From a virus, in the IMG/VR virus record IMGVR_UViG_3300046558_000408, positions 1 to 47,702 of that record: a stretch of DNA of 47,702 nucleotides; one strand, 5' to 3'. The translations under genes and the position numbers were made by a program. Within the stretch, counting starts at the first letter, position 1. Each line of letters opens with the position of its first letter. The notes under the pieces are model-generated. The model ran no database searches. It saw only the letters and a program-made list of their open reading frames with translations, and was not told the DNA's origin. Positions 1-47,702 of this stretch are shown in pieces.

Positions 1-1098
1 TCACCGGTTGAGTGTCAGCGCCGGCGCCACCTCAGTCCAGGGCGCGTCATGCCCGTCGAGGTAGTGCTCGGTCATGGACTTCGAAGCGTGGCCCATGAGC
101 GCCTGCACCTCCTCCGTTGTCCAGCCGGCCTCGCGCACCAATGCACCACCCAGGCTTCGGATCTCATGGAAGCTTGGAGGGCTGTCGCCCCCGATGCCTG
201 CAGCAACGCGGGCATCTTGAAACGCTCTGGTCAGCTGCTCCGGCATGACCTGGGTGTGGTGTACGCGCGCTGAGGCGCGTTTGTCCGATGGCCTGGCCCG
301 GTCAGGGAGGCGATGGACCACGTAGGGGGAAACCACTGAGTCGCGTGCCTGCGACAGAAGGGTGCCCAGCTGCTCGCCAATCTTGATCTTCAGCTTCACC
401 AGGGAGGTACCCTCTGTTTTCTGGGGGACGACCCACAGGAAGCCGTCCCGCGCGTCGGCGAACTTCAGGGATACGATGTCCTCCCGTCGAAGGAGGGTGA
501 CCAGGGAAAGGTCCATCGCCAGCCGCAACCACGGTTCGGCCTTCGCCCAGATGGCGTCGTAGAGTTCCTTCGTCAGGCGCGTGCGCTTCCGTTCGTGGGT
601 AAACCGGCGCGTGGCATGAACCGGGTTGGCATCGATCCACCCCTCCTGAACAGCGCAAGCCATGATCCAGCCCAAGACCAGACGGAACTGCTGCCGGGCA
701 CGATCAGAGGGCGTGACGCCGCGGATGAACTCGGCGCAATCCTTCACCGTGACGCCCTCGACGGCCCTTTTGCCCAGGCCGGCCTCGATGCGCCTGATGA
801 CGCTCTCGTAGACCTCGGCGGTCTTTGGCGCCCAGCCACGCGCTGGCACGTCATCCTGCCGGAACACGGCGATCGCATCTGCGACGGTTTCCTTCGAGCC
901 GACGACGCGATCAACCAGGTCGTTGGTGGGCATCAGCAACGCGTTGAGCTTCTTGGCAGCGGCGAACGCCTTGGCCTTGTCGGTGCCCATCCACGTCTCT
1001 TTCCGTGTCACCGGGTGGCGGTACTTGTAGCCGTCACGGTTGGGGTACAGGTAGGGTGGCCAGCCTTGCCGGCTCTTGCTGCGGGGTCGTGGTGCCAT
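1..1098 (-). CDS. int: Tyrosine-recombinase phage integrase
   Basis: 365 residues. The enzyme recombines phage and bacterial attachment sites for integration and, with excisionase, excision. The N-terminal ~55 residues are basic with a 'YLYPNRDGYKYRHP' arm-binding style segment, as in lambda-type integrases. A core-binding domain spans about 70-165. The C-terminal catalytic domain shows Arg204 (LLRRED), Lys227 (PQKTEG), His311-x-x-Arg314 (HEIR), His337 (GHAS) and the nucleophile Tyr346 (TEHYLDGH), so all active-site residues are present. Its stop codon is the first base triplet of the window. One base separates it from the upstream excisionase-like gene, so it is the last gene of the leftward early operon. 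An att site probably lies just beyond the left edge (inference). Confidence 0.97.
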   Translation of the reverse strand: MAPRPRSKSRQGWPPYLYPNRDGYKYRHPVTRKETWMGTDKAKAFAAAKKLNALLMPTNDLVDRVVGSKETVADAIAVFRQDDVPARGWAPKTAEVYESVIRRIEAGLGKRAVEGVTVKDCAEFIRGVTPSDRARQQFRLVLGWIMACAVQEGWIDANPVHATRRFTHERKRTRLTKELYDAIWAKAEPWLRLAMDLSLVTLLRREDIVSLKFADARDGFLWVVPQKTEGTSLVKLKIKIGEQLGTLLSQARDSVVSPYVVHRLPDRARPSDKRASARVHHTQVMPEQLTRAFQDARVAAGIGGDSPPSFHEIRSLGGALVREAGWTTEEVQALMGHASKSMTEHYLDGHDAPWTEVAPALTLNR

Positions 1099-1099
1099 C

Positions 1100-1297
1100 T
1101 CAGCCTGCCCTCAGTACGGCTTCCACCAGGGAATCCCCATCGGCAAGCCATGCGTGTTCGTCTACATACCATGAGCCGCCAACCTTCTTGCCCGGGATCT
1201 TGCCGGCGCGAAGCCAGCGCAGCAAGGTGATCTCCGAGGGGCGGCTGCTCTCTTCGAAGTACTTTTCCAGCCAGAGCTGTGTGGTCATCAGGAGCAT
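1100..1297 (-). CDS. Excisionase-like (Xis) small DNA-binding protein
   Basis: 65 residues. It contains a compact winged-helix/MerR-like pattern: 'SEITLLRWLRAGKIPGKKVGGSWYVDEHAWL', typical of excisionases that bend DNA at attP and favour excision. The start at 1297 is chosen because GAGGAA lies 5 nt upstream. An alternative ATG at 1288 overlaps the stop of the preceding gene by one base. It lies immediately upstream of int, the usual xis-int order. The role rests on size, fold pattern and position; no specific family member is recognised. Confidence 0.8.
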   Translation of the reverse strand: MLLMTTQLWLEKYFEESSRPSEITLLRWLRAGKIPGKKVGGSWYVDEHAWLADGDSLVEAVLRAG

Positions 1298-1986
1298 GCG
1301 GGTTCCTCGATTCGACGGAAGCTGATCGCCCAGACCCATGGGTTGCTGTCCCAGTCGCCGCCGGTGCTATTCCACAGCTCCCTAAAGGGTCGAATTGCTG
1401 CCCGGCGATAAGCGTCCGAGCGCTCATCGCCGGTGCAGCCGAACAGATTGATCATTCGGACCTGGTCCGGCTTTATCCCTTCTGCCTTCACGTCAGCCTC
1501 GCTGATCGCCTGCAGCCGCTCCACGCGCACGTCGGTGATCTCCAGCACCAGGCGGCAGGCCTCGCGTGGCATGTGGATGCTCGGCCGCCACTTGATACCA
1601 AAATCCTTGCGCGCGTCATCGCCGGCAGATCCGGGGATTGTGTCCGCCGAGTAGGCGTACCGCTGCAGCGGGCCAGAAGGGTCCGGGCGATGCTCGATAC
1701 CGGTGCCGCGCAGGTCGGTGAAGCTCTCCCGTACCCACAGCCGGTCGCCGGGCTGACCGAGGGGGCAGACCAGGGTGTCGCCGGTGCGGGTGTGCCAGAT
1801 ACAAACTTCCTCGGGCACGAGGTTGCCTTTGCGATCACGCGCGCCATGCCCGCCGGAGGTGCACGCCTCCCATTGGCCCAACGGGTTGTGGTGAGGAAGC
1901 TTGATCGCCCGCCGGGTCTGCGTCTTCGAGCCCGACAGGATGGCGCGCACCATGGCGCCGTTGAACAGAATGGCGCGCTCAGTCAT
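1288..1986 (-). CDS. ASCH-like phage protein
   Basis: 232 residues. The N-terminus 'ILFNGAMVRAILSGSKTQTRR' and the later 'GDRLWVRESF' and 'LEITDVRVERLQAISEADVKAEGI' are hallmarks of ASCH-superfamily proteins (PUA-like beta barrel thought to bind RNA or modified nucleotides) common in prophages. The basic KTQTRR stretch and the 'R-L-W-V-R-E-S/T-F' box are the parts recognised. Similar phage genes are often mislabelled 'morphogenetic protein'. It overlaps the next upstream gene by 8 nt and the excisionase gene by up to 10 nt, so it belongs to the early leftward operon and is probably translationally coupled. Its substrate is unknown. Confidence 0.72.
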   Translation of the reverse strand: MTERAILFNGAMVRAILSGSKTQTRRAIKLPHHNPLGQWEACTSGGHGARDRKGNLVPEEVCIWHTRTGDTLVCPLGQPGDRLWVRESFTDLRGTGIEHRPDPSGPLQRYAYSADTIPGSAGDDARKDFGIKWRPSIHMPREACRLVLEITDVRVERLQAISEADVKAEGIKPDQVRMINLFGCTGDERSDAYRRAAIRPFRELWNSTGGDWDSNPWVWAISFRRIEEPACS

Positions 1987-2428
1987 TAATCCGCTCCTGT
2001 GGGATCAGCTTCTGCTGCTGAACGTGCTCGATGATCGTTTGACCATTGGGCAGCAGGATGTGGGACAGGAACGCGGCTTCGAAGGTCAGCATGCCGATCT
2101 CGATCGCGGTGACCTGGCCTTTGACCCAGTCGCGCAGGATCGAATACACGGCCACGCCGCCGATCCGCAGCGCCTTCTCGTTGTGTTCGCTCAGCGTTGC
2201 GCGCACGCGCGGGCCATAGGGGTGCGCCTTCAGCCAAGCAGCGGCGTACCCGCGCGCGCTGGCCTTGAGCTGCACTTGGCGGCCGCGGTGCTCGAACTGG
2301 ATGAACAGCTCGCCGCTCTCGTAGTCCTCGCCGGTGGCGAAGCGCTGGCAGCCGAAGGCGCGCAGCATTTTCTGGATGTCGTTGATCGCGTTGCTGCCGC
2401 TGGTGGCGTTCTCGTAGGGGAGGCTCAC
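1979..2428 (-). CDS. Conserved-looking phage protein of unknown function
   Basis: 149 residues, soluble, no recognised domain. An alpha-helical N-terminus with 'NDIQKMLRAFGCQRFATGED' precedes a beta-rich part ('LFIQFEHRGRQVQLKASARGYAAAWL'). The rest looks helical, with 'EIGMLTFEAAFLSHILLPNGQTI'. The start ATG overlaps the stop of the upstream gene in an ATGA tetranucleotide, and its own stop overlaps the ASCH-like gene. This supports operon membership and the chosen start. The pattern resembles small proteins found beside phage recombination or DNA-metabolism genes, but no function can be assigned. Confidence 0.7.
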   Translation of the reverse strand: MSLPYENATSGSNAINDIQKMLRAFGCQRFATGEDYESGELFIQFEHRGRQVQLKASARGYAAAWLKAHPYGPRVRATLSEHNEKALRIGGVAVYSILRDWVKGQVTAIEIGMLTFEAAFLSHILLPNGQTIIEHVQQQKLIPQERIND

Positions 2429-3486
2429 GACTGCACCGCCTTGCCGCTGTCGATCAGGGCGCGGTCTTCGGCAGTGCCGTATTTCTCGACGTAATCGCCG
2501 AGCCCCGTGAACTCGAGCTCGTCATCCTGTACCGCGGACTTGATGGTCCCGTGCCTCCCGCAGCCGTTGAGAATTTCCTCGTATTGGGTGCTGCCGCAGT
2601 CGCCACGGCCGTTGAGGTAGCCGAGCACATAGCGGACCGCGCTGTAATGGCCCTCGCTCCGCGCCGCATCCAGGTCCACGGCCTGCGCGGGCGTGGCGGC
2701 GAGCGGTTGCGACATTTCATCGCTCATATTCTGGTAGTCGGTGGTATCCCAAATGGCCCCGATTCCGCCACATTCGTCGCAGCCATTGCCGAGGTAGCAC
2801 CGCATGATCTTGCTATACGGGCCGCTCGGCGCACCCTCGTTGCTCTCGTGGCATCCAGAGCACGTCATCCACAGCCCGCCACCCTTAGAGAGTGTCTCGG
2901 CAACGCAAGCCAGTTCGACCGGCTCATGCCCCACCGGCTGGCGGGCGGCGAGGGCGGCATTTCGCGCCGGGCCGGAACGACCGGATTCATTCAATATCTC
3001 GCGCAACGACCGCAGCACTTGCACGTGCGCATCCTCCTGCCCGGCCGGGGAGGGCTGCACGGAGGCGAGGGCGGCTTGCCATGCGCGCCATGACAGCGCC
3101 GCAACATCCGACACGTACCATTCCGGCACGACCGAGTCGCGTGTGGTTTCGATGTTGCTGGCGCGGAAGCACTGCGCGACGGCCCACGCCTCAAACGCCG
3201 TCCGCTCCCGCAGCTCATCCCGCAGCCGCACGGCCTCGGGCCGGGCGGGCTGAGAGGTCAAGTCTTGCTTGACCACTGGGCATGCAGTCGGCTCAGGCGG
3301 GGCACCGCAACCGGATGCGCGACGCGCCACAGCTTCCACGTAGCGGTGAGCCGCCGCACGCTCCTGGGCCTTCCCCTGCTGAGCGCTAGTTACGGCGCGG
3401 GCACGCACCACGGCGTCGGCCAAGTCATGCAGGCCGACGCGGTGCAGGAAGTCGATCGTATTCTGCAGTGGGTCATTGGGGTTCAT
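2425..3486 (-). CDS. Unknown 353-residue protein with a CxxC zinc-binding-like cluster
   Basis: 353 residues. The N-terminal third is helical. The middle carries 'AFEAWAVAQCFRASNIETTRDSV', a pattern seen in many phage accessory proteins of unknown role. Residues ~205-245 contain paired cysteines (C-S-G-C-H and C-D-E-C-G), likely one zinc site. The C-terminal part, 'SEGHYSAVRYVLGYLNGRGDCGSTQYEEIL', appears to be a separate small helical unit. It looks like a mosaic of short modules, common in accessory early operons. It overlaps the upstream gene by 14 nt, and AAGGAAA lies just upstream of the ATG. No function is inferred. Confidence 0.7.
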   Translation of the reverse strand: MNPNDPLQNTIDFLHRVGLHDLADAVVRARAVTSAQQGKAQERAAAHRYVEAVARRASGCGAPPEPTACPVVKQDLTSQPARPEAVRLRDELRERTAFEAWAVAQCFRASNIETTRDSVVPEWYVSDVAALSWRAWQAALASVQPSPAGQEDAHVQVLRSLREILNESGRSGPARNAALAARQPVGHEPVELACVAETLSKGGGLWMTCSGCHESNEGAPSGPYSKIMRCYLGNGCDECGGIGAIWDTTDYQNMSDEMSQPLAATPAQAVDLDAARSEGHYSAVRYVLGYLNGRGDCGSTQYEEILNGCGRHGTIKSAVQDDELEFTGLGDYVEKYGTAEDRALIDSGKAVQS

Positions 3487-4057
3487 TCGATTTTCCTTTC
3501 AGGTGCTGGTCGATGCGCTCGATCAGGTAGTTGGCTTCGTTCGTTAACTTCGCGGCGTCGAAGCGGTTTATGCGGGCGGTCTTCGCCAGCTGGATCAGTT
3601 CCTCCAGCGGCTGCCGGAACCACTCGAGGCTGATGGCGTCGCGATCGCGGAAATTGATGACCTCGCCGGGCGGTACGCAGTCAGGGCCTGACAGAAACAT
3701 CGGCTCCTGGCAGTCCCGGCAGATGTTCTTGTCGTCCCACCGGTGTTCCTTGACGGGCTTGGTCGGCGGCGGATGCTGGTACAGGGCCCGGACGTCCAGG
3801 CGTCTGCGTGACGCGTGGGCGACATCGCCTTCGAGGGGATTCCCCCAGCCGTTGATCACTCCCTTGGGCCGCACTTCGAAACGCACGGGCTTCTGCTTCC
3901 CGTAAAGCTCGGTCATGAAGGTTTCCCCCCAGGCCCCGATCACTGCGGCGTCGACGGGCTCGCCGCGCGCTGCAGCCCGGCGCATCTCCCTGACACATGC
4001 GGCCACGGTCTTTGCCTCGGCGGGCGCCGGCGCGGCATCGGTCTTCCCTTGGCTCAC
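3473..4057 (-). CDS. Unknown 194-residue early protein
   Basis: 194 residues. An Ala/Pro-rich N-terminus is followed by a helical segment, a basic middle, and 'HRWDDKNICRDCQEPMFLSGPDC' with a C-x2-C plus a distal Cys that might bind metal. The C-terminus 'EELIQLAKTARINRFDAAKLTNEANYLIERIDQHLKGK' is strongly helical and likely a coiled coil or dimerisation segment. The ATG sits in an overlap with the upstream gene's stop, and the 3' end overlaps the downstream gene by 14 nt. It is part of the compact leftward early operon. I do not recognise the family. Confidence 0.68.
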   Translation of the reverse strand: MSQGKTDAAPAPAEAKTVAACVREMRRAAARGEPVDAAVIGAWGETFMTELYGKQKPVRFEVRPKGVINGWGNPLEGDVAHASRRRLDVRALYQHPPPTKPVKEHRWDDKNICRDCQEPMFLSGPDCVPPGEVINFRDRDAISLEWFRQPLEELIQLAKTARINRFDAAKLTNEANYLIERIDQHLKGKSNEPQ

Positions 4058-4389
4058 TTGCGCACCTGCTCGAGAAACTGAGGGTCGATGTTCCAGCCGG
4101 CCTCGCGCGCACCGAGCAGGCGCAGCTCATTGGTGTCGAACTCGTCCAGGCGGAGGAACGCCGCCGCGGCATCGATGTGCTGGGGCCCGAGGGGGTTGGA
4201 CCGGTAGAACAGGTCATAGACGTTCTGCGGGGTGCACTTCCACGGGCCAGCCAAAGCGTGCATCCGGTGTCCTTCCTCCCGCAGATGGCGCCGCAGGTGC
4301 GCACGCACGCTATCGACAGAGCGCGGGACACGGATGGGACGGCCCCCGCATGCCATGCCGTTGTTGGCGTGCTGGCCTCGGCCGGTCAC
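4054..4389 (-). CDS. Small putative DNA-binding protein, relative of its upstream neighbour
   Basis: 111 residues from a GTG start whose GTGA overlaps the upstream stop. A TTG three codons earlier is an alternative. The N-terminus is basic. The middle, 'PWKCTPQNVYDLFYRSNPLGPQHIDAAAAFLRL', looks like a helix-turn-helix with recognition helix. The C-terminus 'NELRLLGAREAGWNIDP' closely resembles 'KQLHVLAAKHEGWKL' at the end of the upstream gene, suggesting an old duplication. Phage proteins of this size and layout are often Cro/C1-type regulators, but the target is unknown. It belongs to the leftward early operon. Confidence 0.66.
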   Translation of the reverse strand: MTGRGQHANNGMACGGRPIRVPRSVDSVRAHLRRHLREEGHRMHALAGPWKCTPQNVYDLFYRSNPLGPQHIDAAAAFLRLDEFDTNELRLLGAREAGWNIDPQFLEQVRK

Positions 4390-4643
4390 AATTTCCAACC
4401 TTCGTGCTTGGCTGCGAGCACATGCAGCTGCTTCTCGTCCATGGACAGTCTCTTCGCGATGGCAGTCACCTGCCAGTGTTGAAGTGCCCGTTTTCCACGC
4501 GTCTTCGAGAGGCGCTGACGTAGAGAGTCTGGCTTCATGCCTACAAGTGGGGCTAGTCGCGTCAGCGGCAGACCAAGGTCCCAGGCACGGAGTTTGATCG
4601 CCCCCGCGAGGGTGTTCGGGTCATACCCGTGCTGGCGCATCAC
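4386..4643 (-). CDS. Small helix-turn-helix-like regulator
   Basis: 85 residues. 'GLPLTRLAPLVGMKPDSLRQRLSKTRGKRALQHWQVTAIAKRLSM' has the spacing of a Cro/C1-like helix-turn-helix (helix 2 LTRLAPLVGM, helix 3 KPDSLRQRLSK). The C-terminal 'LHVLAAKHEGW' is shared with the next gene downstream. Upstream lies a 440-base stretch with no convincing leftward gene, so this may be the first gene of a sub-operon. Probably a transcription regulator that acts in the prophage; partner DNA unknown. Confidence 0.68.
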   Translation of the reverse strand: MMRQHGYDPNTLAGAIKLRAWDLGLPLTRLAPLVGMKPDSLRQRLSKTRGKRALQHWQVTAIAKRLSMDEKQLHVLAAKHEGWKL

Positions 4644-4703
4644 ACTGCCTCCAACGTGCCAGCGGTGAGCTAGCGTGGTGCGCCCGGGCAGGGTTGGGCC
4701 CAG

Positions 4704-4732
4704 TTGAGAGTTCGGAAAAGGGCCGGTAATCT
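4704..4732 (+). promoter_or_regulatory. Predicted sigma-70 promoter of a rightward micro-operon
   Basis: TTGAGA at 4704-4709 and TAATCT at 4727-4732 are separated by exactly 17 bp. Transcription would start near 4739, 23 bases before the first small ORF. It points opposite to the surrounding leftward operon. Sequence match only. Confidence 0.5.
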
Positions 4733-4761
4733 CCCAGACGGTTTTTCTGCGAGGCTCCGGA

Positions 4762-4860
4762 ATGACTGCCAGACAAGGACTTTGGGATAACGCTCCTCTG
4801 ACGGAGCATGCCTACCGATACACCATCGGCGATGTGGCGTGGACCGCATACATCGGTTGA
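4762..4860 (+). CDS. Micro-ORF, 32 residues, unknown
   Basis: MTARQGLWDNAPLTEHAYRY... (32 residues, no recognised domain). Support: GAGG at 4751-4754 is 7 nt upstream of the ATG, a good promoter lies at 4704-4732, and the stop codon directly abuts the ATG of a second small ORF. It fills part of the 443-base gap between leftward genes. It could be a leader peptide, a small regulator or the N-terminal piece of a decayed gene. No convincing alternative gene exists on the other strand. Confidence 0.4.
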   Translation: MTARQGLWDNAPLTEHAYRYTIGDVAWTAYIG

Positions 4861-5010
4861 ATGGGCCGCTTCTACGTCATCGCTCGCGTCGATGTAGAGG
4901 GGTACCCATCCTCTGACCGCCCTGCCGGTCGGTGGGAACTGCTTACGGACGCAAAAATTGCTGCGGAAAAGGTCGCGCGCGACGTAATCGCGGGAGATAA
5001 GCAAGCATGA
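4861..5010 (+). CDS. Small unknown protein, 49 residues
   Basis: 49 residues: MGRFYVIARVDVEGYPSSDR then a helical 'LLTDAKIAAEKVARDVIAGDKQA'. The pattern of a beta strand pair then an amphipathic helix is protein-like rather than random high-GC translation. Its ATG immediately follows the stop of the 32-residue ORF, so translation is probably coupled. The orientation is against the flanking early genes. Unknown function; a small regulator or an inhibitor of a host enzyme are possibilities only. Confidence 0.5.
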   Translation: MGRFYVIARVDVEGYPSSDRPAGRWELLTDAKIAAEKVARDVIAGDKQA

Positions 5011-5086
5011 CGGGCCCACTCGCTGCTTGCCGTGCAGCAGGTGCTTCACCGCGAGTTGGGCCCAGAAGGCCGCGGAGGGGAGTGGC

Positions 5087-5572
5087 TCAGCCATGGCCAA
5101 CCACCGTCGGGCCAGAAATATCCACCTGAGGCAGGGAGCCGCAGGCCAGGGTCATCGTGCGGATCGCCCGGGCACTGGCAGCATGTGCCGCCTCAGCGAT
5201 GGCGGCGAGATCCTTGGCCAGCTGGTCGCGGGTAGCCGGCCGCATAGTCTGAAGGACCGGCCCTCCACGCCGCCGCGCCTCCTCGGCACACTGGGCGACC
5301 AGGTCGATGAGCAACGGGGGCGCAATGGTGCTGCTCTCGCCATTAAGCGACGCGTCCAGCTGCCGGATCAGGCGGGCTTGCGCCTCCGATGCGAGCTGTA
5401 CGTGCTCGGACCGGGTCACCAGTGGCAGTGCTGCGGCGAGGCCGGCGCGAATGTGGTTCGCGTAGCCCAGGTTGCTGTCGCGGCTGGCGAACGCGGCTCG
5501 GAATGCTTCAACCGCTGCGTCGCTGATCGTGGGGGTGTCCGCCGTGGCGGGAGTGGGGCTGGTCTGCTTCAT
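5087..5572 (-). CDS. Unknown helical early protein
   Basis: 161 residues from ATG 5572. The open frame continues upstream to 5701, but the upstream part is low-complexity and overlaps the next gene, so the shorter start is preferred. The protein is Ala-rich and mostly helical ('DAAVEAFRAAFASRDSNLGYANHIRAGLAAALPLV', 'LIDLVAQCAEEARRRGG', 'RDQLAKDLAAIAEAAHAASARAIR'). The 'E-A-F-x-A-A-F ... I-R-A-G-L-x-A-A-L' pattern is a recurring accessory motif in phages of this host group. No catalytic motif is seen. It is a member of the leftward operon read from pL. Confidence 0.62.
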   Translation of the reverse strand: MKQTSPTPATADTPTISDAAVEAFRAAFASRDSNLGYANHIRAGLAAALPLVTRSEHVQLASEAQARLIRQLDASLNGESSTIAPPLLIDLVAQCAEEARRRGGPVLQTMRPATRDQLAKDLAAIAEAAHAASARAIRTMTLACGSLPQVDISGPTVVGHG

Positions 5573-5642
5573 CGGGAGGTTTCCGCAGGAGGCGCCTGAG
5601 GCGCTGATTGAAGGGACAGCGGGCGTGGAAGGGGCCGGCGTA

Positions 5643-5906
5643 TCAGGTCTGTGGTGCTGCCGTTGCTGCCAGGCGCTCGAGGCGCTCGGCTTCGCCGGCA
5701 TGGAAGTCGTGGCGTTCGCGGGCGCTGAAATAGCCTTGGTCGTTCGAGCTGAGCGCGTGTGCTGCAGCCTCGCGGTGCTTGGTGGCGAGCTGGGTCAGCT
5801 CAGCGGGGGTGGCGGTGAAGATGTCCAGCTGGTTTCGGATGTCGAGGGGCTTTCGCACTGCGCGTTCTCCGTGGCGCGATTGGTGGGTGGCTGGCCGTCG
5901 ATGCAT
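5643..5906 (-). CDS. Small unknown early protein
   Basis: 87 residues from ATG 5906, two bases after the stop of the upstream gene; longer in-frame extension to 6038 would overlap that gene and is rejected. The central segment 'TPAELTQLATKHREAAAHALSSNDQGYFSARERHDFHAGEAERLERLA' is a long charged helix. Function unknown. Its close packing with neighbours supports a real gene. Confidence 0.58.
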   Translation of the reverse strand: MHRRPATHQSRHGERAVRKPLDIRNQLDIFTATPAELTQLATKHREAAAHALSSNDQGYFSARERHDFHAGEAERLERLAATAAPQT

Positions 5907-5908
5907 GG

Positions 5909-6154
5909 TCAGCGTTTGATGCGTGGCCAGAGCTGGGGCAGCGCGCGCTGCCAGTGCTTGAAGTCCACCCGAATGCCCGCGCGCATCGCCCGCTGCAGCG
6001 TTGTGCCGAACTCGATCCGATAGCCGAGCCACTTGCACTGGGCTCGGTCCCTTGCCGCTTCATAGCGCGCCAGACGCTGCTGCTCCGTCAGCACCTTCGT
6101 GCCGACGATCACCGCGTCGAGCCCGCCGCCGAGGCAATGCAGGCCGGCCATCAA
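5909..6154 (-). CDS. Small unknown early protein
   Basis: 81 residues. It is basic and helical: 'LTEQQRLARYEAARDRAQCKWLGYRIEFGTTLQRAMRAG'. The ATG at 6154 overlaps the stop of the upstream gene by four bases (ATGA), which supports the start and translational coupling. No known family recognised. The lysine/arginine content and the short length would fit a nucleic-acid or polymerase-binding accessory protein, but this is speculation. Confidence 0.58.
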   Translation of the reverse strand: MMAGLHCLGGGLDAVIVGTKVLTEQQRLARYEAARDRAQCKWLGYRIEFGTTLQRAMRAGIRVDFKHWQRALPQLWPRIKR

Positions 6155-6336
6155 CGCACCAGGCGGTGCGCACGCGGCGCGATCCGCTCCTGAGAGTCGG
6201 CGAGGCGCCGGAGGTCCTTCCCGTGGCCGTGCCAGACGCGGTACGGGTGCGTGCGCGGAGACTTCGCGCGCTGCAGGGCTGCGACCTGGTCAGGCGTGAG
6301 GTCAGGTGGCGGCAGGCGGATCGCGGGCGCCTTCAT
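6151..6336 (-). CDS. Small basic early protein
   Basis: 61 residues, strongly basic: 'LTPDQVAALQRAKSPRTHPYRVWHGHGKDLRRLADSQERIAPRAHRLVR'. It starts with ATG in an ATGA overlap with the upstream gene and ends in an ATGA overlap with the downstream gene, so it sits within a chain of coupled cistrons. The first half could be a short helix pair; no function recognised. Confidence 0.55.
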   Translation of the reverse strand: MKAPAIRLPPPDLTPDQVAALQRAKSPRTHPYRVWHGHGKDLRRLADSQERIAPRAHRLVR

Positions 6337-6689
6337 GGCACTGCCCGGACAGGCGTCGGCTTACCCGCCGCGCACTGTTCGCCAATGAAAACCGCAACTT
6401 TTTCTGCGTCACTCGCCGGAATGACGAAACTGCAGCCGTTGAGCCAAAGGCTTGCTTCGCCGTCACCGTCGCCATCTAAATCGAGCCAAGGCAATTCATC
6501 ACGTCCACTCACGAACGCCAGCATCGTGGGTTGCTTGGCATGCGGCCGGCTGGATCGCCCGCGCGGCAGGTGGAAGAGAGACATCGTCCAGCCGGCGATC
6601 GTCCTTTCCAGCCGCACCTGAAGACGACCGAACTTAAGGGTCAACATGGCGAGGCTGTACGCCAAGGGCATCGTGGCGAGGCCGTTCAT
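6333..6689 (-). CDS. Unknown early protein with acidic Asp/Gly repeat
   Basis: 118 residues. The N-terminal half is beta-rich and basic ('LTLKFGRLQVRLERTIAGWTMSLFHL'). Then comes 'DLDGDGDGEASLWLNGCSFVIPASDAEKVAVFIGEQCAAG'. The D-x-D-G-D-G-D run resembles a calcium-binding loop but is too short to call. The first ATG (6689) overlaps the upstream stop in ATGA, favouring it over internal ATGs. Operon member with no recognised family. Confidence 0.56.
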   Translation of the reverse strand: MNGLATMPLAYSLAMLTLKFGRLQVRLERTIAGWTMSLFHLPRGRSSRPHAKQPTMLAFVSGRDELPWLDLDGDGDGEASLWLNGCSFVIPASDAEKVAVFIGEQCAAGKPTPVRAVP

Positions 6690-6988
6690 CCCTTCGCCCC
6701 GACAGGCAAGTGCAGGCGGTAGCCGAGGCCGCGGATGCTTTCGATTCGGTGGCCCGGAAACGCCTCGAGCTTCTGTCGCAGCCGGCAGATGACGACCTGG
6801 GCCACGTTGGACTTAGGCCGCGCCGCCTCGGCGCCGTGCAGGGCGTCGGCCAACGTCGCCAGCAGCACCGTCGCGCCGCCGGCGCGGATCAGGCGAGCCA
6901 GCACCTTGGCTTCTGCCGGGCTCAGCTTCACTCGCCGGCCATCGGCAACCGCCAGCAGGCCATCGAGGGCAATGTTGCCGCCGCTCAC
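6686..6988 (-). CDS. Stand-alone OmpR/PhoB-type winged-helix regulator
   Basis: 100 residues comprising only a response-regulator effector domain. 'LSPAEAKVLARLIRAGGATVLLATLADALHG' matches the usual 'LT..E..LL..L....G..VsR..L...l', and 'VAQVVICRLRQKLEAFPGHRIESIRGLGYRLHLP' matches the recognition helix plus wing of OmpR/PhoB proteins. There is no receiver domain and no room for one, so it cannot be phosphorylated like a two-component regulator. It sits second in the pL operon with ATGA overlaps on both sides. It likely binds DNA during early phage growth; targets could be phage or host promoters (inference). Confidence 0.82.
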   Translation of the reverse strand: MSGGNIALDGLLAVADGRRVKLSPAEAKVLARLIRAGGATVLLATLADALHGAEAARPKSNVAQVVICRLRQKLEAFPGHRIESIRGLGYRLHLPVGAKG

Positions 6989-7500
6989 GGGGTGACCTCA
7001 ACGAATGCGAGGTTGGAGATGACGCACTGCGACCGGGCCACCACAGGGGAGTTGGCCGGCTCATCGCCGTCCGCAGTGGACAGGGGGACCACCGCGTTGG
7101 CCCGGACGCAGGCGTCGGGGGAAATCATGAAAGACCCGTTGATGACCGCATCGACGGCGTCCAGAGAGGCCTGCCAGCGACGCGGCTCAAAGCCAGCGCT
7201 CACCGCCCGGGCGACGCCTGGAGAGCAATCCGGCACGCGGTCCGCATCACGGAAAGCGCTGAGTGCGGTGCTCGCGACCGTAGCGCGCAGACCGAAGTCG
7301 TCGGCAGCGGCCAATTCGTAGACCGCCAGCGCTGCGCACACCCGGGGGCTGGCGACCACCAGGCCTTCCGGAACGTGAGCCGGCTCGGCGGCAGGCGCAT
7401 CAGGTGAAGTTGCAATGCCCGCCACGGCCAGGGCGGCAAAGCAGGCGAGGGCAGCGATGCCGATCTGGCAACTGCGTTTGATACGGGGCGTCAGGGGCAT
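6985..7500 (-). CDS. Secreted or membrane-anchored protein, first gene after pL
   Basis: 171 residues from ATG 7500, chosen because GGAG lies 6 nt upstream; a TTG four codons earlier is the alternative. The N-terminus (RIKRSC then ~20 hydrophobic residues, AALACFAALAVAGIA) is a signal peptide or signal anchor. The exported part contains 'VCAALAVYELAAADDFGLRATVASTALSAF' and three or four Cys residues that could form disulfides. It is the first gene read from the predicted early promoter, so it should appear in the envelope soon after induction. Function unknown; a periplasmic modulator or superinfection-related protein is possible. Confidence 0.68.
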   Translation of the reverse strand: MPLTPRIKRSCQIGIAALACFAALAVAGIATSPDAPAAEPAHVPEGLVVASPRVCAALAVYELAAADDFGLRATVASTALSAFRDADRVPDCSPGVARAVSAGFEPRRWQASLDAVDAVINGSFMISPDACVRANAVVPLSTADGDEPANSPVVARSQCVISNLAFVEVTP

Positions 7501-7537
7501 GTCGTTCTCCAAACCCGGCGATCCCGGGCGTGGGAGA

Positions 7538-7566
7538 ACAATAGCGCCGCTATCGTTTAATTACAA
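7538..7566 (-). promoter_or_regulatory. Predicted early left promoter (pL-like)
   Basis: Read on the minus strand: -35 TTGTAA at 7566-7561, 17-bp spacer, -10 TATTGT at 7543-7538. It would start transcription near 7531 and drive the leftward genes down to int. An AT palindrome, AAAATCGATTTT (7582-7593), lies where an UP element would be. Operator copies overlap both hexamers. Confidence 0.75.
7541..7553. promoter_or_regulatory. Operator copy OL-a
   Basis: ATAGCGCCGCTAT, an interrupted inverted repeat ATAGC-N3-GCTAT. Its last three bases (minus strand) form the start of the -10 hexamer of pL. The same element occurs at 7566, 8906, 8941 and 8966, so it is the likely binding site of the repressor and/or Cro-like protein. 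Confidence 0.8.
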
Positions 7567-7578
7567 CAGCGGTGCTAT
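7566..7578. promoter_or_regulatory. Operator copy OL-b
   Basis: ACAGCGGTGCTAT, one mismatch in the left arm of the ATAGC-N3-GCTAT consensus. It ends on the first T of the pL -35 hexamer. It lies 25 bp, centre to centre, from OL-a. Confidence 0.75.
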
Positions 7579-7638
7579 CTAAAAATCGATTTTCTTGTGC
7601 GGCGATGCTTAACGAGTTCATCGCGGCCGCTGCTGGGC

Positions 7639-8070
7639 CTAGGTAGCCGGCGAGGTGATGCACTCCCTGTAGGCTGCGTTCTGGAACTCGGTGATCACCT
7701 GGTCGCGGACGTGCTCGGTCTGGATGAGCGGCCAGTCGTAGGCATCGACGACAATTTTTTCGTAGGCGCCGCCCGCTTTGGTCGCCGCTTCCATGACGTC
7801 TGCCATCGGCGCGCCCATCTGGCGCGCTGTCATCGTCCGCTCAGCAGCTGCTGCTATGCCTCTGCAGTGGCCGGTCGCGGCCTCAATGCTCGTCACAGAC
7901 TCCGGCGCCAGCGCTGCCGCTGCAGCGGCCTCGGCTTCTGCCGCTTGCCTGGTTGCTTCGGCCAAGGCTTCTTGGGCCGCCGTTCGATTGGCTGGGGATC
8001 CGCCCGCGCCCTGGGCGCACCCAGTGAGCAACACCACCATGAGCAGGGAAACGCCTGCGTAGTTGTTCAT
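7639..8070 (-). CDS. Prophage lipoprotein of the lysogenic operon
   Basis: 143 residues. The ATG at 8070 is preceded by AGGAG at 5-nt spacing. A short signal peptide ends in the lipobox L-L-T-G-C (Cys17), so the mature protein should be lipidated. With Ala-Gln after the Cys rather than Asp, outer-membrane sorting is expected. The mature part has a long Ala/Glu-rich coiled coil followed by a globular end with two further Cys ('GHCRG', 'YRECI'). It is the third gene of the repressor transcript, the position of lambda rexB. A role in superinfection exclusion or envelope modification in lysogens is a reasonable guess but not shown. Confidence 0.75.
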   Translation of the reverse strand: MNNYAGVSLLMVVLLTGCAQGAGGSPANRTAAQEALAEATRQAAEAEAAAAAALAPESVTSIEAATGHCRGIAAAAERTMTARQMGAPMADVMEAATKAGGAYEKIVVDAYDWPLIQTEHVRDQVITEFQNAAYRECITSPAT

Positions 8071-8084
8071 AGGCTCCTGCCTTC

Positions 8085-8483
8085 TTATCCGTATCGGTTC
8101 TTCAAAAGACCCGCGTCTTCGAAGGACACGCCGTCGCGCATGCATTCCTGCGCACGCTCGAGATCTTTGTGGAGCTGGATGAGCTGCTCATCGGGCAGCT
8201 GTTCAATCCCGGCCAGGCCGAAGCATGCCTGGTCAATGATCACCTGCATCGAACAGCCCCAGCGGCGGCGGATGTGGCGGATCATGCGAAAATGGGACTC
8301 CCTGTAGAGGTAGTCCATCCGCCCGGGCTTCTGCGCTTCGGCGGCGGCGCCTGTCTGTGCCTGCTTGCTGTCAGGCTGTTTTGCGCTTCCCACCACGGCG
8401 AGTTGCGGCTTCACGCCCATCTTGCGCTGGGCGCGCAAAGCGATCAGCTCCGCCAGCTTGTCCATCTCCCTGTCGAGATCCAT
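8085..8483 (-). CDS. Unknown gene overlapping the repressor's 3' end
   Basis: 132 residues. The ATG at 8483 has AAGGG 5 nt upstream, and the first 113 nt overlap the repressor frame, which is unusually long. The N-terminus is charged and helical. The C-terminal half 'YLYRESHFRMIRHIRRRWGCSMQVIIDQACFGLAG' and 'LPDEQLIQLHKDLERAQECMRDGVSFEDAGLL' looks like a conserved folded unit. It lies between the repressor and the lipoprotein gene, 14 nt from the latter, so it is probably expressed in the lysogen. A shorter protein from Met22 (8420) or Met56 would reduce the overlap. Function unknown. Confidence 0.65.
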   Translation of the reverse strand: MDLDREMDKLAELIALRAQRKMGVKPQLAVVGSAKQPDSKQAQTGAAAEAQKPGRMDYLYRESHFRMIRHIRRRWGCSMQVIIDQACFGLAGIEQLPDEQLIQLHKDLERAQECMRDGVSFEDAGLLKNRYG

Positions 8484-8904
8484 CTATACCCTTCCCCTGT
8501 TTCCGGATTTCAGCCGCCATCGCGACGCGCAGCGCCTGCGCGAAAAGATCGGGCGACTGTTCAACTTCGAACACGTCGCCGGTGGCCAGGCCAAGTGCCT
8601 TTCTCGCCACACCGATTGCGGACGTCACGATAGCTTCGTCAAGTCGCGTTACCTGAGACGAGCCGAAGTGGTCCATCAGGCGGGCGTACTCAGCGCTGAT
8701 TTGGCGGGGTTCTACGCGCAGTACATCAGCCAAGCGCTCAGCCTTATCCCACGGAACCGGGCGGTGGCCGCTGGCGAACTGGGAAATGAAACCGGGGGTG
8801 ACGTCCAGCAGTTCCGCGACAGCGGCCTGCGTGAGGCCCGCCTGCGCGACGGCTTCAGTGATGGCGAGGCCTTCTGCTGTCTTGGGATTGGCGGGTCTGG
8901 GCAT
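8371..8904 (-). CDS. Phage repressor (C1-like, XRE-type helix-turn-helix)
   Basis: 177 residues. The N-terminal domain has a clear helix-turn-helix: 'LTQAAVAELLDVTPGFISQFASGHRPVPWDKAERLADVL'. There is no S24/LexA peptidase domain (no Ser-Lys dyad context), so RecA-driven self-cleavage as in lambda CI is not expected. The C-terminal ~40 residues are Gly/Arg/Gln-rich and encoded in the region shared with the next gene, so this tail may be dispensable. Divergent from the Cro-like gene across three operator copies, which marks it as the lysogeny repressor. No Shine-Dalgarno precedes the ATG; the leader may be absent or nearly so. Confidence 0.87.
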   Translation of the reverse strand: MPRPANPKTAEGLAITEAVAQAGLTQAAVAELLDVTPGFISQFASGHRPVPWDKAERLADVLRVEPRQISAEYARLMDHFGSSQVTRLDEAIVTSAIGVARKALGLATGDVFEVEQSPDLFAQALRVAMAAEIRKQGKGIDGSRQGDGQAGGADRFARPAQDGREAATRRGGKRKTA

Positions 8905-8905
8905 G

Positions 8906-8918
8906 TTAGCAATGCTAT
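8906..8918. promoter_or_regulatory. Operator copy OR-c
   Basis: TTAGCAATGCTAT, one base after the repressor start codon on the upstream side. It covers the predicted -10 of the repressor promoter, so occupancy would shut off the repressor gene, as OR3 does in lambda. Confidence 0.75.
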
Positions 8919-8940
8919 TTGACTAGGTTCAGGAACACGA
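8912..8940 (-). promoter_or_regulatory. Possible repressor promoter (pRM-like)
   Basis: On the minus strand a weak -35 TCGTGT (8940-8935), 17-bp spacer and -10 TAGCAT (8917-8912) would give a transcript starting at or within a base or two of the repressor ATG (8904). The poor -35 would fit a promoter that needs activation. Low confidence; other hexamers are possible. Confidence 0.35.
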
Positions 8941-8953
8941 TCAGCGATGCTAT
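8941..8953. promoter_or_regulatory. Operator copy OR-b
   Basis: TCAGCGATGCTAT, with arms AGC-N3-GCTAT. Its final T is the first base of the rightward promoter's -35 hexamer, exactly as OL-b relates to pL. Centres are 35 bp from OR-c and 25 bp from OR-a. Confidence 0.75.
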
Positions 8954-8981
8954 TTACATGAGTTGATAGCGTTGCTATGGT
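8953..8981 (+). promoter_or_regulatory. Predicted early right promoter (pR-like), leaderless transcript
   Basis: -35 TTTACA (8953-8958), 17-bp spacer, -10 TATGGT (8976-8981). The start site would be about 8988-8990, i.e. at the ATG of the Cro-like gene (8990), which also lacks a Shine-Dalgarno. The mRNA is therefore predicted to be leaderless. Operators OR-b and OR-a overlap the two hexamers. Confidence 0.72.
8966..8978. promoter_or_regulatory. Operator copy OR-a
   Basis: ATAGCGTTGCTAT, a perfect ATAGC-N3-GCTAT. Its last three bases are the first three of the pR -10 hexamer, the same placement as OL-a at pL. Confidence 0.82.
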
Positions 8982-8989
8982 TCTGCCCC

Positions 8990-9238
8990 ATGAGCACACC
9001 CATTGAGCAGGCAATCGAAGCAGTAGGCGGGCAGGCGGCGATGGCGCGCCTGCTTCAAGTGCAACCGGCGATGGTTTCGCAGTGGGCCACGGGCCGGCGG
9101 CCGGTCGCGGCGCACCACATTCTGTCGATCGAGACCGCAACCGGCGTCTCCCGGCACGCGCTGAGGCCCGACGTGTTCGGTGATTTGGTCGAGACGGACC
9201 CGGACGCTGACCGCATCGTAGCCGTGGAGGGATGCTGA
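8990..9238 (+). CDS. Cro-like (YdaS-type) helix-turn-helix regulator
   Basis: 82 residues from ATG 8990. 'VGGQAAMARLLQVQPAMVSQWATGRRPVAAHHILSIETATGVSRHALRPDVF' is the typical Cro/YdaS pattern, where a short HTH is followed by 'RPV..H.I.IE..TGV.R..LRPD'. It is divergent from the repressor and the first gene of the rightward early transcript, hence the lytic switch protein. It has no Shine-Dalgarno and the predicted transcript starts at or beside the ATG. The C-terminal 'DPDADRIVAVEGC' recurs at the end of the next protein. Confidence 0.88.
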   Translation: MSTPIEQAIEAVGGQAAMARLLQVQPAMVSQWATGRRPVAAHHILSIETATGVSRHALRPDVFGDLVETDPDADRIVAVEGC

Positions 9239-9246
9239 GCCATGGC
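9197..9246 (+). repeat. 50-nt direct repeat at a gene junction, copy 1
   Basis: Spans the end of the Cro-like gene, its stop and the next ATG. It matches 9404-9453 at 40 of 50 positions. It encodes a C-terminal 'DPD-x-x-RIV-x-VEGC' tail and contains GTGGAGGG, which serves as ribosome-binding site for the following gene. Confidence 0.75.
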
Positions 9247-9445
9247 AGGTAAAGCCGCCGCCCACGCGCCCAAGAAGAAGCGCACCGCCGCCCAGGTCCG
9301 CACGGCGGTGGCCCGTTCAAACCGTGTCCTCGAGTCGCTGCGCCAATGGCAGGAGGCACAGGAAGCACGCGAGAGCCAGCTCGCCGCAGCGGCCGAAGAG
9401 CATGACCCCGACATCAACCGAATCGTCCCCGTGGAGGGGTGCTGA
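9242..9445 (+). CDS. Small basic/coiled early protein
   Basis: 67 residues. The N-terminus is basic ('AAAHAPKKKRTAAQVRTAVARSNRVLESLRQWQEAQEARE') and then a charged helix. The end 'DPDINRIVPVEGC' copies the tail of the Cro-like protein. It starts 4 nt after the upstream stop, with GGAGGG supplied by the upstream coding tail. Position (second gene after pR) and basic helix invite comparison with antiterminators, but no arginine-rich boxB-binding motif is present, so function is unknown. Confidence 0.66.
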   Translation: MAGKAAAHAPKKKRTAAQVRTAVARSNRVLESLRQWQEAQEARESQLAAAAEEHDPDINRIVPVEGC

Positions 9446-9453
9446 CCCATGGC
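9404..9453 (+). repeat. 50-nt direct repeat at a gene junction, copy 2
   Basis: Second copy of the 9197-9246 element, again covering the C-terminal tail, stop, ribosome-binding site and start of the next gene. Suggests duplication of a coupled junction. Confidence 0.75.
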
Positions 9454-9946
9454 TATCGAAAATCTTCCGACCTTTTCCCATGTGCTTGCCGGCGGCGCTG
9501 GCGCACTCATCGCGCTGTCGATCGCATCGGCGGTGACGCGTCTGCGCAGCCGGCTCGCCGGCTCGGCCACGGCGGCGCTCGAGGCGCGGCTGCGTGTGCT
9601 TGAGGGCGAAATGCCCAACAAGGCATCCGTCCAGGCTCTCGCCAGCATCAGCACCAGGCTCACCGTCCATGAAGTGGGTGTGCAGCCTGCCGGCCTGGAT
9701 GGCGGAGAACTCGCCATCAGCACTGATGCCGATGGGCGAGTGTTGGGCGTGCAGTTAAAAGCGGAAGCGGATCGCCGCGCGCAGGCGGTGCTGCAGCAGG
9801 CCGCAGAAAGATCCGCCGGCGCTACGTCGGAATGGTCGCCTGCGCAATTCAGTATCGACGCACCTGACGGACCTTTTTTGGTGGTGCCTCGAGCTGACGG
9901 CACCACCAAGCTGGAGATCAACCGCCCGACTGGCCCCCTTGGCTGA
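9449..9946 (+). CDS. Putative membrane-anchored early protein
   Basis: 165 residues. One N-terminal hydrophobic helix (~11-30, 'VLAGGAGALIALSIASAV') is followed by a coiled segment ('ATAALEARLRVLEGEMPNKASVQALASIS') and a beta-rich C-terminal domain ('FSIDAPDGPFLVVPRADGTTKLEINRPTGPLG'). It is probably a bitopic inner-membrane protein. ATG 9449 follows GGAGGGG at good spacing. Its 3' end overlaps a convergent gene by 29 bp. Function unknown. Confidence 0.66.
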   Translation: MAIENLPTFSHVLAGGAGALIALSIASAVTRLRSRLAGSATAALEARLRVLEGEMPNKASVQALASISTRLTVHEVGVQPAGLDGGELAISTDADGRVLGVQLKAEADRRAQAVLQQAAERSAGATSEWSPAQFSIDAPDGPFLVVPRADGTTKLEINRPTGPLG

Positions 9947-10235
9947 AGGTGGCCGGTCCTATGTCGTCGTTCACGATCTGCGCATACACCGAGTTCATGA
10001 CGTCGGAAAGTTCTTTCTCGAGGTGCGGCGGCAGGTTCTGCAGATTCGGGAGGCTGGCCACACCCGTCGCAAGAATCCGTTGGGCGACTTCCTGCCGGGG
10101 CTTTCCAATGCCCCAAGCCAGGACAGTCACCATCGCCTGCAGGGCTGTGGTGCGCACCACGATCCGTTCGTGGCTCGCCTTCAAAGCGTCCAGCTCTTCC
10201 TTCACGGCTAACAGACTGATCGGTCCACTGCTCAT
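9918..10235 (-). CDS. Convergent unknown protein with strong ribosome-binding site
   Basis: 105 residues. AAGGAGGG precedes the ATG at ideal distance, the best Shine-Dalgarno in this area, so it is a real gene despite opposing its neighbours. Helical N-terminus 'AVKEELDALKASHERIVVRTTALQAMVTVLAWGIGKPRQEVAQRILATG' looks like a dimeric coiled coil. Its tail overlaps the end of the 165-residue membrane protein gene. An isolated minus-strand gene between cro and the replication genes could be expressed independently in the lysogen. Confidence 0.72.
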   Translation of the reverse strand: MSSGPISLLAVKEELDALKASHERIVVRTTALQAMVTVLAWGIGKPRQEVAQRILATGVASLPNLQNLPPHLEKELSDVMNSVYAQIVNDDIGPATFSQGGQSGG

Positions 10236-10360
10236 GTCGCCCTCCTTGCGGGCTGTGTTGTTGGCACATCCAGCTTAACGCGGGGAGGGCGACACCCGCT
10301 TCCTTATTCATCGGCTTCCTGTCCATGAAGCCACTTTGCATCGCCTCCCGAGGTGCGTAA

Positions 10361-10972
10361 ATGAAGTCACAGTCTCAGTTCCACGAACCCCGTTCCACGA
10401 CGGTCTTCCGCCACACGGCCGAGGCCATCCGCAACAGTAGCCATACCGATGCCAGTCTGGCGCAGGTCATTGCGGACCAGTACATGCGCGATGTCGCGCC
10501 TGGCGAACGAATCCTGACGTTCCACGTCGGTACCGACATGGACTCGATGGACAAGGCGCACAAGGCGAATGCCCAGATCGTGGCCCGCATCCGCAACGGC
10601 ACGGTGAAGATGCCGGCCGATCTTGAAGAGTCGTGGGTGCGCGCGCTGCCGCAGCCGTGGAGCGACAACTGCGCCCGGGAGCTGGCCAACCGCTACGGGT
10701 TCATCGGGGCCCGCATGCCCAAGCTGAGCCCCCAGGCGGGCGTGCTTTGCGTTGGCCGCATCTCGGTCGAATACGGCCAGACCATCGAGGCACTTGCGAA
10801 TGTGCTGGCCGATGGTCGCGTGTGCGTCCAGGACGTGCCCGAGCTGCGCACCGCGCGCGAGGAGCTGGCGCAAATGCGCGCGGCCATGGAGACGCTTGCG
10901 GCATACGTGGACGGCCACCTCTACATGTTCGATCCGTCCATCGGGGCGCCGCCGGCCGGGGTGCTCCAATGA
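10361..10972 (+). CDS. Unknown early protein, 203 residues
   Basis: 203 residues. Contains 'FHVGTDMDSMDKAHKANAQIVARIRNGTVKMPADLEESWVRAL' and 'NCARELANRYGFIGARMP', a combination I associate with conserved early proteins of phages from this host group, upstream of small HTH genes. The C-terminal 'LRTAREELAQMRAAMETLAAYVD' is a short coiled coil. GAGGTG lies 7-8 nt upstream of the ATG. Its TGA overlaps the next ATG (ATGA). It may be a regulatory or replication accessory protein; the function is not known. Confidence 0.72.
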   Translation: MKSQSQFHEPRSTTVFRHTAEAIRNSSHTDASLAQVIADQYMRDVAPGERILTFHVGTDMDSMDKAHKANAQIVARIRNGTVKMPADLEESWVRALPQPWSDNCARELANRYGFIGARMPKLSPQAGVLCVGRISVEYGQTIEALANVLADGRVCVQDVPELRTAREELAQMRAAMETLAAYVDGHLYMFDPSIGAPPAGVLQ

Positions 10973-11307
10973 GCGGCTGCGCCGTGATGGCCTGGGCACT
11001 GACCTTGGTCGAGGAGTTCGAGAAGGCAGGCGAGCCCGTTCCCGAGAACGCGGTGCCCATGCTGCCGCTGGTGGACGTTGTGCTGTGGGTGAAGCAGCAG
11101 GACGCGCCGGTCAGCCCGCATGATCTGTCCAAGCGCTACAACGTCTCGCGTGCTACCGCGTTCCGCTGGGCAGCTGCCCTGAAGGCGCACGCAGGCCATG
11201 CGCCGTCGTGCCGAGCCAACGGCCTCAGCCTCCGCGCCACCCTTGGCATGCGCCAGCAGCACCGCGATGCAGCGCTTGCTGCGCGCAAGGCATCGGTGCA
11301 CGCATGA
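10969..11307 (+). CDS. Helix-turn-helix protein A of a tandem pair
   Basis: 112 residues from an ATG overlapping the upstream stop; an ORF extension further upstream is a shadow. The middle carries 'DLSKRYNVSRATAFRWAAALKAH', a clean helix-turn-helix. The next gene has the near-identical 'VRRFDVSRATAYRWRNTL', so the two are probably paralogues. The N-terminal 'LTLVEEFEKAGEPVPENAVPMLPLVDVVLWVKQQ' may be a dimerisation unit. Likely DNA-binding, upstream of the replication genes. Confidence 0.75.
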   Translation: MSGCAVMAWALTLVEEFEKAGEPVPENAVPMLPLVDVVLWVKQQDAPVSPHDLSKRYNVSRATAFRWAAALKAHAGHAPSCRANGLSLRATLGMRQQHRDAALAARKASVHA

Positions 11308-11672
11308 ATCTGGCTCCCACACTCGGGAAGCGCTGTGACATCGCCGGGAGCGCCGAGCGCGCCAATGATGAGCGCGTGCCGGTCGTACCTTCGGCGCGGC
11401 GCCGCAATGCCCCCAAGCACGTGCTCAGTGGTTACAGCAGCACCAGGATCGTCATGGAGTTCACGCGTTGGGCCGTGGAGCGGGAAGAGTTCCCGACCAT
11501 GGAAGCGATCGTGCGCCGGTTCGACGTCAGCAGGGCCACCGCCTACCGCTGGCGGAACACCCTGGGCGAAACCTACATGCTGGACTCGCTGCCCCCCAAC
11601 GAGCATGAGCGCTTCGTGATCGCAAATGCCCGTCGGCGCAAACCCGCCGCCACGGGCGCTGGGGCCGGCTGA
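11304..11672 (+). CDS. Helix-turn-helix protein B of a tandem pair
   Basis: 122 residues from an ATGA-overlap start. 'STRIVMEFTRWAVEREEFPTMEAIVRRFDVSRATAYRWRNTLGETY' is a DNA-binding helix-turn-helix parallel to that of the preceding gene. Its stop TGA shares one base with the ATG of the O-like gene, so all of 10361-12685 forms one coupled series. Could modulate replication or late gene timing. Confidence 0.75.
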   Translation: MNLAPTLGKRCDIAGSAERANDERVPVVPSARRRNAPKHVLSGYSSTRIVMEFTRWAVEREEFPTMEAIVRRFDVSRATAYRWRNTLGETYMLDSLPPNEHERFVIANARRRKPAATGAGAG

Positions 11673-12685
11673 TGATTTACTTTGAGCTGTATCCCGGCGA
11701 CTACCTGCGTGATACCAGCAGGCTTTCGCTCACTGAGCACGGCGCATACCTGCGGCTGATGCTTGCCTATTACGCCGAGGAGGAGCCACTGCCGGCTTCC
11801 TTCAGCGAACTCTTCGTGATTGCCGGAGCGACGACCACCGCAGACAAGGCGGCGGTGAAGAAGGTCGCTGAGCGCTACTTCCCGACAGGTGAAGACGGGC
11901 TGCGTCGCAATGGCCGGGCCGACGAAGAGATCGTCAAGGCGCAGGAGCGGATGGCCGGCGGGAAGGACCGCAAGTCCGCCAAGAAGGGCAATGAGGCGGA
12001 GCGCCAGGCACGCACCCGGGCCCGGCGCACCATGCTCTTCGAGGACCTTCGTGCCGTGGGTGTGGTGCCGGATGGTATGGCGTCGATGGATGAACTTCGC
12101 GCGCTGCATGTCACGCACGTCACGGGCAGTGACAGGGAGACAGGGGACGCGCTGTCACGCGTGACCGGGTGTGACATGTCACGCGTGACCAAGGGTGTGA
12201 CGCAGGGTGTGAACACGGGTAACCAGACCTCAGACCCCACTTCTACCCCAGTTACATCACAGCACTCTCAAGGGTTCCCTGACGGTGTGACGGAGGCAGG
12301 GCGAGCGTGTGTGCTGATGCGCCAAGCCGGTTGTCACACGACCAACCCGAGCCATCCCGACCTGGTGACCGCGATACGGGCCGGCGTCACGCCTGAAGTG
12401 CTGCGGGACACCGTCACCGAAGGCATCGACCGCAGCGTCAGCAATCCCTTCAGCTGGGCCATCACGACGGCCCTGAACCGACACAAGCAGGGCGCCAGCC
12501 CGTCCAATCCCAAAACGCCCGGAGCCTCCAATGCAACGCTTCACCACGGTTCTGCCGACCACGTCCGCCTCCTCCGCGAGCAGTTCCAGCGCAGCCAAGC
12601 AGGCAGTGGCAGCTCTGGCAGCGCAGGCAGCGCAGGCGGATCGGCCGGAAACGTCATCGATGGCGATTTCGCCGTTGTCGGCTGA
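11672..12685 (+). CDS. DUF1376-type replication protein (functional analogue of lambda O)
   Basis: 337 residues. The N-terminus 'YFELYPGDYLRDTSRLSLTEHGAYLRLMLAYYAEEEPLP' is diagnostic of DUF1376, a winged-helix domain in phage replication initiators. A basic linker (KDRKSAKKGNEAERQARTRARR) follows. The C-terminal half is variable, with 'LRDTVTEGIDRSVSNPFSWAITTAL' and a Ser/Gly-rich tail. The gene itself carries a cluster of GTCAC/GTGAC repeats (12109-12345), as the lambda O gene carries ori. It lies directly upstream of a P-like helicase loader. Expected role: bind the origin and recruit P plus host helicase. Confidence 0.84.
   Translation: MIYFELYPGDYLRDTSRLSLTEHGAYLRLMLAYYAEEEPLPASFSELFVIAGATTTADKAAVKKVAERYFPTGEDGLRRNGRADEEIVKAQERMAGGKDRKSAKKGNEAERQARTRARRTMLFEDLRAVGVVPDGMASMDELRALHVTHVTGSDRETGDALSRVTGCDMSRVTKGVTQGVNTGNQTSDPTSTPVTSQHSQGFPDGVTEAGRACVLMRQAGCHTTNPSHPDLVTAIRAGVTPEVLRDTVTEGIDRSVSNPFSWAITTALNRHKQGASPSNPKTPGASNATLHHGSADHVRLLREQFQRSQAGSGSSGSAGSAGGSAGNVIDGDFAVVG
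12109..12345 (+). repeat. Iteron-like cluster inside the O-like gene, candidate replication origin
   Basis: TGTCACGCGTGACC occurs at 12153-12166 and 12177-12190, 24 bp apart; each contains the palindrome GTCACGCGTGAC. Each is followed by GGGTGTGAC. Degenerate relatives lie at 12109 (TGTCACGCACGTCAC), 12203 (GGGTGTGAAC), 12284 (GGTGTGAC) and 12332 (TGTCACACGACC). An AT-richer stretch (12215-12275) sits between. This is the layout expected of an initiator-binding origin. Confidence 0.65.
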
Positions 12686-13253
12686 GCCTCTCAACCCCCG
12701 TGCCGGCGATGCCCTGTGGACGCTGTGGGAGCGCATGGCCGCGATGTTCCCCGGCAAGTGGGGACGTGACAACGGCCCTGCGCCCATGAAGCAGGACGGG
12801 CAGCTGACCATCGCCGGTGAGACGTGGCTGCAGGTGATCACTGGACTGCGGCCCAGCCAGATCGCCACGGGGATGGCTGCATGCATGCGCGAGTCGCGGG
12901 AATGGCCGCCGAACGCACCCCGGTTCCTCGCCATGTGCCACGACATCCCGTCGCTCTCCCTGGTGGAGCAGGAGCTGGGCCCGGGCCGCGACCGCTGTGG
13001 GTTCACCACGCTGGTCCGCTCAAAGCTCGACCTGCACGTGTATGCAACAGCAGACGGTCAGCACCAGACGCGCCTCGCCCGTGATGCCTACGAGCGCGCC
13101 GTGCGCCACGTGCTGGACGGGCTGCCGATCCCGGCGGCTGTCCCGGCGCTGCCGGCGCCGCCGCCGACGGTAGAGCCGGTGCGCGATCGCGATGCCGCCG
13201 CTGGCGCAATGGCGCGCGCTGCGGCTGAGCTTGGCTTCGGGAGGGTTGCTTGA
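12531..13253 (+). CDS. Lambda P-like helicase loader
   Basis: 240 residues. 'LWERMAAMFPGKWGRDNG', 'AGETWLQVITGLRPSQIATGMAAC' and 'REWPPNAPRFLAMCHDIP' match the Replication protein P family, which loads host DnaB at the phage origin. ATG 12531 has GGAG at 7 nt and overlaps the O-like gene by 155 nt; the first 43 residues are low-complexity Ser/Ala. An internal ATG at 12660 would reduce the overlap but has only a weak ribosome-binding site. The stop shares a base with the next gene's ATG. Confidence 0.86.
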   Translation: MQRFTTVLPTTSASSASSSSAAKQAVAALAAQAAQADRPETSSMAISPLSAEPLNPRAGDALWTLWERMAAMFPGKWGRDNGPAPMKQDGQLTIAGETWLQVITGLRPSQIATGMAACMRESREWPPNAPRFLAMCHDIPSLSLVEQELGPGRDRCGFTTLVRSKLDLHVYATADGQHQTRLARDAYERAVRHVLDGLPIPAAVPALPAPPPTVEPVRDRDAAAGAMARAAAELGFGRVA

Positions 13254-13789
13254 TGTCTGCCACGGAACGCGACTACCAGCTTGATTTGGCTCTGCACTGC
13301 CTGTGCCGGATCGGTGATGCCACGGCTTCCGAGTTGCTGGAGGCCATGGGCAGCGCCGCGCTCGACGCTGGCCACCCACGTCAGCTGCTGCCTGTGACCC
13401 CAGCAGCCGTGGCCGGCCTGCTGCGGGACCTGGACCGGCGGGGCGAAGTGGCTCGGAAGGAGAACAGGCCCAGCTCGCGCGATGGCCGGGCAGTTGCCGT
13501 GTGGGGCCTGAGCACTGAACGCGAGTGCGGAACGCTCCCGATGCCGCCGCGCGCCGGCCAGGCAGGCATGAGCACGGTTGTGGCTATTGCGCCCCTCGGC
13601 ACGCCGGACAGGACCCGCGGCCTCACTCCGGAGCTGCGCATGGGCCTGCTCGAAATGGAGTTCCAAGCGCTGCTCGAGCAGATGGACCGCGACCACCAGG
13701 CCAGCCAAGCGCGCGCGCGGCGCGAGTTCGAAGCGTTCCGCGTCAGGGTGGGCAAGGTGCTGGCGTTCACCGCGGCGCAGCCGGCATGA
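13253..13789 (+). CDS. Unknown protein with N-terminal winged-helix-like segment
   Basis: 178 residues. 'LALHCLCRIGDATASELLEAMG' and 'VTPAAVAGLLRDLDRRGEVARKE...RAVAVWGL' read like a winged helix in which the second helix docks on DNA. The C-terminal half is a long charged helix ('LRMGLLEMEFQALLEQMDRDHQASQARARREFEAFRVRVGKVL'). The ATG overlaps the upstream stop. It may be a small DNA-binding accessory to replication; no family is named. Confidence 0.7.
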   Translation: MSATERDYQLDLALHCLCRIGDATASELLEAMGSAALDAGHPRQLLPVTPAAVAGLLRDLDRRGEVARKENRPSSRDGRAVAVWGLSTERECGTLPMPPRAGQAGMSTVVAIAPLGTPDRTRGLTPELRMGLLEMEFQALLEQMDRDHQASQARARREFEAFRVRVGKVLAFTAAQPA

Positions 13790-14307
13790 CCAAGCCCAGA
13801 AGCAGCCGTTCCCTGCACTATCGGACCGAGCAGGACATGCCGCCTGGCATGCGGCAGCTGGTGCAGCGCGCGCCGGCCGCCGCCACGCCAACGCAGCCAT
13901 CGGGGTACCGGCCGGCCAATGCCGCAGCACTGCTCAGCACCGAGGCGAAGCCCGGCCGTGGGCGGACCAGGCACGTGCCTGGTGAGATGAACAAGACCGA
14001 GCGCGCCTATGCAGCGCATCTGGAGGCACGGAAGCGCTGCGGCGAGATCCTGTGGTTCGGGTTCGAGTGCTGGACGTTCAAGTTGGCAAAGGACACCCGC
14101 TACACACCGGACTTCGTGGTGCAGCTCGGAGATGGCGTGCTCGAGCTGCACGAAGTGAAGGGGCGCAAGCGCGGGAACGGCAAGTACTTCGCCGAAGACG
14201 ACGCGAAGGTGAAGGTCAAGGTGGCGGCAGCGGTGTTTCCGATGTTCGCCGTAAAGGTTTGCTGGCCCGATGGCGCCGGCGGTTGGAATACGGAGGATTT
14301 CTCTTGA
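13786..14307 (+). CDS. DUF1064-type PD-(D/E)XK phage nuclease
   Basis: 173 residues from an ATGA overlap. 'NKTERAYAAHLEARKRCGEILWFGFECWTFKLAKDTRYTPDFVVQL...LELHEVKGRK' shows the order expected for the nuclease core: a Glu-containing helix, PDF (catalytic Asp) and E-x-H-E-V-K-G (Glu and Lys). It is then followed by 'DDAKVKVKVAAAVFPMFAVKVCW'. Such proteins are recurrent between replication and lysis genes and probably act as endonucleases or Holliday-junction processing enzymes. The first ~70 residues are disordered and Pro/Ala-rich. Confidence 0.78.
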   Translation: MTKPRSSRSLHYRTEQDMPPGMRQLVQRAPAAATPTQPSGYRPANAAALLSTEAKPGRGRTRHVPGEMNKTERAYAAHLEARKRCGEILWFGFECWTFKLAKDTRYTPDFVVQLGDGVLELHEVKGRKRGNGKYFAEDDAKVKVKVAAAVFPMFAVKVCWPDGAGGWNTEDFS

Positions 14308-15092
14308 GCGAGATGATGATTGGCAGCGCCGCGGTGCGCCGCGATGAGGCCGGGCGCTTCTGCCTTAACGACCTGCACCGCGCGTCGGGCGGGGAGCGGC
14401 GGCACCAGCCGGGTGAGTGGATCCGCTTGGGCCAGACCGAAGACCTGGTCGAAGAACTGGCCAAATCCGCAGATCCCCGTAGTTACCCGATCGACACCCG
14501 CGTCGGCCGCGGCGGCGGCACCTACGTGGCGCGTGAGCTTGTGTACGCCTACGCGATGTGGATCAGCGCCGCGTTTCACCTGCAGGTGATCCGAGCTTAC
14601 GACCAGCTGCAGGCCGCGCCGGCTGGGCCCAGCCCGCTGGTGGCGTTGGACGACCCGGCGACGTTGCGTGGCCTCCTGCTGACCTATACCGAGCGGGTCG
14701 AATCTTTGCAGGCGCGGGTCCACCACCAGGAACCGCAGGTGCGCGCGCTGCAGCAGCTCGCAGGCGCCGACGGTGCGTTCAACATCACCACCGCGGCAAA
14801 GATGCTTCAGATCAAGCCCCGCCAGCTGTTCGCGTGGCTGGAGCAGAACGGCTGGATCTATCGCCGGGCCGGCAGCCGCAACTGGCTCGCCTATCAACCC
14901 CGGCTCAACACGGGCGTGCTCAGCCATAAAGCCATCGTTACCGGTGGCAGGGACGACGTCCAGCGCGTGCACGAACAGGTGCTTGTGACCGCGAAGGGGC
15001 TGACTCGGCTCGCTGAGCTGATCAACCGCGAACAGCTCGGCTGGGCGCCGGCGGACCACACCCGCGCGCAGCACCTGACGGTGCCGGCATGA
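14304..15092 (+). CDS. KilA-N / KilAC domain antirepressor
   Basis: 262 residues. The TTG start at 14304 overlaps the upstream stop (TTGA), with GGAGG 7 nt upstream; ATG codons three codons further in are less well placed. Residues ~5-100 are a KilA-N domain ('GEWIRLGQTEDLVEELA', 'GGGTYVARELVYAYAMWISAAFHLQVIRAYDQL'). A coiled linker leads to a C-terminal KilAC/ANT domain ('FNITTAAKMLQIKPRQLFAWLEQNGWIYRRAGSRNWLAY...LVTAKGLTRLAELI'). Antirepressors of this type inactivate phage repressors and can trigger induction, plausible here because the repressor lacks a cleavage domain. Confidence 0.87.
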   Translation: MSEMMIGSAAVRRDEAGRFCLNDLHRASGGERRHQPGEWIRLGQTEDLVEELAKSADPRSYPIDTRVGRGGGTYVARELVYAYAMWISAAFHLQVIRAYDQLQAAPAGPSPLVALDDPATLRGLLLTYTERVESLQARVHHQEPQVRALQQLAGADGAFNITTAAKMLQIKPRQLFAWLEQNGWIYRRAGSRNWLAYQPRLNTGVLSHKAIVTGGRDDVQRVHEQVLVTAKGLTRLAELINREQLGWAPADHTRAQHLTVPA

Positions 15093-15268
15093 GCACGCTG
15101 CCCACCTTCGAAAGCCTGGACGAGGCCACCCACCATCTCTACCTCGCCGGTGAAGCCGGACCCATCCTGTGCCGTGTAGATGGCAGCTCCTGGCTTGCCT
15201 GGCAGGACGGTCGTTCGAAGCTGATAGCGGACGAGGTCGGCGACGTCGACGGGTGCATAGCCGCATGA
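15089..15268 (+). CDS. Small unknown protein, 59 residues
   Basis: 59 residues, starting in an ATGA overlap with the antirepressor gene and ending in an ATGA overlap with the next gene. 'LPTFESLDEATHHLYLAGEAGPILCRVDGSSWLAWQDGRSKLIAD' reads as a small helix-beta-beta fold. The two-sided coupling strongly supports it as real. Function unknown. Confidence 0.66.
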   Translation: MSTLPTFESLDEATHHLYLAGEAGPILCRVDGSSWLAWQDGRSKLIADEVGDVDGCIAA

Positions 15269-16008
15269 ACCCGCTCACTCCATGTGCCAACTGCGGCGAA
15301 CGGCGAGTTGGTGTGCGCGTACACGCGGCGAAGCGTGGTGCATCGACCGCCCAGGTGGCATGCATCGTGTGCGGGGCCAAGGGACCGCTGATCACCTCAA
15401 ATGAAGGCAGCGCCGTTGACGAGGCAGCCCGGCAGTGGAACACCCTTCCTGCGGCAGCGCTGCCCGAGGTGCCAGAGCGCGCTGGAGCCCAGCCCGCCAA
15501 GTGGCTTGGGACCGAAAGCACGCGGGATCCGCTGGAGCTGCTGGCACGCATGGTCGTGTCGGGCAGCTACCGTGTGCCCGTAGAGGGCAGGGCGACACTG
15601 CCCCCGATGAGTTCGGCGGACGTTGCCGGGGCGCTGGGGATGATGCGCGATCCGCTGGCGAAGGCGGCGGCGTTGGCGGTGGCGTTGCGCGCCGAGGGTG
15701 TGGACCTCGCCCGGTTCGGGCGGTTGGCACTGCAGCGGGTGGTGCGCGCGCTGCACCATTACGACGGCCACGTGCCCCTCCAGCTGGAATGTCCGGCAGA
15801 TCGGTGGCGACTGCGGCTGGTGCTGCAGGATGCTGCCGACGACCTTGTGTGGCCAGAGCGAAAGCGCCCATCGGCGGAGGCCGCGCGCGCGGTGAAGATG
15901 CGGAAAGGGAACTACCTAGTCGTCTACAAGATCGCCGGGGGCACGGTCTGTCAGGCACTTGAGGATGCCCGTCGTGAGTTTCGGATTAGGCTTTTTTCAG
16001 GCGTCTGA
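15265..16008 (+). CDS. Protein with Lar-like zinc-ribbon N-terminus
   Basis: 247 residues. Residues 1-65 contain C-A-N-C-G ... C-I-V-C-G-A-K-G ... A-A-R-Q-W-N-T-L, the layout of the Lar restriction-alleviation zinc ribbon found in lambdoid phages. The remaining ~180 residues are unfamiliar: a helical segment 'MSSADVAGALGMMRDPLAKAAALAVAL' and a conserved-looking end 'KMRKGNYLVVYKIAGGTVCQALEDARREFR'. The gene lies last in the early right operon, the place of lambda Q, so a late-gene antiterminator role for the C-terminal part is conceivable. The Lar match is to the cysteine spacing and WN motif only. Confidence 0.65.
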   Translation: MNPLTPCANCGERRVGVRVHAAKRGASTAQVACIVCGAKGPLITSNEGSAVDEAARQWNTLPAAALPEVPERAGAQPAKWLGTESTRDPLELLARMVVSGSYRVPVEGRATLPPMSSADVAGALGMMRDPLAKAAALAVALRAEGVDLARFGRLALQRVVRALHHYDGHVPLQLECPADRWRLRLVLQDAADDLVWPERKRPSAEAARAVKMRKGNYLVVYKIAGGTVCQALEDARREFRIRLFSGV

Positions 16009-16167
16009 TGCGCCCGTTGTAGGCCATGAGACTAACTAACTGTCTGCAAGCTGTGCGGGGCGCTGCTCGCACCCCTAGATAACTTCCGGTCGAACCAACA
16101 TCTCCAGGCTTCGCGTTGCCGCACGTAGAGGATGCGCTGCGGCATACGCGTCACACGAGCGGGCGGG

Positions 16168-16935
16168 TCAAGCGCCGCTATCGCCGTCTTCATCTTCGCT
16201 TGTGAAAAGCAGGTCGATCTGAGCTCTCAAGCGAGCTTTATCGGCTTCAAAAAATGGCGACGGAATGACGAGCCATGCGCGTCGTCCGCCCGGAAGTCTT
16301 ACAGGGATGCGATCTTCGTCTTGCATCAAGTCTTCAGCGCGCGCCATCGGTGAGTTGTATTGCTGCGCCGCTATCGCGCCGACCGACGCGGGTACAGCCG
16401 TAGGCGGTGGATCCGCCGCCTCTTCGTGCTCACGCATGCTTTCTATGCCGCCAGCCTCGCCTTGTGCGTAGTATCCAGCGAACTCCACCGACTGCCGGAA
16501 GGCAATGAGCACAGACTCTGCCGCCGATGGGGCAAAGCCTCTCTGTATGAGCTCATACCTTAAGTTGGGATCCGAAGGAAGGGCAGACGCGTACTTGTCG
16601 AGCAATTCTTCGTACAGCGCCGGCGTGCGAAGAAACTTCTTCAGCAGGTCCGCTTTAAGAGAGTCGCTGGGAGCAAACTTGAGCGATTCCACGTCCTTTG
16701 AGATCGCTAGGACGCCGTCAGACACTCGTTCGGCCAACCCAAAGTATCTTAGAGAGGCAATCATCTGCAACGCCGTGCCGTTGTTGGCCGATTTGTAGCC
16801 CATATTTTGAGCAAACACCTCGGTGGGCATTGGATGCAGCCGCTCCTTTGCATAGATCTTCAGCGCCCTCTCAAACGCATCCGGAAGAGAACTTGAAGGC
16901 GCACGCGGGCTCTTCTTCCTAATGGCGACGTTCAT
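16168..16935 (-). CDS. Accessory protein with possible winged helix, divergent from AbiE-like pair
   Basis: 255 residues from ATG 16935 (an upstream ATG at 16965 is less likely). Residues ~20-75 'PDAFERALKIYAKERLHPMPTEVFAQNMGYKSANNGTALQMIASLRYFGLAERVSDG' look like a winged helix of the DUF5343-like type. 'SLKADLLKKFLRTPALYEELLDKY' and 'NLRYELIQRGFAPSAAESVLIAFRQSVEFAGYY' continue the helical core. An acidic, Pro-rich tail with 'RLPGGRRAWLVIPSPFFEADKARLRAQIDLLF' ends the protein. It lies in an AT-richer segment unlike the flanking genes, suggesting recent acquisition. It may regulate, or be the effector of, the divergent two-gene cassette. Confidence 0.7.
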   Translation of the reverse strand: MNVAIRKKSPRAPSSSLPDAFERALKIYAKERLHPMPTEVFAQNMGYKSANNGTALQMIASLRYFGLAERVSDGVLAISKDVESLKFAPSDSLKADLLKKFLRTPALYEELLDKYASALPSDPNLRYELIQRGFAPSAAESVLIAFRQSVEFAGYYAQGEAGGIESMREHEEAADPPPTAVPASVGAIAAQQYNSPMARAEDLMQDEDRIPVRLPGGRRAWLVIPSPFFEADKARLRAQIDLLFTSEDEDGDSGA

Positions 16936-16984
16936 GGGTTCCCTCAACTGGCGATGACGTGGCAATTAAACCACATGCGCAACA

Positions 16985-17016
16985 GTTTTCAAAACCATGC
17001 GTAGGCTATTGAAAAC
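16985..17016. promoter_or_regulatory. Inverted repeat GTTTTCAA-N16-TTGAAAAC
   Basis: Two perfect 8-bp arms (16985-16992 and 17009-17016) lie 50 bp upstream of the minus-strand gene start, with another CAGTTTTA at 17021. A likely binding site for a dimeric regulator controlling the divergent genes. Confidence 0.55.
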
Positions 17017-17052
17017 AAAGCAGTTTTATTTTAGGAACTCAATTCAAACTGG

Positions 17053-17080
17053 GTATTCGCTATTCGCGAATAGCGAATAC
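17053..17080. promoter_or_regulatory. Perfect 28-bp palindrome, putative operator of the toxin-antitoxin-like pair
   Basis: The half GTATTCGCTATTCG is followed by its exact reverse complement with no spacer. It also contains two nested ATTCGC direct repeats. Placed 59 bp before the antitoxin ATG, where AbiEi-type antitoxins bind inverted repeats to autoregulate. Confidence 0.72.
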
Positions 17081-17138
17081 GACGTAGCGTTGCCGTTTTG
17101 TGAGAGTATTTGGTGATCGTGGACCTAGGCGTACCCTG

Positions 17139-17663
17139 ATGGCCAATCGTCAAGCAGTTTTGAAACCACAAGATCTGGTCGTAGCGACTAAGATCGCAGT
17201 CAGCCGGGACTGGCCGATTGTCTATGCGAGGCTGGGGGCAGAGCTAGGGATCTCCGCCTCAGAAACGCATGCTTGCGTTGCGCGCTGCTTGACCGCGGGA
17301 TTGCTCTCCAAGATCGCTGGTAGCACTGAACCGGTCCGCGGCGCCCTAGAAGAATTCATCTTGCATGGTGTGCGTTATTGCTTCCCTCCCACATTTGGCA
17401 CTGCGGCAGTAGGTATGCCGACTGGGGCGTCCGCACCAGCGCTCCGCGAGAACTTCTCGCCCGATGGGACGGACTTTGTCTGGCCCTTCACCGGCGGCAC
17501 TGTTCGCGGCATAGCGCTATACCCGCTTTATCCCTCTGTGCCGGTTGCGGCTCAGGCGGACACGAAGCTCTACGATGTACTAACGCTTGTTGACGCAATT
17601 AGAGCAGGCGCCGCGCGTGAACGCGAACTGGCGGCAATCAAGCTGAGGCAATGTCTCGCATGA
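17139..17663 (+). CDS. AbiE-type antitoxin-like winged-helix protein
   Basis: 174 residues from ATG 17139 (GTG 17100 is an alternative; neither has a strong ribosome-binding site). 'LKPQDLVVATKIAVSRDWPIVYARLGAELGISASETHACVARCLTAGLLSKI' is an N-terminal winged helix. Later 'LEEFILHGVRYCFPPTFGTAAVGMPTGASAPAL' and 'LYDVLTLVDAIRAGAARERELAAIKL' form the conserved C-terminal part. It overlaps the downstream nucleotidyltransferase gene by 13 nt, the usual antitoxin-before-toxin layout of AbiE-like type IV systems. Probably represses its own promoter via the 28-bp palindrome. Confidence 0.76.
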   Translation: MANRQAVLKPQDLVVATKIAVSRDWPIVYARLGAELGISASETHACVARCLTAGLLSKIAGSTEPVRGALEEFILHGVRYCFPPTFGTAAVGMPTGASAPALRENFSPDGTDFVWPFTGGTVRGIALYPLYPSVPVAAQADTKLYDVLTLVDAIRAGAARERELAAIKLRQCLA

Positions 17664-18343
17664 TTCGGCAACAGGCGAATCTCGCAATTCTCGAGCTTGC
17701 GGCGGCAGCTTTGGAGCCTGTTCTTCCAGAGCTCGCTTTAGTTGGCGGGTGTGCAGTGGGAATACTCATTACAGATGAAACGCGACCTGAGGTTCGCGCG
17801 ACGATCGACGTGGATCTCGTTGCCGAGGTCACTACATACACCGGCTATGAAGAACTATGCCATAAGCTGCGCGCCCTCGGCTTCCAAGATGGAGACATTG
17901 TCTGTCGCTTCAAACTTGGCTCGTTAATTGTGGACGTGGTGCCGATCGAAGAATCGATCCTGGGATTCGGAAATCCTTGGTTCGAGCCTGCAGCGCGCGA
18001 CGCAGCGCTCTACACTCTACCCAGTGGGCGAACGATACGGCATGTCACTGCTCCTTATCTATTGGCGACCAAGCTAGGAGCGTTCAGTGGCAGGGGAAAC
18101 GGCGACTACCTTCATCATGACATCGAAGACATCGTCAATTTGATCGACGGGCGTCCCTCTGTAGTGGACGAAGTGGTCGCCTTAGGGGGAGCAGTTAGGG
18201 AGTACATCGAGGATCAATTTGATGCTCTGCTTGCCGATGTGGCCTTTGCCGACTCGATGCAGTCGCACTTTCATCCTTCCGAGGACCATAGCGTGCGAAT
18301 TCCCCTGGTACTCGGGCGGATGCGGCGTCTGGCTGGACTGTGA
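17651..18343 (+). CDS. AbiEii-like nucleotidyltransferase, putative toxin
   Basis: 230 residues. 'LALVGGCAVGILITDETRPEVRATIDVDLVAEV' gives the GG...DxD nucleotidyltransferase signature, and 'LGSLIVDVVP' supplies the third acidic residue. 'YLLATKLGAFSGRGNGDYLHHDIEDIVNLIDGR' matches the C-terminal part of AbiEii/MenT-like proteins. Such enzymes modify tRNA or other targets with nucleotides and cause abortive infection or stasis. All catalytic residues look intact. Together with the upstream gene it forms a plausible prophage-borne anti-phage module. Confidence 0.8.
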   Translation: MSRMIRQQANLAILELAAAALEPVLPELALVGGCAVGILITDETRPEVRATIDVDLVAEVTTYTGYEELCHKLRALGFQDGDIVCRFKLGSLIVDVVPIEESILGFGNPWFEPAARDAALYTLPSGRTIRHVTAPYLLATKLGAFSGRGNGDYLHHDIEDIVNLIDGRPSVVDEVVALGGAVREYIEDQFDALLADVAFADSMQSHFHPSEDHSVRIPLVLGRMRRLAGL

Positions 18344-18801
18344 GTGATCCAGACAAGGTCCCGTTAGCCCAGCGGTAGGACGATACGAGCTGCACGCACA
18401 TCGATGAGCCAGTCGCGACTTGCATAGAGTTTTGTTGGAAACGCTTCAGTGAGCAGCCGGCCCTTGGGTCTCTCGGGATGAGTGCGGTAACGTACATGAA
18501 CGAGTTGCTTGACGGGTCCTGATCTGCTAGCAGCAGGCTAAGCTCGGCGATAAGCTTGGCATTGCGTTGCAGTGCAGACGTCGCGCGCGCCGTCCTAGTA
18601 AAAATTTTGGCAGGGGAAAGCTTAATTTTTGCGCACGGTGCGGTAGGTGCGGTAAGCAACATTACCGCACTTGATTTGGGAACCAGGAGTAGTTCAGTCT
18701 TGCTACCGTGGGCGAAGAAAGTAACCCGCCATATGAAGCCGTAGGCTCGAGCTCGGGAGGCTCGATCACCTGCGGCTTCGCTATTTTCGTGCGCCAGCAA
18801 A
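18344..18801. other. 458-base non-coding stretch before the tRNA genes, with two strong hairpins
   Basis: No credible gene; the minus-strand frame crossing it begins antisense to the tRNA and is rejected. It holds a perfect stem GTGCGGTAA-loop GCAACA-TTACCGCAC (18647-18670), preceded by a direct GGTGCGGTA copy. It also holds a long nested hairpin at 18735-18779 with outer arms GAAGCCGTAGG / CCTGCGGCTTC. Near 18358-18385 is a tRNA D-arm-like piece (TAGCCCAGCGGTAGGAC) without a matching 3' half. It may contain the tRNA promoter or a structured RNA. Confidence 0.6.
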
Positions 18802-18886
18802 GGGGCGAGCTGCCAGATGGGCGCCGGGCCGGACTGTAAATCTGGCGTCTGAGACTCGCGTGGTTCGACTCCACGTCGCCCCACCA
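18802..18886 (+). tRNA. tRNA-Tyr (anticodon GTA)
   Basis: 85 nt with CCA encoded. Acceptor arms GGGGCGA / TCGCCCC are perfect. The anticodon stem CCGGA/TCTGG encloses loop CTGTAAA (anticodon GTA), there is a class II variable arm (GTCTGAGAC), and the T-arm is CGTGG-TTCGACT-CCACG. The length is exactly that of bacterial tRNA-Tyr. The D-arm (TGCCAGATGGGC region) pairs poorly, so the molecule is divergent and may be a phage-adapted or decaying tRNA. Confidence 0.82.
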
Positions 18887-18960
18887 TTCCGAACTACGGG
18901 GATTCCCGTAATTTCCACAAGTGACAATCAGGGCCGACCCCCGGCGGGGCCTTTCCGTTT

Positions 18961-19034
18961 GCGGGCCTGGCCGATTGGTCAGGCCTCACCCTTCCAAGGT
19001 GACCAGGTGGGTTCGATTCCCACGGCCCGCTCCA
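18961..19034 (+). tRNA. tRNA-Gly (anticodon TCC)
   Basis: 74 nt with CCA encoded. Acceptor GCGGGCC / GGCCCGC, D-stem GCC/GGC, anticodon stem-loop TCACC-CTTCCAA-GGTGA (TCC), and T-arm GTGGG-TTCGATT-CCCAC are all well formed. TCC reads GGA/GGG, codons that a high-GC host uses little, so it could help translate some phage genes. Confidence 0.93.
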
Positions 19035-19045
19035 CCATCAAGCAG

Positions 19046-19080
19046 GGCGGCGACTTGATGCTTGCAGGCATCAAGCCGCC
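19046..19080. other. Strong hairpin downstream of the tRNAs
   Basis: CTTGATGC (19054-19061) pairs with GCATCAAG (19068-19075). Outside a 3-nt bulge a further 5 bp (GGCGG / CCGCC) close the stem. No T-run follows, so it is more a processing or 3'-end stabiliser than a classic terminator. Confidence 0.5.
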
Positions 19081-19182
19081 GCCGCAGTACACGCGTTTCA
19101 GCCGCGTGCCATTGACCTAGGCCCTGCCGCTCTCCGGAGAGCGCGTGCAGTTTGCTTAACGAATGTCGCAATAGCTGAGACT

Positions 19183-19947
19183 TTGAAGACAAAAACCCTT
19201 TTCCCATGGCCGGGTGGCAAGACACGCCTGGCGAAGAACCTCCTGCCGCTGATCAATGAGCGGCCCCACACCTGTTATGTCGAAGCCTTCGCCGGAAGCG
19301 CAGCGATGCTTTTCGAGCGGTCACCGGCAAAGATCGAAGTCCTGAATGACACGCACGGCGAGCTGGTCAGGCTTTTCCGTGTCGTGGCCAACCACTTAGA
19401 CGAGTTCGTCCGCCACTTTAGGTGGTCCCTCACTAGCCGAGAGATGTATCGGTGGGCCCACCTCCAAGACGTGGAAACGCTGACCGACATCCAGCGTGCA
19501 GCCCGGTTCTACTACCTTCAGAAGCTGAGTTTCGGCGCCAAGTTAGAGGGGCAGACGTTCGGCGTCGGCCCGACCTCCACGAAACGAATCAACTTGATGC
19601 GGCTGGAGCAGGACCTGAGCGACGCACACCTCCGGCTCCAAGGCGTCGTGGTTGAGAACCTTGGTTGGCAGCGATGTGTCGAGAAATACGACCGAGCCGA
19701 GACGCTGTTCCTCTTGGATCCCCCGTATTGGGAAACCACCGGTTATGGGGAACCCTTTCCCCTGCAGCAGTACGAGCAGCTTGCCTCCACGATGGCGGGA
19801 TTGAAGGGCAGGGCGATCCTGACCATCAACGACCACCCCGAGATGCGCCGGCTGTTTGACCAGTTCGAGCGGAGGGAGGTCCCCATCCGCTACACCGTCG
19901 GGGGCGGCGCCGGCGTGGCGCGGACTGAGCTGATCTATGTCACATAG
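19183..19947 (+). CDS. DNA adenine methyltransferase (D12 class, Dam-like)
   Basis: 254 residues from a TTG start (no ATG is possible upstream in frame; ribosome-binding site weak). Motifs: 'PWPGGKTRLAKNLLPLI' (7-23, the FxGGK-type SAM/DNA region), 'VEAFAGSAAMLF' (33-44, SAM binding), and catalytic DPPY at 179-182 followed by W. The protein methylates N6 of adenine in a short site, most often GATC in this class. No restriction enzyme is beside it, so it probably protects phage DNA from host cleavage or alters gene expression. It sits in the accessory island between the tRNAs and lysis genes. Confidence 0.92.
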   Translation: MKTKTLFPWPGGKTRLAKNLLPLINERPHTCYVEAFAGSAAMLFERSPAKIEVLNDTHGELVRLFRVVANHLDEFVRHFRWSLTSREMYRWAHLQDVETLTDIQRAARFYYLQKLSFGAKLEGQTFGVGPTSTKRINLMRLEQDLSDAHLRLQGVVVENLGWQRCVEKYDRAETLFLLDPPYWETTGYGEPFPLQQYEQLASTMAGLKGRAILTINDHPEMRRLFDQFERREVPIRYTVGGGAGVARTELIYVT

Positions 19948-20047
19948 CCGAGCCTCGGCTCGATAATCCTATTGCCCGCCCCGAGACCGGATCAACCCTC
20001 GCGTCAAGCCGGCAGGGGGGCGGGCAACCCTACGAGAAAAGCGCGCC

Positions 20048-20626
20048 ATGGCTCAGATCACTCCCCAACAGGCTGGCGGCGTGAACGTCGTGGCCTTCCT
20101 CGACATGCTCGCCTGGTCGGAGGGCACGGATAACGGGAGGCAGCCGACCAAGGACCGCGGCTACGATGTGCTGGTGGGTGGACAAATGTACACCGGCTAC
20201 GCAGATCACCCCCGGGTGCTGGTGGACCTGCCCAGGCTGGGCATCCAATCCACCGCGGCGGGGCGCTACCAGCTCCTGCGCCGCTACTTCGACGCCTATC
20301 GCAAGTCGTTGGGCCTGAAGGACTTCACCCCCCTGAGTCAGGATCTGATTGCCGTGCAGCAGATCCGGGAGCGCAGGGCGCTTCCGCTGATCCAAGCCGG
20401 CAAGATCTCCGAGGCTATCGCTGCGGTCCGCAACATCTGGGCCAGCCTGCCTGGCGCCGGGTATGGGCAGCATGAGCACAAGCTGGAGCAGCTCCTTTCC
20501 GTGTTCGACCGGGCCAAGGCAGCTGCTGAGCGGTGCCATCCCGCCGATTTCACCAAGGTGACGTCCAGCGTCGATTCCACCGCTGAGATTGTGAGGGCGG
20601 CAGCGCCCAAGGACGGCCCGAAGTGA
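20048..20626 (+). CDS. Lambda R-type endolysin (GH104 transglycosylase)
   Basis: 192 residues. Near-identical stretches to lambda R: 'AFLDMLAWSEGTDNGRQ', 'GYDVLVGGQMYTGYADHPR', 'STAAGRYQLLRRYFDAYRKSLGLKDFTP', 'QQIRERRALPLI', 'NIWASLPGAGYGQHEHK'. The catalytic Glu corresponds to Glu25 in SEGT. It cleaves the MurNAc-GlcNAc bond giving anhydro ends. No signal peptide, so it needs the holin to reach the wall. ~35 extra C-terminal residues relative to lambda R. GAGAAA lies upstream of the ATG. Confidence 0.95.
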   Translation: MAQITPQQAGGVNVVAFLDMLAWSEGTDNGRQPTKDRGYDVLVGGQMYTGYADHPRVLVDLPRLGIQSTAAGRYQLLRRYFDAYRKSLGLKDFTPLSQDLIAVQQIRERRALPLIQAGKISEAIAAVRNIWASLPGAGYGQHEHKLEQLLSVFDRAKAAAERCHPADFTKVTSSVDSTAEIVRAAAPKDGPK

Positions 20627-21078
20627 CTGAGCCCGTAAGCACGCTCAAGACCGCCGTTGGCATGTTTACCGCCGTGGTGGTGGGCCCGGCGGCGGCTGAT
20701 GCCCTGCGGCAGGCCGAGCGGATCATCCTCGGTGTACCTCAGTCGGTGCTGCTGGTGGCCATCGCCGGTGCCCTCATCGGCGTGCTGCTACTGCCGGAGA
20801 AGGACGCAGAGCGGGTCTCTGCCGATGCAGCCCGACCGCGCGGGCGCCGATGGATCCAGAGCGGCACCCGCCTGCTGGCCTTGGCCGTCGCGGTGATCGC
20901 TTACGCAATCCTCGCTGCCTGGGTCATCGCTGTCGCAGGCTTCTGGTTCCCTTCACTCGCCGGCGCGCCCCAGCTACCGCTGGCAGGCATCTCCGGAGTC
21001 GTCATCCGCCGCCTGCTGCCGAGCTACCTCAAGCTGGTGGAGCGGGCGACTGGCGCAAATGGAGGCACGTCCCCATGA
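20623..21078 (+). CDS. Putative holin with three membrane segments
   Basis: 151 residues from GTG (GTGA overlap with the endolysin stop). Hydrophobic segments at ~40-57 ('SVLLVAIAGALIGVLLLP'), ~81-107 ('LLALAVAVIAYAILAAWVIAVAGFWFP') and a weaker one at ~117-131. The N-terminal 'TLKTAVGMFTAVVVGPAAADALRQAERI' resembles known phage holin starts in Xanthomonadaceae. Placement after the endolysin and before spanins is consistent, although lambda has the order S, R. It forms inner-membrane lesions to release endolysin. Confidence 0.72.
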   Translation: MTEPVSTLKTAVGMFTAVVVGPAAADALRQAERIILGVPQSVLLVAIAGALIGVLLLPEKDAERVSADAARPRGRRWIQSGTRLLALAVAVIAYAILAAWVIAVAGFWFPSLAGAPQLPLAGISGVVIRRLLPSYLKLVERATGANGGTSP

Positions 21079-21557
21079 ACAGCGTTCTGCAACTGCTCTC
21101 CGCCCTCTGGGCCCTGATCGTCGGTTGGCTTACCGGCATCGTCCGGTGGCTGAGAAAGCCCGGCAGCCTTATGAAGGTGTTCTGCGCGGTGCTGGCATTC
21201 GGTTGTCTCGTGTCCGGCTTGACCGCCTACGAGCGGGAGCAGCGAATCCAAGAGCTTAGCGCGCAGGTGGTCAAGGTGAAAGCCGACTGGCGTGCGGATG
21301 CCGACCGGCTGCAGGCCGACGTGGACGCAAGGGACGCCCGGCTTGCCGAGGTGGCCACCGTGTTGCGCGCGGAAGCGGACAAGCTCGAGCGGCTCAGGAA
21401 GGAAAGCGCGATCGCTCTCAACGACCTGGCCGGCAAGATTGAGGCGTCTGAACGTGACGCAGCGACTTGGAAAGAGCGATACGAAGATCGCCCCGACACC
21501 TGCAAGGCCGCTCTGGAGCTGCTCGATTCCGCCTGCCCAGCACTCAAAGGGTACTGA
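21075..21557 (+). CDS. i-spanin (Rz-like)
   Basis: 160 residues from an ATGA overlap. A short cytoplasmic piece, a transmembrane helix (~33-50, 'LMKVFCAVLAFGCLVSGL'), then a long coiled coil ('YEREQRIQELSAQVVKVKADWRADADRLQADVDARDARLAEVATVLRAEADKLERL'). The end carries two Cys ('DTCKAALELLDSACPALKGY') for disulfides. Inner-membrane partner of the o-spanin, disrupting the outer membrane at lysis. Confidence 0.82.
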   Translation: MNSVLQLLSALWALIVGWLTGIVRWLRKPGSLMKVFCAVLAFGCLVSGLTAYEREQRIQELSAQVVKVKADWRADADRLQADVDARDARLAEVATVLRAEADKLERLRKESAIALNDLAGKIEASERDAATWKERYEDRPDTCKAALELLDSACPALKGY

Positions 21558-21558
21558 A

Positions 21559-21834
21559 ATGCGCCGCATCACCATCACAGCTGCCTTCTTGCTGACCGCA
21601 TGCGCCGGTCAGCAGCCCAAGTTCAATCCGCCAGCTACCACGGTTGTGCGAGTTCCGGTGGCGACCTATGTGCCCATTGACTCAGCGCTGACGAAGCGCT
21701 GCGTTTGGAGCCGTGATGGTGAACCCTCCGAGGTGTTCGCTGTCAGCAACGGCCGGAAACGCTGCTTGCTGCAGTACGAAGCCCAGCTCGACGGGGTAGA
21801 ACAGGTCCAGGGCAAGCCGGTCCCCGGTGGCTGA
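21559..21834 (+). CDS. o-spanin (Rz1-like lipoprotein)
   Basis: 91 residues, ATG one base after the i-spanin stop, so the two genes are adjacent rather than nested as in lambda. Signal with lipobox L-L-T-A-C (Cys15) followed by Ala, predicting outer-membrane sorting. Pro-rich short mature part ('PKFNPPATTVVRVPVATYVP') then two more Cys. It pairs with the i-spanin across the periplasm. Confidence 0.78.
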   Translation: MRRITITAAFLLTACAGQQPKFNPPATTVVRVPVATYVPIDSALTKRCVWSRDGEPSEVFAVSNGRKRCLLQYEAQLDGVEQVQGKPVPGG

Positions 21835-22106
21835 TAGGGCCTCGCTCCAGCCGCCTCCGCTTCACGACCCCACCTGTGGAACATCCTCGTGAAACCTCGC
21901 TGCGTATCGAAGTCAACAGGTTATACACAGAAAGCTGAACGAGCGGGGCCCCTGACGACATCTGTCGCTACCGGGGGGGATTCGGACCCCGGTAATTAAG
22001 CGTTTTTCGGCCCCTAGGATGCTCCACCACAGGGCCCGCGTTTTGTCGGATTTCCCCGGGAGAAAGGGCACTTTTTAGGTAGGACGACCTGTACATCGAG
22101 TAGGAC
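21835..22106. other. 272-base non-coding interval between lysis and packaging genes, likely cos region
   Basis: No credible gene. In lambda this interval holds cos, and the terminase small-subunit gene starts just beyond it here. It includes a DnaA-box-like TTATACACA at 21921-21929, a terminator at 21970-22004 and several AT-rich runs (GTTTTT, CTTTTTAG) that could be IHF or terminase sites. The exact nick site cannot be read from the sequence alone. Confidence 0.55.
21970..22004 (+). terminator. Predicted hairpin terminator after the lysis genes
   Basis: ACCGGGG (21970-21976) pairs perfectly with CCCCGGT (21987-21993) around a 10-base loop, followed by AATTAAGCGTTTTT. The 3' T-run is delayed by about eight bases, so efficiency is uncertain. 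Confidence 0.5.
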
Positions 22107-22604
22107 ATGGCCGACATTCGTGACTTCTCTCCAGGCTGGTCAGTCGCCCGCCTGGCGGACGAGTTCGGCATGGACCGGCGAACCGCCGCCAAGCGGCTGC
22201 GAGACGCTGGCGTTGCGCCATTTGGCAAGCGTGCTGGTCACGACGTCTACCGCTTGGCCGACGCCGCCATCGCTTTGGTGCAGGTGCCAGGCGTCGTTGG
22301 CGCGGATGGCGTCGTCGACCCGCGCGACTTGCCCCCGATGGAGCGCCGGGCGTTCTACCAATCTGAGAACGAACGGTTGAAGGTCGAAACGACGACCGGA
22401 CAGCTTGTACCTGCCGCCGAGGTCGAGGCGGACTACGCCGAGTTGGTCAAAAAGGTCGTGCAGTTCTTCGACACCCTCCCGGACGTCCTCGAGCGCAAGG
22501 CGGGGCTGACCCCGGAACAGGTGGTGAAGGTCCAGGACGCCTGTGACGGCGTGCGCCAGACAATGTTCGAGGCAATTACCGATGACCTACGCGACAGCGC
22601 GTGA
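22107..22604 (+). CDS. Terminase small subunit (Nu1-like, DUF1441 type)
   Basis: 165 residues. An N-terminal winged helix-turn-helix 'WSVARLADEFGMDRRTAAKRLRDAGVAP...HDVYRLADAAIAL' binds cos DNA. The rest, 'LPPMERRAFYQSENERLKVETTTGQLVPAAEVEADYAELVKKVVQFFDTLPDVLERKAGLTPEQV', is typical of the DUF1441 small terminase family. Its end overlaps the large subunit gene by 23 nt. Together they recognise cos and start packaging. Confidence 0.86.
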   Translation: MADIRDFSPGWSVARLADEFGMDRRTAAKRLRDAGVAPFGKRAGHDVYRLADAAIALVQVPGVVGADGVVDPRDLPPMERRAFYQSENERLKVETTTGQLVPAAEVEADYAELVKKVVQFFDTLPDVLERKAGLTPEQVVKVQDACDGVRQTMFEAITDDLRDSA

Positions 22605-24663
22605 GCTGCGCGGAGGCGTAGCGGAGATGATCAGGCCGCCCAGGCGCATCAAGGTCAGCGAAGGTGCGAAAGCGCTGCATGTGGCCAACGCCAGCGGCGC
22701 CGCGGGTAAGTGGGATCCCTCGGTTTCTCCCTACATGGTCCAGCCGCTGGACATGACGGGCAGCCGGCACTATGAAGCGGTGGTGTTCGTCGGGCCGGCG
22801 CGGTCCGGCAAGACGATCTCCCTCATCGATGCTCGTTTGGCCTACCTGATCACCTGCAACCCTGCCGACACCATGGTCGTGCAGATGTCCAAGGATGCTG
22901 CGGAGGACTACAGCAAGACCCGTATCGCACGTGGCATCGCGGCAAGCCCAGAGCTTCGGAAGCGACTCAGCCCCCGCGCGCACGACGACAACATCCTGCT
23001 GAAGTTCTTCCGGACAGGGATGTCGCTCCGCATGGGCTGGCCGTCGATCTCGGTGCTGTCGGGCAAGGACATCCACGACGTGCTGATGACGGACGTGGAT
23101 AACTACACCGGCGACTTGGGAATCGACGAATGCTTCGGCTTGGCGCTCAAGCGGACGCAGACTTTCATGTCAGCGGGCATGGTCGTAGCCGAGTCGAGCC
23201 CTGCCACGGATTACACCGACGGTGCTTGGAAGCCAACGCACCCTCACCACGGCCCGCCCGCTGCCGGTATCGCGGCGCTTTATGCGCGCGGCGATCGCCG
23301 GCGTTGGTACTGGCCCTGCCCGGAGTGCGGGGATCGGTTCATGGCGGCTCCCGGCTACGACGGGTTCGCTCTGCCTCCGATGGATGAGCTGCTCGAGCGC
23401 GTGCTGGTGGACGACATCCAGCAGATGGCCAGGCATTACTCCCTGCTGCACTGCCCGAGCTGCGGCGTGGGTTTGCACCATCGCTGGAAGGACGACATGA
23501 ACCAAGCCGGCGTATGGGCCGGCGAAGGGCAGATCGTTCATCCGGACGGCAGCATCAGCGGCGATCCGCTGGAGACGCGCATTGCCAGTTACTGGCTCGG
23601 CGGCGTCGCCGCGGCGTACCAGTCCTGGGAGTCGCTGATCGAGCGATACCTGCAGGCAATGCGCACCTTTGCCAGCACGGGCGAAGAACGGCCATTGAAG
23701 ACGACGCACAACGTCGACGGAGCCATCAACTACGTGCCGATGGCGGCCAGGTCCTCGAGCGATCCGAACGAAATGAAGGAGCGGGCGGAGACGTGGCCTT
23801 CCGGCTATGTGCCCGCCGGCGTGCGCTTCCTCGTCGCCACCGTGGACAACCAAGCCAACCGGTTCGTGGTGCTGGTTTTGGGGTTCGGCGTGAACGAAGC
23901 GGGCCAGCTGGAGCGTTGGGTGGTGGATTCCTTCACCCTGCGCACGTCGACACGTCCGGACGGTTCCGGTGGTTTCCTGCCGCTTGACCCGCCGAAGTAC
24001 CTCGAGGACTGGGAGCGGCTGGTCGACAAGGTCATCACCAGGCGCTATCCGCTGGGCGATGAAACCGGCCGCAGCATGCCGATTCGCGCCGTCGGCATCG
24101 ACTGGGGCGGCAAGTCAGGCACGTCGGTGCGAGCACTGGAGTTCTGGCGGTCGCTCAAGAAGCGCCAGTTGCACGGGCGCGTCCGCTTGGTGAAGGGCGG
24201 TACGAAGCGGGACGCCGCGCTGTTCAAGGAAACGTATCCCGACAGCAGCAAGCGAAAGGACCGTAAATCCGGCTCCGCCGGCGACGTTCCACAGCTGCTG
24301 CTGAACGCTGATCGGCTGAAAGACACGGTCGACGCGAACGTCAAGCGCGCCGAGCCGGGCCCTGGCTTCTACCACTTCCCGGACTGGCTGCCCGAGGCCT
24401 TCTACGCAGAGCTGACCGCAGAGACGCGCACAGCAAATGGCTGGAAGAACCTCGCCGGACGCCGCAACGAAGCCTTCGACTTGAGCGTGTACGCAGAGGG
24501 CTTGGCGCTTTGGATGAAGGTCCCGTCGATCGACTGGAAGGCGCCGCCGGCATGGGCCGCGGAATGGGACGAAAACCCCGATGTCAGGGCTGACGACGTT
24601 GCGCCGCCGCCGGCGCGCACGCGCACCCGACGCGTTATTCGAAGTAAGTACCTGGGACGCTGA
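22582..24663 (+). CDS. Terminase large subunit (gpA-like)
   Basis: 693 residues from ATG 22582 with GAGG upstream. Walker A GPARSGKT (71-78), Walker B-like 'VLMTDVDNY', zinc knuckles C-P-E-C and C-P-S-C in the middle. C-terminal nuclease core: 'ATVDNQANRFVVLVLGF', 'GIDWGGKSGTSVRALEFW' and 'NAFDLSVYAEGL'-like end. It cuts cos and translocates DNA into the procapsid with ATP. Length and order agree with the lambda gpA family. Confidence 0.95.
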   Translation: MTYATARELRGGVAEMIRPPRRIKVSEGAKALHVANASGAAGKWDPSVSPYMVQPLDMTGSRHYEAVVFVGPARSGKTISLIDARLAYLITCNPADTMVVQMSKDAAEDYSKTRIARGIAASPELRKRLSPRAHDDNILLKFFRTGMSLRMGWPSISVLSGKDIHDVLMTDVDNYTGDLGIDECFGLALKRTQTFMSAGMVVAESSPATDYTDGAWKPTHPHHGPPAAGIAALYARGDRRRWYWPCPECGDRFMAAPGYDGFALPPMDELLERVLVDDIQQMARHYSLLHCPSCGVGLHHRWKDDMNQAGVWAGEGQIVHPDGSISGDPLETRIASYWLGGVAAAYQSWESLIERYLQAMRTFASTGEERPLKTTHNVDGAINYVPMAARSSSDPNEMKERAETWPSGYVPAGVRFLVATVDNQANRFVVLVLGFGVNEAGQLERWVVDSFTLRTSTRPDGSGGFLPLDPPKYLEDWERLVDKVITRRYPLGDETGRSMPIRAVGIDWGGKSGTSVRALEFWRSLKKRQLHGRVRLVKGGTKRDAALFKETYPDSSKRKDRKSGSAGDVPQLLLNADRLKDTVDANVKRAEPGPGFYHFPDWLPEAFYAELTAETRTANGWKNLAGRRNEAFDLSVYAEGLALWMKVPSIDWKAPPAWAAEWDENPDVRADDVAPPPARTRTRRVIRSKYLGR

Positions 24664-24664
24664 T

Positions 24665-24883
24665 ATGGCATTCACCAATGAGCAAATCGCTGCGCTGGAA
24701 GGCGCGATCGCCAGCGGCATCTTGACCGTGCGGTACGCCGATCGCACCGTCACCTATCAGAGCCTGAAGGAGATGCGCAGCACGCTGCGCCAGATGCGTG
24801 GCGAGATGGCGGCGCAGGCGCCTGGCAGGCCGCGCGCGCGGCGCACCATCCGCCTCTACCAGTCAGGCAGCGGCAATGTCTGA
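24665..24883 (+). CDS. Head-tail joining protein (gpW-like)
   Basis: 72 residues, close to the 68 of lambda gpW: helical N-terminus 'NEQIAALEGAIASGI', beta hairpin 'LTVRYADRTVTYQ', helix 'SLKEMRSTLRQMRGEM', and a basic tail. It starts one base after the terminase stop and ends overlapping the portal gene. Caps the filled head before tail attachment. Confidence 0.84.
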   Translation: MAFTNEQIAALEGAIASGILTVRYADRTVTYQSLKEMRSTLRQMRGEMAAQAPGRPRARRTIRLYQSGSGNV

Positions 24884-26366
24884 GGTCGACGAGGGCACCT
24901 ACCGCGCCGCGGGCATGGGGCGAAGGCTGCGGATGTTCCGGCCGGCGTCGCTTGGTCCGAACGCAGCGCTGCTCAGCCTGCCCACGGTGCTGGCGCGCGC
25001 GCGCCACCTGGCACGCAATGATCCGTGGATGGTCAGCGCTCTCAACAAGAGCGTGTCCAACGGCATCGCCACTGGAATCCAAGCCAAAGCCATCTGGGGC
25101 ACCAAGGCCCACAAAGCCCAGGTCGCAGGCCTGTGGAAGCGCTGGGGCAAATACGCCGACGCTGATGGCGTGCTGGATTGGTCCGGGCTGCAGGCTTTGT
25201 CTTGGCGGGAATGGAAGGAGGCCGGGGAGGTGTTCGCGCGGATCCGGTTCCGTCGTCCGGAGGACGGGCTGCCCGTTCCGCTGCAGGTGCAGCTGATTGA
25301 GTCGGAACAGTGCCCGCAGCACTACTACGGCGAGGCCAGCAACGGCAATGCGATCCGCCAAGGAATCGAGTTCGATCATATCGGTCGCCGTGTGGCCTAC
25401 TGGATGTACCGTGAGCACCCGGGCGACTTCCATGTCGGGATCAACGGTAGTGAGCTGGTCCGCGTGCCGGCCGAGCAGGTCATGCATCTTTACCGGCCGA
25501 ACCGCGCCGGTGCCATCCGGGGTGTGCCGACTTCCGCGCCTGCGCTGCTGCGGATGTTCAACCTGGACCGCCTCGATGACGCGGTGCTGGAACGACAGGC
25601 GATTGCCAATCTGTTCGCGGGCTTCTTCACCACGCCTGCGCCGCAGGAGGACGGCGAAGGCACGCCAATGATCGGCGACCTGGTAACTGGTGACGACATC
25701 GACGGCACGCCACTCGGCGGACTTGAGCCCGCCACCATGTCTGAGCTGCCGCCGGGATACGACGTCAAGTTTGCGGCGCCGCCGGGCGCAGGGTCTGACT
25801 ACGCCGAGTTTCTGCGTGGACATCTGCTTGCGATCAGCGCGAGCCAGGACGTGCCCTACGAAGTGCTCACCGGCGACCTGCGCAACGTCTCCGACCGTGC
25901 CCTGCGCCTGATCCTCAACGAGTTCAGGCGGGTGATCGAGCAGGATCAGTGGCTCTACATGATCCCGATGTTCTGCCAGCGAGTGCGCGACGCCTTCTAC
26001 GACCAAGCGGTGCTGGCAGGCCTGCTTCTGGTGCCTGGGTATGCCGAGCTGCGCGATGAAGTGACCGAGACCCTGTGGGTGCCCGAAGGCTGGCCGTGGA
26101 GCCACCCGGTGCAGGACGTGAGCGCAGAGCTGAAGGCTGTGCGGGCTGGCTTCAAGTCGCGCTCCAAGGTGGTGCTGGGGGCTGGCGAAGATCCCGAGCA
26201 GGTGGACGAAGAGAACGCGGCGGACAACCAGCGGACCGATGACAAGGGCCTGATCTACGACAGCGACCCCCGCCGTACCAATGGCTCAGGCGCGCTGCAA
26301 GGCGCTGCGGAAGACAAAGGCGCCGCCGGCGCCGTAGACCCCAATGAGGAAGACGATGAACAGTAA
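24876..26366 (+). CDS. Portal protein (gpB-like)
   Basis: 496 residues from ATG 24876, overlapping gpW by 8 nt. Contains typical lambda portal stretches: 'LARARHLARNDPWMVSALNKSVSNGIATGIQAKA', 'LQLIESEQCP'-like 'LQVQLIESEQCPQHYYGE', 'IEFDHIGRRVAYWMYREHPGDF', 'RVPAEQVMHLYRPNRAGAIRGVPTSAPAL'. The dodecameric portal is the DNA entry point of the head. The C-terminal ~70 residues are variable and acidic. Confidence 0.94.
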   Translation: MSEVDEGTYRAAGMGRRLRMFRPASLGPNAALLSLPTVLARARHLARNDPWMVSALNKSVSNGIATGIQAKAIWGTKAHKAQVAGLWKRWGKYADADGVLDWSGLQALSWREWKEAGEVFARIRFRRPEDGLPVPLQVQLIESEQCPQHYYGEASNGNAIRQGIEFDHIGRRVAYWMYREHPGDFHVGINGSELVRVPAEQVMHLYRPNRAGAIRGVPTSAPALLRMFNLDRLDDAVLERQAIANLFAGFFTTPAPQEDGEGTPMIGDLVTGDDIDGTPLGGLEPATMSELPPGYDVKFAAPPGAGSDYAEFLRGHLLAISASQDVPYEVLTGDLRNVSDRALRLILNEFRRVIEQDQWLYMIPMFCQRVRDAFYDQAVLAGLLLVPGYAELRDEVTETLWVPEGWPWSHPVQDVSAELKAVRAGFKSRSKVVLGAGEDPEQVDEENAADNQRTDDKGLIYDSDPRRTNGSGALQGAAEDKGAAGAVDPNEEDDEQ

Positions 26367-27732
26367 GCCCGGCCTTCTGGCCCGTATCTTTGGCCGCGGC
26401 AGCCGCGCGCCGGTTGTGTCCTCGCTCGCGGCGGTAGCGCTCAACAGTCCGCTGCTCGTGCACCAGGTCCACGGCGAAGCCATCATAGGTGCCTACCTGA
26501 CGGGCGAGGTCACCAGCGCTGACACCGAAATGCGTACCGAGCGTCTGGAGCTGCCTGACGCCGGCGACACCGTTGCGCCCGATCGCTCGCTGATCGGCGT
26601 CATCAACGTATCCGGCGCGCTGGTCAATCGGCCGATGCCCGGTCCCAGTGGTGCCGGCCCCATGAGCTATGCGGCGCTGCGCGGTACTTTCGACGAGCTG
26701 ATCGAGGACGACCGGGTAGGCACCATCATCCTGCGTCTCGATTCGCCCGGCGGAATGGCGGCGGGCTGCTTCGACCTGGTGGATCACATCTACGCCGCGC
26801 GCGGTAAGAAGCCGATCTATGCACTGGTCGACGACAACGCGTATTCGGCCTGCTTCGCGCTGGCCACGGCCTGTGATGAGATCTGGATCAGCCGCACCGG
26901 CGGCGTCGGCTCGGTCGGCGTAGTGGCGTACCACTATGACTGGAGCGCAGCCGACGAACGCATGGGCCTGCGAGCAACGCCGATCTATGCCGGTTCCCGC
27001 AAGGTGGACCTCAGTCCCCACATGCCCCTGAGCGACGCGGCGCGCGCCTCGGCGCAGGCCAACATTGATGCGCTTTACGGCATGTTCGTCGACACCGTGG
27101 CCCGCAACCTCGGCGTTGGTGCGGATTCCGTGCGTGCCACCGAGGCTGCGTGCTTCCAAGGGCAGGCGGCAGTCGATGCGGGCTTCGCCACGCGCCTTGG
27201 CACCTGGCACGACCTGCTGGCGCACGTCGGCGCTGAGGGCGCGCCGGGTTCTGTGCCGCCTGGTGATCCGGAGGCAGACGACGTCGAGGCGTCTGCTGCA
27301 ACCGTAGAGCCGGGGGCTGCGCCGGGTGACGCTGCGGCAGCCGGGCCCGAGACGGCTGCCACGACGGCGTCCCCTGCGGCCGCATTGGCCAGCGCCGTTG
27401 CCGGCAGTGACCTGCCCTCCGATGTCGGAATCGCTCTGATTCGCCGCGGCGTCAAGGGCGAGGAAGGGGCAGAGGAAGCGCTCGCATACGCCGTCGCGGT
27501 GCAGGACGCATGCGCGGCCGCACTGCGGGACGGTGCTTCGCTTGCGCCGGGTTTCATCAAGGAGAACACCGATCTGGCGACGGTCCGCATGCAGCTGCTG
27601 TCCATGAAAGCCACGGAAGGCGAGAGCACCCAGATCGTGACCACCACGCCGGCGGCGGACGCCGCAAAACAGGCCAACCCGGCGAAGGCCCAGCTGGATC
27701 CCAACCACATCTATCAAATGCGAGCGAGGTAA
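26356..27732 (+). CDS. S49-type capsid maturation protease with scaffold-like C-terminus (gpC-like)
   Basis: 458 residues from ATG 26356; GAGGAAG directly upstream favours it over ATG 26344. The protease part (1-~300) has 'DSPGGMAAGCFDLVDHIYAARG', 'DDNAYSACFALATACDEIWIS' (nucleophile Ser164) and 'YAGSRKVDLSPHMPLSD' (general base Lys216), as in SppA/ClpP-fold phage proteases. An Ala/Pro-rich linker follows. The C-terminal ~100 residues correspond in place to lambda Nu3, the nested scaffold; an internal start there is possible but not evident. Confidence 0.9.
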   Translation: MNSKPGLLARIFGRGSRAPVVSSLAAVALNSPLLVHQVHGEAIIGAYLTGEVTSADTEMRTERLELPDAGDTVAPDRSLIGVINVSGALVNRPMPGPSGAGPMSYAALRGTFDELIEDDRVGTIILRLDSPGGMAAGCFDLVDHIYAARGKKPIYALVDDNAYSACFALATACDEIWISRTGGVGSVGVVAYHYDWSAADERMGLRATPIYAGSRKVDLSPHMPLSDAARASAQANIDALYGMFVDTVARNLGVGADSVRATEAACFQGQAAVDAGFATRLGTWHDLLAHVGAEGAPGSVPPGDPEADDVEASAATVEPGAAPGDAAAAGPETAATTASPAAALASAVAGSDLPSDVGIALIRRGVKGEEGAEEALAYAVAVQDACAAALRDGASLAPGFIKENTDLATVRMQLLSMKATEGESTQIVTTTPAADAAKQANPAKAQLDPNHIYQMRAR

Positions 27733-27738
27733 AGAAAC

Positions 27739-28425
27739 ATGGAAATCAACCTGAAGGGCGTGCGCAACTCCGAGTTCCTGCTGTCGGAGGCCGGCGGCCA
27801 GCGGAGCCGCGAACTGGTCGTGCTGCCGGCCGGCCAGGGCGTGCTGCCGGCCGGGGCCCTGCTGAAGGCCGACAACACCGCGGCGGAAGACGGCGCGGAG
27901 GCAGTGAAGGTCCTCTATGGTGCGGTGGACACCGGTGACCCCGGAACGGAGTTGCCCTCGAAGGGCACTGCGGTGGTGCGTGACGCCGAGGTGTTCGGTG
28001 AGATGCTTTCCTACGGTAACGCCACCGACGACCAGAAGCTGCTCAGTGCGCTGAGCCTGGCCGAGTCCGGAATCATCGTGCGGTGGACCAAGAAGCCGGT
28101 TGCATCCAACACCGCCGACAATCTGAAGTTCTCCTCCGCTCCGGCCGCCGGCACGGCAGGTGTCGTTGTGGATCCGGTGGTGGCCAAGATCAAGGACATC
28201 TTCGGCGGCTTGGTCACTGGTAGCGCGGCGAGCGTGACGCTGGCAAAAGCCACCGGCCCGGGCAACGTCGTCGGCGGTGGGGCGAAGGCTGCCGTCAACG
28301 GTGTGGTGACCTGGGACGCGGTGACGTTCTCGGCTGCGGGCGACTACACCCTGAAGGTCACCGCCGCTGGCCTGGGCGAAGCCATCACCGAAACCATCAC
28401 CATTGCCGCCGCTGGCGGCGCGTAA
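27739..28425 (+). CDS. Head decoration protein (gpD-like) with extra Ig-like domain
   Basis: 228 residues versus about 110 for lambda gpD. Residues 1-~125 match decoration proteins ('NSEFLLSEAGGQRSRELVVLPAGQGVLPAGALL...DAEVFGEML', 'LAESGIIVRW'). The extra C-terminal ~95 residues ('VVAKIKDIFGGLVTGSAASVTLAKATGPGNVVGGGAKAAVNGVVTWDAVTFSAAGDYTLKVTAAGLGE') look like a bacterial Ig-like beta sandwich displayed on the capsid surface. An AAAGAAAC leader precedes the ATG. Confidence 0.86.
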   Translation: MEINLKGVRNSEFLLSEAGGQRSRELVVLPAGQGVLPAGALLKADNTAAEDGAEAVKVLYGAVDTGDPGTELPSKGTAVVRDAEVFGEMLSYGNATDDQKLLSALSLAESGIIVRWTKKPVASNTADNLKFSSAPAAGTAGVVVDPVVAKIKDIFGGLVTGSAASVTLAKATGPGNVVGGGAKAAVNGVVTWDAVTFSAAGDYTLKVTAAGLGEAITETITIAAAGGA

Positions 28426-28446
28426 CAGCCGCACCGCTTGCTTACC

Positions 28447-28473
28447 AAGGCCCCGCTCAGTCGGGGCCTTTTT
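28447..28473 (+). terminator. Strong intrinsic terminator between decoration and capsid genes
   Basis: AAGGCCCCG (28447-28455), loop CTCAGT, CGGGGCCTT (28462-28470), then TTT. A perfect 9-bp GC-rich stem with a five-T run. It would reduce, or under antitermination not affect, transcription into the major capsid gene. Confidence 0.85.
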
Positions 28474-28506
28474 CATTCCCCCGATCTACCACAGGACTCA
28501 CCCACT

Positions 28507-29523
28507 ATGGATCTGGCAACTCTGCTCGCACTGGGCGTACTGACCTTCGATCAGCTCAACGCCTACATCAACAACCTGCCGCGTATCCACACCCGGATCG
28601 CGGACATGAACCTGTTCCAGGAAGACGGCCTGGTCGGCACCACCATCGTTAAGGTCGGCCTGGCCGGCGACAAGCTGGTGCTGGTGCCGAACGTGCCGCG
28701 CGGCTCGCCGGCGCAGCCCAAGGGCCTGGCCCGTGGCAAGGTCAAGCTGCTGGAGACCACCCACTTGCCGCAGCGCTCCACGGTCATGGCCGACCAGCTG
28801 CTGGGCGTGTATGACCCGGTCAACGACCCGACGGGCACCAACGTGGCCTCGGTTGTGAATGCCCTGCAGGCCGTCCACAAGCGCGACCTGGACTACACCA
28901 TCGAATACCACCGCATCGGGGCCCTGCGCGGCGAGGTGCTGGACGCCGACGGCTCGACCATTGTCGATCTGTACGAGGAGTTCGGCGTGGAGCAGACCGT
29001 GCTGGGCCTCCAGCTCGGTACTGCTGATACCCGCGTGCGTGCGAAGGTGCTGGCGATCAAGCGCGAGATCGAAGCCAAGCTGGGCGGGGTGCCGCACCGT
29101 GGCATCCACGTCTTCTGCAGCGCCAGCTTCTTCGACGATCTGACCGAGCACAAGCAGGTGAAGGACGCCTACTCGCGCTGGCAGGACGGCGCCGCTCTGC
29201 GTGATGACATGCGCCAGGGCTTCACCTTCGCTGGCGTGACCTTCGAGGAGCTGCCGGGCGGCATCGGCGAAAATCCGTTCATCCCGGAAGGCGAAGCCAT
29301 CGCGTTCCCGCTGGGCGTGCCGGACATGTTCATCACGCGCTTCGCCCCGGCCGACTACCTGGAAACCGTCCGTACCAAGGGCCTGCCGTACTACACCAAG
29401 ACGGCCAAGCTGCGCATGGACAAGGGCATCGAGCTGGAAAGCCAGTCCAACCCCCTGAGCCTCAACACCCGCCCGGACGCGGTGGTGCGGCTGAAGCGTG
29501 GCGCGGACGACTCCGAGGAGTAA
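28507..29523 (+). CDS. Major capsid protein (gpE-like)
   Basis: 338 residues, near lambda gpE (341). 'INNLPRIHTRIADMNLFQEDGLVGTTIVKV', 'LETTHLPQRSTVMADQLLGVYD', 'VLAIKREIEAKLGG', 'GIHVFCSASFFDDLTEHKQVKDAYSRWQ' and 'EAIAFPLGVPDMFITRFAPADYLETVRTKGLPYYTKTAKLRMDKGIELESQSNPL' are family features of the HK97-fold lambda capsid. Alternate upstream start 28438 lies within the terminator and is rejected. AGGA sits ~10 nt before the ATG. Confidence 0.95.
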   Translation: MDLATLLALGVLTFDQLNAYINNLPRIHTRIADMNLFQEDGLVGTTIVKVGLAGDKLVLVPNVPRGSPAQPKGLARGKVKLLETTHLPQRSTVMADQLLGVYDPVNDPTGTNVASVVNALQAVHKRDLDYTIEYHRIGALRGEVLDADGSTIVDLYEEFGVEQTVLGLQLGTADTRVRAKVLAIKREIEAKLGGVPHRGIHVFCSASFFDDLTEHKQVKDAYSRWQDGAALRDDMRQGFTFAGVTFEELPGGIGENPFIPEGEAIAFPLGVPDMFITRFAPADYLETVRTKGLPYYTKTAKLRMDKGIELESQSNPLSLNTRPDAVVRLKRGADDSEE

Positions 29524-29532
29524 GCCGCCGGC

Positions 29533-29558
29533 ACCCGGCCCGCATCAGCGGGCCGGGT
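29533..29558. other. Perfect 11-bp hairpin after the capsid gene
   Basis: ACCCGGCCCGC (29533-29543), loop ATCA, GCGGGCCGGGT (29548-29558). No T-run follows. It lies ten bases after the capsid stop and just before the ribosome-binding site of the next gene. It may stabilise the abundant capsid message's 3' end. Confidence 0.65.
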
Positions 29559-29571
29559 AGGGGAGCACACC

Positions 29572-30336
29572 ATGGCCCAGATCAAGATCGGCGTGGATCC
29601 AGACGGTCTCTTCGATCGCCAGCTGACCGAGCTGGAGACCCAACAAGTTCCTTTCGCCGCGCGCCAGGCATCCAACGCCGTCGCCTTTGAGATACGCGAG
29701 CGCTGGAAGCGCACGGCCCCGCGCGTCTTCGACAGGCCCACGCCGCTCACGGTCAATGCGGCCATGTACCGCAAGGCCACGAAGGAGCAGCCCTATGCGG
29801 AAATCTTCATCCGCGACGAGGCGTTCAAGGGCACGCCGCCAGCCAAGTACCTGCTCGCTGAGGTAGAGGGTGGTGAGCGTCGTAAGAAGGGGTTCGAGCG
29901 GTTGCTGCAGCAGCGCGGCCTGCTTTCGCCCAGCCAGTTCGCTGTCTTGGGCAGGGGGGCGAACGCCAACGCCTACGGGAATCTTCCTGCAGGCCAGATC
30001 ACCAGAATCCTGTCGCAGCTGGGCGCATCCCGCGACCAGTACCAGGACCAGACCGACGTCAGCACCAAGCGCCGGCGGCGGTCCAAGAAAAAGCGAGGCG
30101 GCGAGTATTTCGTGCTGCCCAAGCGTCGGGGCGCTCTACGGCCCGGCATCTATGAGCGTATCGCTACCCCGTGGGGCTCGGCCGTGCGCTCGATCTTCAT
30201 CTTTACCGGCACCGCCAAGTACCGGCCGCGCTACGACATCTTCGGCATGGCCGACGACACCTGGAAGAGGCTGATGCCGTTCTTCCTGAAGCGCGAGCTG
30301 GAGAAGGCCATGCAAACCGCCAGGCCAAGAGAATGA
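29572..30336 (+). CDS. Minor tail/head completion protein (gpZ-like)
   Basis: 254 residues. 'PFAARQASNAVAFEIRERWKRTAPRVFDRPTPLTVNAAMYRKATKE' and 'LPAGQITRILSQLGASRDQYQDQTDVSTKRRRRSKKKRGG' followed by 'FFLKRELEKAM' are characteristic of prophage gpZ-type proteins that complete tail ends. Strongly basic patch ~165-180 could contact DNA. Stop overlaps the next ATG (ATGA). GGGGAG precedes the start. Confidence 0.78.
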   Translation: MAQIKIGVDPDGLFDRQLTELETQQVPFAARQASNAVAFEIRERWKRTAPRVFDRPTPLTVNAAMYRKATKEQPYAEIFIRDEAFKGTPPAKYLLAEVEGGERRKKGFERLLQQRGLLSPSQFAVLGRGANANAYGNLPAGQITRILSQLGASRDQYQDQTDVSTKRRRRSKKKRGGEYFVLPKRRGALRPGIYERIATPWGSAVRSIFIFTGTAKYRPRYDIFGMADDTWKRLMPFFLKRELEKAMQTARPRE

Positions 30337-30665
30337 ACCAGAAAGCGTTTCTCCAAGGCATCGACGCCCTCATGTTCGCCGCCTTCAAGGGAGCCGGAAT
30401 CGCCGACGGGGCGACCTATCAGCACAGCGTGGCCACTCCCGTACCGGTGCCGTGCACCGCCCTCCACGACGAGGGGGTGCAGGACTTCGACGCGGAGGGT
30501 GTTGCGGTGAGCACGCCGTATAACCGCGTCACCCTGCAGCTGGCTGAAGTCTCGCCGCGAGGCGGTGGCATCGTGCAGATTGACGCAACAGGCCGACGGC
30601 TGAAGCTCGAGCAGAAGATCCGCGGCGATGAGTCGTCGCAGGTCTGGGAGGTATCCAATGCATAG
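30333..30665 (+). CDS. Head-tail connector protein (FII-like / Gifsy-2 'ATP-binding sugar transporter-like' fold)
   Basis: 110 residues. 'LMFAAFKGAGIADGATYQH...PVPCTALHDEGVQDFDAEGVAVSTPYNRVTLQLAEV...IVQIDATGRRLKLEQKIRGDESSQVWEV' has the size and beta-rich order of FII-type joiners. In lambda FII precedes Z; here it follows it. Starts in an ATGA overlap and its end overlaps the next gene by 8 nt. Confidence 0.66.
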   Translation: MNQKAFLQGIDALMFAAFKGAGIADGATYQHSVATPVPVPCTALHDEGVQDFDAEGVAVSTPYNRVTLQLAEVSPRGGGIVQIDATGRRLKLEQKIRGDESSQVWEVSNA

Positions 30666-31098
30666 CCCGAGCCCGCGCCGTCGCTTGCTCGACGCCTTTG
30701 CCGCGTGCCTGTCGGTCATCTCGATCAACGACGGCTACAGGACCAACGTCGGTGCGGACTGGACGCTGGAGCCGCGTCCGGGTGACGCGACCGGCACCGG
30801 CGTTTTCACCGCGCTGATTGAAAAGCAGCAGCGCGCCGCTGACGCCGCTCAGGTGCAGACCCACCGCCTTACCACCGTAGCTGTCATCGCAAAGCTGCCG
30901 GCGGACACCGATCGCCTGCAGGAGCGTCTGGACGATCTGGTAACCGACATCGAGATGGCGATGTCCCAGAAACAACGCAGGTTCCCGCCTGGCTTCACGT
31001 ACCCCGTCTATCTCGGCATGGAACCGCTGATGCCGGAGTCGGCAGCCGCCGGCTGGGTGGGCGTTTCCGTGACCTACCAGTCCCACATTCCCAAGTAA
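30658..31098 (+). CDS. Tail terminator protein (gpU-like)
   Basis: 146 residues. 'RRRLLDAFAACLSVISINDGYRTNVGADWTLEPRPGDATGTGVFTALIEKQQ' and later 'VQTHRLTTVAVIAKLPADTDRLQERLDDLVTDIEMAM' are like phage minor tail protein U. 'PKLP' end faces 'SVTYQSHIPK', as in tail terminators. It caps the tail tube and sets the length end. Confidence 0.78.
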   Translation: MHSPSPRRRLLDAFAACLSVISINDGYRTNVGADWTLEPRPGDATGTGVFTALIEKQQRAADAAQVQTHRLTTVAVIAKLPADTDRLQERLDDLVTDIEMAMSQKQRRFPPGFTYPVYLGMEPLMPESAAAGWVGVSVTYQSHIPK

Positions 31099-31131
31099 CC
31101 AGCCGCTCAGCGGCATCACCGGAGAAACATC

Positions 31132-31884
31132 ATGGCCAAAGATTACAGCTACCTGGGTAGCGGCATCATCCTGATCCGCGAATGGAACAGCGGCCAGCCG
31201 CTGGAAGAGATCGGCAACGTGTCGGCGTACAGCTTCTCGCCGCAGACCAACACCATCGAGCTGGCTGATGGCCAGAATCCCGGCGGCGGGCCGGCCAACA
31301 GCGTCGATCGCGTGACCGGGTACAACCTGTCCTACACCTTCCACGACTTCAAGCCCTCCAACTTCGCGCGCTCGCTGCGCGGCAAGGCCACGGCAGTGGC
31401 TGCCGCGACCATCGCGGAAGAAGCCGCCGCTGCCGCGATCGGCGCGTTCGTGCCACTGGCGCGGATTGCCGCGGAGGTCACCACCGTCAAGAACACTGCC
31501 GGTACCACGACCTACGAGGCCGGCAAGGACTACCGCCTGGAGCGCGGCATGCTGTTCATCCCCGCCGGCTCGACGATTCCCGCAGCGGTGAACGGGGCAG
31601 CCAACATCAAGGTCAGCTACAAGCACGGAGCCATCGGCCGTGTGGAAGTTGGCGTCACGTCTCAGAAGTTCTACGAGATCCACTTCGTCGGCATCAACGA
31701 AGCCCAGGGCGGCAAGCTGGTCCGCGCGATCGCGCACAAGGTAAAGGGCGGCATGCTCAACGAGATGGGGCTGCTCGGCGACCAGTTCGCCGCCGGCACC
31801 GTCGCCGGTGCGCTGGTCAAGGATTCGGCCAAGGCCACCGGCCCGGACATCTCGCCCTACTTCTACTGGGAACAGGAGGAGTAA
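31132..31884 (+). CDS. Major tail tube protein (gpV-like)
   Basis: 250 residues. 'LIREWNSGQPLEEIGNVSAYSFSPQTNTIELADGQNPGGGPANSVDRVTGYNLSYTFHDFKPSNFARSLRGKA' is a tail-tube N-terminal pattern. An 'AVAAATIAEEAAAAAIGAFVPLA' insert and 'VEVGVTSQKFYEIHFVGINEAQGGKLVRAIAHKVKGGML' follow. It forms the hexameric tube. A 33-base gap with a good ribosome-binding site separates it from gpU. Confidence 0.82.
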   Translation: MAKDYSYLGSGIILIREWNSGQPLEEIGNVSAYSFSPQTNTIELADGQNPGGGPANSVDRVTGYNLSYTFHDFKPSNFARSLRGKATAVAAATIAEEAAAAAIGAFVPLARIAAEVTTVKNTAGTTTYEAGKDYRLERGMLFIPAGSTIPAAVNGAANIKVSYKHGAIGRVEVGVTSQKFYEIHFVGINEAQGGKLVRAIAHKVKGGMLNEMGLLGDQFAAGTVAGALVKDSAKATGPDISPYFYWEQEE

Positions 31885-31887
31885 GGC

Positions 31888-32346
31888 ATGGACGACTTCG
31901 ACGTGGTGACGCCGCCGACGGCGCAGGTGTCGTTCCGTGGCGAGGTGCTGGAAGTGGGGCCGCTGCGACTGGAGCAGCTGTCCCCCTTCATCACGGCATC
32001 GCGTTCGATCATCGGACGCGTGGTGATGGCGGCGGGGCTGCTGGGCGAGGGCGCCCAGATGGAAAGCGGTGCCGTGGTGCTGGACCTGCTCGAGCAGGAT
32101 GCTCCAGCATTCGCCTCGGCCCTCGCCATCGTCACCGATCGGCCGGCTGACTGGATCGCCAAGGGCACCGTGGATGAGGTGGCCAGCCTGGTGGAGGTGG
32201 TCGTCGGGTTGAACCGGGATTTTTTCGCCCGCCGGCTTCCGCACCTGGTGGCAAGGGTGGTGAGGCCGAAGAATCCGCCGAATCCGGATGGGGAGACCTC
32301 ATCCATCAGCTCATCGCCTGCGGACACCAGCGCCGCGACATCCTGA
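31888..32346 (+). CDS. Tail assembly chaperone (gpG-like)
   Basis: 152 residues. 'VSFRGEVLEVGPLRLEQLSPFITASRSIIG' and 'EVVVGLNRDFFARRLPHL' are typical of tail chaperone G in this phage group. It binds the tape measure during tail assembly. Its last ~40 codons lie downstream of a T TTT TTC slip site, at which some ribosomes move to the -1 frame and make a longer G-T fusion. Confidence 0.8.
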   Translation: MDDFDVVTPPTAQVSFRGEVLEVGPLRLEQLSPFITASRSIIGRVVMAAGLLGEGAQMESGAVVLDLLEQDAPAFASALAIVTDRPADWIAKGTVDEVASLVEVVVGLNRDFFARRLPHLVARVVRPKNPPNPDGETSSISSSPADTSAATS

Positions 32347-32498
32347 CCTACACCCTGGCCCAGCTTCGGGCCTTTGTCGCCGCTGCTGCCCGTGCGGAGC
32401 GGCAGCAGCGCGCCGGCATGGCCGTCGCCATGCGCCTGGCGATGACGCCTGACCAAGCCGCGTGGGCGCAGTACCTGAAGGAGAACTTGCATGGCTGA
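31888..32498 (+). CDS. Tail assembly chaperone G-T fusion by -1 frameshift (gpGT-like)
   Basis: The first 113 codons are shared with gpG, then ribosomes slip -1 at T TTT TTC (32220-32226) and continue in frame from 32226 through 90 codons to TGA at 32496-32498. The T part reads 'GWGDLIHQLIACGHQRRDILTYTLAQLRAFVAAAARAERQQRAGMAVAMRLAMTPDQAAWAQYLKENLHG'. This is protein-like and resembles known T extensions that link G to the tape measure. About 203 residues in total. It ends inside the tape-measure start. Confidence 0.85.
32220..32226 (+). promoter_or_regulatory. -1 ribosomal frameshift site T TTT TTC
   Basis: Heptamer TTTTTTC in zero frame as GA T TTT TTC GCC. Both codons re-pair after a one-base backward slip (Phe-Phe). 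It differs from lambda's GGGAAAG but has the ideal X XXY YYZ form. Confidence 0.85.
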
Positions 32499-35256
32499 GC
32501 CTACTGCCAATCTGCGTGTGCGCCTCAGCGCGGACATCAACGACATCAAGCAGGGCATGGCGGTGCTGCGCCGGGAGCTGCGGCAGACGCAAAGCGAAGC
32601 GGCGCGGCCACTGCCGAAGAACAACGGCATCGCCGAGCTTGGCGTCAGCGCCGGCCAGACGCAGCAGGCGCTGCGGCAGCTGCCGGCGCAGTTCACCGAC
32701 ATCTTCACCAGTCTGCAAGGTGGGATGCCGTGGTTCACGGTGCTGGTGCAGCAGGGCGGCCAGATCAAGGACAGCTTCGGCGGGGTTGAGCCGGCGCTGA
32801 AGGGCGTGTCCTCGGCGGTGCTGGGAATGGTCACTCCCGTTACCGCGGCGGCCGCCGCCGTTGGCGTGCTGATGTACGCCTGGTACGACGCCGAGAAGCA
32901 GCAGGAAGCCTACGTGCGGGCGCTGGTGCTGTCCGGTAACGAGGGCGAGGTAACCACGCTCAGCCTGATCAACCTGGCCAAGCGGACCACCGACGCGATG
33001 CAGGTCACTGCCGGCGCAGGTGCCGAAGTGGCTCAGGCGATCGGCGCCAACGGGCAGGTCGCCGCCCAGAACATGCAGGCGGTGGCCAACGCGGCCATTG
33101 CAATGAAGGAGCTTACTGGCCAGGCCGTCGACGAGACGGTGGCCAACTACGGGAAGCTGGCCGACGCGCCGGTCAAGAATGCCCAGAAGCTCAACGAGCA
33201 GGTCAACTTCATGACCGTCGCGCTCTACGAGCAGATCAAGGCGTTGCAGGAGCAAGGGCGGAACCAGGACGCGGCCACCCTGATCACCAGAGCCGCCTCG
33301 GACGAAACGGTCATGGCACTGGCGAAGGTGCGTGCCAGCCAGAACCCTGTCATTCGCGGGTTCAAGGATTTGTTCGCTGAGGCCACCAAGGCGTGGGGTG
33401 CAATGCAGGCGAAGGCCGGATTCGGCGCAGCCGGTGCCCAGATGCAGGAGATGTTGGCCCGTAATCAGACCGATCTGGCGCGGCTTAATCAGCTCAGTGC
33501 GCTGCCGGGTGCGAGCCGCAGCTATATCTCCCAACTCGAAAACGACATCAAGGAGCGTTCGGCCAGGATCAAGGCCATTGCTGCCGACGTGGCGAAAGAG
33601 CGCAAGGATGCCGAGGTCAAGGCAGCTCAGGCCGTTTCCGCCGACTACGTCAGCGCCATGGACGCCATCATCGACGCAGAGGCCAGCAAGGAAGAAAAGA
33701 AGCGTCGGGAAATCGCGCAGGTCGCAGGCCAGGCCGATGAGGCGATTCGGCGGGCCCGCGCAGCCAACCTCCTGAAGGAGGTTGCAACGCTCGAGGACAA
33801 GAAAGCGCAGGCGCTGGTCGCAATCGAGAAGAAGTACGAAGACAAGAAGCCCAAGGGCGGCAGCACGGCCAATGCGTCGCGTGCTGCAGGGCTGCAGGGC
33901 TACCGCGATGATTTGCTGCAGGAACAGGCCACGATCACGGCCGGCACCCAGTTGCTGCGTGCGCAGTATTCCGCCCGTGAGATCACGGCCACCGAGTACT
34001 ACCAGCGACTGCGTGATCTGGCGCAGGCCAGCACCGAAGCAGAGGCCCGCTCGCTCGAGGGACAGATATCCTTCCTGAAGCAGCAGAACGTTGCCGGAAA
34101 GGACGGCATCAACGTGAGCCGGCAGCTGGGCGACCTGGAGGCACGCTTGGCCAAGGTGCGTACGGAAGGCGCAGGCAAGCTGCAGGTGCTGAGCAAGGAG
34201 GAGGAAACGGCCGCCAGCACTCGGACGAATGTCATCAAGGCCTACGCCAATGCACTGGATGCAAGCAACAAGGCGCTCGAGCGGCAGCTGCAGGCCGTAG
34301 CGGGCCGAGTGGGGATGGGGGAGCGAGAGTACGAGATCCAGCAGCGCATTAACGACGCCTACGCCGACCAAGCCGAAAAGCAGCGTGAACTACAGCTGCA
34401 GCTCAACGCGAAGCAGATCGACGAGAAAATGTTCGCGGAAGAGGAGGCCGTGCTGCTGGCCAAGACCGCTGATCGTCTACAGATCGTGCGTGACGGGTAT
34501 GCCGAGCTGGCAGCCGCTGAGGCGGATTGGCTCAATGGTGCGCGCGCTGCATGGGCGGATTACCAGCAGCAGGCGACCAATGCGGCCGAGCAGCTGGGCA
34601 TGGCCGCAGCGAACGTGTTCAGTGGAATGGAAGATGCCTGGACGAAGTTCACCACCGGGGGAAAGCTCAGCTTCTCGGATCTCACACGCTCCGTGATCGC
34701 TGATCTGTCCCGCATCGCCTTCCGCCAGGCGGCGATGGGCATGACGGACTGGATCGGGGGCGCTTTCTCCGCGTTCACTGGTGGTGTGACGGCCGCTGGC
34801 AACGTCGCGGTAACGGCGGGCACGCAGAGCATCAATAATGACCTGTTCAAGCGCCGGGGACCGGGCTTCGACACCGGCGGCTACACGGGGCCGGGCGGGA
34901 TCCACGAACCCGCAGGCATCGTGCATAAGGGAGAGGTGGTCTGGTCGCAGGCCGATGTCGCCCGGGCCGGCGGCGTTGGGATCGTTGAAGCAATGCGCCG
35001 TGGGCTGATGGGCTACGCGACGGGCGGCGCAGTGGGCAGCGGCAACCCTGCCGTGGCTGGATTCGGCGCACTCAACGTCACCGTCAAGAACGCACCGGCC
35101 GGCACAACGGCGACCGCCACGCGTGGGCCGGGCGGTGTCGACGTCGAGGTGCTGCTTGGCCAGCTCGATGACGCGTTGGGCGGGCGCGTCGCAAGCGGGA
35201 CCGGTTCTACCTACAGCGCCATGCGATCCCGGTTTGGCTTGGAGGACACGCTCTGA
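32491..35256 (+). CDS. Tail tape measure protein (gpH-like)
   Basis: 921 residues. N-terminal 'LRVRLSADINDIKQGMAVLRRELRQT' is typical for lambda-type tape measures. The middle region is long coiled coil with hydrophobic helices ('GVSSAVLGMVTPVTAAAAAVGVLMYAWYDAEKQ'). Near the C-terminus are 'NVFSGMEDAWTKFTTGGKLSFSDLTRSVIADLSRIAFRQ' and 'FDTGGYTGPGGIHEPAGIVHKGEVVWSQADVARAGG', which are widely conserved. Length suggests a tail of roughly 140 nm at 0.15 nm per residue (inference). Overlaps the T end by 8 nt. Confidence 0.94.
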   Translation: MAEPTANLRVRLSADINDIKQGMAVLRRELRQTQSEAARPLPKNNGIAELGVSAGQTQQALRQLPAQFTDIFTSLQGGMPWFTVLVQQGGQIKDSFGGVEPALKGVSSAVLGMVTPVTAAAAAVGVLMYAWYDAEKQQEAYVRALVLSGNEGEVTTLSLINLAKRTTDAMQVTAGAGAEVAQAIGANGQVAAQNMQAVANAAIAMKELTGQAVDETVANYGKLADAPVKNAQKLNEQVNFMTVALYEQIKALQEQGRNQDAATLITRAASDETVMALAKVRASQNPVIRGFKDLFAEATKAWGAMQAKAGFGAAGAQMQEMLARNQTDLARLNQLSALPGASRSYISQLENDIKERSARIKAIAADVAKERKDAEVKAAQAVSADYVSAMDAIIDAEASKEEKKRREIAQVAGQADEAIRRARAANLLKEVATLEDKKAQALVAIEKKYEDKKPKGGSTANASRAAGLQGYRDDLLQEQATITAGTQLLRAQYSAREITATEYYQRLRDLAQASTEAEARSLEGQISFLKQQNVAGKDGINVSRQLGDLEARLAKVRTEGAGKLQVLSKEEETAASTRTNVIKAYANALDASNKALERQLQAVAGRVGMGEREYEIQQRINDAYADQAEKQRELQLQLNAKQIDEKMFAEEEAVLLAKTADRLQIVRDGYAELAAAEADWLNGARAAWADYQQQATNAAEQLGMAAANVFSGMEDAWTKFTTGGKLSFSDLTRSVIADLSRIAFRQAAMGMTDWIGGAFSAFTGGVTAAGNVAVTAGTQSINNDLFKRRGPGFDTGGYTGPGGIHEPAGIVHKGEVVWSQADVARAGGVGIVEAMRRGLMGYATGGAVGSGNPAVAGFGALNVTVKNAPAGTTATATRGPGGVDVEVLLGQLDDALGGRVASGTGSTYSAMRSRFGLEDTL

Positions 35257-35612
35257 TGGCACAGCTCCCAAGTACCGCCTTGGTGATGTTCAGCAACCTG
35301 CAGAATGGCTTCGATCCGTCTGTCCAGCGGGATGAGATGGAGCGCGGCCCGGCAAAGGAGAGGGTCCTCAACAGCACGGTCGCCATGACGCAGGCCCTCT
35401 CGCTCTACTTCGAAACCCTTGCCGCCGCGGACGCGTTCGAGGCTTGGTACTTCGATGTGATCGGCCGGATTGGGTGGTTCACCATGCGCCACCCGTATCG
35501 CGGGACCAACATCACCGTCCGTTTCATCAAGGGCGATATCGGCCAGCTAGTCCCCGACCAGCACGGCCTGGGCGACTACCGGCGCGACACCGTCGTGGAG
35601 TACATGCGATGA
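35256..35612 (+). CDS. Minor tail protein (gpM-like)
   Basis: 118 residues. 'VMFSNLQNGFDPSVQRDEMERGPAKERVLNSTVAMTQALSLYFETLAAADAFEAWYFDVIGRIGWFTMRHPYRG' is a phage gpM-like pattern. Start shares a base with the tape-measure stop (TGATG). Part of the tail tip. Confidence 0.76.
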   Translation: MAQLPSTALVMFSNLQNGFDPSVQRDEMERGPAKERVLNSTVAMTQALSLYFETLAAADAFEAWYFDVIGRIGWFTMRHPYRGTNITVRFIKGDIGQLVPDQHGLGDYRRDTVVEYMR

Positions 35613-36070
35613 GTACTTTCACCGAGCGGCGCCAGCGCGTCACGGACCCGATAGGCACATTGGCCCTGCTGGAAATCTCGGCACCTTCGTTTGCCGAAAC
35701 CCTGCGCATCTGCAACGACCAGCGCGACTGGGTAAGCCAAGGCCTGACCTTCGTTGGGGCTCAATTCGGTTTCAAGCTGCCCGATGACGTCAACGGGCAG
35801 GCACCGCGCGCGCAGCTGGTGATCAGCAACGTTGGCCGGGCTATCACCGAAGACCTGGAGCGGTTGGCACCTGGTGAGCTGGTCACGGCGCGCCTGATGA
35901 TCACCGACCGGGCAGACGTGAACGTCATCGAGCAGGATCACTACCTGCCGATGATGACCGTATCGGTGACCCCGCAGGCTGCCACGTCCGCCTGCGGGGT
36001 GGACTACTTCACCAGGCAGCAGGCCGTGCGGTTGCGCTTCAACGCGCACATCGCCCCGGGCATCTACTGA
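35609..36070 (+). CDS. Minor tail protein (DUF1833 type, gpL-like)
   Basis: 153 residues. 'GTLALLEISAPSFAETLRICNDQRDWVSQGLTFVGAQFGFKLPDDVNGQAPRAQLVISNVGR' is diagnostic of DUF1833, found in the gpL position. Tail tip hub component. Starts in an ATGA overlap and abuts the K-like gene. Confidence 0.84.
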   Translation: MSTFTERRQRVTDPIGTLALLEISAPSFAETLRICNDQRDWVSQGLTFVGAQFGFKLPDDVNGQAPRAQLVISNVGRAITEDLERLAPGELVTARLMITDRADVNVIEQDHYLPMMTVSVTPQAATSACGVDYFTRQQAVRLRFNAHIAPGIY

Positions 36071-36465
36071 TGCGGCCCGCAGATGTCGAGCCGTTCACGC
36101 TCATCCCCTACGACCCTGATTCAGCCGATTGCGCGGATCTGGTGGTCAGCGTCCAGCGCGAACTGTTCGGCCGGCATGTCGAGATGCCCAGCCGCCGGCC
36201 GCGCGGCGCGCGCGGGGAGGCCGAGTTGGGGGCGCTCTCCCGGCCCTATGCGCGATTGCGGGAGGGACCGCCGCAGGACGGCGATCTGGTCCTGATGTTC
36301 GACCACGGACAACGAAACCCCGGCCATGCCGGGGTTTTCTTCTTTCTGGCCCATGAGGGCTGGGTACTCCACAGCAACGAGCGCCACGGGTGCAGCGTCC
36401 TGCACCGCGTGCGCGAACTGCAGGGCTTCGGCCTGCGCATCGAAGGAATTTACGAATGGGTCTGA
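36070..36465 (+). CDS. NlpC/P60-type tail peptidase (gpK-like)
   Basis: 131 residues. 'DPDSADCADLVVSVQREL' contains the nucleophilic Cys, 'NPGHAGVFFFLAHEGWVLHSN' the His and surrounding strands. These fit the NlpC/P60 cysteine peptidase fold that cleaves peptidoglycan cross-links during DNA entry. It lacks the JAB-type N-terminal domain that lambda gpK also has, so it is a shortened version. The end overlaps J by 10 nt. Confidence 0.83.
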   Translation: MRPADVEPFTLIPYDPDSADCADLVVSVQRELFGRHVEMPSRRPRGARGEAELGALSRPYARLREGPPQDGDLVLMFDHGQRNPGHAGVFFFLAHEGWVLHSNERHGCSVLHRVRELQGFGLRIEGIYEWV

Positions 36466-39400
36466 TGGATAGCCCGGCCGCCAGCGGCCGCCTGATCGTG
36501 ACGCCGCACCCGGTGCTGGTCGATGGCCAGCGCAACCAGCCGGCGGACCTGCGCCCGGGCGAATCCCTCTGCGCCTTCCTGCATCGTCACGTGACCGACC
36601 TCGACGACCAGGACTGGGTGGTGCTGATCGGCGGCCGCGGCGGCCGCGGCGATCGCGGCATCCCTCGCGAAATGTGGCCCTTCGTGTACCCGAAGCATGG
36701 CCAGGTGATTGAAGTCCGTGGGGCGGTGGGCCGCTCCGCCGTCGCGCTGGTGGCCACCCTGGCGCTGACCTACTTCACCTTCGGCTTCGGCACGTTGGCG
36801 ACGTGGGGCGCCGGCGCCGCGGTGCAGGGGCTTGGCGCCGCTGCCGCGACCGGCATCTACATGGCCGGCTCCGTGCTCATCAACCGCGTGCTGCAGCCCA
36901 AGCAGCCGAAGCAGAGTGCTCCCGGCCAGTCGGCGTACTCGATCGCGGCCGGCCGCAACCGTGCTCGCCACGACCAGCCGGTGGGCCTGCTGATCGGGTC
37001 GATGCGCATCGCGCCGGACTTGATCAGCAACTACTACACCCATTACGAGGGTGACGACCAGTTCCTGTCGTTCGTGCTGACCCCCGGGCTGAACGTGCAT
37101 AGCGTGGAACAGCTCTACAACGGCGACGCACTGCTGTCGTCCTTCGAAGGGGTGCGCGTGTGGCACAACGGCTTCGCCGGGATGCCCAGCGCGGAGATCC
37201 CGCTGCACAGCAACGCCGATGTGACCGACGGCGGCACCTTGCTGGATACCAGCAACGACCCCAAGCATCAGCCGAGCGCGTGGGTGCAGCGCACCAGCTC
37301 CGCCGGCACCATCCGTCTGATGGTAGGCGTGGAGTTCCAGATCTGGGACCGGTCCACGAAGGGCAAGGACAAGCAGAACAGCGACCAGATCCAGATCCAG
37401 TACCGCGCCGCCGGCACGGTCAACTGGCAGGTGTTCGGCAATTACAACGTCCGCGGCACCAACAACAAGAGCCAGCGTGCCAGTTATGCGATCGACGTGC
37501 CCGAGGGGCAGTACGACGTGCGCGTGCGCGTGGCTGGCAACAACACTGACGGCTCGGGTGCTGAAGCGTCGTTCGTTTGGACCACGCTGACCAGCGTTCA
37601 GCGCGACACGGCGAGCTACGTCGGGATTCCGCGCATCGGCATCCGCATGCAGGCCAACGGGCAGCTCAACGGCGCTCCGGACGAAATCCGCTGCGTCGCC
37701 CATTCCATGCCGATTCCCGTCTGGACGGGCACGGAGTGGGTGACCCAGCGCACCAGCAATGCGGGGGCGTGGATCCTCGCCTATGCCCGTGGCATCTACG
37801 CGCCTGACCCCACCGCACCAGGTGGGCGCGCGCTGGTCGCCGGCATGGGTCTGCCCGAACGGCAGATCGATCTCGAGGGCCTCAAGGCCTTCATGCTCCA
37901 CTGTGCCGCCAACAATTTCACCTACAACAACTGGATCACGGATGTCCGCAGCCACCAGCAGGTGCTGGACGTGCTGGCGCTGGCCGGCTTCGGGCAGATC
38001 AGCTGGCCACGCGGGCGACTGTCCGTTGGCTGGGCTGCCGATGAGCAGCCGCTGTCGGGCGTGGTCAACATGGCCACGATCAAGAAGGGGCAGTTTCAGG
38101 TCGACTACACCCTGACCAATGGCGCCGACGGCATCGAGTACACCTATCTGGACAGCGCGACCTGGCAGCCCAAGACGCTGCGCGTGCCTGCCCCAGGCGT
38201 CACCACCATGCTCAACCCGGCCCAGGTGACGGGCGAGGGCGTAACCACCGAGGCGCACGCCGTGATGCTGGCCCGCTGGCACCTGGCGCAGAGCCTGTAC
38301 CAGTACAAGGCAATCAGCTACAGCACCGATATCGAACACCTGTCCTACAGTCGGATGTCGATGCTGGCGCTGCAGCACGACATGACGCAGTGGGGCTTCG
38401 GTGGGCGAATCAAGGGCGCTTCGATCACAGGCGGCAGGGCCACCCTGCAGCTTGACGAGCCCGTGCCGGCGCCCGCGCAGGGCAACGCCTTCGTTGGACT
38501 GCGCATCCCGGGAGAACGCGTGTACCGCGTGCTGCGTGTACAGCCCTTTGCCGGCACCAGCGACACCTTTGTGCTGGCCGATGGTTGGCCTGCCGATGCA
38601 GCCCTGCCGGGCAACAGCGAGGCCAACCCGGCCTGGGACACGCTGTGGATCTACGACTTCAAGCAGACCCCGGGCCTGCGCGTGCGCGTGACCAGCATCC
38701 GGCCCGAGAGTGACCTGAAGGGTGCCGCGGTCGAAGTGGTAGCGGAGAGCCCGCAGTTCTGGCAGTACGTGAAGACCGGAGAGTACGTCCGTGATCCGAA
38801 CGAATCCCTGCTGCAGACCCGGCCGGTGGCGAGCGACCTGAAGATCACCGAGCGCCAGGTGGTGCAGGGCGACACCGAGTACACCGAGCTGCAGGTCAGC
38901 TTCGCCATCACCGGTCCAGTGGGCGACACCGTGGTGCTTTCCGATCTGGACGGCAATGCGGCGCTCGAGGAAGTGGCCAGGACCGTCACCCGCACCGCGA
39001 CGTGGCGGATTCCGGGCGCTGGTACGTACCCGATCACCGTGCGGCCGTACAGCCCGGATGGCAACGCCGGTGTGGCGGCCTCCGTTATCTATACGACCCG
39101 GGGCGCCGACGCCCCGCCGGTGCTGGTGGACATCTTCGACGTGGAGCAGCTGAGCGGCGGTGTGCGCCGCTACACCTGGGGCTTCCTCGGCGAGACCATC
39201 CAGTCCGCCAACTTCGCCGGCGTGGAGATCCGCTATATCGCCGGCACCGTGGCCACGCCGGACTGGGATGCGATGACGCCGATCGGCGACGACGGTTACC
39301 ACGCCTCGGCCTTCGAGGCCGTGCTGCCGCCCGCTGGCGTGTGGACCTTTGCATGCCGCTCGCGCAATACCGCCGGCACCCTTTCCGCCGGCATGCGGGT

Positions 39401-42400
39401 GCTGGCCAAGACCCTGCAGGCCAACCTGGGCGAAGTGATCGGCGGCATCGAGGATTCGCTCGAGGAGCAGGTCCAGAGGCAGGTCGAGCAGCAGCAGCAG
39501 ATCGACCGCGATCGCGCCGACAGCATTGCGCGCGATGCAGCGGAGGCGGCTGAGCGCGCCTCCGCGTTCGCCCAGGCGCAGGTCGACCTGGTCAACGAGT
39601 CCGCCCTGCGCCGCGCCGCGGTCAACAAGGTCGCCGAAGACCTGGCCACCGAGGCGGGGCAGCGGGTGGCAGCGGTGAACGACGCCATCGGGAGGACCGA
39701 GGCGGTCGCGAACAGCCTTTCCGCTGAAACGCTGGCGCGGCAGCAGGCGCTGATCAATGAGCGCCTGGCACGGCAGGCCGAGGTCAGCGCTGAGAGCACT
39801 GCCCGGCAGACCGCCGACGATTCGTTCGCCCAGCAGCTGGCAATCATCTCTGCGGGCAGCGGCACGCAGTTCGACTTCAAGACTATCTGGTACTTCGACA
39901 CTGCCGTCGAGGGGTGGACCTCCAACGGGGGCACCCCGACGATGGTCAACGGCTGGCTGCGTCCGTTCAACAGTTCTGCAGCGCACGTGCAGTCCCCAGC
40001 TGGACTGGGCGTTGACGGCAACGCTTACCGCTTCGTCAAGCTGCGGATGCAGAAAGTTGGGAATCCAGCCTGGCTGGGTCGCGTGCGGTGGATCACCGAG
40101 GCGGACACCGCTTGGAATGACACCAAGATGGTCACGATCCCGCAGCCCGCGTTCGACGCCAACGGCATCGCGACGGTGGACGTGGACAACATTCCTTGGA
40201 ACGGCGCCTCGCCCATTCGCGCCATTCGGCTCGCGCTCACCGTCGCGCAGACCGCCGCCGATTACGTGCTGTATGACTACATCGCCGTCGGCCGGCCGGC
40301 ACCGGGCGCCAGCGTGGCGATGGTGCAGGCGGAGACGACCGCGCGCACCACGGCTATCGCGGCCGAGGCGACCCAGCGCAACAGTTTGGGCGCACAGCTG
40401 CGCGGCAACTACACCGGCAGCGACCTCGGCCAGGTGACGCAGGGGCTTATCGGCGATGAGAAGTCCGCCCGCGTGGCGGCTGACACCGCCCAGGTGACGC
40501 GCATCAGCACCATGGAGGCGCGGATGCCTTCCGGCGCCGGCCCGCTGGGCACGTCGGCGCGCATCGAGGAGGTCAACAGCGCCAGCGTGGCCCGGGACTC
40601 GGCGAACACCGACCTGATCACCAAGGCGCAGTCGGATCTGGGCGGCTTGGTCGCACAGGGCTCCAACATGGTCGTCAACGGCGGCTGGGAGCTGCCCGCG
40701 AACGTCGGTTGGACCTACTCGGGCACCAACCAGAGCGTCGCCGCTGAAGGGCGCACGGGCGGCAACTGCTGGAAGGCTCTGGGTAGCCCCGACACCCAGC
40801 GGGCGTCAGTCAACGCTGGGGCCAAGATGCCGGTTACCATCGGCCGCAGCTACCGAATTACTGCCTGGTACAAGACCAGCGCGGACTATAACGGCACTGG
40901 CGGCAACGGAAAGGTGCGCATCGGCCGCGGCGACGGAACGCTGATTGCGGGGCTGGCATTCGCCTCTAATCGCGCCGACTGGACCCAGCTGACCTACGAG
41001 CTGACCGCTACCACGGTCAACGAAATCGTCATCGGCATCACCAACGACGCCACGGCGGGCACGCTGTGGGTTGATGACGTGTGGATGGAGGAAGTCACCG
41101 AGGCCAAGGCGAACGCGACGGCGATCAGCGGCATCAACACCCGCGTGACGGCCGCAGAAGGCACGCTCACCTCGCAGGGCCAGCTGATCAATGCGCTGCG
41201 CACCGACGTGGACGGCAAGGCCAGCAACAGCGCAGTGACCGAGCTGACGGGCCGCGTCACCGTGGCTGAAGGGAAGATCGACACGCAGGGCCAGGCGATC
41301 AGCGCCGTTCAGACGGCTGTAGCCGGCAAGGCCGATACCAGCGCTATGAACGCGCTGACCGGCCGCGTGCAGACAGCTGAAGGCAAGATCGACGCACAGG
41401 CCACTGCGATCACCAACGTGCAGAGCAGTCTGCAGAACCTCGGCGGTGAAAACCTGCTGGGCAACAGTAGCTGGGACGTCGATGCGATTGGTTGGTCCAA
41501 CGCTAGCAGCGGTCAGGGTTCGGGCGGTATCACACAGTCGCTGGTGGACTCGGTGCTGCCAAACAGCGCCAAGGCCTGGCGCTGGAATATGAGCAACTGG
41601 CCAACCGCAGGCTACCGCGAGGCTATCTCCAACAGTGCCGTCCGCCAGCTGCGCGTTGAAGGCGGAAAGAAGCACGCCATGTCGTTGTACGCTCGCGGCA
41701 CCGCTGGCCCGCGCGTGTTCATGCAGATCCGATGGTACGACGCGGCAGGCGGCACCATCCGCTACAGCGGCACCCCGGCGGGCGCACCGTTCCTTGTCAC
41801 TGAGTTATGGGACCGAAAAGTCTTTGTGTTCGATGCACCAGCCGATGCCGTGTCAGCCAACGTGTACATCCGCATCTACGGTGCCAACACGGTTGATCAG
41901 TGGGTTGAACTGGACAACGTGCAGATCCAAGTCGGCGAAGTGGCCACCGGATACGCGCCGTCCATCGTCGAAGCCAAATCGTCCATCGCTGCCAACGCCG
42001 CTGCAACCAACGCATTGGACACGCGCGTCACTGTCGCCGAAGGGACCATCGTGGCCCAGGGCACGGCGATCACGAATGTAGCCAGCAACCTGCAGAACAG
42101 CGGGGGTGACAACCTGCTGCCTAACAGCAGTTTTGAGCAGCGCGCTAGCGAGGTTTCTGCGCCTATCAGCTGGGTTGTAGAAGGCACCATCCCGTCAGGC
42201 ATCTCCCAGTCCTACGTGGATTCACCGTTGTCAGGCGGTGGAAAGGCGTATCGCCTCGGCGGAACCACGACAGCTGCAAATCAGTATCTTGGTCTGGCAC
42301 TGGGCAACACTGCCGCTGTCCGGCCGGTTGCCAAGGGTGCAACGGACTACACGTTGTCGGGTTGGTTCCGCGCGCCGGTTGGCGAGATGGTGCGGACGTA

Positions 42401-45400
42401 CATGCAGTTTATGAACGCCGCCGGTGCGGTGATCGCAACCATCACCTCGCCCGATCAGATTGCCACTGGCGAATGGCAGCGTTACACGTTGACTGGTCGC
42501 ACCTCGCTTACCACAGCTGCCAGCATCCGCGTGTTCCCGTCACGTCTGTTCACCGCTGCGTCTGGCACGGCGACGTGGATTGAAATGGACAACGTGATGC
42601 TGCAGGAAGGCCCGGTGGCCACGCAGTGGTCGCCTAGTGTCGCCGAGGCTGCAGCAGCGGCAACCGCCAACGCTACGGCAACGAACGCGCTCAGCACGCG
42701 GGTAACTGCGGCAGAAGGCTCCATCACCAGCCAGGGCACGGCGATCACCAACGTGACGGCTAATCTGGCCACCACCGCAGCCAGCCTTGACGATGCGATT
42801 CGCGCTGGCAGCAACATGGTGGTTGACGGCAGCTTTGAACGTCGCGCTGTTGGCACGCTGCTGCAGTCATGGGCACCTATCGTTGCCAGCGGCCGCACGG
42901 GCGCGAACGCGCTGCAGATCGGATTCAACGGCGTAGTCCGCAGCACCACTATCCAGACGTTTGAAGTGACACCAGATCGCGTGTACTACGCCGAGGCGTG
43001 GGTAAAGCGGGTCGGCCCTGCGGCGGGGGCAATGTCACTGCGGTTTGCGGTCAGCGCCAACGGCAACAACCCGTCCTATCCCAACTTCGCGTCGCCCGCG
43101 CTGTCCACCTTCTCCGAAACCGATTGGACCAAGGTTAGCGGTTACGTGCGCGTTTCGGCCGGCAACAACCGCGCGCTGCTGCAGTTGAACAGTTCTGCTG
43201 CCACCACGTCGGCCACGCAGCTGCTGTGGGATGACTTCGTGCTAATGGACGTGACCGAGGCGTACAACGCGCAGCTGTCCGCCAATGCTGCAGCCCAGGC
43301 CACCACCGATCTGACGGCGCGCGTGATTACCGCCGAGGGCAAGATCGACGCGCAGGCCACGTCGCTGACCCAGGTGCAGAGCAACATTGGAGCCTTGGAG
43401 GAGGGGGGCAACGTCCTGCTCAATGGCAAGTTCACCACCGACGCGGCCAACTGGTACGACTCGGCCGCCGGCAGCTCCTTCTCCTGGGATGCCAGCGAGC
43501 GGGCGCTGGTATCGGGTGCGGGATCCCTGCGCGTGCGCGCCAACGAGTTCAAGGTGAACCCCGGCGACAGGATCGTGGTGTCCTTCCGCTACAAGGTGAG
43601 CGCCGGGACGACCAGCACGGCCTCCGACACCGTTGGCCTGATCACCAGCCTCACCAGCCCCACCAACTGGCTGGTGTCCAGCGGCGCCTTCTCCTCGGGC
43701 ACGGGCGCCGGCCAGTGGCAGACGCGGCGGTACGAATGGTCCATCCCTGTCTCGACAGCGCCTGGCACAACGGTCTATCTGCGCTTCGCCGTCGGATCCA
43801 TTACGCCGGCGGCAGGCCAGATGTGGCTGGACGATGTAGTGGTCAACGTCGGGTCCACGGTGGCCACGCTCAATGCTCAGGGCGCGGCCAACGCCCAGGC
43901 CGCGTCGTCCTTGAATACCCGAGTTACTGCAGCCGAAGGCACGCTTACCAGCCAAGGCACGGCCATCACCAACGTGACGGCCACCGCCAACGCTGCGAAG
44001 GGCACGGCCGATGCGGCCGCGTCTGGCCTGGCCGCCACGCAGGCCACGGTCACTCAGCAGGGGAATACGATCACGGCGCAGGGTAGCCAGATCAATTCGG
44101 TGCAGGCGTCGCTGGGCGGCAAGGCCGATGCGTCTGTAGTGCAGAGCATGCAGGTGCAAGTAAGCAACGCCACAAGCGGTGGAAACCTGCTTGTCAACTC
44201 CATGTTCCCTCGATGGCAGCGCACAGGTTGGGGCTGGGGCGGAAATGCCAGTAACTGGGGGGAGCTTGGCGATCCAACAGGGGACGGAAACTGGAGCCCG
44301 CTGGGTGTCACGGGAATTGGTTCCTCGGCGGGCGGCACGCCGCCGGCGGGGCAGGTGAGCTGGCTGGGCACCGAGTACAACATCTCAGTAATCCCGGGCA
44401 AGACTTACTGCCAGTCGGCATGGGTGAACGGTCATCGCTGCGACCTGATCCTGGAGCTGACTTGGATAGACGCGAACAACAACGCCATCAGCAACGTAAA
44501 CAGTGCTGGATGGCTACAAAACATTGGTGGAAACCCGCGCGAAGGTCTGCACCTGATCCCGCGGCCCTTCATCATCGCAAAGGCCCCTGCCAACGCGGTC
44601 GGTGCACGCTTCCGATTGCTGGTCAACGGTCGGGGCGAGGCGAATCCGTACCTCTGGATGTTCCGCCCGATGTTCAGTCAGGTCGACCCGGGCACGACGC
44701 AGCCACCTGAATGGTCATCGGGCGGTGCAGAAACATTCGCCGAAGCGTCGATCATGACGAACGTCAACGGGATGATCAGCGGCTGGCAAAACAAGAACAA
44801 CGGCACTACCAGCGAGTTCAACATCCTGGCCGATGCACTAAACGTTCTGGGCTCCGGCGGGGTTGACGGTTTCGAGATGACCAAGGGCCGTATCCGTGCG
44901 TGGTCTGGAAACTTCCAGGCAATTATCGGGGCACCGTTCGGACCCGACGGTCTGATGCTTTATTTCGGTCCAAATGTCGGGGTCGACAACGCCAGCAAGG
45001 CCATCGCCACTATCTGGTTCGACCGTTTTGGGAATGCCTACTGGGGTGGCGCTATCGCAGCAGGCGCGCTGAAGAACGCGTTCCAGTCCACCAGCATTCA
45101 GACCGTGGGCAACTCCGTCACCGTGGGTCCGTTCGACACTAATGGGCGAAACAAGAATGTCGTGGTCAGCTTCCAGCGCAACATCCGGCGCCTGAAGTGG
45201 GCTGGAGGCGCAACTGGCTTTGTCGCTGGGGGCGGATCCAACTACGCAGTCATCCAGGTATTCCGGCAGGTGGAGGGCCAGGCCGAGACGCTGTGGACCC
45301 AGTTCACCGTCGGCGGCGATGTCACGATCTTCAATCAGAACGATGGCAGTGACAGCGCTGAGTCGTATTGGAACGGGGCCTACACGCTTAACGACCAGTC

Positions 45401-45533
45401 TGACGGCACGACGCGCCGCACCTACCGGGCGGTTGTGGCCGATTACGGCGAGCGCTCCATCACCCACCAATCGGGTTCCTTCGATACGCAGAACGTAACG
45501 CAGAGCCTGTCGTTAGTGTCTCTCGAGCAGTAA
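36456..45533 (+). CDS. Giant host-specificity/tail tip protein J with I-like N-terminus and repeated lectin-like modules
   Basis: 3025 residues, 2.7 times lambda J (1132). ATG 36456 has AAGGA 8 nt upstream. Residues ~1-160 include a hydrophobic Gly/Ala-rich stretch ('VALVATLALTYFTFGFGTLATWGAGAAVQGLGAAAATGIYMAGSV') like lambda gpI, so I and J seem fused. Residues ~160-1000 are the TipJ baseplate-like core with fibronectin-like ends ('VVLSDLDGNAALEEVARTVTRTATWRIPG'). After a coiled coil come seven beta-sandwich modules (about 1139-1285, 1401-1548, 1662-1835, 1882-2061, 2117-2266, 2317-2466, 2573-2755), most opening with '(S/E/D)N(M/L)(V/L)xN/D(G/S)SxE'. They are joined by helical 'TAAEGTLTSQGTAITNV' repeats. 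A DUF1983-like region (from ~2755) ends in a beta-rich tip. Confidence 0.92.
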   Translation: MGLMDSPAASGRLIVTPHPVLVDGQRNQPADLRPGESLCAFLHRHVTDLDDQDWVVLIGGRGGRGDRGIPREMWPFVYPKHGQVIEVRGAVGRSAVALVATLALTYFTFGFGTLATWGAGAAVQGLGAAAATGIYMAGSVLINRVLQPKQPKQSAPGQSAYSIAAGRNRARHDQPVGLLIGSMRIAPDLISNYYTHYEGDDQFLSFVLTPGLNVHSVEQLYNGDALLSSFEGVRVWHNGFAGMPSAEIPLHSNADVTDGGTLLDTSNDPKHQPSAWVQRTSSAGTIRLMVGVEFQIWDRSTKGKDKQNSDQIQIQYRAAGTVNWQVFGNYNVRGTNNKSQRASYAIDVPEGQYDVRVRVAGNNTDGSGAEASFVWTTLTSVQRDTASYVGIPRIGIRMQANGQLNGAPDEIRCVAHSMPIPVWTGTEWVTQRTSNAGAWILAYARGIYAPDPTAPGGRALVAGMGLPERQIDLEGLKAFMLHCAANNFTYNNWITDVRSHQQVLDVLALAGFGQISWPRGRLSVGWAADEQPLSGVVNMATIKKGQFQVDYTLTNGADGIEYTYLDSATWQPKTLRVPAPGVTTMLNPAQVTGEGVTTEAHAVMLARWHLAQSLYQYKAISYSTDIEHLSYSRMSMLALQHDMTQWGFGGRIKGASITGGRATLQLDEPVPAPAQGNAFVGLRIPGERVYRVLRVQPFAGTSDTFVLADGWPADAALPGNSEANPAWDTLWIYDFKQTPGLRVRVTSIRPESDLKGAAVEVVAESPQFWQYVKTGEYVRDPNESLLQTRPVASDLKITERQVVQGDTEYTELQVSFAITGPVGDTVVLSDLDGNAALEEVARTVTRTATWRIPGAGTYPITVRPYSPDGNAGVAASVIYTTRGADAPPVLVDIFDVEQLSGGVRRYTWGFLGETIQSANFAGVEIRYIAGTVATPDWDAMTPIGDDGYHASAFEAVLPPAGVWTFACRSRNTAGTLSAGMRVLAKTLQANLGEVIGGIEDSLEEQVQRQVEQQQQIDRDRADSIARDAAEAAERASAFAQAQVDLVNESALRRAAVNKVAEDLATEAGQRVAAVNDAIGRTEAVANSLSAETLARQQALINERLARQAEVSAESTARQTADDSFAQQLAIISAGSGTQFDFKTIWYFDTAVEGWTSNGGTPTMVNGWLRPFNSSAAHVQSPAGLGVDGNAYRFVKLRMQKVGNPAWLGRVRWITEADTAWNDTKMVTIPQPAFDANGIATVDVDNIPWNGASPIRAIRLALTVAQTAADYVLYDYIAVGRPAPGASVAMVQAETTARTTAIAAEATQRNSLGAQLRGNYTGSDLGQVTQGLIGDEKSARVAADTAQVTRISTMEARMPSGAGPLGTSARIEEVNSASVARDSANTDLITKAQSDLGGLVAQGSNMVVNGGWELPANVGWTYSGTNQSVAAEGRTGGNCWKALGSPDTQRASVNAGAKMPVTIGRSYRITAWYKTSADYNGTGGNGKVRIGRGDGTLIAGLAFASNRADWTQLTYELTATTVNEIVIGITNDATAGTLWVDDVWMEEVTEAKANATAISGINTRVTAAEGTLTSQGQLINALRTDVDGKASNSAVTELTGRVTVAEGKIDTQGQAISAVQTAVAGKADTSAMNALTGRVQTAEGKIDAQATAITNVQSSLQNLGGENLLGNSSWDVDAIGWSNASSGQGSGGITQSLVDSVLPNSAKAWRWNMSNWPTAGYREAISNSAVRQLRVEGGKKHAMSLYARGTAGPRVFMQIRWYDAAGGTIRYSGTPAGAPFLVTELWDRKVFVFDAPADAVSANVYIRIYGANTVDQWVELDNVQIQVGEVATGYAPSIVEAKSSIAANAAATNALDTRVTVAEGTIVAQGTAITNVASNLQNSGGDNLLPNSSFEQRASEVSAPISWVVEGTIPSGISQSYVDSPLSGGGKAYRLGGTTTAANQYLGLALGNTAAVRPVAKGATDYTLSGWFRAPVGEMVRTYMQFMNAAGAVIATITSPDQIATGEWQRYTLTGRTSLTTAASIRVFPSRLFTAASGTATWIEMDNVMLQEGPVATQWSPSVAEAAAAATANATATNALSTRVTAAEGSITSQGTAITNVTANLATTAASLDDAIRAGSNMVVDGSFERRAVGTLLQSWAPIVASGRTGANALQIGFNGVVRSTTIQTFEVTPDRVYYAEAWVKRVGPAAGAMSLRFAVSANGNNPSYPNFASPALSTFSETDWTKVSGYVRVSAGNNRALLQLNSSAATTSATQLLWDDFVLMDVTEAYNAQLSANAAAQATTDLTARVITAEGKIDAQATSLTQVQSNIGALEEGGNVLLNGKFTTDAANWYDSAAGSSFSWDASERALVSGAGSLRVRANEFKVNPGDRIVVSFRYKVSAGTTSTASDTVGLITSLTSPTNWLVSSGAFSSGTGAGQWQTRRYEWSIPVSTAPGTTVYLRFAVGSITPAAGQMWLDDVVVNVGSTVATLNAQGAANAQAASSLNTRVTAAEGTLTSQGTAITNVTATANAAKGTADAAASGLAATQATVTQQGNTITAQGSQINSVQASLGGKADASVVQSMQVQVSNATSGGNLLVNSMFPRWQRTGWGWGGNASNWGELGDPTGDGNWSPLGVTGIGSSAGGTPPAGQVSWLGTEYNISVIPGKTYCQSAWVNGHRCDLILELTWIDANNNAISNVNSAGWLQNIGGNPREGLHLIPRPFIIAKAPANAVGARFRLLVNGRGEANPYLWMFRPMFSQVDPGTTQPPEWSSGGAETFAEASIMTNVNGMISGWQNKNNGTTSEFNILADALNVLGSGGVDGFEMTKGRIRAWSGNFQAIIGAPFGPDGLMLYFGPNVGVDNASKAIATIWFDRFGNAYWGGAIAAGALKNAFQSTSIQTVGNSVTVGPFDTNGRNKNVVVSFQRNIRRLKWAGGATGFVAGGGSNYAVIQVFRQVEGQAETLWTQFTVGGDVTIFNQNDGSDSAESYWNGAYTLNDQSDGTTRRTYRAVVADYGERSITHQSGSFDTQNVTQSLSLVSLEQ

Positions 45534-45540
45534 CGCTGCA

Positions 45541-45564
45541 GGGCCGCCGGCGTAGGCGCGGCCC
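45541..45564. other. Hairpin after J
   Basis: GGGCCGC (45541-45547) pairs perfectly with GCGGCCC (45558-45564) around a 10-base loop; ATCCTT follows. Possibly an mRNA 3' stabiliser or a weak terminator between J and the following gene. Confidence 0.5.
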
Positions 45565-45588
45565 ATCCTTACCAACAGGTAGCTCACA

Positions 45589-46044
45589 ATGAATTTCGAT
45601 ACCGTTCTGAACATCCGCACCGAGAGCGCAGGCCAGCGGGGCGTGATCGTCCTGCAGTTCGTCCCTCAGCAGAACATCGGCACCCAGCAGCTCACGCTCT
45701 CCACCGCCCCGGCGACCGCTGCGGCCATGGAGGTCGGCGCCCGCTACAACTGGACAGCCGTCAAGGTTGAACCAGGCCAGGGCGGCACCGGCGGCCCGCC
45801 GACCGCCATGAGCTTCGCCACTACTTTGAACCAGCGCACCGAGTCCGCGACTCAGCCTGGCGTTGCCACCCTGCAGTTCCTGCCGGAGGCCAGCATCGGC
45901 GCACCCCAGCTCACCATGACCGTGCCTCTGGCGGTGTCGTCGCCCTTGGAGGTCGGTTCTACCTATCGCTTCGAGGCGGTCAAGGTCGACGATCCGGCGG
46001 ACCAGGCGCAGGGACCGGCTGTCCCAGTTGAAGAGGCTGCGTAA
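45589..46044 (+). CDS. Tandem-duplicated structural-type protein downstream of J
   Basis: 151 residues made of two copies of a ~62-residue beta unit. 'MNFDTVLNIRTESAGQRGVIVLQFVPQQNIGTQQLTLS...MEVGARYNWTAVKVE' and 'MSFATTLNQRTESATQPGVATLQFLPEASIGAPQLTMT...LEVGSTYRFEAVKVD' align throughout. Linker is Gly-rich. It follows J at 55 bp and may be a tail-tip chaperone or receptor-blocking protein. Alternatively a small capsid-exposed protein; unknown. Confidence 0.75.
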   Translation: MNFDTVLNIRTESAGQRGVIVLQFVPQQNIGTQQLTLSTAPATAAAMEVGARYNWTAVKVEPGQGGTGGPPTAMSFATTLNQRTESATQPGVATLQFLPEASIGAPQLTMTVPLAVSSPLEVGSTYRFEAVKVDDPADQAQGPAVPVEEAA

Positions 46045-46058
46045 GCGGCTGGGAAGGC

Positions 46059-46724
46059 TCAGGCAACGGCAGCAAGCAGATCCTGCACGTTGTTCCTGGG
46101 CGAGTTGACGGCCCGACTGACGCGGTAGGCCTCCATCGCTGGTGGCTCGCTGGCCAGCAGCATCGCCATAGCGTCGTCTGGTTCGGCGGCCATCCAGTCG
46201 TCGACCTGCCCGGGCTGCAGCCACACCGGCATGCGGTCGTGGATATCGGCCGACACACCACTGCTGTCGCCGGTGATGATGGTGAAGGTGCCGAGGTTGC
46301 CCTCGGCCAGGAGAGGGCTGGTGTCTTCCCACAGGCCGGCAGCCAGCAGCGGCCCGGCAGCGTGGATGAACCACGGATCCTTCTTCCCGTCCTCGGGGCT
46401 GACCGACCACTCGTAATAGCCGGCCATCGGGACGACGCAGCGCCGCTTCTTGAACGCAGCGCGGAAGGCAGGCTTTGTGGCCACGGTCTCGATGCGGGCG
46501 TTGATGGTCGAACCCTGCAGGCCCTTGGCCTTGGCCCAGAAGGGGAGGAGGCCCCATGCCAGCCGGGTGACCTGCCGGCCGGTGCCGCGGTCGAGGATGA
46601 CCGACGCACGCTGGGTCGGCGCTAGGTTATAGCTGGGCGGCAGCTCGAGCAGATCTTGGGCAAGATCGGGCAGGCCGAGCTGGTCAGGCTTGAATATCGG
46701 GGTCTGAACGAATCGCCCGCACAT
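46059..46724 (-). CDS. SRAP-domain protein (YedK/HMCES-like abasic-site protein)
   Basis: 221 residues from the ATG that places Cys at position 2 (MCGRF), essential for the thiazolidine link to abasic DNA; an upstream in-frame ATG is rejected. Asn75, Glu105 (GYYEW) and His162 (IHDRMP) match the known YedK active site residues. It shields abasic sites in single-stranded DNA. Convergent with the preceding structural gene, and divergent from the BLUF gene. Likely moron or host-derived cargo that protects phage replication forks. Confidence 0.93.
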   Translation of the reverse strand: MCGRFVQTPIFKPDQLGLPDLAQDLLELPPSYNLAPTQRASVILDRGTGRQVTRLAWGLLPFWAKAKGLQGSTINARIETVATKPAFRAAFKKRRCVVPMAGYYEWSVSPEDGKKDPWFIHAAGPLLAAGLWEDTSPLLAEGNLGTFTIITGDSSGVSADIHDRMPVWLQPGQVDDWMAAEPDDAMAMLLASEPPAMEAYRVSRAVNSPRNNVQDLLAAVA

Positions 46725-46824
46725 GCGGCACCCATACCGCATGCACCGTGAGCGAATCGACTACATCATCACGATACTTTGTTCATATTCGGGTTATGGT
46801 CGTGAGCCCCCTCGGGAGCCTGGT

Positions 46825-47259
46825 ATGCCTATCCACGCCGTCGTCTACGCCAGCCAGGTTGCTGAAGGCCTTCCGACGGGTCGACTTGAGGCGCTGGTTA
46901 GAGACGCTGCGAGGTTCAACGTGATCGCGGGTGTGACAGGGCTCCTCTTGTTCGATGGAGAGCGTTTCCTTCAATATCTTGAAGGCCCAACCGATGGGTT
47001 GCATGCAGCCTTTGATCGCGTGCTTACTTCGTCCAGCCATATTGATGTGATGCAACTCGCACGTGGGCTGGTTGGGAGCCGCCTATGCCCCTTCTGGTCG
47101 ATGACTCTCGTGGAAGCGGATCGGCGAGACTTGGGAAAAATCGCAACGGCGGACTGGAACAGCTTCGTGCGTAGGGGAAATGGAGTGCGTCCTACTGCGG
47201 TTGACCACTTGATCGGGTTCGTGGACAACCACCGGCAGGAAGTGCGCGCGTCAGGCTGA
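46825..47259 (+). CDS. Short BLUF-domain blue-light sensor
   Basis: 144 residues from ATG 46825. All flavin-photocycle residues of PixD/AppA are present at PixD numbering: Tyr8 (VVYAS), Asn32 (RFNVIAG), Gln50 (FLQYLEG), Trp91 and Met93 (FWSM). 'GVTGLLLFDGERFLQYLEGP' is the BLUF core. Beyond the BLUF unit (~95 residues) is a ~50-residue helical C-terminus, so it is a stand-alone 'short BLUF' that works through a partner. It binds FAD and signals blue light. Upstream ~100 bp is AT-rich (TTGTTCATATTCGG), a likely shared divergent promoter with SRAP. Confidence 0.94.
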   Translation: MPIHAVVYASQVAEGLPTGRLEALVRDAARFNVIAGVTGLLLFDGERFLQYLEGPTDGLHAAFDRVLTSSSHIDVMQLARGLVGSRLCPFWSMTLVEADRRDLGKIATADWNSFVRRGNGVRPTAVDHLIGFVDNHRQEVRASG

Positions 47260-47267
47260 AGTGTTCA

Positions 47268-47702
47268 ATGATGTATCGGGCTATGAGACTGCGCAGGCCT
47301 ATCCTTCGGCCCATGGACGCCGACACCCAGACCCTGACCCCCATGCCCGATGGCTTCTGCTGGAAGCCTCGCTGCCACCTCGACACGCTCCCGACAGGGC
47401 TGTTCCTGCACGGGGAGCAGGTTGCGTCCATGCAGCAGAGAGTCGACGGGTCTTGGCTGGCCAGGCTGACCCCCGAGGACGGGGTGCATGCTCCATTGAT
47501 CCTCAGGCCGTGTACCTCTTTCGATGCCGGCCGACGCGGGTGCGAACTATGGGCGCTGCGCCATGAGCGGGCGCTGCGCCTGAAGGTGGCAATCAAGCTG
47601 CAGTGGATTCAGGACAACGTGGTGCTGCGGGGTAGAGGGCAGCAGCTTTCCCCCTTGCTGAGCGACGAGGCCAAGGGGCCGCCAGCTCACCTGAGCGCTT
47701 AG
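47268..47702 (+). CDS. Unknown protein at the right edge
   Basis: 144 residues if ATG 47268 is used; ATG 47313 (MDADTQTL) is equally possible, giving 129. 'PDGFCWKPRCHLDTLPTGLFLHGEQVASMQQRVDGSWLARLTPEDGVHAPLILRPCTSFDAGRRGCELWALRHERALR' reads as a beta-rich small domain with four Cys that resembles many unclassified prophage proteins. The stop codon is the last triplet of the window. Eight bases separate it from the BLUF gene, so the two may be co-transcribed. It may lie near attR. Confidence 0.6.
   Translation: MMYRAMRLRRPILRPMDADTQTLTPMPDGFCWKPRCHLDTLPTGLFLHGEQVASMQQRVDGSWLARLTPEDGVHAPLILRPCTSFDAGRRGCELWALRHERALRLKVAIKLQWIQDNVVLRGRGQQLSPLLSDEAKGPPAHLSA

Follow-up and report, generated by a model that had tools for sequence, protein, structure and literature searches.

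Organization of the probable immunity region

The window analysed here is the whole of IMGVR_UViG_3300046558_000408, a single virus record of 47,702 bases. An integrase gene lies at its left end, and genes for a lambda-type portal, an S49 head protease, a tape-measure protein, and tip proteins lie on the right, indicating that the phage is lambda-like and temperate. A repressor gene and a cro-like gene diverge, leftward from 8904 and rightward from 8990, with three dyads between them and two more 1.4 kb away. The genes that bear on the switch are as follows.

8371..8904, minus strand: repressor gene (177 aa); lambda-repressor-like helix-turn-helix and a helical C-terminal part, without S24 peptidase
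8990..9238, plus strand: Cro-like gene (82 aa); YdaS/P22-Cro type, a sequence relative of the solved Cro protein 3bd1
8085..8483, minus strand: ORF of phrog_27415, downstream of the repressor gene and overlapping its end
6985..7500, minus strand: first gene behind the leftward promoter, with the Shine-Dalgarno sequence GGAG
14328..15026, plus strand: KilA-N plus ANT (KilAC) protein, a putative antirepressor on the rightward side, assigned from domain matches

The phrog_27415 ORF likely shares the repressor transcript, as part of an inferred operon. The second gene behind the leftward promoter (6686-6988, minus strand) encodes a stand-alone OmpR-type winged-helix DNA-binding domain (PF00486), and a gene of a CII-like activator family (phrog_4834; 10361-10972, plus strand) lies downstream of cro. 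Further to the right, the record carries genes for tRNA-Tyr and tRNA-Gly (18802-19034, plus strand) and an open frame of 3047 aa that includes a gpJ tip-attachment FNIII domain (36390-45533, plus strand) and is very long for a 47.7-kb phage.

The repressor and the Cro-like protein

In a domain search, the repressor matches HTH_31 and HTH_3 above the cut-off, and S24 peptidase is found neither in the protein nor anywhere in the window, in agreement with the first-pass annotation, which described a repressor lacking a peptidase domain. The AlphaFold model of the repressor is confident at the helix-turn-helix and fair for the next helices; the tail is disordered, and the model is unreliable past residue 140. 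The best PDB matches in a fold search include the N-terminal domain of lambda cI (E about 0.01-0.02) and also P22 c2. A PDB sequence search gave no confident relative of the repressor, and the fold search backs the helix-turn-helix part only. The repressor had no match among 50,697 phage records.

The recognition-helix residues F39-F43 (FISQF) are invariant in 21 repressors, despite identity down to about 46%. A (V/I)SQ(W/F) motif is common to the Cro-like protein and the repressor helix, compatible with the two proteins reading one operator.

Five dyads cluster at two early promoters

The five dyads are listed below under the names of the putative operators, without strand.

7541-7553: OL1, ATAGCGCCGCTAT (ATAGC-GCC-GCTAT); supplies TAT of the leftward -10; conserved in relatives
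7566-7578: OL2, ACAGCGGTGCTAT (ACAGC-GGT-GCTAT); overlaps the leftward -35 by one base, the first of the hexamer
8906-8918: OR3, TTAGCAATGCTAT (TTAGC-AAT-GCTAT); 1 bp off the repressor ATG; holds the presumed PRM -10
8941-8953: OR2, TCAGCGATGCTAT (TCAGC-GAT-GCTAT); centre at -43 relative to the repressor start
8966-8978: OR1, ATAGCGTTGCTAT (ATAGC-GTT-GCTAT); supplies TAT of the rightward -10

The first-pass annotation had described five copies of ATAGC-N3-GCTAT confined to the two early promoters, one of them lying against the repressor start. The five dyads are indeed there, with OR3 1 bp from the repressor ATG, but only two are exact. The other three have one, one, and two mismatches, all within the outer two bases. 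AGC-N3-GCT is common to all five, as is the right arm GCTAT when read on the plus strand. A search of the window for the 13-mer with mismatches allowed finds, outside the switch, one place with a single mismatch (41335, with the GC core disrupted) and nine places with two.

Such dyads might in principle arise from chance or compositional repetition. The whole-window count at up to two mismatches is 15 against 8.5 expected, a moderate excess that by itself leaves room for this explanation. Position and spacing, however, do not: five sites at up to two mismatches fall in ~160 bp of intergenic DNA, where 0.028 would be expected (P about 1e-10); dyad pairs 23-26 bp apart number two, against none in 200 simulated sequences. 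As the dyads are also conserved in 37 loci (see below), we reject chance clustering, the probability of which is negligible.

Conservation of the dyads in related loci

A repressor-based search gave 37 loci (34 viral and three in genomes, Stenotrophomonas UBA11113, S. bentonitica, and S. humi) with repressors 45-99% identical. They comprise, with the window included, 27 distinct regions, and the relatives are related among themselves. The OR3–OR2 distance of 35 bp and the OR2–OR1 distance of 25 bp are kept in 37/37 loci, as are a 17-bp promoter spacer, a -35 of the form TTTAC(A/T), and a -10 of the form TATG(T/G/C)T. The OL pair is present in all 34 loci with sufficient flank, 25 bp apart (26 in L033), and the leftward -10 is TATTGT in all loci read except L034 and L072, where it is TATTCT. 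Across the 27 distinct regions, the major base accounts on average for 97% in the operator arms versus 75% in the spacers (P=7e-8, with kinship ignored). The core of OR3 is invariant in all 27. A literature search found no earlier description of such a Stenotrophomonas switch.

Many helix-turn-helix regulators recognize dyads this long, so the sites might also serve some host regulator or be an element of general use. In the three Stenotrophomonas genomes, however, the perfect 13-mer occurs three, two, and three times over all contigs, and every copy is inside the prophage switch. A density elsewhere in prophage or host similar to that in the switch, which the first-pass annotation had named as grounds for abandoning its reading, is thus not seen. 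In sister phages, moreover, a different phage repressor goes with different dyad letters. We therefore reject a host-regulator element, which is very improbable.

Sequence footprinting in the relatives, uniqueness in the host genomes, the divergent repressor and Cro genes, and the exchange of operator letters in sister phages all argue for the earlier proposal that the dyads are immunity operators. Very probably, the region is an OL/OR-type immunity switch belonging to a temperate phage of the lambda type, with the dyads as its putative operators.

Promoters and probable start sites

The following promoter elements are recognized.

8953..8981, plus strand: PR-like rightward early promoter; -35 TTTACA (8953-8958), 17-bp spacer, extended -10 TGC-TATGGT (TATGGT 8976-8981)
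7538..7566, minus strand: PL-like leftward early promoter; -35 TTGTAA (7566-7561), 17-bp spacer, -10 TATTGT (7543-7538)
8917-8912, minus strand: presumed PRM -10 TAGCAT, within OR3

At both early promoters, as the first-pass annotation had noticed, one dyad runs just one base into the -35 and another contributes the three leading bases of the -10, with centres 25 bp apart and a 17-bp spacer. The rightward promoter is picked up by an independent, stricter consensus scan too, which does not report the leftward one. The third spacer base of OR1 is T in 25 of the 27 distinct regions, which gives TGC-TAT, an extended -10. On the sense strand of the leftward promoter, the last spacer base of the OL1 sites is C or A.

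The OR3 spacer is (A/G)AT in all 27 distinct regions, with AT invariant; OR2 and OR1 are variable at the corresponding positions. In the leftward direction, the constant spacer yields TAGCAT, a -10 from which transcription of the repressor gene would begin at its ATG. No -35 of PRM could be recognized. Position 2 of OR2 is never T in the 27 distinct regions (C in 26, G in one), and this conserved non-consensus base suggests a tuned affinity.

The distance from the -10 to the cro ATG is 6-8 nt throughout the relatives. Shine-Dalgarno sequences are absent ahead of both the repressor ATG and the cro ATG, and one is present at the first leftward gene. Judging from this arrangement, both the repressor and the cro mRNAs are quite probably leaderless. 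The proposal has a precedent in phage PY54, where leaderless mRNAs for both regulators were shown by RACE (PMC4488713).

A terminator-like match at 7572-7547 was rejected; it arises from base pairing between the two OL dyads. The leftward transcript has, in its leader (7500-7535, minus strand), a G+C-rich hairpin directly before the Shine-Dalgarno sequence, and L029-L031 have different but perfect, strong hairpins at the same place. In most relatives the hairpin is weak against shuffles, and we dropped it as a conserved feature.

Comparison with the lambda switch

We measured the lambda geometry on the annotated lambda record J02459. The first-pass annotation held that both the operator sequence and its register differ from those of lambda. 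The former holds, with 13-bp ATAGC-N3-GCTAT dyads here and 17-bp sites in lambda. The latter does not: OR1, OR2, and the distance from OR2 to the repressor start are all within 1 bp of lambda. The -35 starts at +6 from the OR2 centre in both phages, the -10 starts at +4 from the OR1 centre here and at +5 in lambda, the OR2 and OR1 centres are 25 bp apart here and 24 bp in lambda, and the OR2 centre, counted from the first base of the repressor gene, lies at -43 here and at -42 in lambda.

OR3 is the exception. It is shifted by roughly one turn of the helix, with an OR3–OR2 distance of 35 bp (23 bp in lambda) and a centre at -8 (-19 in lambda), and it adjoins the repressor start codon with a gap of 0 or 1 bp, overlying the probable -10 and start.

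In several respects the two switches are alike. Three operators lie between divergent repressor and cro genes, and the same operators recur at a second, leftward promoter; OR2 sits on the -35 and OR1 on the -10 of PR; the helix-turn-helix of the repressor has the lambda-repressor fold; and the repressor mRNA is probably leaderless. The differences are that cro is probably leaderless here too, that the Cro protein is of the YdaS/3bd1 type, and that OL and OR are about 1.4 kb apart. Only two OL sites were found here, whereas lambda has three. In addition, the repressor has no RecA-stimulated self-cleaving C-terminal domain (S24), which is typical of lambda and P22. This domain is not universal in lambdoid phages, as the Gifsy repressors are without it (PMC3121763). 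The switch thus belongs to the lambda type, with an operator specificity of its own and a non-cleavable repressor, and does not represent a novel class of system. Its promoter-operator geometry at OR1 and OR2 persists with a different operator and a repressor that cannot be cleaved.

A model for the switch

The switch is probably the route by which a Stenotrophomonas temperate phage picks dormancy or host killing. In the model that we propose, a dimer of the 177-aa repressor on OR1/OR2 and OL1/OL2 would silence both early promoters. On OR2 (centre -43), the repressor would contact RNA polymerase at its own weak promoter (-10 TAGCAT in OR3) and would raise its own leaderless mRNA. Occupation of OR3, by excess repressor or by the Cro-like protein early in lytic growth, would block repressor synthesis. 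Induction may come through inactivation of the repressor by the KilA-N/ANT protein encoded in the early operon. We infer binding, the order of affinities, positive control, OL–OR looping, and antirepressor induction; the anatomy of the region and its conservation are observed.

The operators may instead serve repression only, the repressor shutting its own and the early promoters with neither positive control from OR2 nor OL–OR looping. The displacement of OR3 fits this alternative, as occupancy of a site so placed could be chiefly autorepressing, and so does a small repressor without the C-terminal domain through which lambda repressor acts cooperatively. However, the OR2 centre is at -43 in every relative, or at -42 where OR3 directly abuts the ATG, next to -42 in lambda, and simple repression needs no fixed spacing of 35 bp. 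Repression alone has a substantial, if less than even, probability; for positive control of PRM from OR2, we lean slightly in favour.

Relation to other temperate phages

Three known systems resemble the switch in part. Like the immB region of PY54, N15, and phiKO2, it has leaderless regulator mRNAs (observed in PY54, predicted here), and it shares with N15 a set of three OR and two OL operators (PMC4488713). It differs from that group in that PY54 has a single OR3 site for Cro, that those prophages are plasmids, and that their operator letters are others.

Gifsy phages have non-cleavable lambdoid repressors under antirepressor control (PMC3121763). The likeness of these lambdoid prophages to the present phage lies in a small repressor without a cleavage motif and an antirepressor gene (putative here) outside the immunity region. 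Their antirepressors are small and LexA-controlled. The candidate here is a KilA-N/ANT protein encoded in the early region, and a search of the window for two kinds of LexA-type box was negative (no TTAGN6TACTA with one mismatch allowed, and no exact CTGTN8ACAG).

In the RacR-YdaS-YdaT modules of Rac and CP-933P (PMC5700373, PMC8630535, PMC9986795), the protein in the Cro position is likewise of the YdaS family (PF15943), and a phrog_4834 CII-like gene likewise lies downstream; for repressor and operator, the comparison was made at the family level. Toxicity is not at issue here.

The operator map, complete and backed by comparison, covers a prophage family seen in numerous contigs (three from Stenotrophomonas genomes), and it predicts immunity groups.

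Sister switches and induction

A Cro-based search found sister phages in which a homologous Cro lies opposite an S24 repressor (L059-L067; the S24 match of L069 is weaker). Their dyads are of the AAAGC/CAAGC-N3-GCTTT type, or of an AAAC type in L064. OR2 and OR1 are 23-24 bp apart, the position relative to cro is unchanged, and in the AAAGC groups a third dyad lies at the repressor start. The recognition helices of the Cro proteins differ too, SPQAVNQW versus PAMVSQW or PALVSQW. The comparison indicates that the operator letters change together with the repressor and the Cro recognition helix. Cleavable and non-cleavable sister switches form a natural pair for studying the joint change of an operator and its two readers, and the induction of such prophages.

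With a repressor incapable of self-cleavage, induction has to result from loss of the repressor or from its inactivation by another protein. A putative antirepressor gene, a feature of antirepressor-induced prophages, is present in the genome. A KilA-N/ANT gene occurs in 14/21 records with a non-cleavable repressor versus 0/7 with a cleavable one (Fisher 0.006, with kinship ignored), and S24 matches elsewhere in the record occur in 2/21 of the non-cleavable group (those of L018 and L022). From its domains and distribution, the KilA-N/ANT protein is possibly an antirepressor, and is the best candidate inducer in this genome. However, its gene sits inside the operon that PR would drive and that the repressor would silence, so it is insufficient on its own to explain induction, and 7/21 relatives in the non-cleavable group are without it. 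The induction trigger is the least settled step of the mechanism.

As a tentative reading, a Stenotrophomonas prophage family may have swapped a self-cleaving repressor for a small non-cleavable one, or the reverse, within the same Cro-based switch. The operator letters would have changed with it (AAAGC versus ATAGC arms), a KilA-N/ANT antirepressor would have been acquired so that induction no longer depended on RecA cleavage, and both divergent regulators would be expressed from leaderless mRNAs started by operator-embedded -10 elements.

By eye, the repressors of L068 and L034 have different helix-turn-helix domains and similar C-terminal parts (a MAATVTVLR..YL motif), a likeness that suggests swapping of a repressor module.

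Follow-up and report, generated by a model that had tools for sequence, protein, structure and literature searches.

The central tail fibre gene J of this virus encodes seven consecutive modules joined by predicted helical linkers, and comparison with related phages demonstrates that such modules have been swapped, gained or lost between them, with borders at the linkers and module edges. We interpret J as an array of the carbohydrate-binding type whose modules change one at a time, by replacement, gain or loss, through homologous recombination between phages, and assign this reading a probability of about 0.8.

The window (the whole stretch of DNA that was analysed) is a viral record of 47,702 bases. 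Genes for an integrase, terminase, portal, protease and major head protein lie ahead of J. The tape measure gene (32491-35256) is followed by minor tail proteins and then by J, which closes the tail gene block, as is characteristic for a central tail fibre J. The open reading frame covers 36390-45533; translation probably starts from the ATG at 36456, which gives a product of 3,025 aa. The product matches phrog_31 'central tail fiber J' (E-value 5e-136), and its N-terminal part carries the hub sequence typical of lambda gpJ, including a PF24801 match (FNIII-A_GpJ, aa 274-382, E-value 2e-10) above the cut-off of that family. J is thus a lambda-J-type central tail fibre of a Stenotrophomonas-type prophage, extended by seven modules. 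The initial annotation had placed seven modules, separated by coiled-coil linkers, at 39866-44720. We find the same number in nearly the same place (39846-44708), and the linkers between them are helical in predicted models. The parts of J are as follows.

36456..39845, + strand: N-terminal part with tail-tip hub, FNIII-A_GpJ and first helical stretch (phrog_31, PF24801)
39846..40322, + strand: module 1, type A (profile; predicted beta-sandwich)
40323..40658, + strand: linker 1-2, predicted helical
40659..41120, + strand: module 2, type P, CBM16-like (sequence match of type alignment A4 and structure)
41121..41444, + strand: linker 2-3, predicted helical, with a 37-residue (111-nt) tandem repeat inside
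41445..41960, + strand: module 3, type C, CBM4-like (structure comparison)
41961..42104, + strand: linker 3-4, containing CAGGGCACGGCGATCAC at 42057
42105..42635, + strand: module 4, type I (33% aa identity to module 3; sub-threshold CBM_4_9)
42636..42806, + strand: linker 4-5, containing CAGGGCACGGCGATCAC at 42732
42807..43274, + strand: module 5, type E (sub-threshold CBM_4_9)
43275..43403, + strand: linker 5-6, 81% identical over 140 nt to a differently placed linker of locus L008
43404..43877, + strand: module 6, type Q/B (profile alone)
43878..44177, + strand: linker 6-7, with a two-mismatch copy of the 17-mer at 43953, and 85% identical over 125 nt to an L008 linker
44178..44708, + strand: module 7, type R (predicted beta-sandwich)
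44709..45533, + strand: C-terminal domain, kept among relatives

Both ends of J are conserved. The N-terminal part is 92-96% identical at the nucleotide level over about 3.1 kb to loci L002, L005, L006 and L008, and the last 246 residues of the C-terminal domain, for which no Pfam family was matched, are encoded by DNA 85% identical to that of L044 and L005. In the window's group, arrays of more than one module start with type A (module 1), and type R (module 7) is the usual type in last position.

Sequence kinship among the seven modules is weak (11-33% pairwise identity). In leave-one-out profile tests, modules 2, 4, 5 and 6 were recovered clearly (module 6 with an E-value of 9e-5 for 100 sequences). 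The signal was weak for modules 3 and 7, and module 1 was not recovered, its score being below that of shuffled sequence. Module 6 is 45-48% identical at the amino acid level to module 2 of L002, L005 and L044. The opening motif N(L/M)(L/V)xNxxF/W of the initial annotation is present in modules 2-7 and missing from module 1, which has GTQFDFKTIWYFD instead, and modules 1 and 7 have only a degenerate form of the closing-strand motif said to be shared.

Predicted structures of modules 1, 2, 3 and 7 resemble beta-sandwiches of solved carbohydrate-binding or phage baseplate domains. Module 2 was found similar to CBM16 and module 3 to CBM4 (VIA Z about 14 in both cases), and module 7 to a phage tailspike TSP4 domain, CBM61, CBM4 and CBM16 (VIA Z 10-12), so that these three have a predicted fold of the CBM4/9 and CBM16 type. 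Module 1 aligned with 8gtc_M, a baseplate chain of siphophage R4C (VIA Z 13.1, 3.3 A, 147 residues aligned, 18% identity). For modules 1 and 7 the assignment comes from predicted structure, while the type alignment A4 of module 2 also matches CBM16 chains by sequence (E-value 4e-5), and the module 2 profile matches the central fibre protein gp20 of mycobacteriophage Douge (E-value 2e-7). The structure models are of modest quality (mean pLDDT 56 and 65), with modules 4-6 lacking a good one. Modules 5 and 6 are poorly modelled in the prediction that covers modules 5-7, and we make no fold claim for these two; sequence profiles suggest that modules 4-6 belong to the array. CBM_4_9 matches to module 4 (E-value 0.11) and module 5 (E-value 0.003) stayed below the curated Pfam cut-off (18.3 bits at best, 25.9 needed), and we therefore speak of a CBM-like fold, not of a filed member of a CBM family. 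Wherever a model could be judged, it pointed to a common carbohydrate-binding-type beta-sandwich, and the unrelated folds that the initial annotation had named as evidence against its proposal were not encountered. Long insecticidal proteins ranked first in the Foldseek comparison of the three-module model, with very large rmsd over several domains; we took these matches as cross-repeat beta-sandwich alignments and not as kinship. The modules probably bind host glycans, with the caveat that a fold alone does not demonstrate sugar binding.

Linker DNA had been described as near-identical, with a repeat near 42056, 42733 and, in changed form, 43953. The repeat itself is readily located as the 17-mer CAGGGCACGGCGATCAC, exact at 42057 and 42732 and with two changes at 43953. 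Allowing up to 3 mismatches, the window contains 6 matches, a number that no shuffle reached, against 0.47 expected from the shuffles. The wider description was overstated, as six 95-nt linker copies are only 60-74% identical to the reference copy. Moreover, conserved linker residues use the same codon in 116 of 240 cases, with 113 expected from J codon usage. The similarity of linker DNA is hence explained by the protein repeats, with codon reuse at the level of codon bias. There is no sign of recent linker-linker exchange within this J, and near-identical linker DNA can be dismissed as a mark of recent recombination inside the gene.

For comparison, we fetched loci sharing the J N-terminus (42 viral and 8 genome loci, some of them metagenome contigs). 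Where a locus contains J in full, the gene encodes 1,333 to 3,025 aa and 0 to 7 modules, so that the count of modules in relatives, proposed earlier as a check, is clearly not constant. Even closely related loci differ in this count. The window and L005 are 94.7% identical over the first 3,157 nt, yet have 7 and 5 modules, and L013 and L014 are 93.8% identical over 2,846 nt, yet have 6 and 1. L020 and L022 differ by one module between two common ones. Arrays of the window's group begin with one constant type and mostly finish with another. The relative order of types differs for three type pairs, and the type found at position 6 in the window occupies position 2 in L002, L005 and L044. Most differences between loci are replacements, gains or losses at a fixed position, with re-ordering in few cases.

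The array is not confined to proteins with the J N-terminus. A scan with module 5 identified nine contigs beyond those found with the N-terminus. Eight of these (L055-L062) have the array in proteins that lack the hub and whose first 130-200 residues or so are unlike J. These proteins measure up to 1,727 aa, and the shortest, of 1,399 aa, is truncated where its contig ends. The array has therefore been transferred between unrelated N-termini. Type E (module 5) has relatives in phages whose fibre N-terminus is a different one. Used as a query, module 3 gave only one weak match (L063), in an apparently unrelated protein.

Complete isolate genomes were compared as well, namely seven from Siaravirus and Bixiavirus (Stenotrophomonas phages Bhz55, Yut1, Yut4, Siara, BUCT626, BUCT627 and BUCT548). 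Their J proteins differ mainly in one module between Bhz55 and Yut1, in three between Yut1 and Yut4, and in two between BUCT626 and BUCT627, with linkers retained in all three comparisons. The pattern is thus not an assembly artefact. As all seven proteins have 2,553-2,566 aa, modules can be swapped at near-constant length.

Types C and E are adjacent in L044, L005 and L055-L060, and separated by type I in the window and L053. In L044 and L005, the first half of the C-E linker is nearer to the C-I linker of the window (20/32 versus 15/32), and the second half is nearer to the I-E linker (13/29 versus 8/20 in L044). Such a hybrid is what a crossover in the linker core, removing or adding module I, would give, the signal being small and weak or absent for other pairs. 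The hybrid linker, the existence of in-frame linker repeats and the L020/L022 difference would also fit recombination among near-identical linkers within one J, with frequent shifts of module number in a single phage population. We consider this scenario unlikely, because synonymous positions of the J linkers lack excess identity, the exact repeat measures just 17 nt, the seven isolates hold J at an almost fixed length, and other pairs show little or nothing of the hybrid signal.

Recombination between different phages is seen most directly when three loci are compared. The match between L044 and L005 runs at about 92% as far as the module 3 opening and resumes at the closing strand of that module (93% identity in the preceding linker, 57% in the body, 92% in the following linker). 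Against the window, the body of the same L044 module is 81% identical at the nucleotide level, and the flanking linkers are only 56 and 62% identical. Over the first 690 codons, the identity of the window is 97% with L005 and 85% with L044. In a second triple, the last module body of L058 is 97% identical to that of L013 in amino acids and 92% in nucleotides, whereas the preceding bodies share 25% of amino acids and the N-termini are unrelated. The preceding body of L058 is instead 98% identical in amino acids to that of L055, with 34% for the last body, and these two loci are close on either side of modules 3 and 5 and different in those two. The conflicting kinships within both triples require recombination. 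Very similar fragments in otherwise differing proteins, by which domain mosaicism of phage proteins is defined, are evidently present.

Conserved linkers and variable bodies, as observed, would likewise be expected if modules diverged in place under strong diversifying selection, with linkers and edges held by structure and no exchange at all. This is very unlikely, since the module 3 body of L044 is nearest to that of the window and its linkers to those of L005, the last module of L058 goes with L013 and the preceding part does not, and module number and order change. Divergence in place alone is rejected by the conflicting triples.

The borders of the exchanged segments are sharp to about 10 codons. 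We located borders approximately, as collapsed BLAST block ends in non-redundant loci. Among 55 borders, 28 fell into linkers and only 4 into module bodies (15.5 and 28.7 expected by length, respectively), with 11 in module openings (4.0 expected) and 12 in closings (6.8 expected). Common ancestry of the loci makes these counts pseudo-replicated and non-independent, and we therefore place no weight on p-values for them. The earlier suggestion that linker repeats could shuffle modules or change their number holds in so far as modules do move between phages or come and go, occasionally also changing their order, and the borders lie in linkers and at module edges. It does not hold for the repeats within the window, where linkers are not recent DNA duplicates, and the exchange is seen between different phages, with no instance of deletion or shuffling within a single phage.

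Programmed diversification by a diversity-generating retroelement, a DNA invertase or a shufflon could also produce variable receptor-binding bodies within constant flanks, but is extremely improbable and was rejected, as the record (possibly incomplete) contains no match to a reverse transcriptase (RVT_1) or a serine invertase (Resolvase family) in searches with positive controls, the modules are not flanked by long perfect inverted repeats (only imperfect ones are present), and entire bodies change rather than dispersed sites in a single template repeat.

Homologous recombination between related J genes of phages in one cell would be the simplest account of the data. A crossover on either side of a module, located in a linker or in the conserved ends of the module itself (about 15 codons at its start, about 25 at its close), would use the short conserved stretches flanking the module as homology, and the double crossover would replace the variable body and preserve the reading frame. 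Recombinases of the RecT, Erf and YqaJ families were not found in the record (possibly incomplete). The catalyst might be host RecA or the recombinase of another phage, acting during co-infection or superinfection of lysogens. The array most likely offers several weak contacts to surface glycans before the distal end engages its receptor, and module exchange would then be expected to affect host range. A bolder version, in which linkers and module edges are standing crossover sites for a pool of glycan-binding modules common to several phage groups of Stenotrophomonas and relatives, with new combinations arising continually, even within one lysogen or lysate, is speculative and in our view rather unlikely.

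It is already established that phage receptor-binding proteins exchange domains, in some cases recently (Smug et al., 2023, PMC10684548), and in J the borders of the exchange can be mapped. Both cases represent recent domain exchange between tail proteins that are otherwise related, with fragments common to otherwise unrelated proteins. In the tail-fibre example of Smug et al. (PMC10684548), the N-terminus is kept and the C-terminal domain replaced. In J, by contrast, replacement affects single internal modules of a tandem array and leaves both flanks in place, and module number is variable. The tail-fibre exchange of the closest published survey concerns a terminal domain, and J adds internal tandem modules with borders defined to about 10 codons. 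The swaps span prophages, phages with another fibre N-terminus and isolated Stenotrophomonas maltophilia phages. As natural pairs exist that differ chiefly in a single module (Bhz55/Yut1, L044/L005), the share of a single module in adsorption should be directly measurable. We found no published description of the J array in the literature searched, most subscription journals being outside its coverage.

Several known proteins share features with J. Lambda gpJ (PMC7291167) is a trimeric central fibre with a hub and fibronectin III repeats, in line with the phrog_31 and FNIII-A_GpJ assignments of J, but is 1,132 residues long and binds LamB through its C-terminal part, whereas J has 3,025 residues and seven additional modules. 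Tail-tip proteins decorated with CBMs are well known, among them 'evolved' Dit and Tal proteins (PMC7291167). Like J, these are conserved tail-tip proteins with carbohydrate-binding modules added, but with one or two modules inserted rather than a long tandem array on helical linkers. Glycoside hydrolase CBM16 and CBM4 domains (2zew, 3oea, 2y6j) have the same predicted fold as J modules (Z about 14, 13-25% aligned identity), which in J occur without a catalytic partner. Mycobacteriophage Douge gp20 (PDB 8zdo, 8zdp, 8zdq; PMC13033339) is also a central fibre with domains of carbohydrate-binding-type fold, and its fibre domains are reported to bind the host surface when expressed. Hub arrangement and host type differ from J, and the accessible part of that source describes neither a seven-module tandem nor exchange.

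The last module of the tail fibre is 97% identical in amino acid sequence between L013, a locus related to the window's J at the N-terminus, and L058, a contig added by the scan with module 5 of J. As the fibre N-termini of these two phages are unrelated, this identity points to transfer of the module across tail types.

In L058 and the other contigs of L055-L062, the module array is carried by an N-terminus of about 200 residues, for which no match to gpJ was found. A separate large ORF (1,273 aa in L058) lies upstream of the array-bearing protein, and the hub, the tail-tip part of the J N-terminus, may be encoded as a separate protein in these contigs. In the J frame of L054 (9407-12319), the whole hub is gone, and the interior of a type-E module (the type of module 5) directly follows the first ~180 residues. 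This arrangement could reflect either a genuine internal deletion or a chimera from assembly.

The linker preceding the last module contains an extra segment, KGKVLYQSAAPAAADRLAQNLWIDTTGNANTPKRWNGSAWVAVTDKA, in L044, L005 and L002 (also related to J at the N-terminus), which is absent from the window. A 1,178-aa open frame (36450-39986) runs antisense to the N-terminal part of J and probably arises just from codon usage that is rich in G+C.

Two further features of the record are:

18802-19034, tRNA-Tyr and tRNA-Gly genes
46059-46742, minus strand, gene matching phrog_1599, function unknown

The tRNA genes are adjoined by a DNA methyltransferase at 19183. Directly 3' of J lies a small ORF (45589-46044) without a detected PHROG match; its first and second halves seem to resemble each other, which suggests a duplication within the ORF. 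The start of the minus-strand gene product presumably resembles SOS-response-associated (SRAP/YedK-type) proteins.
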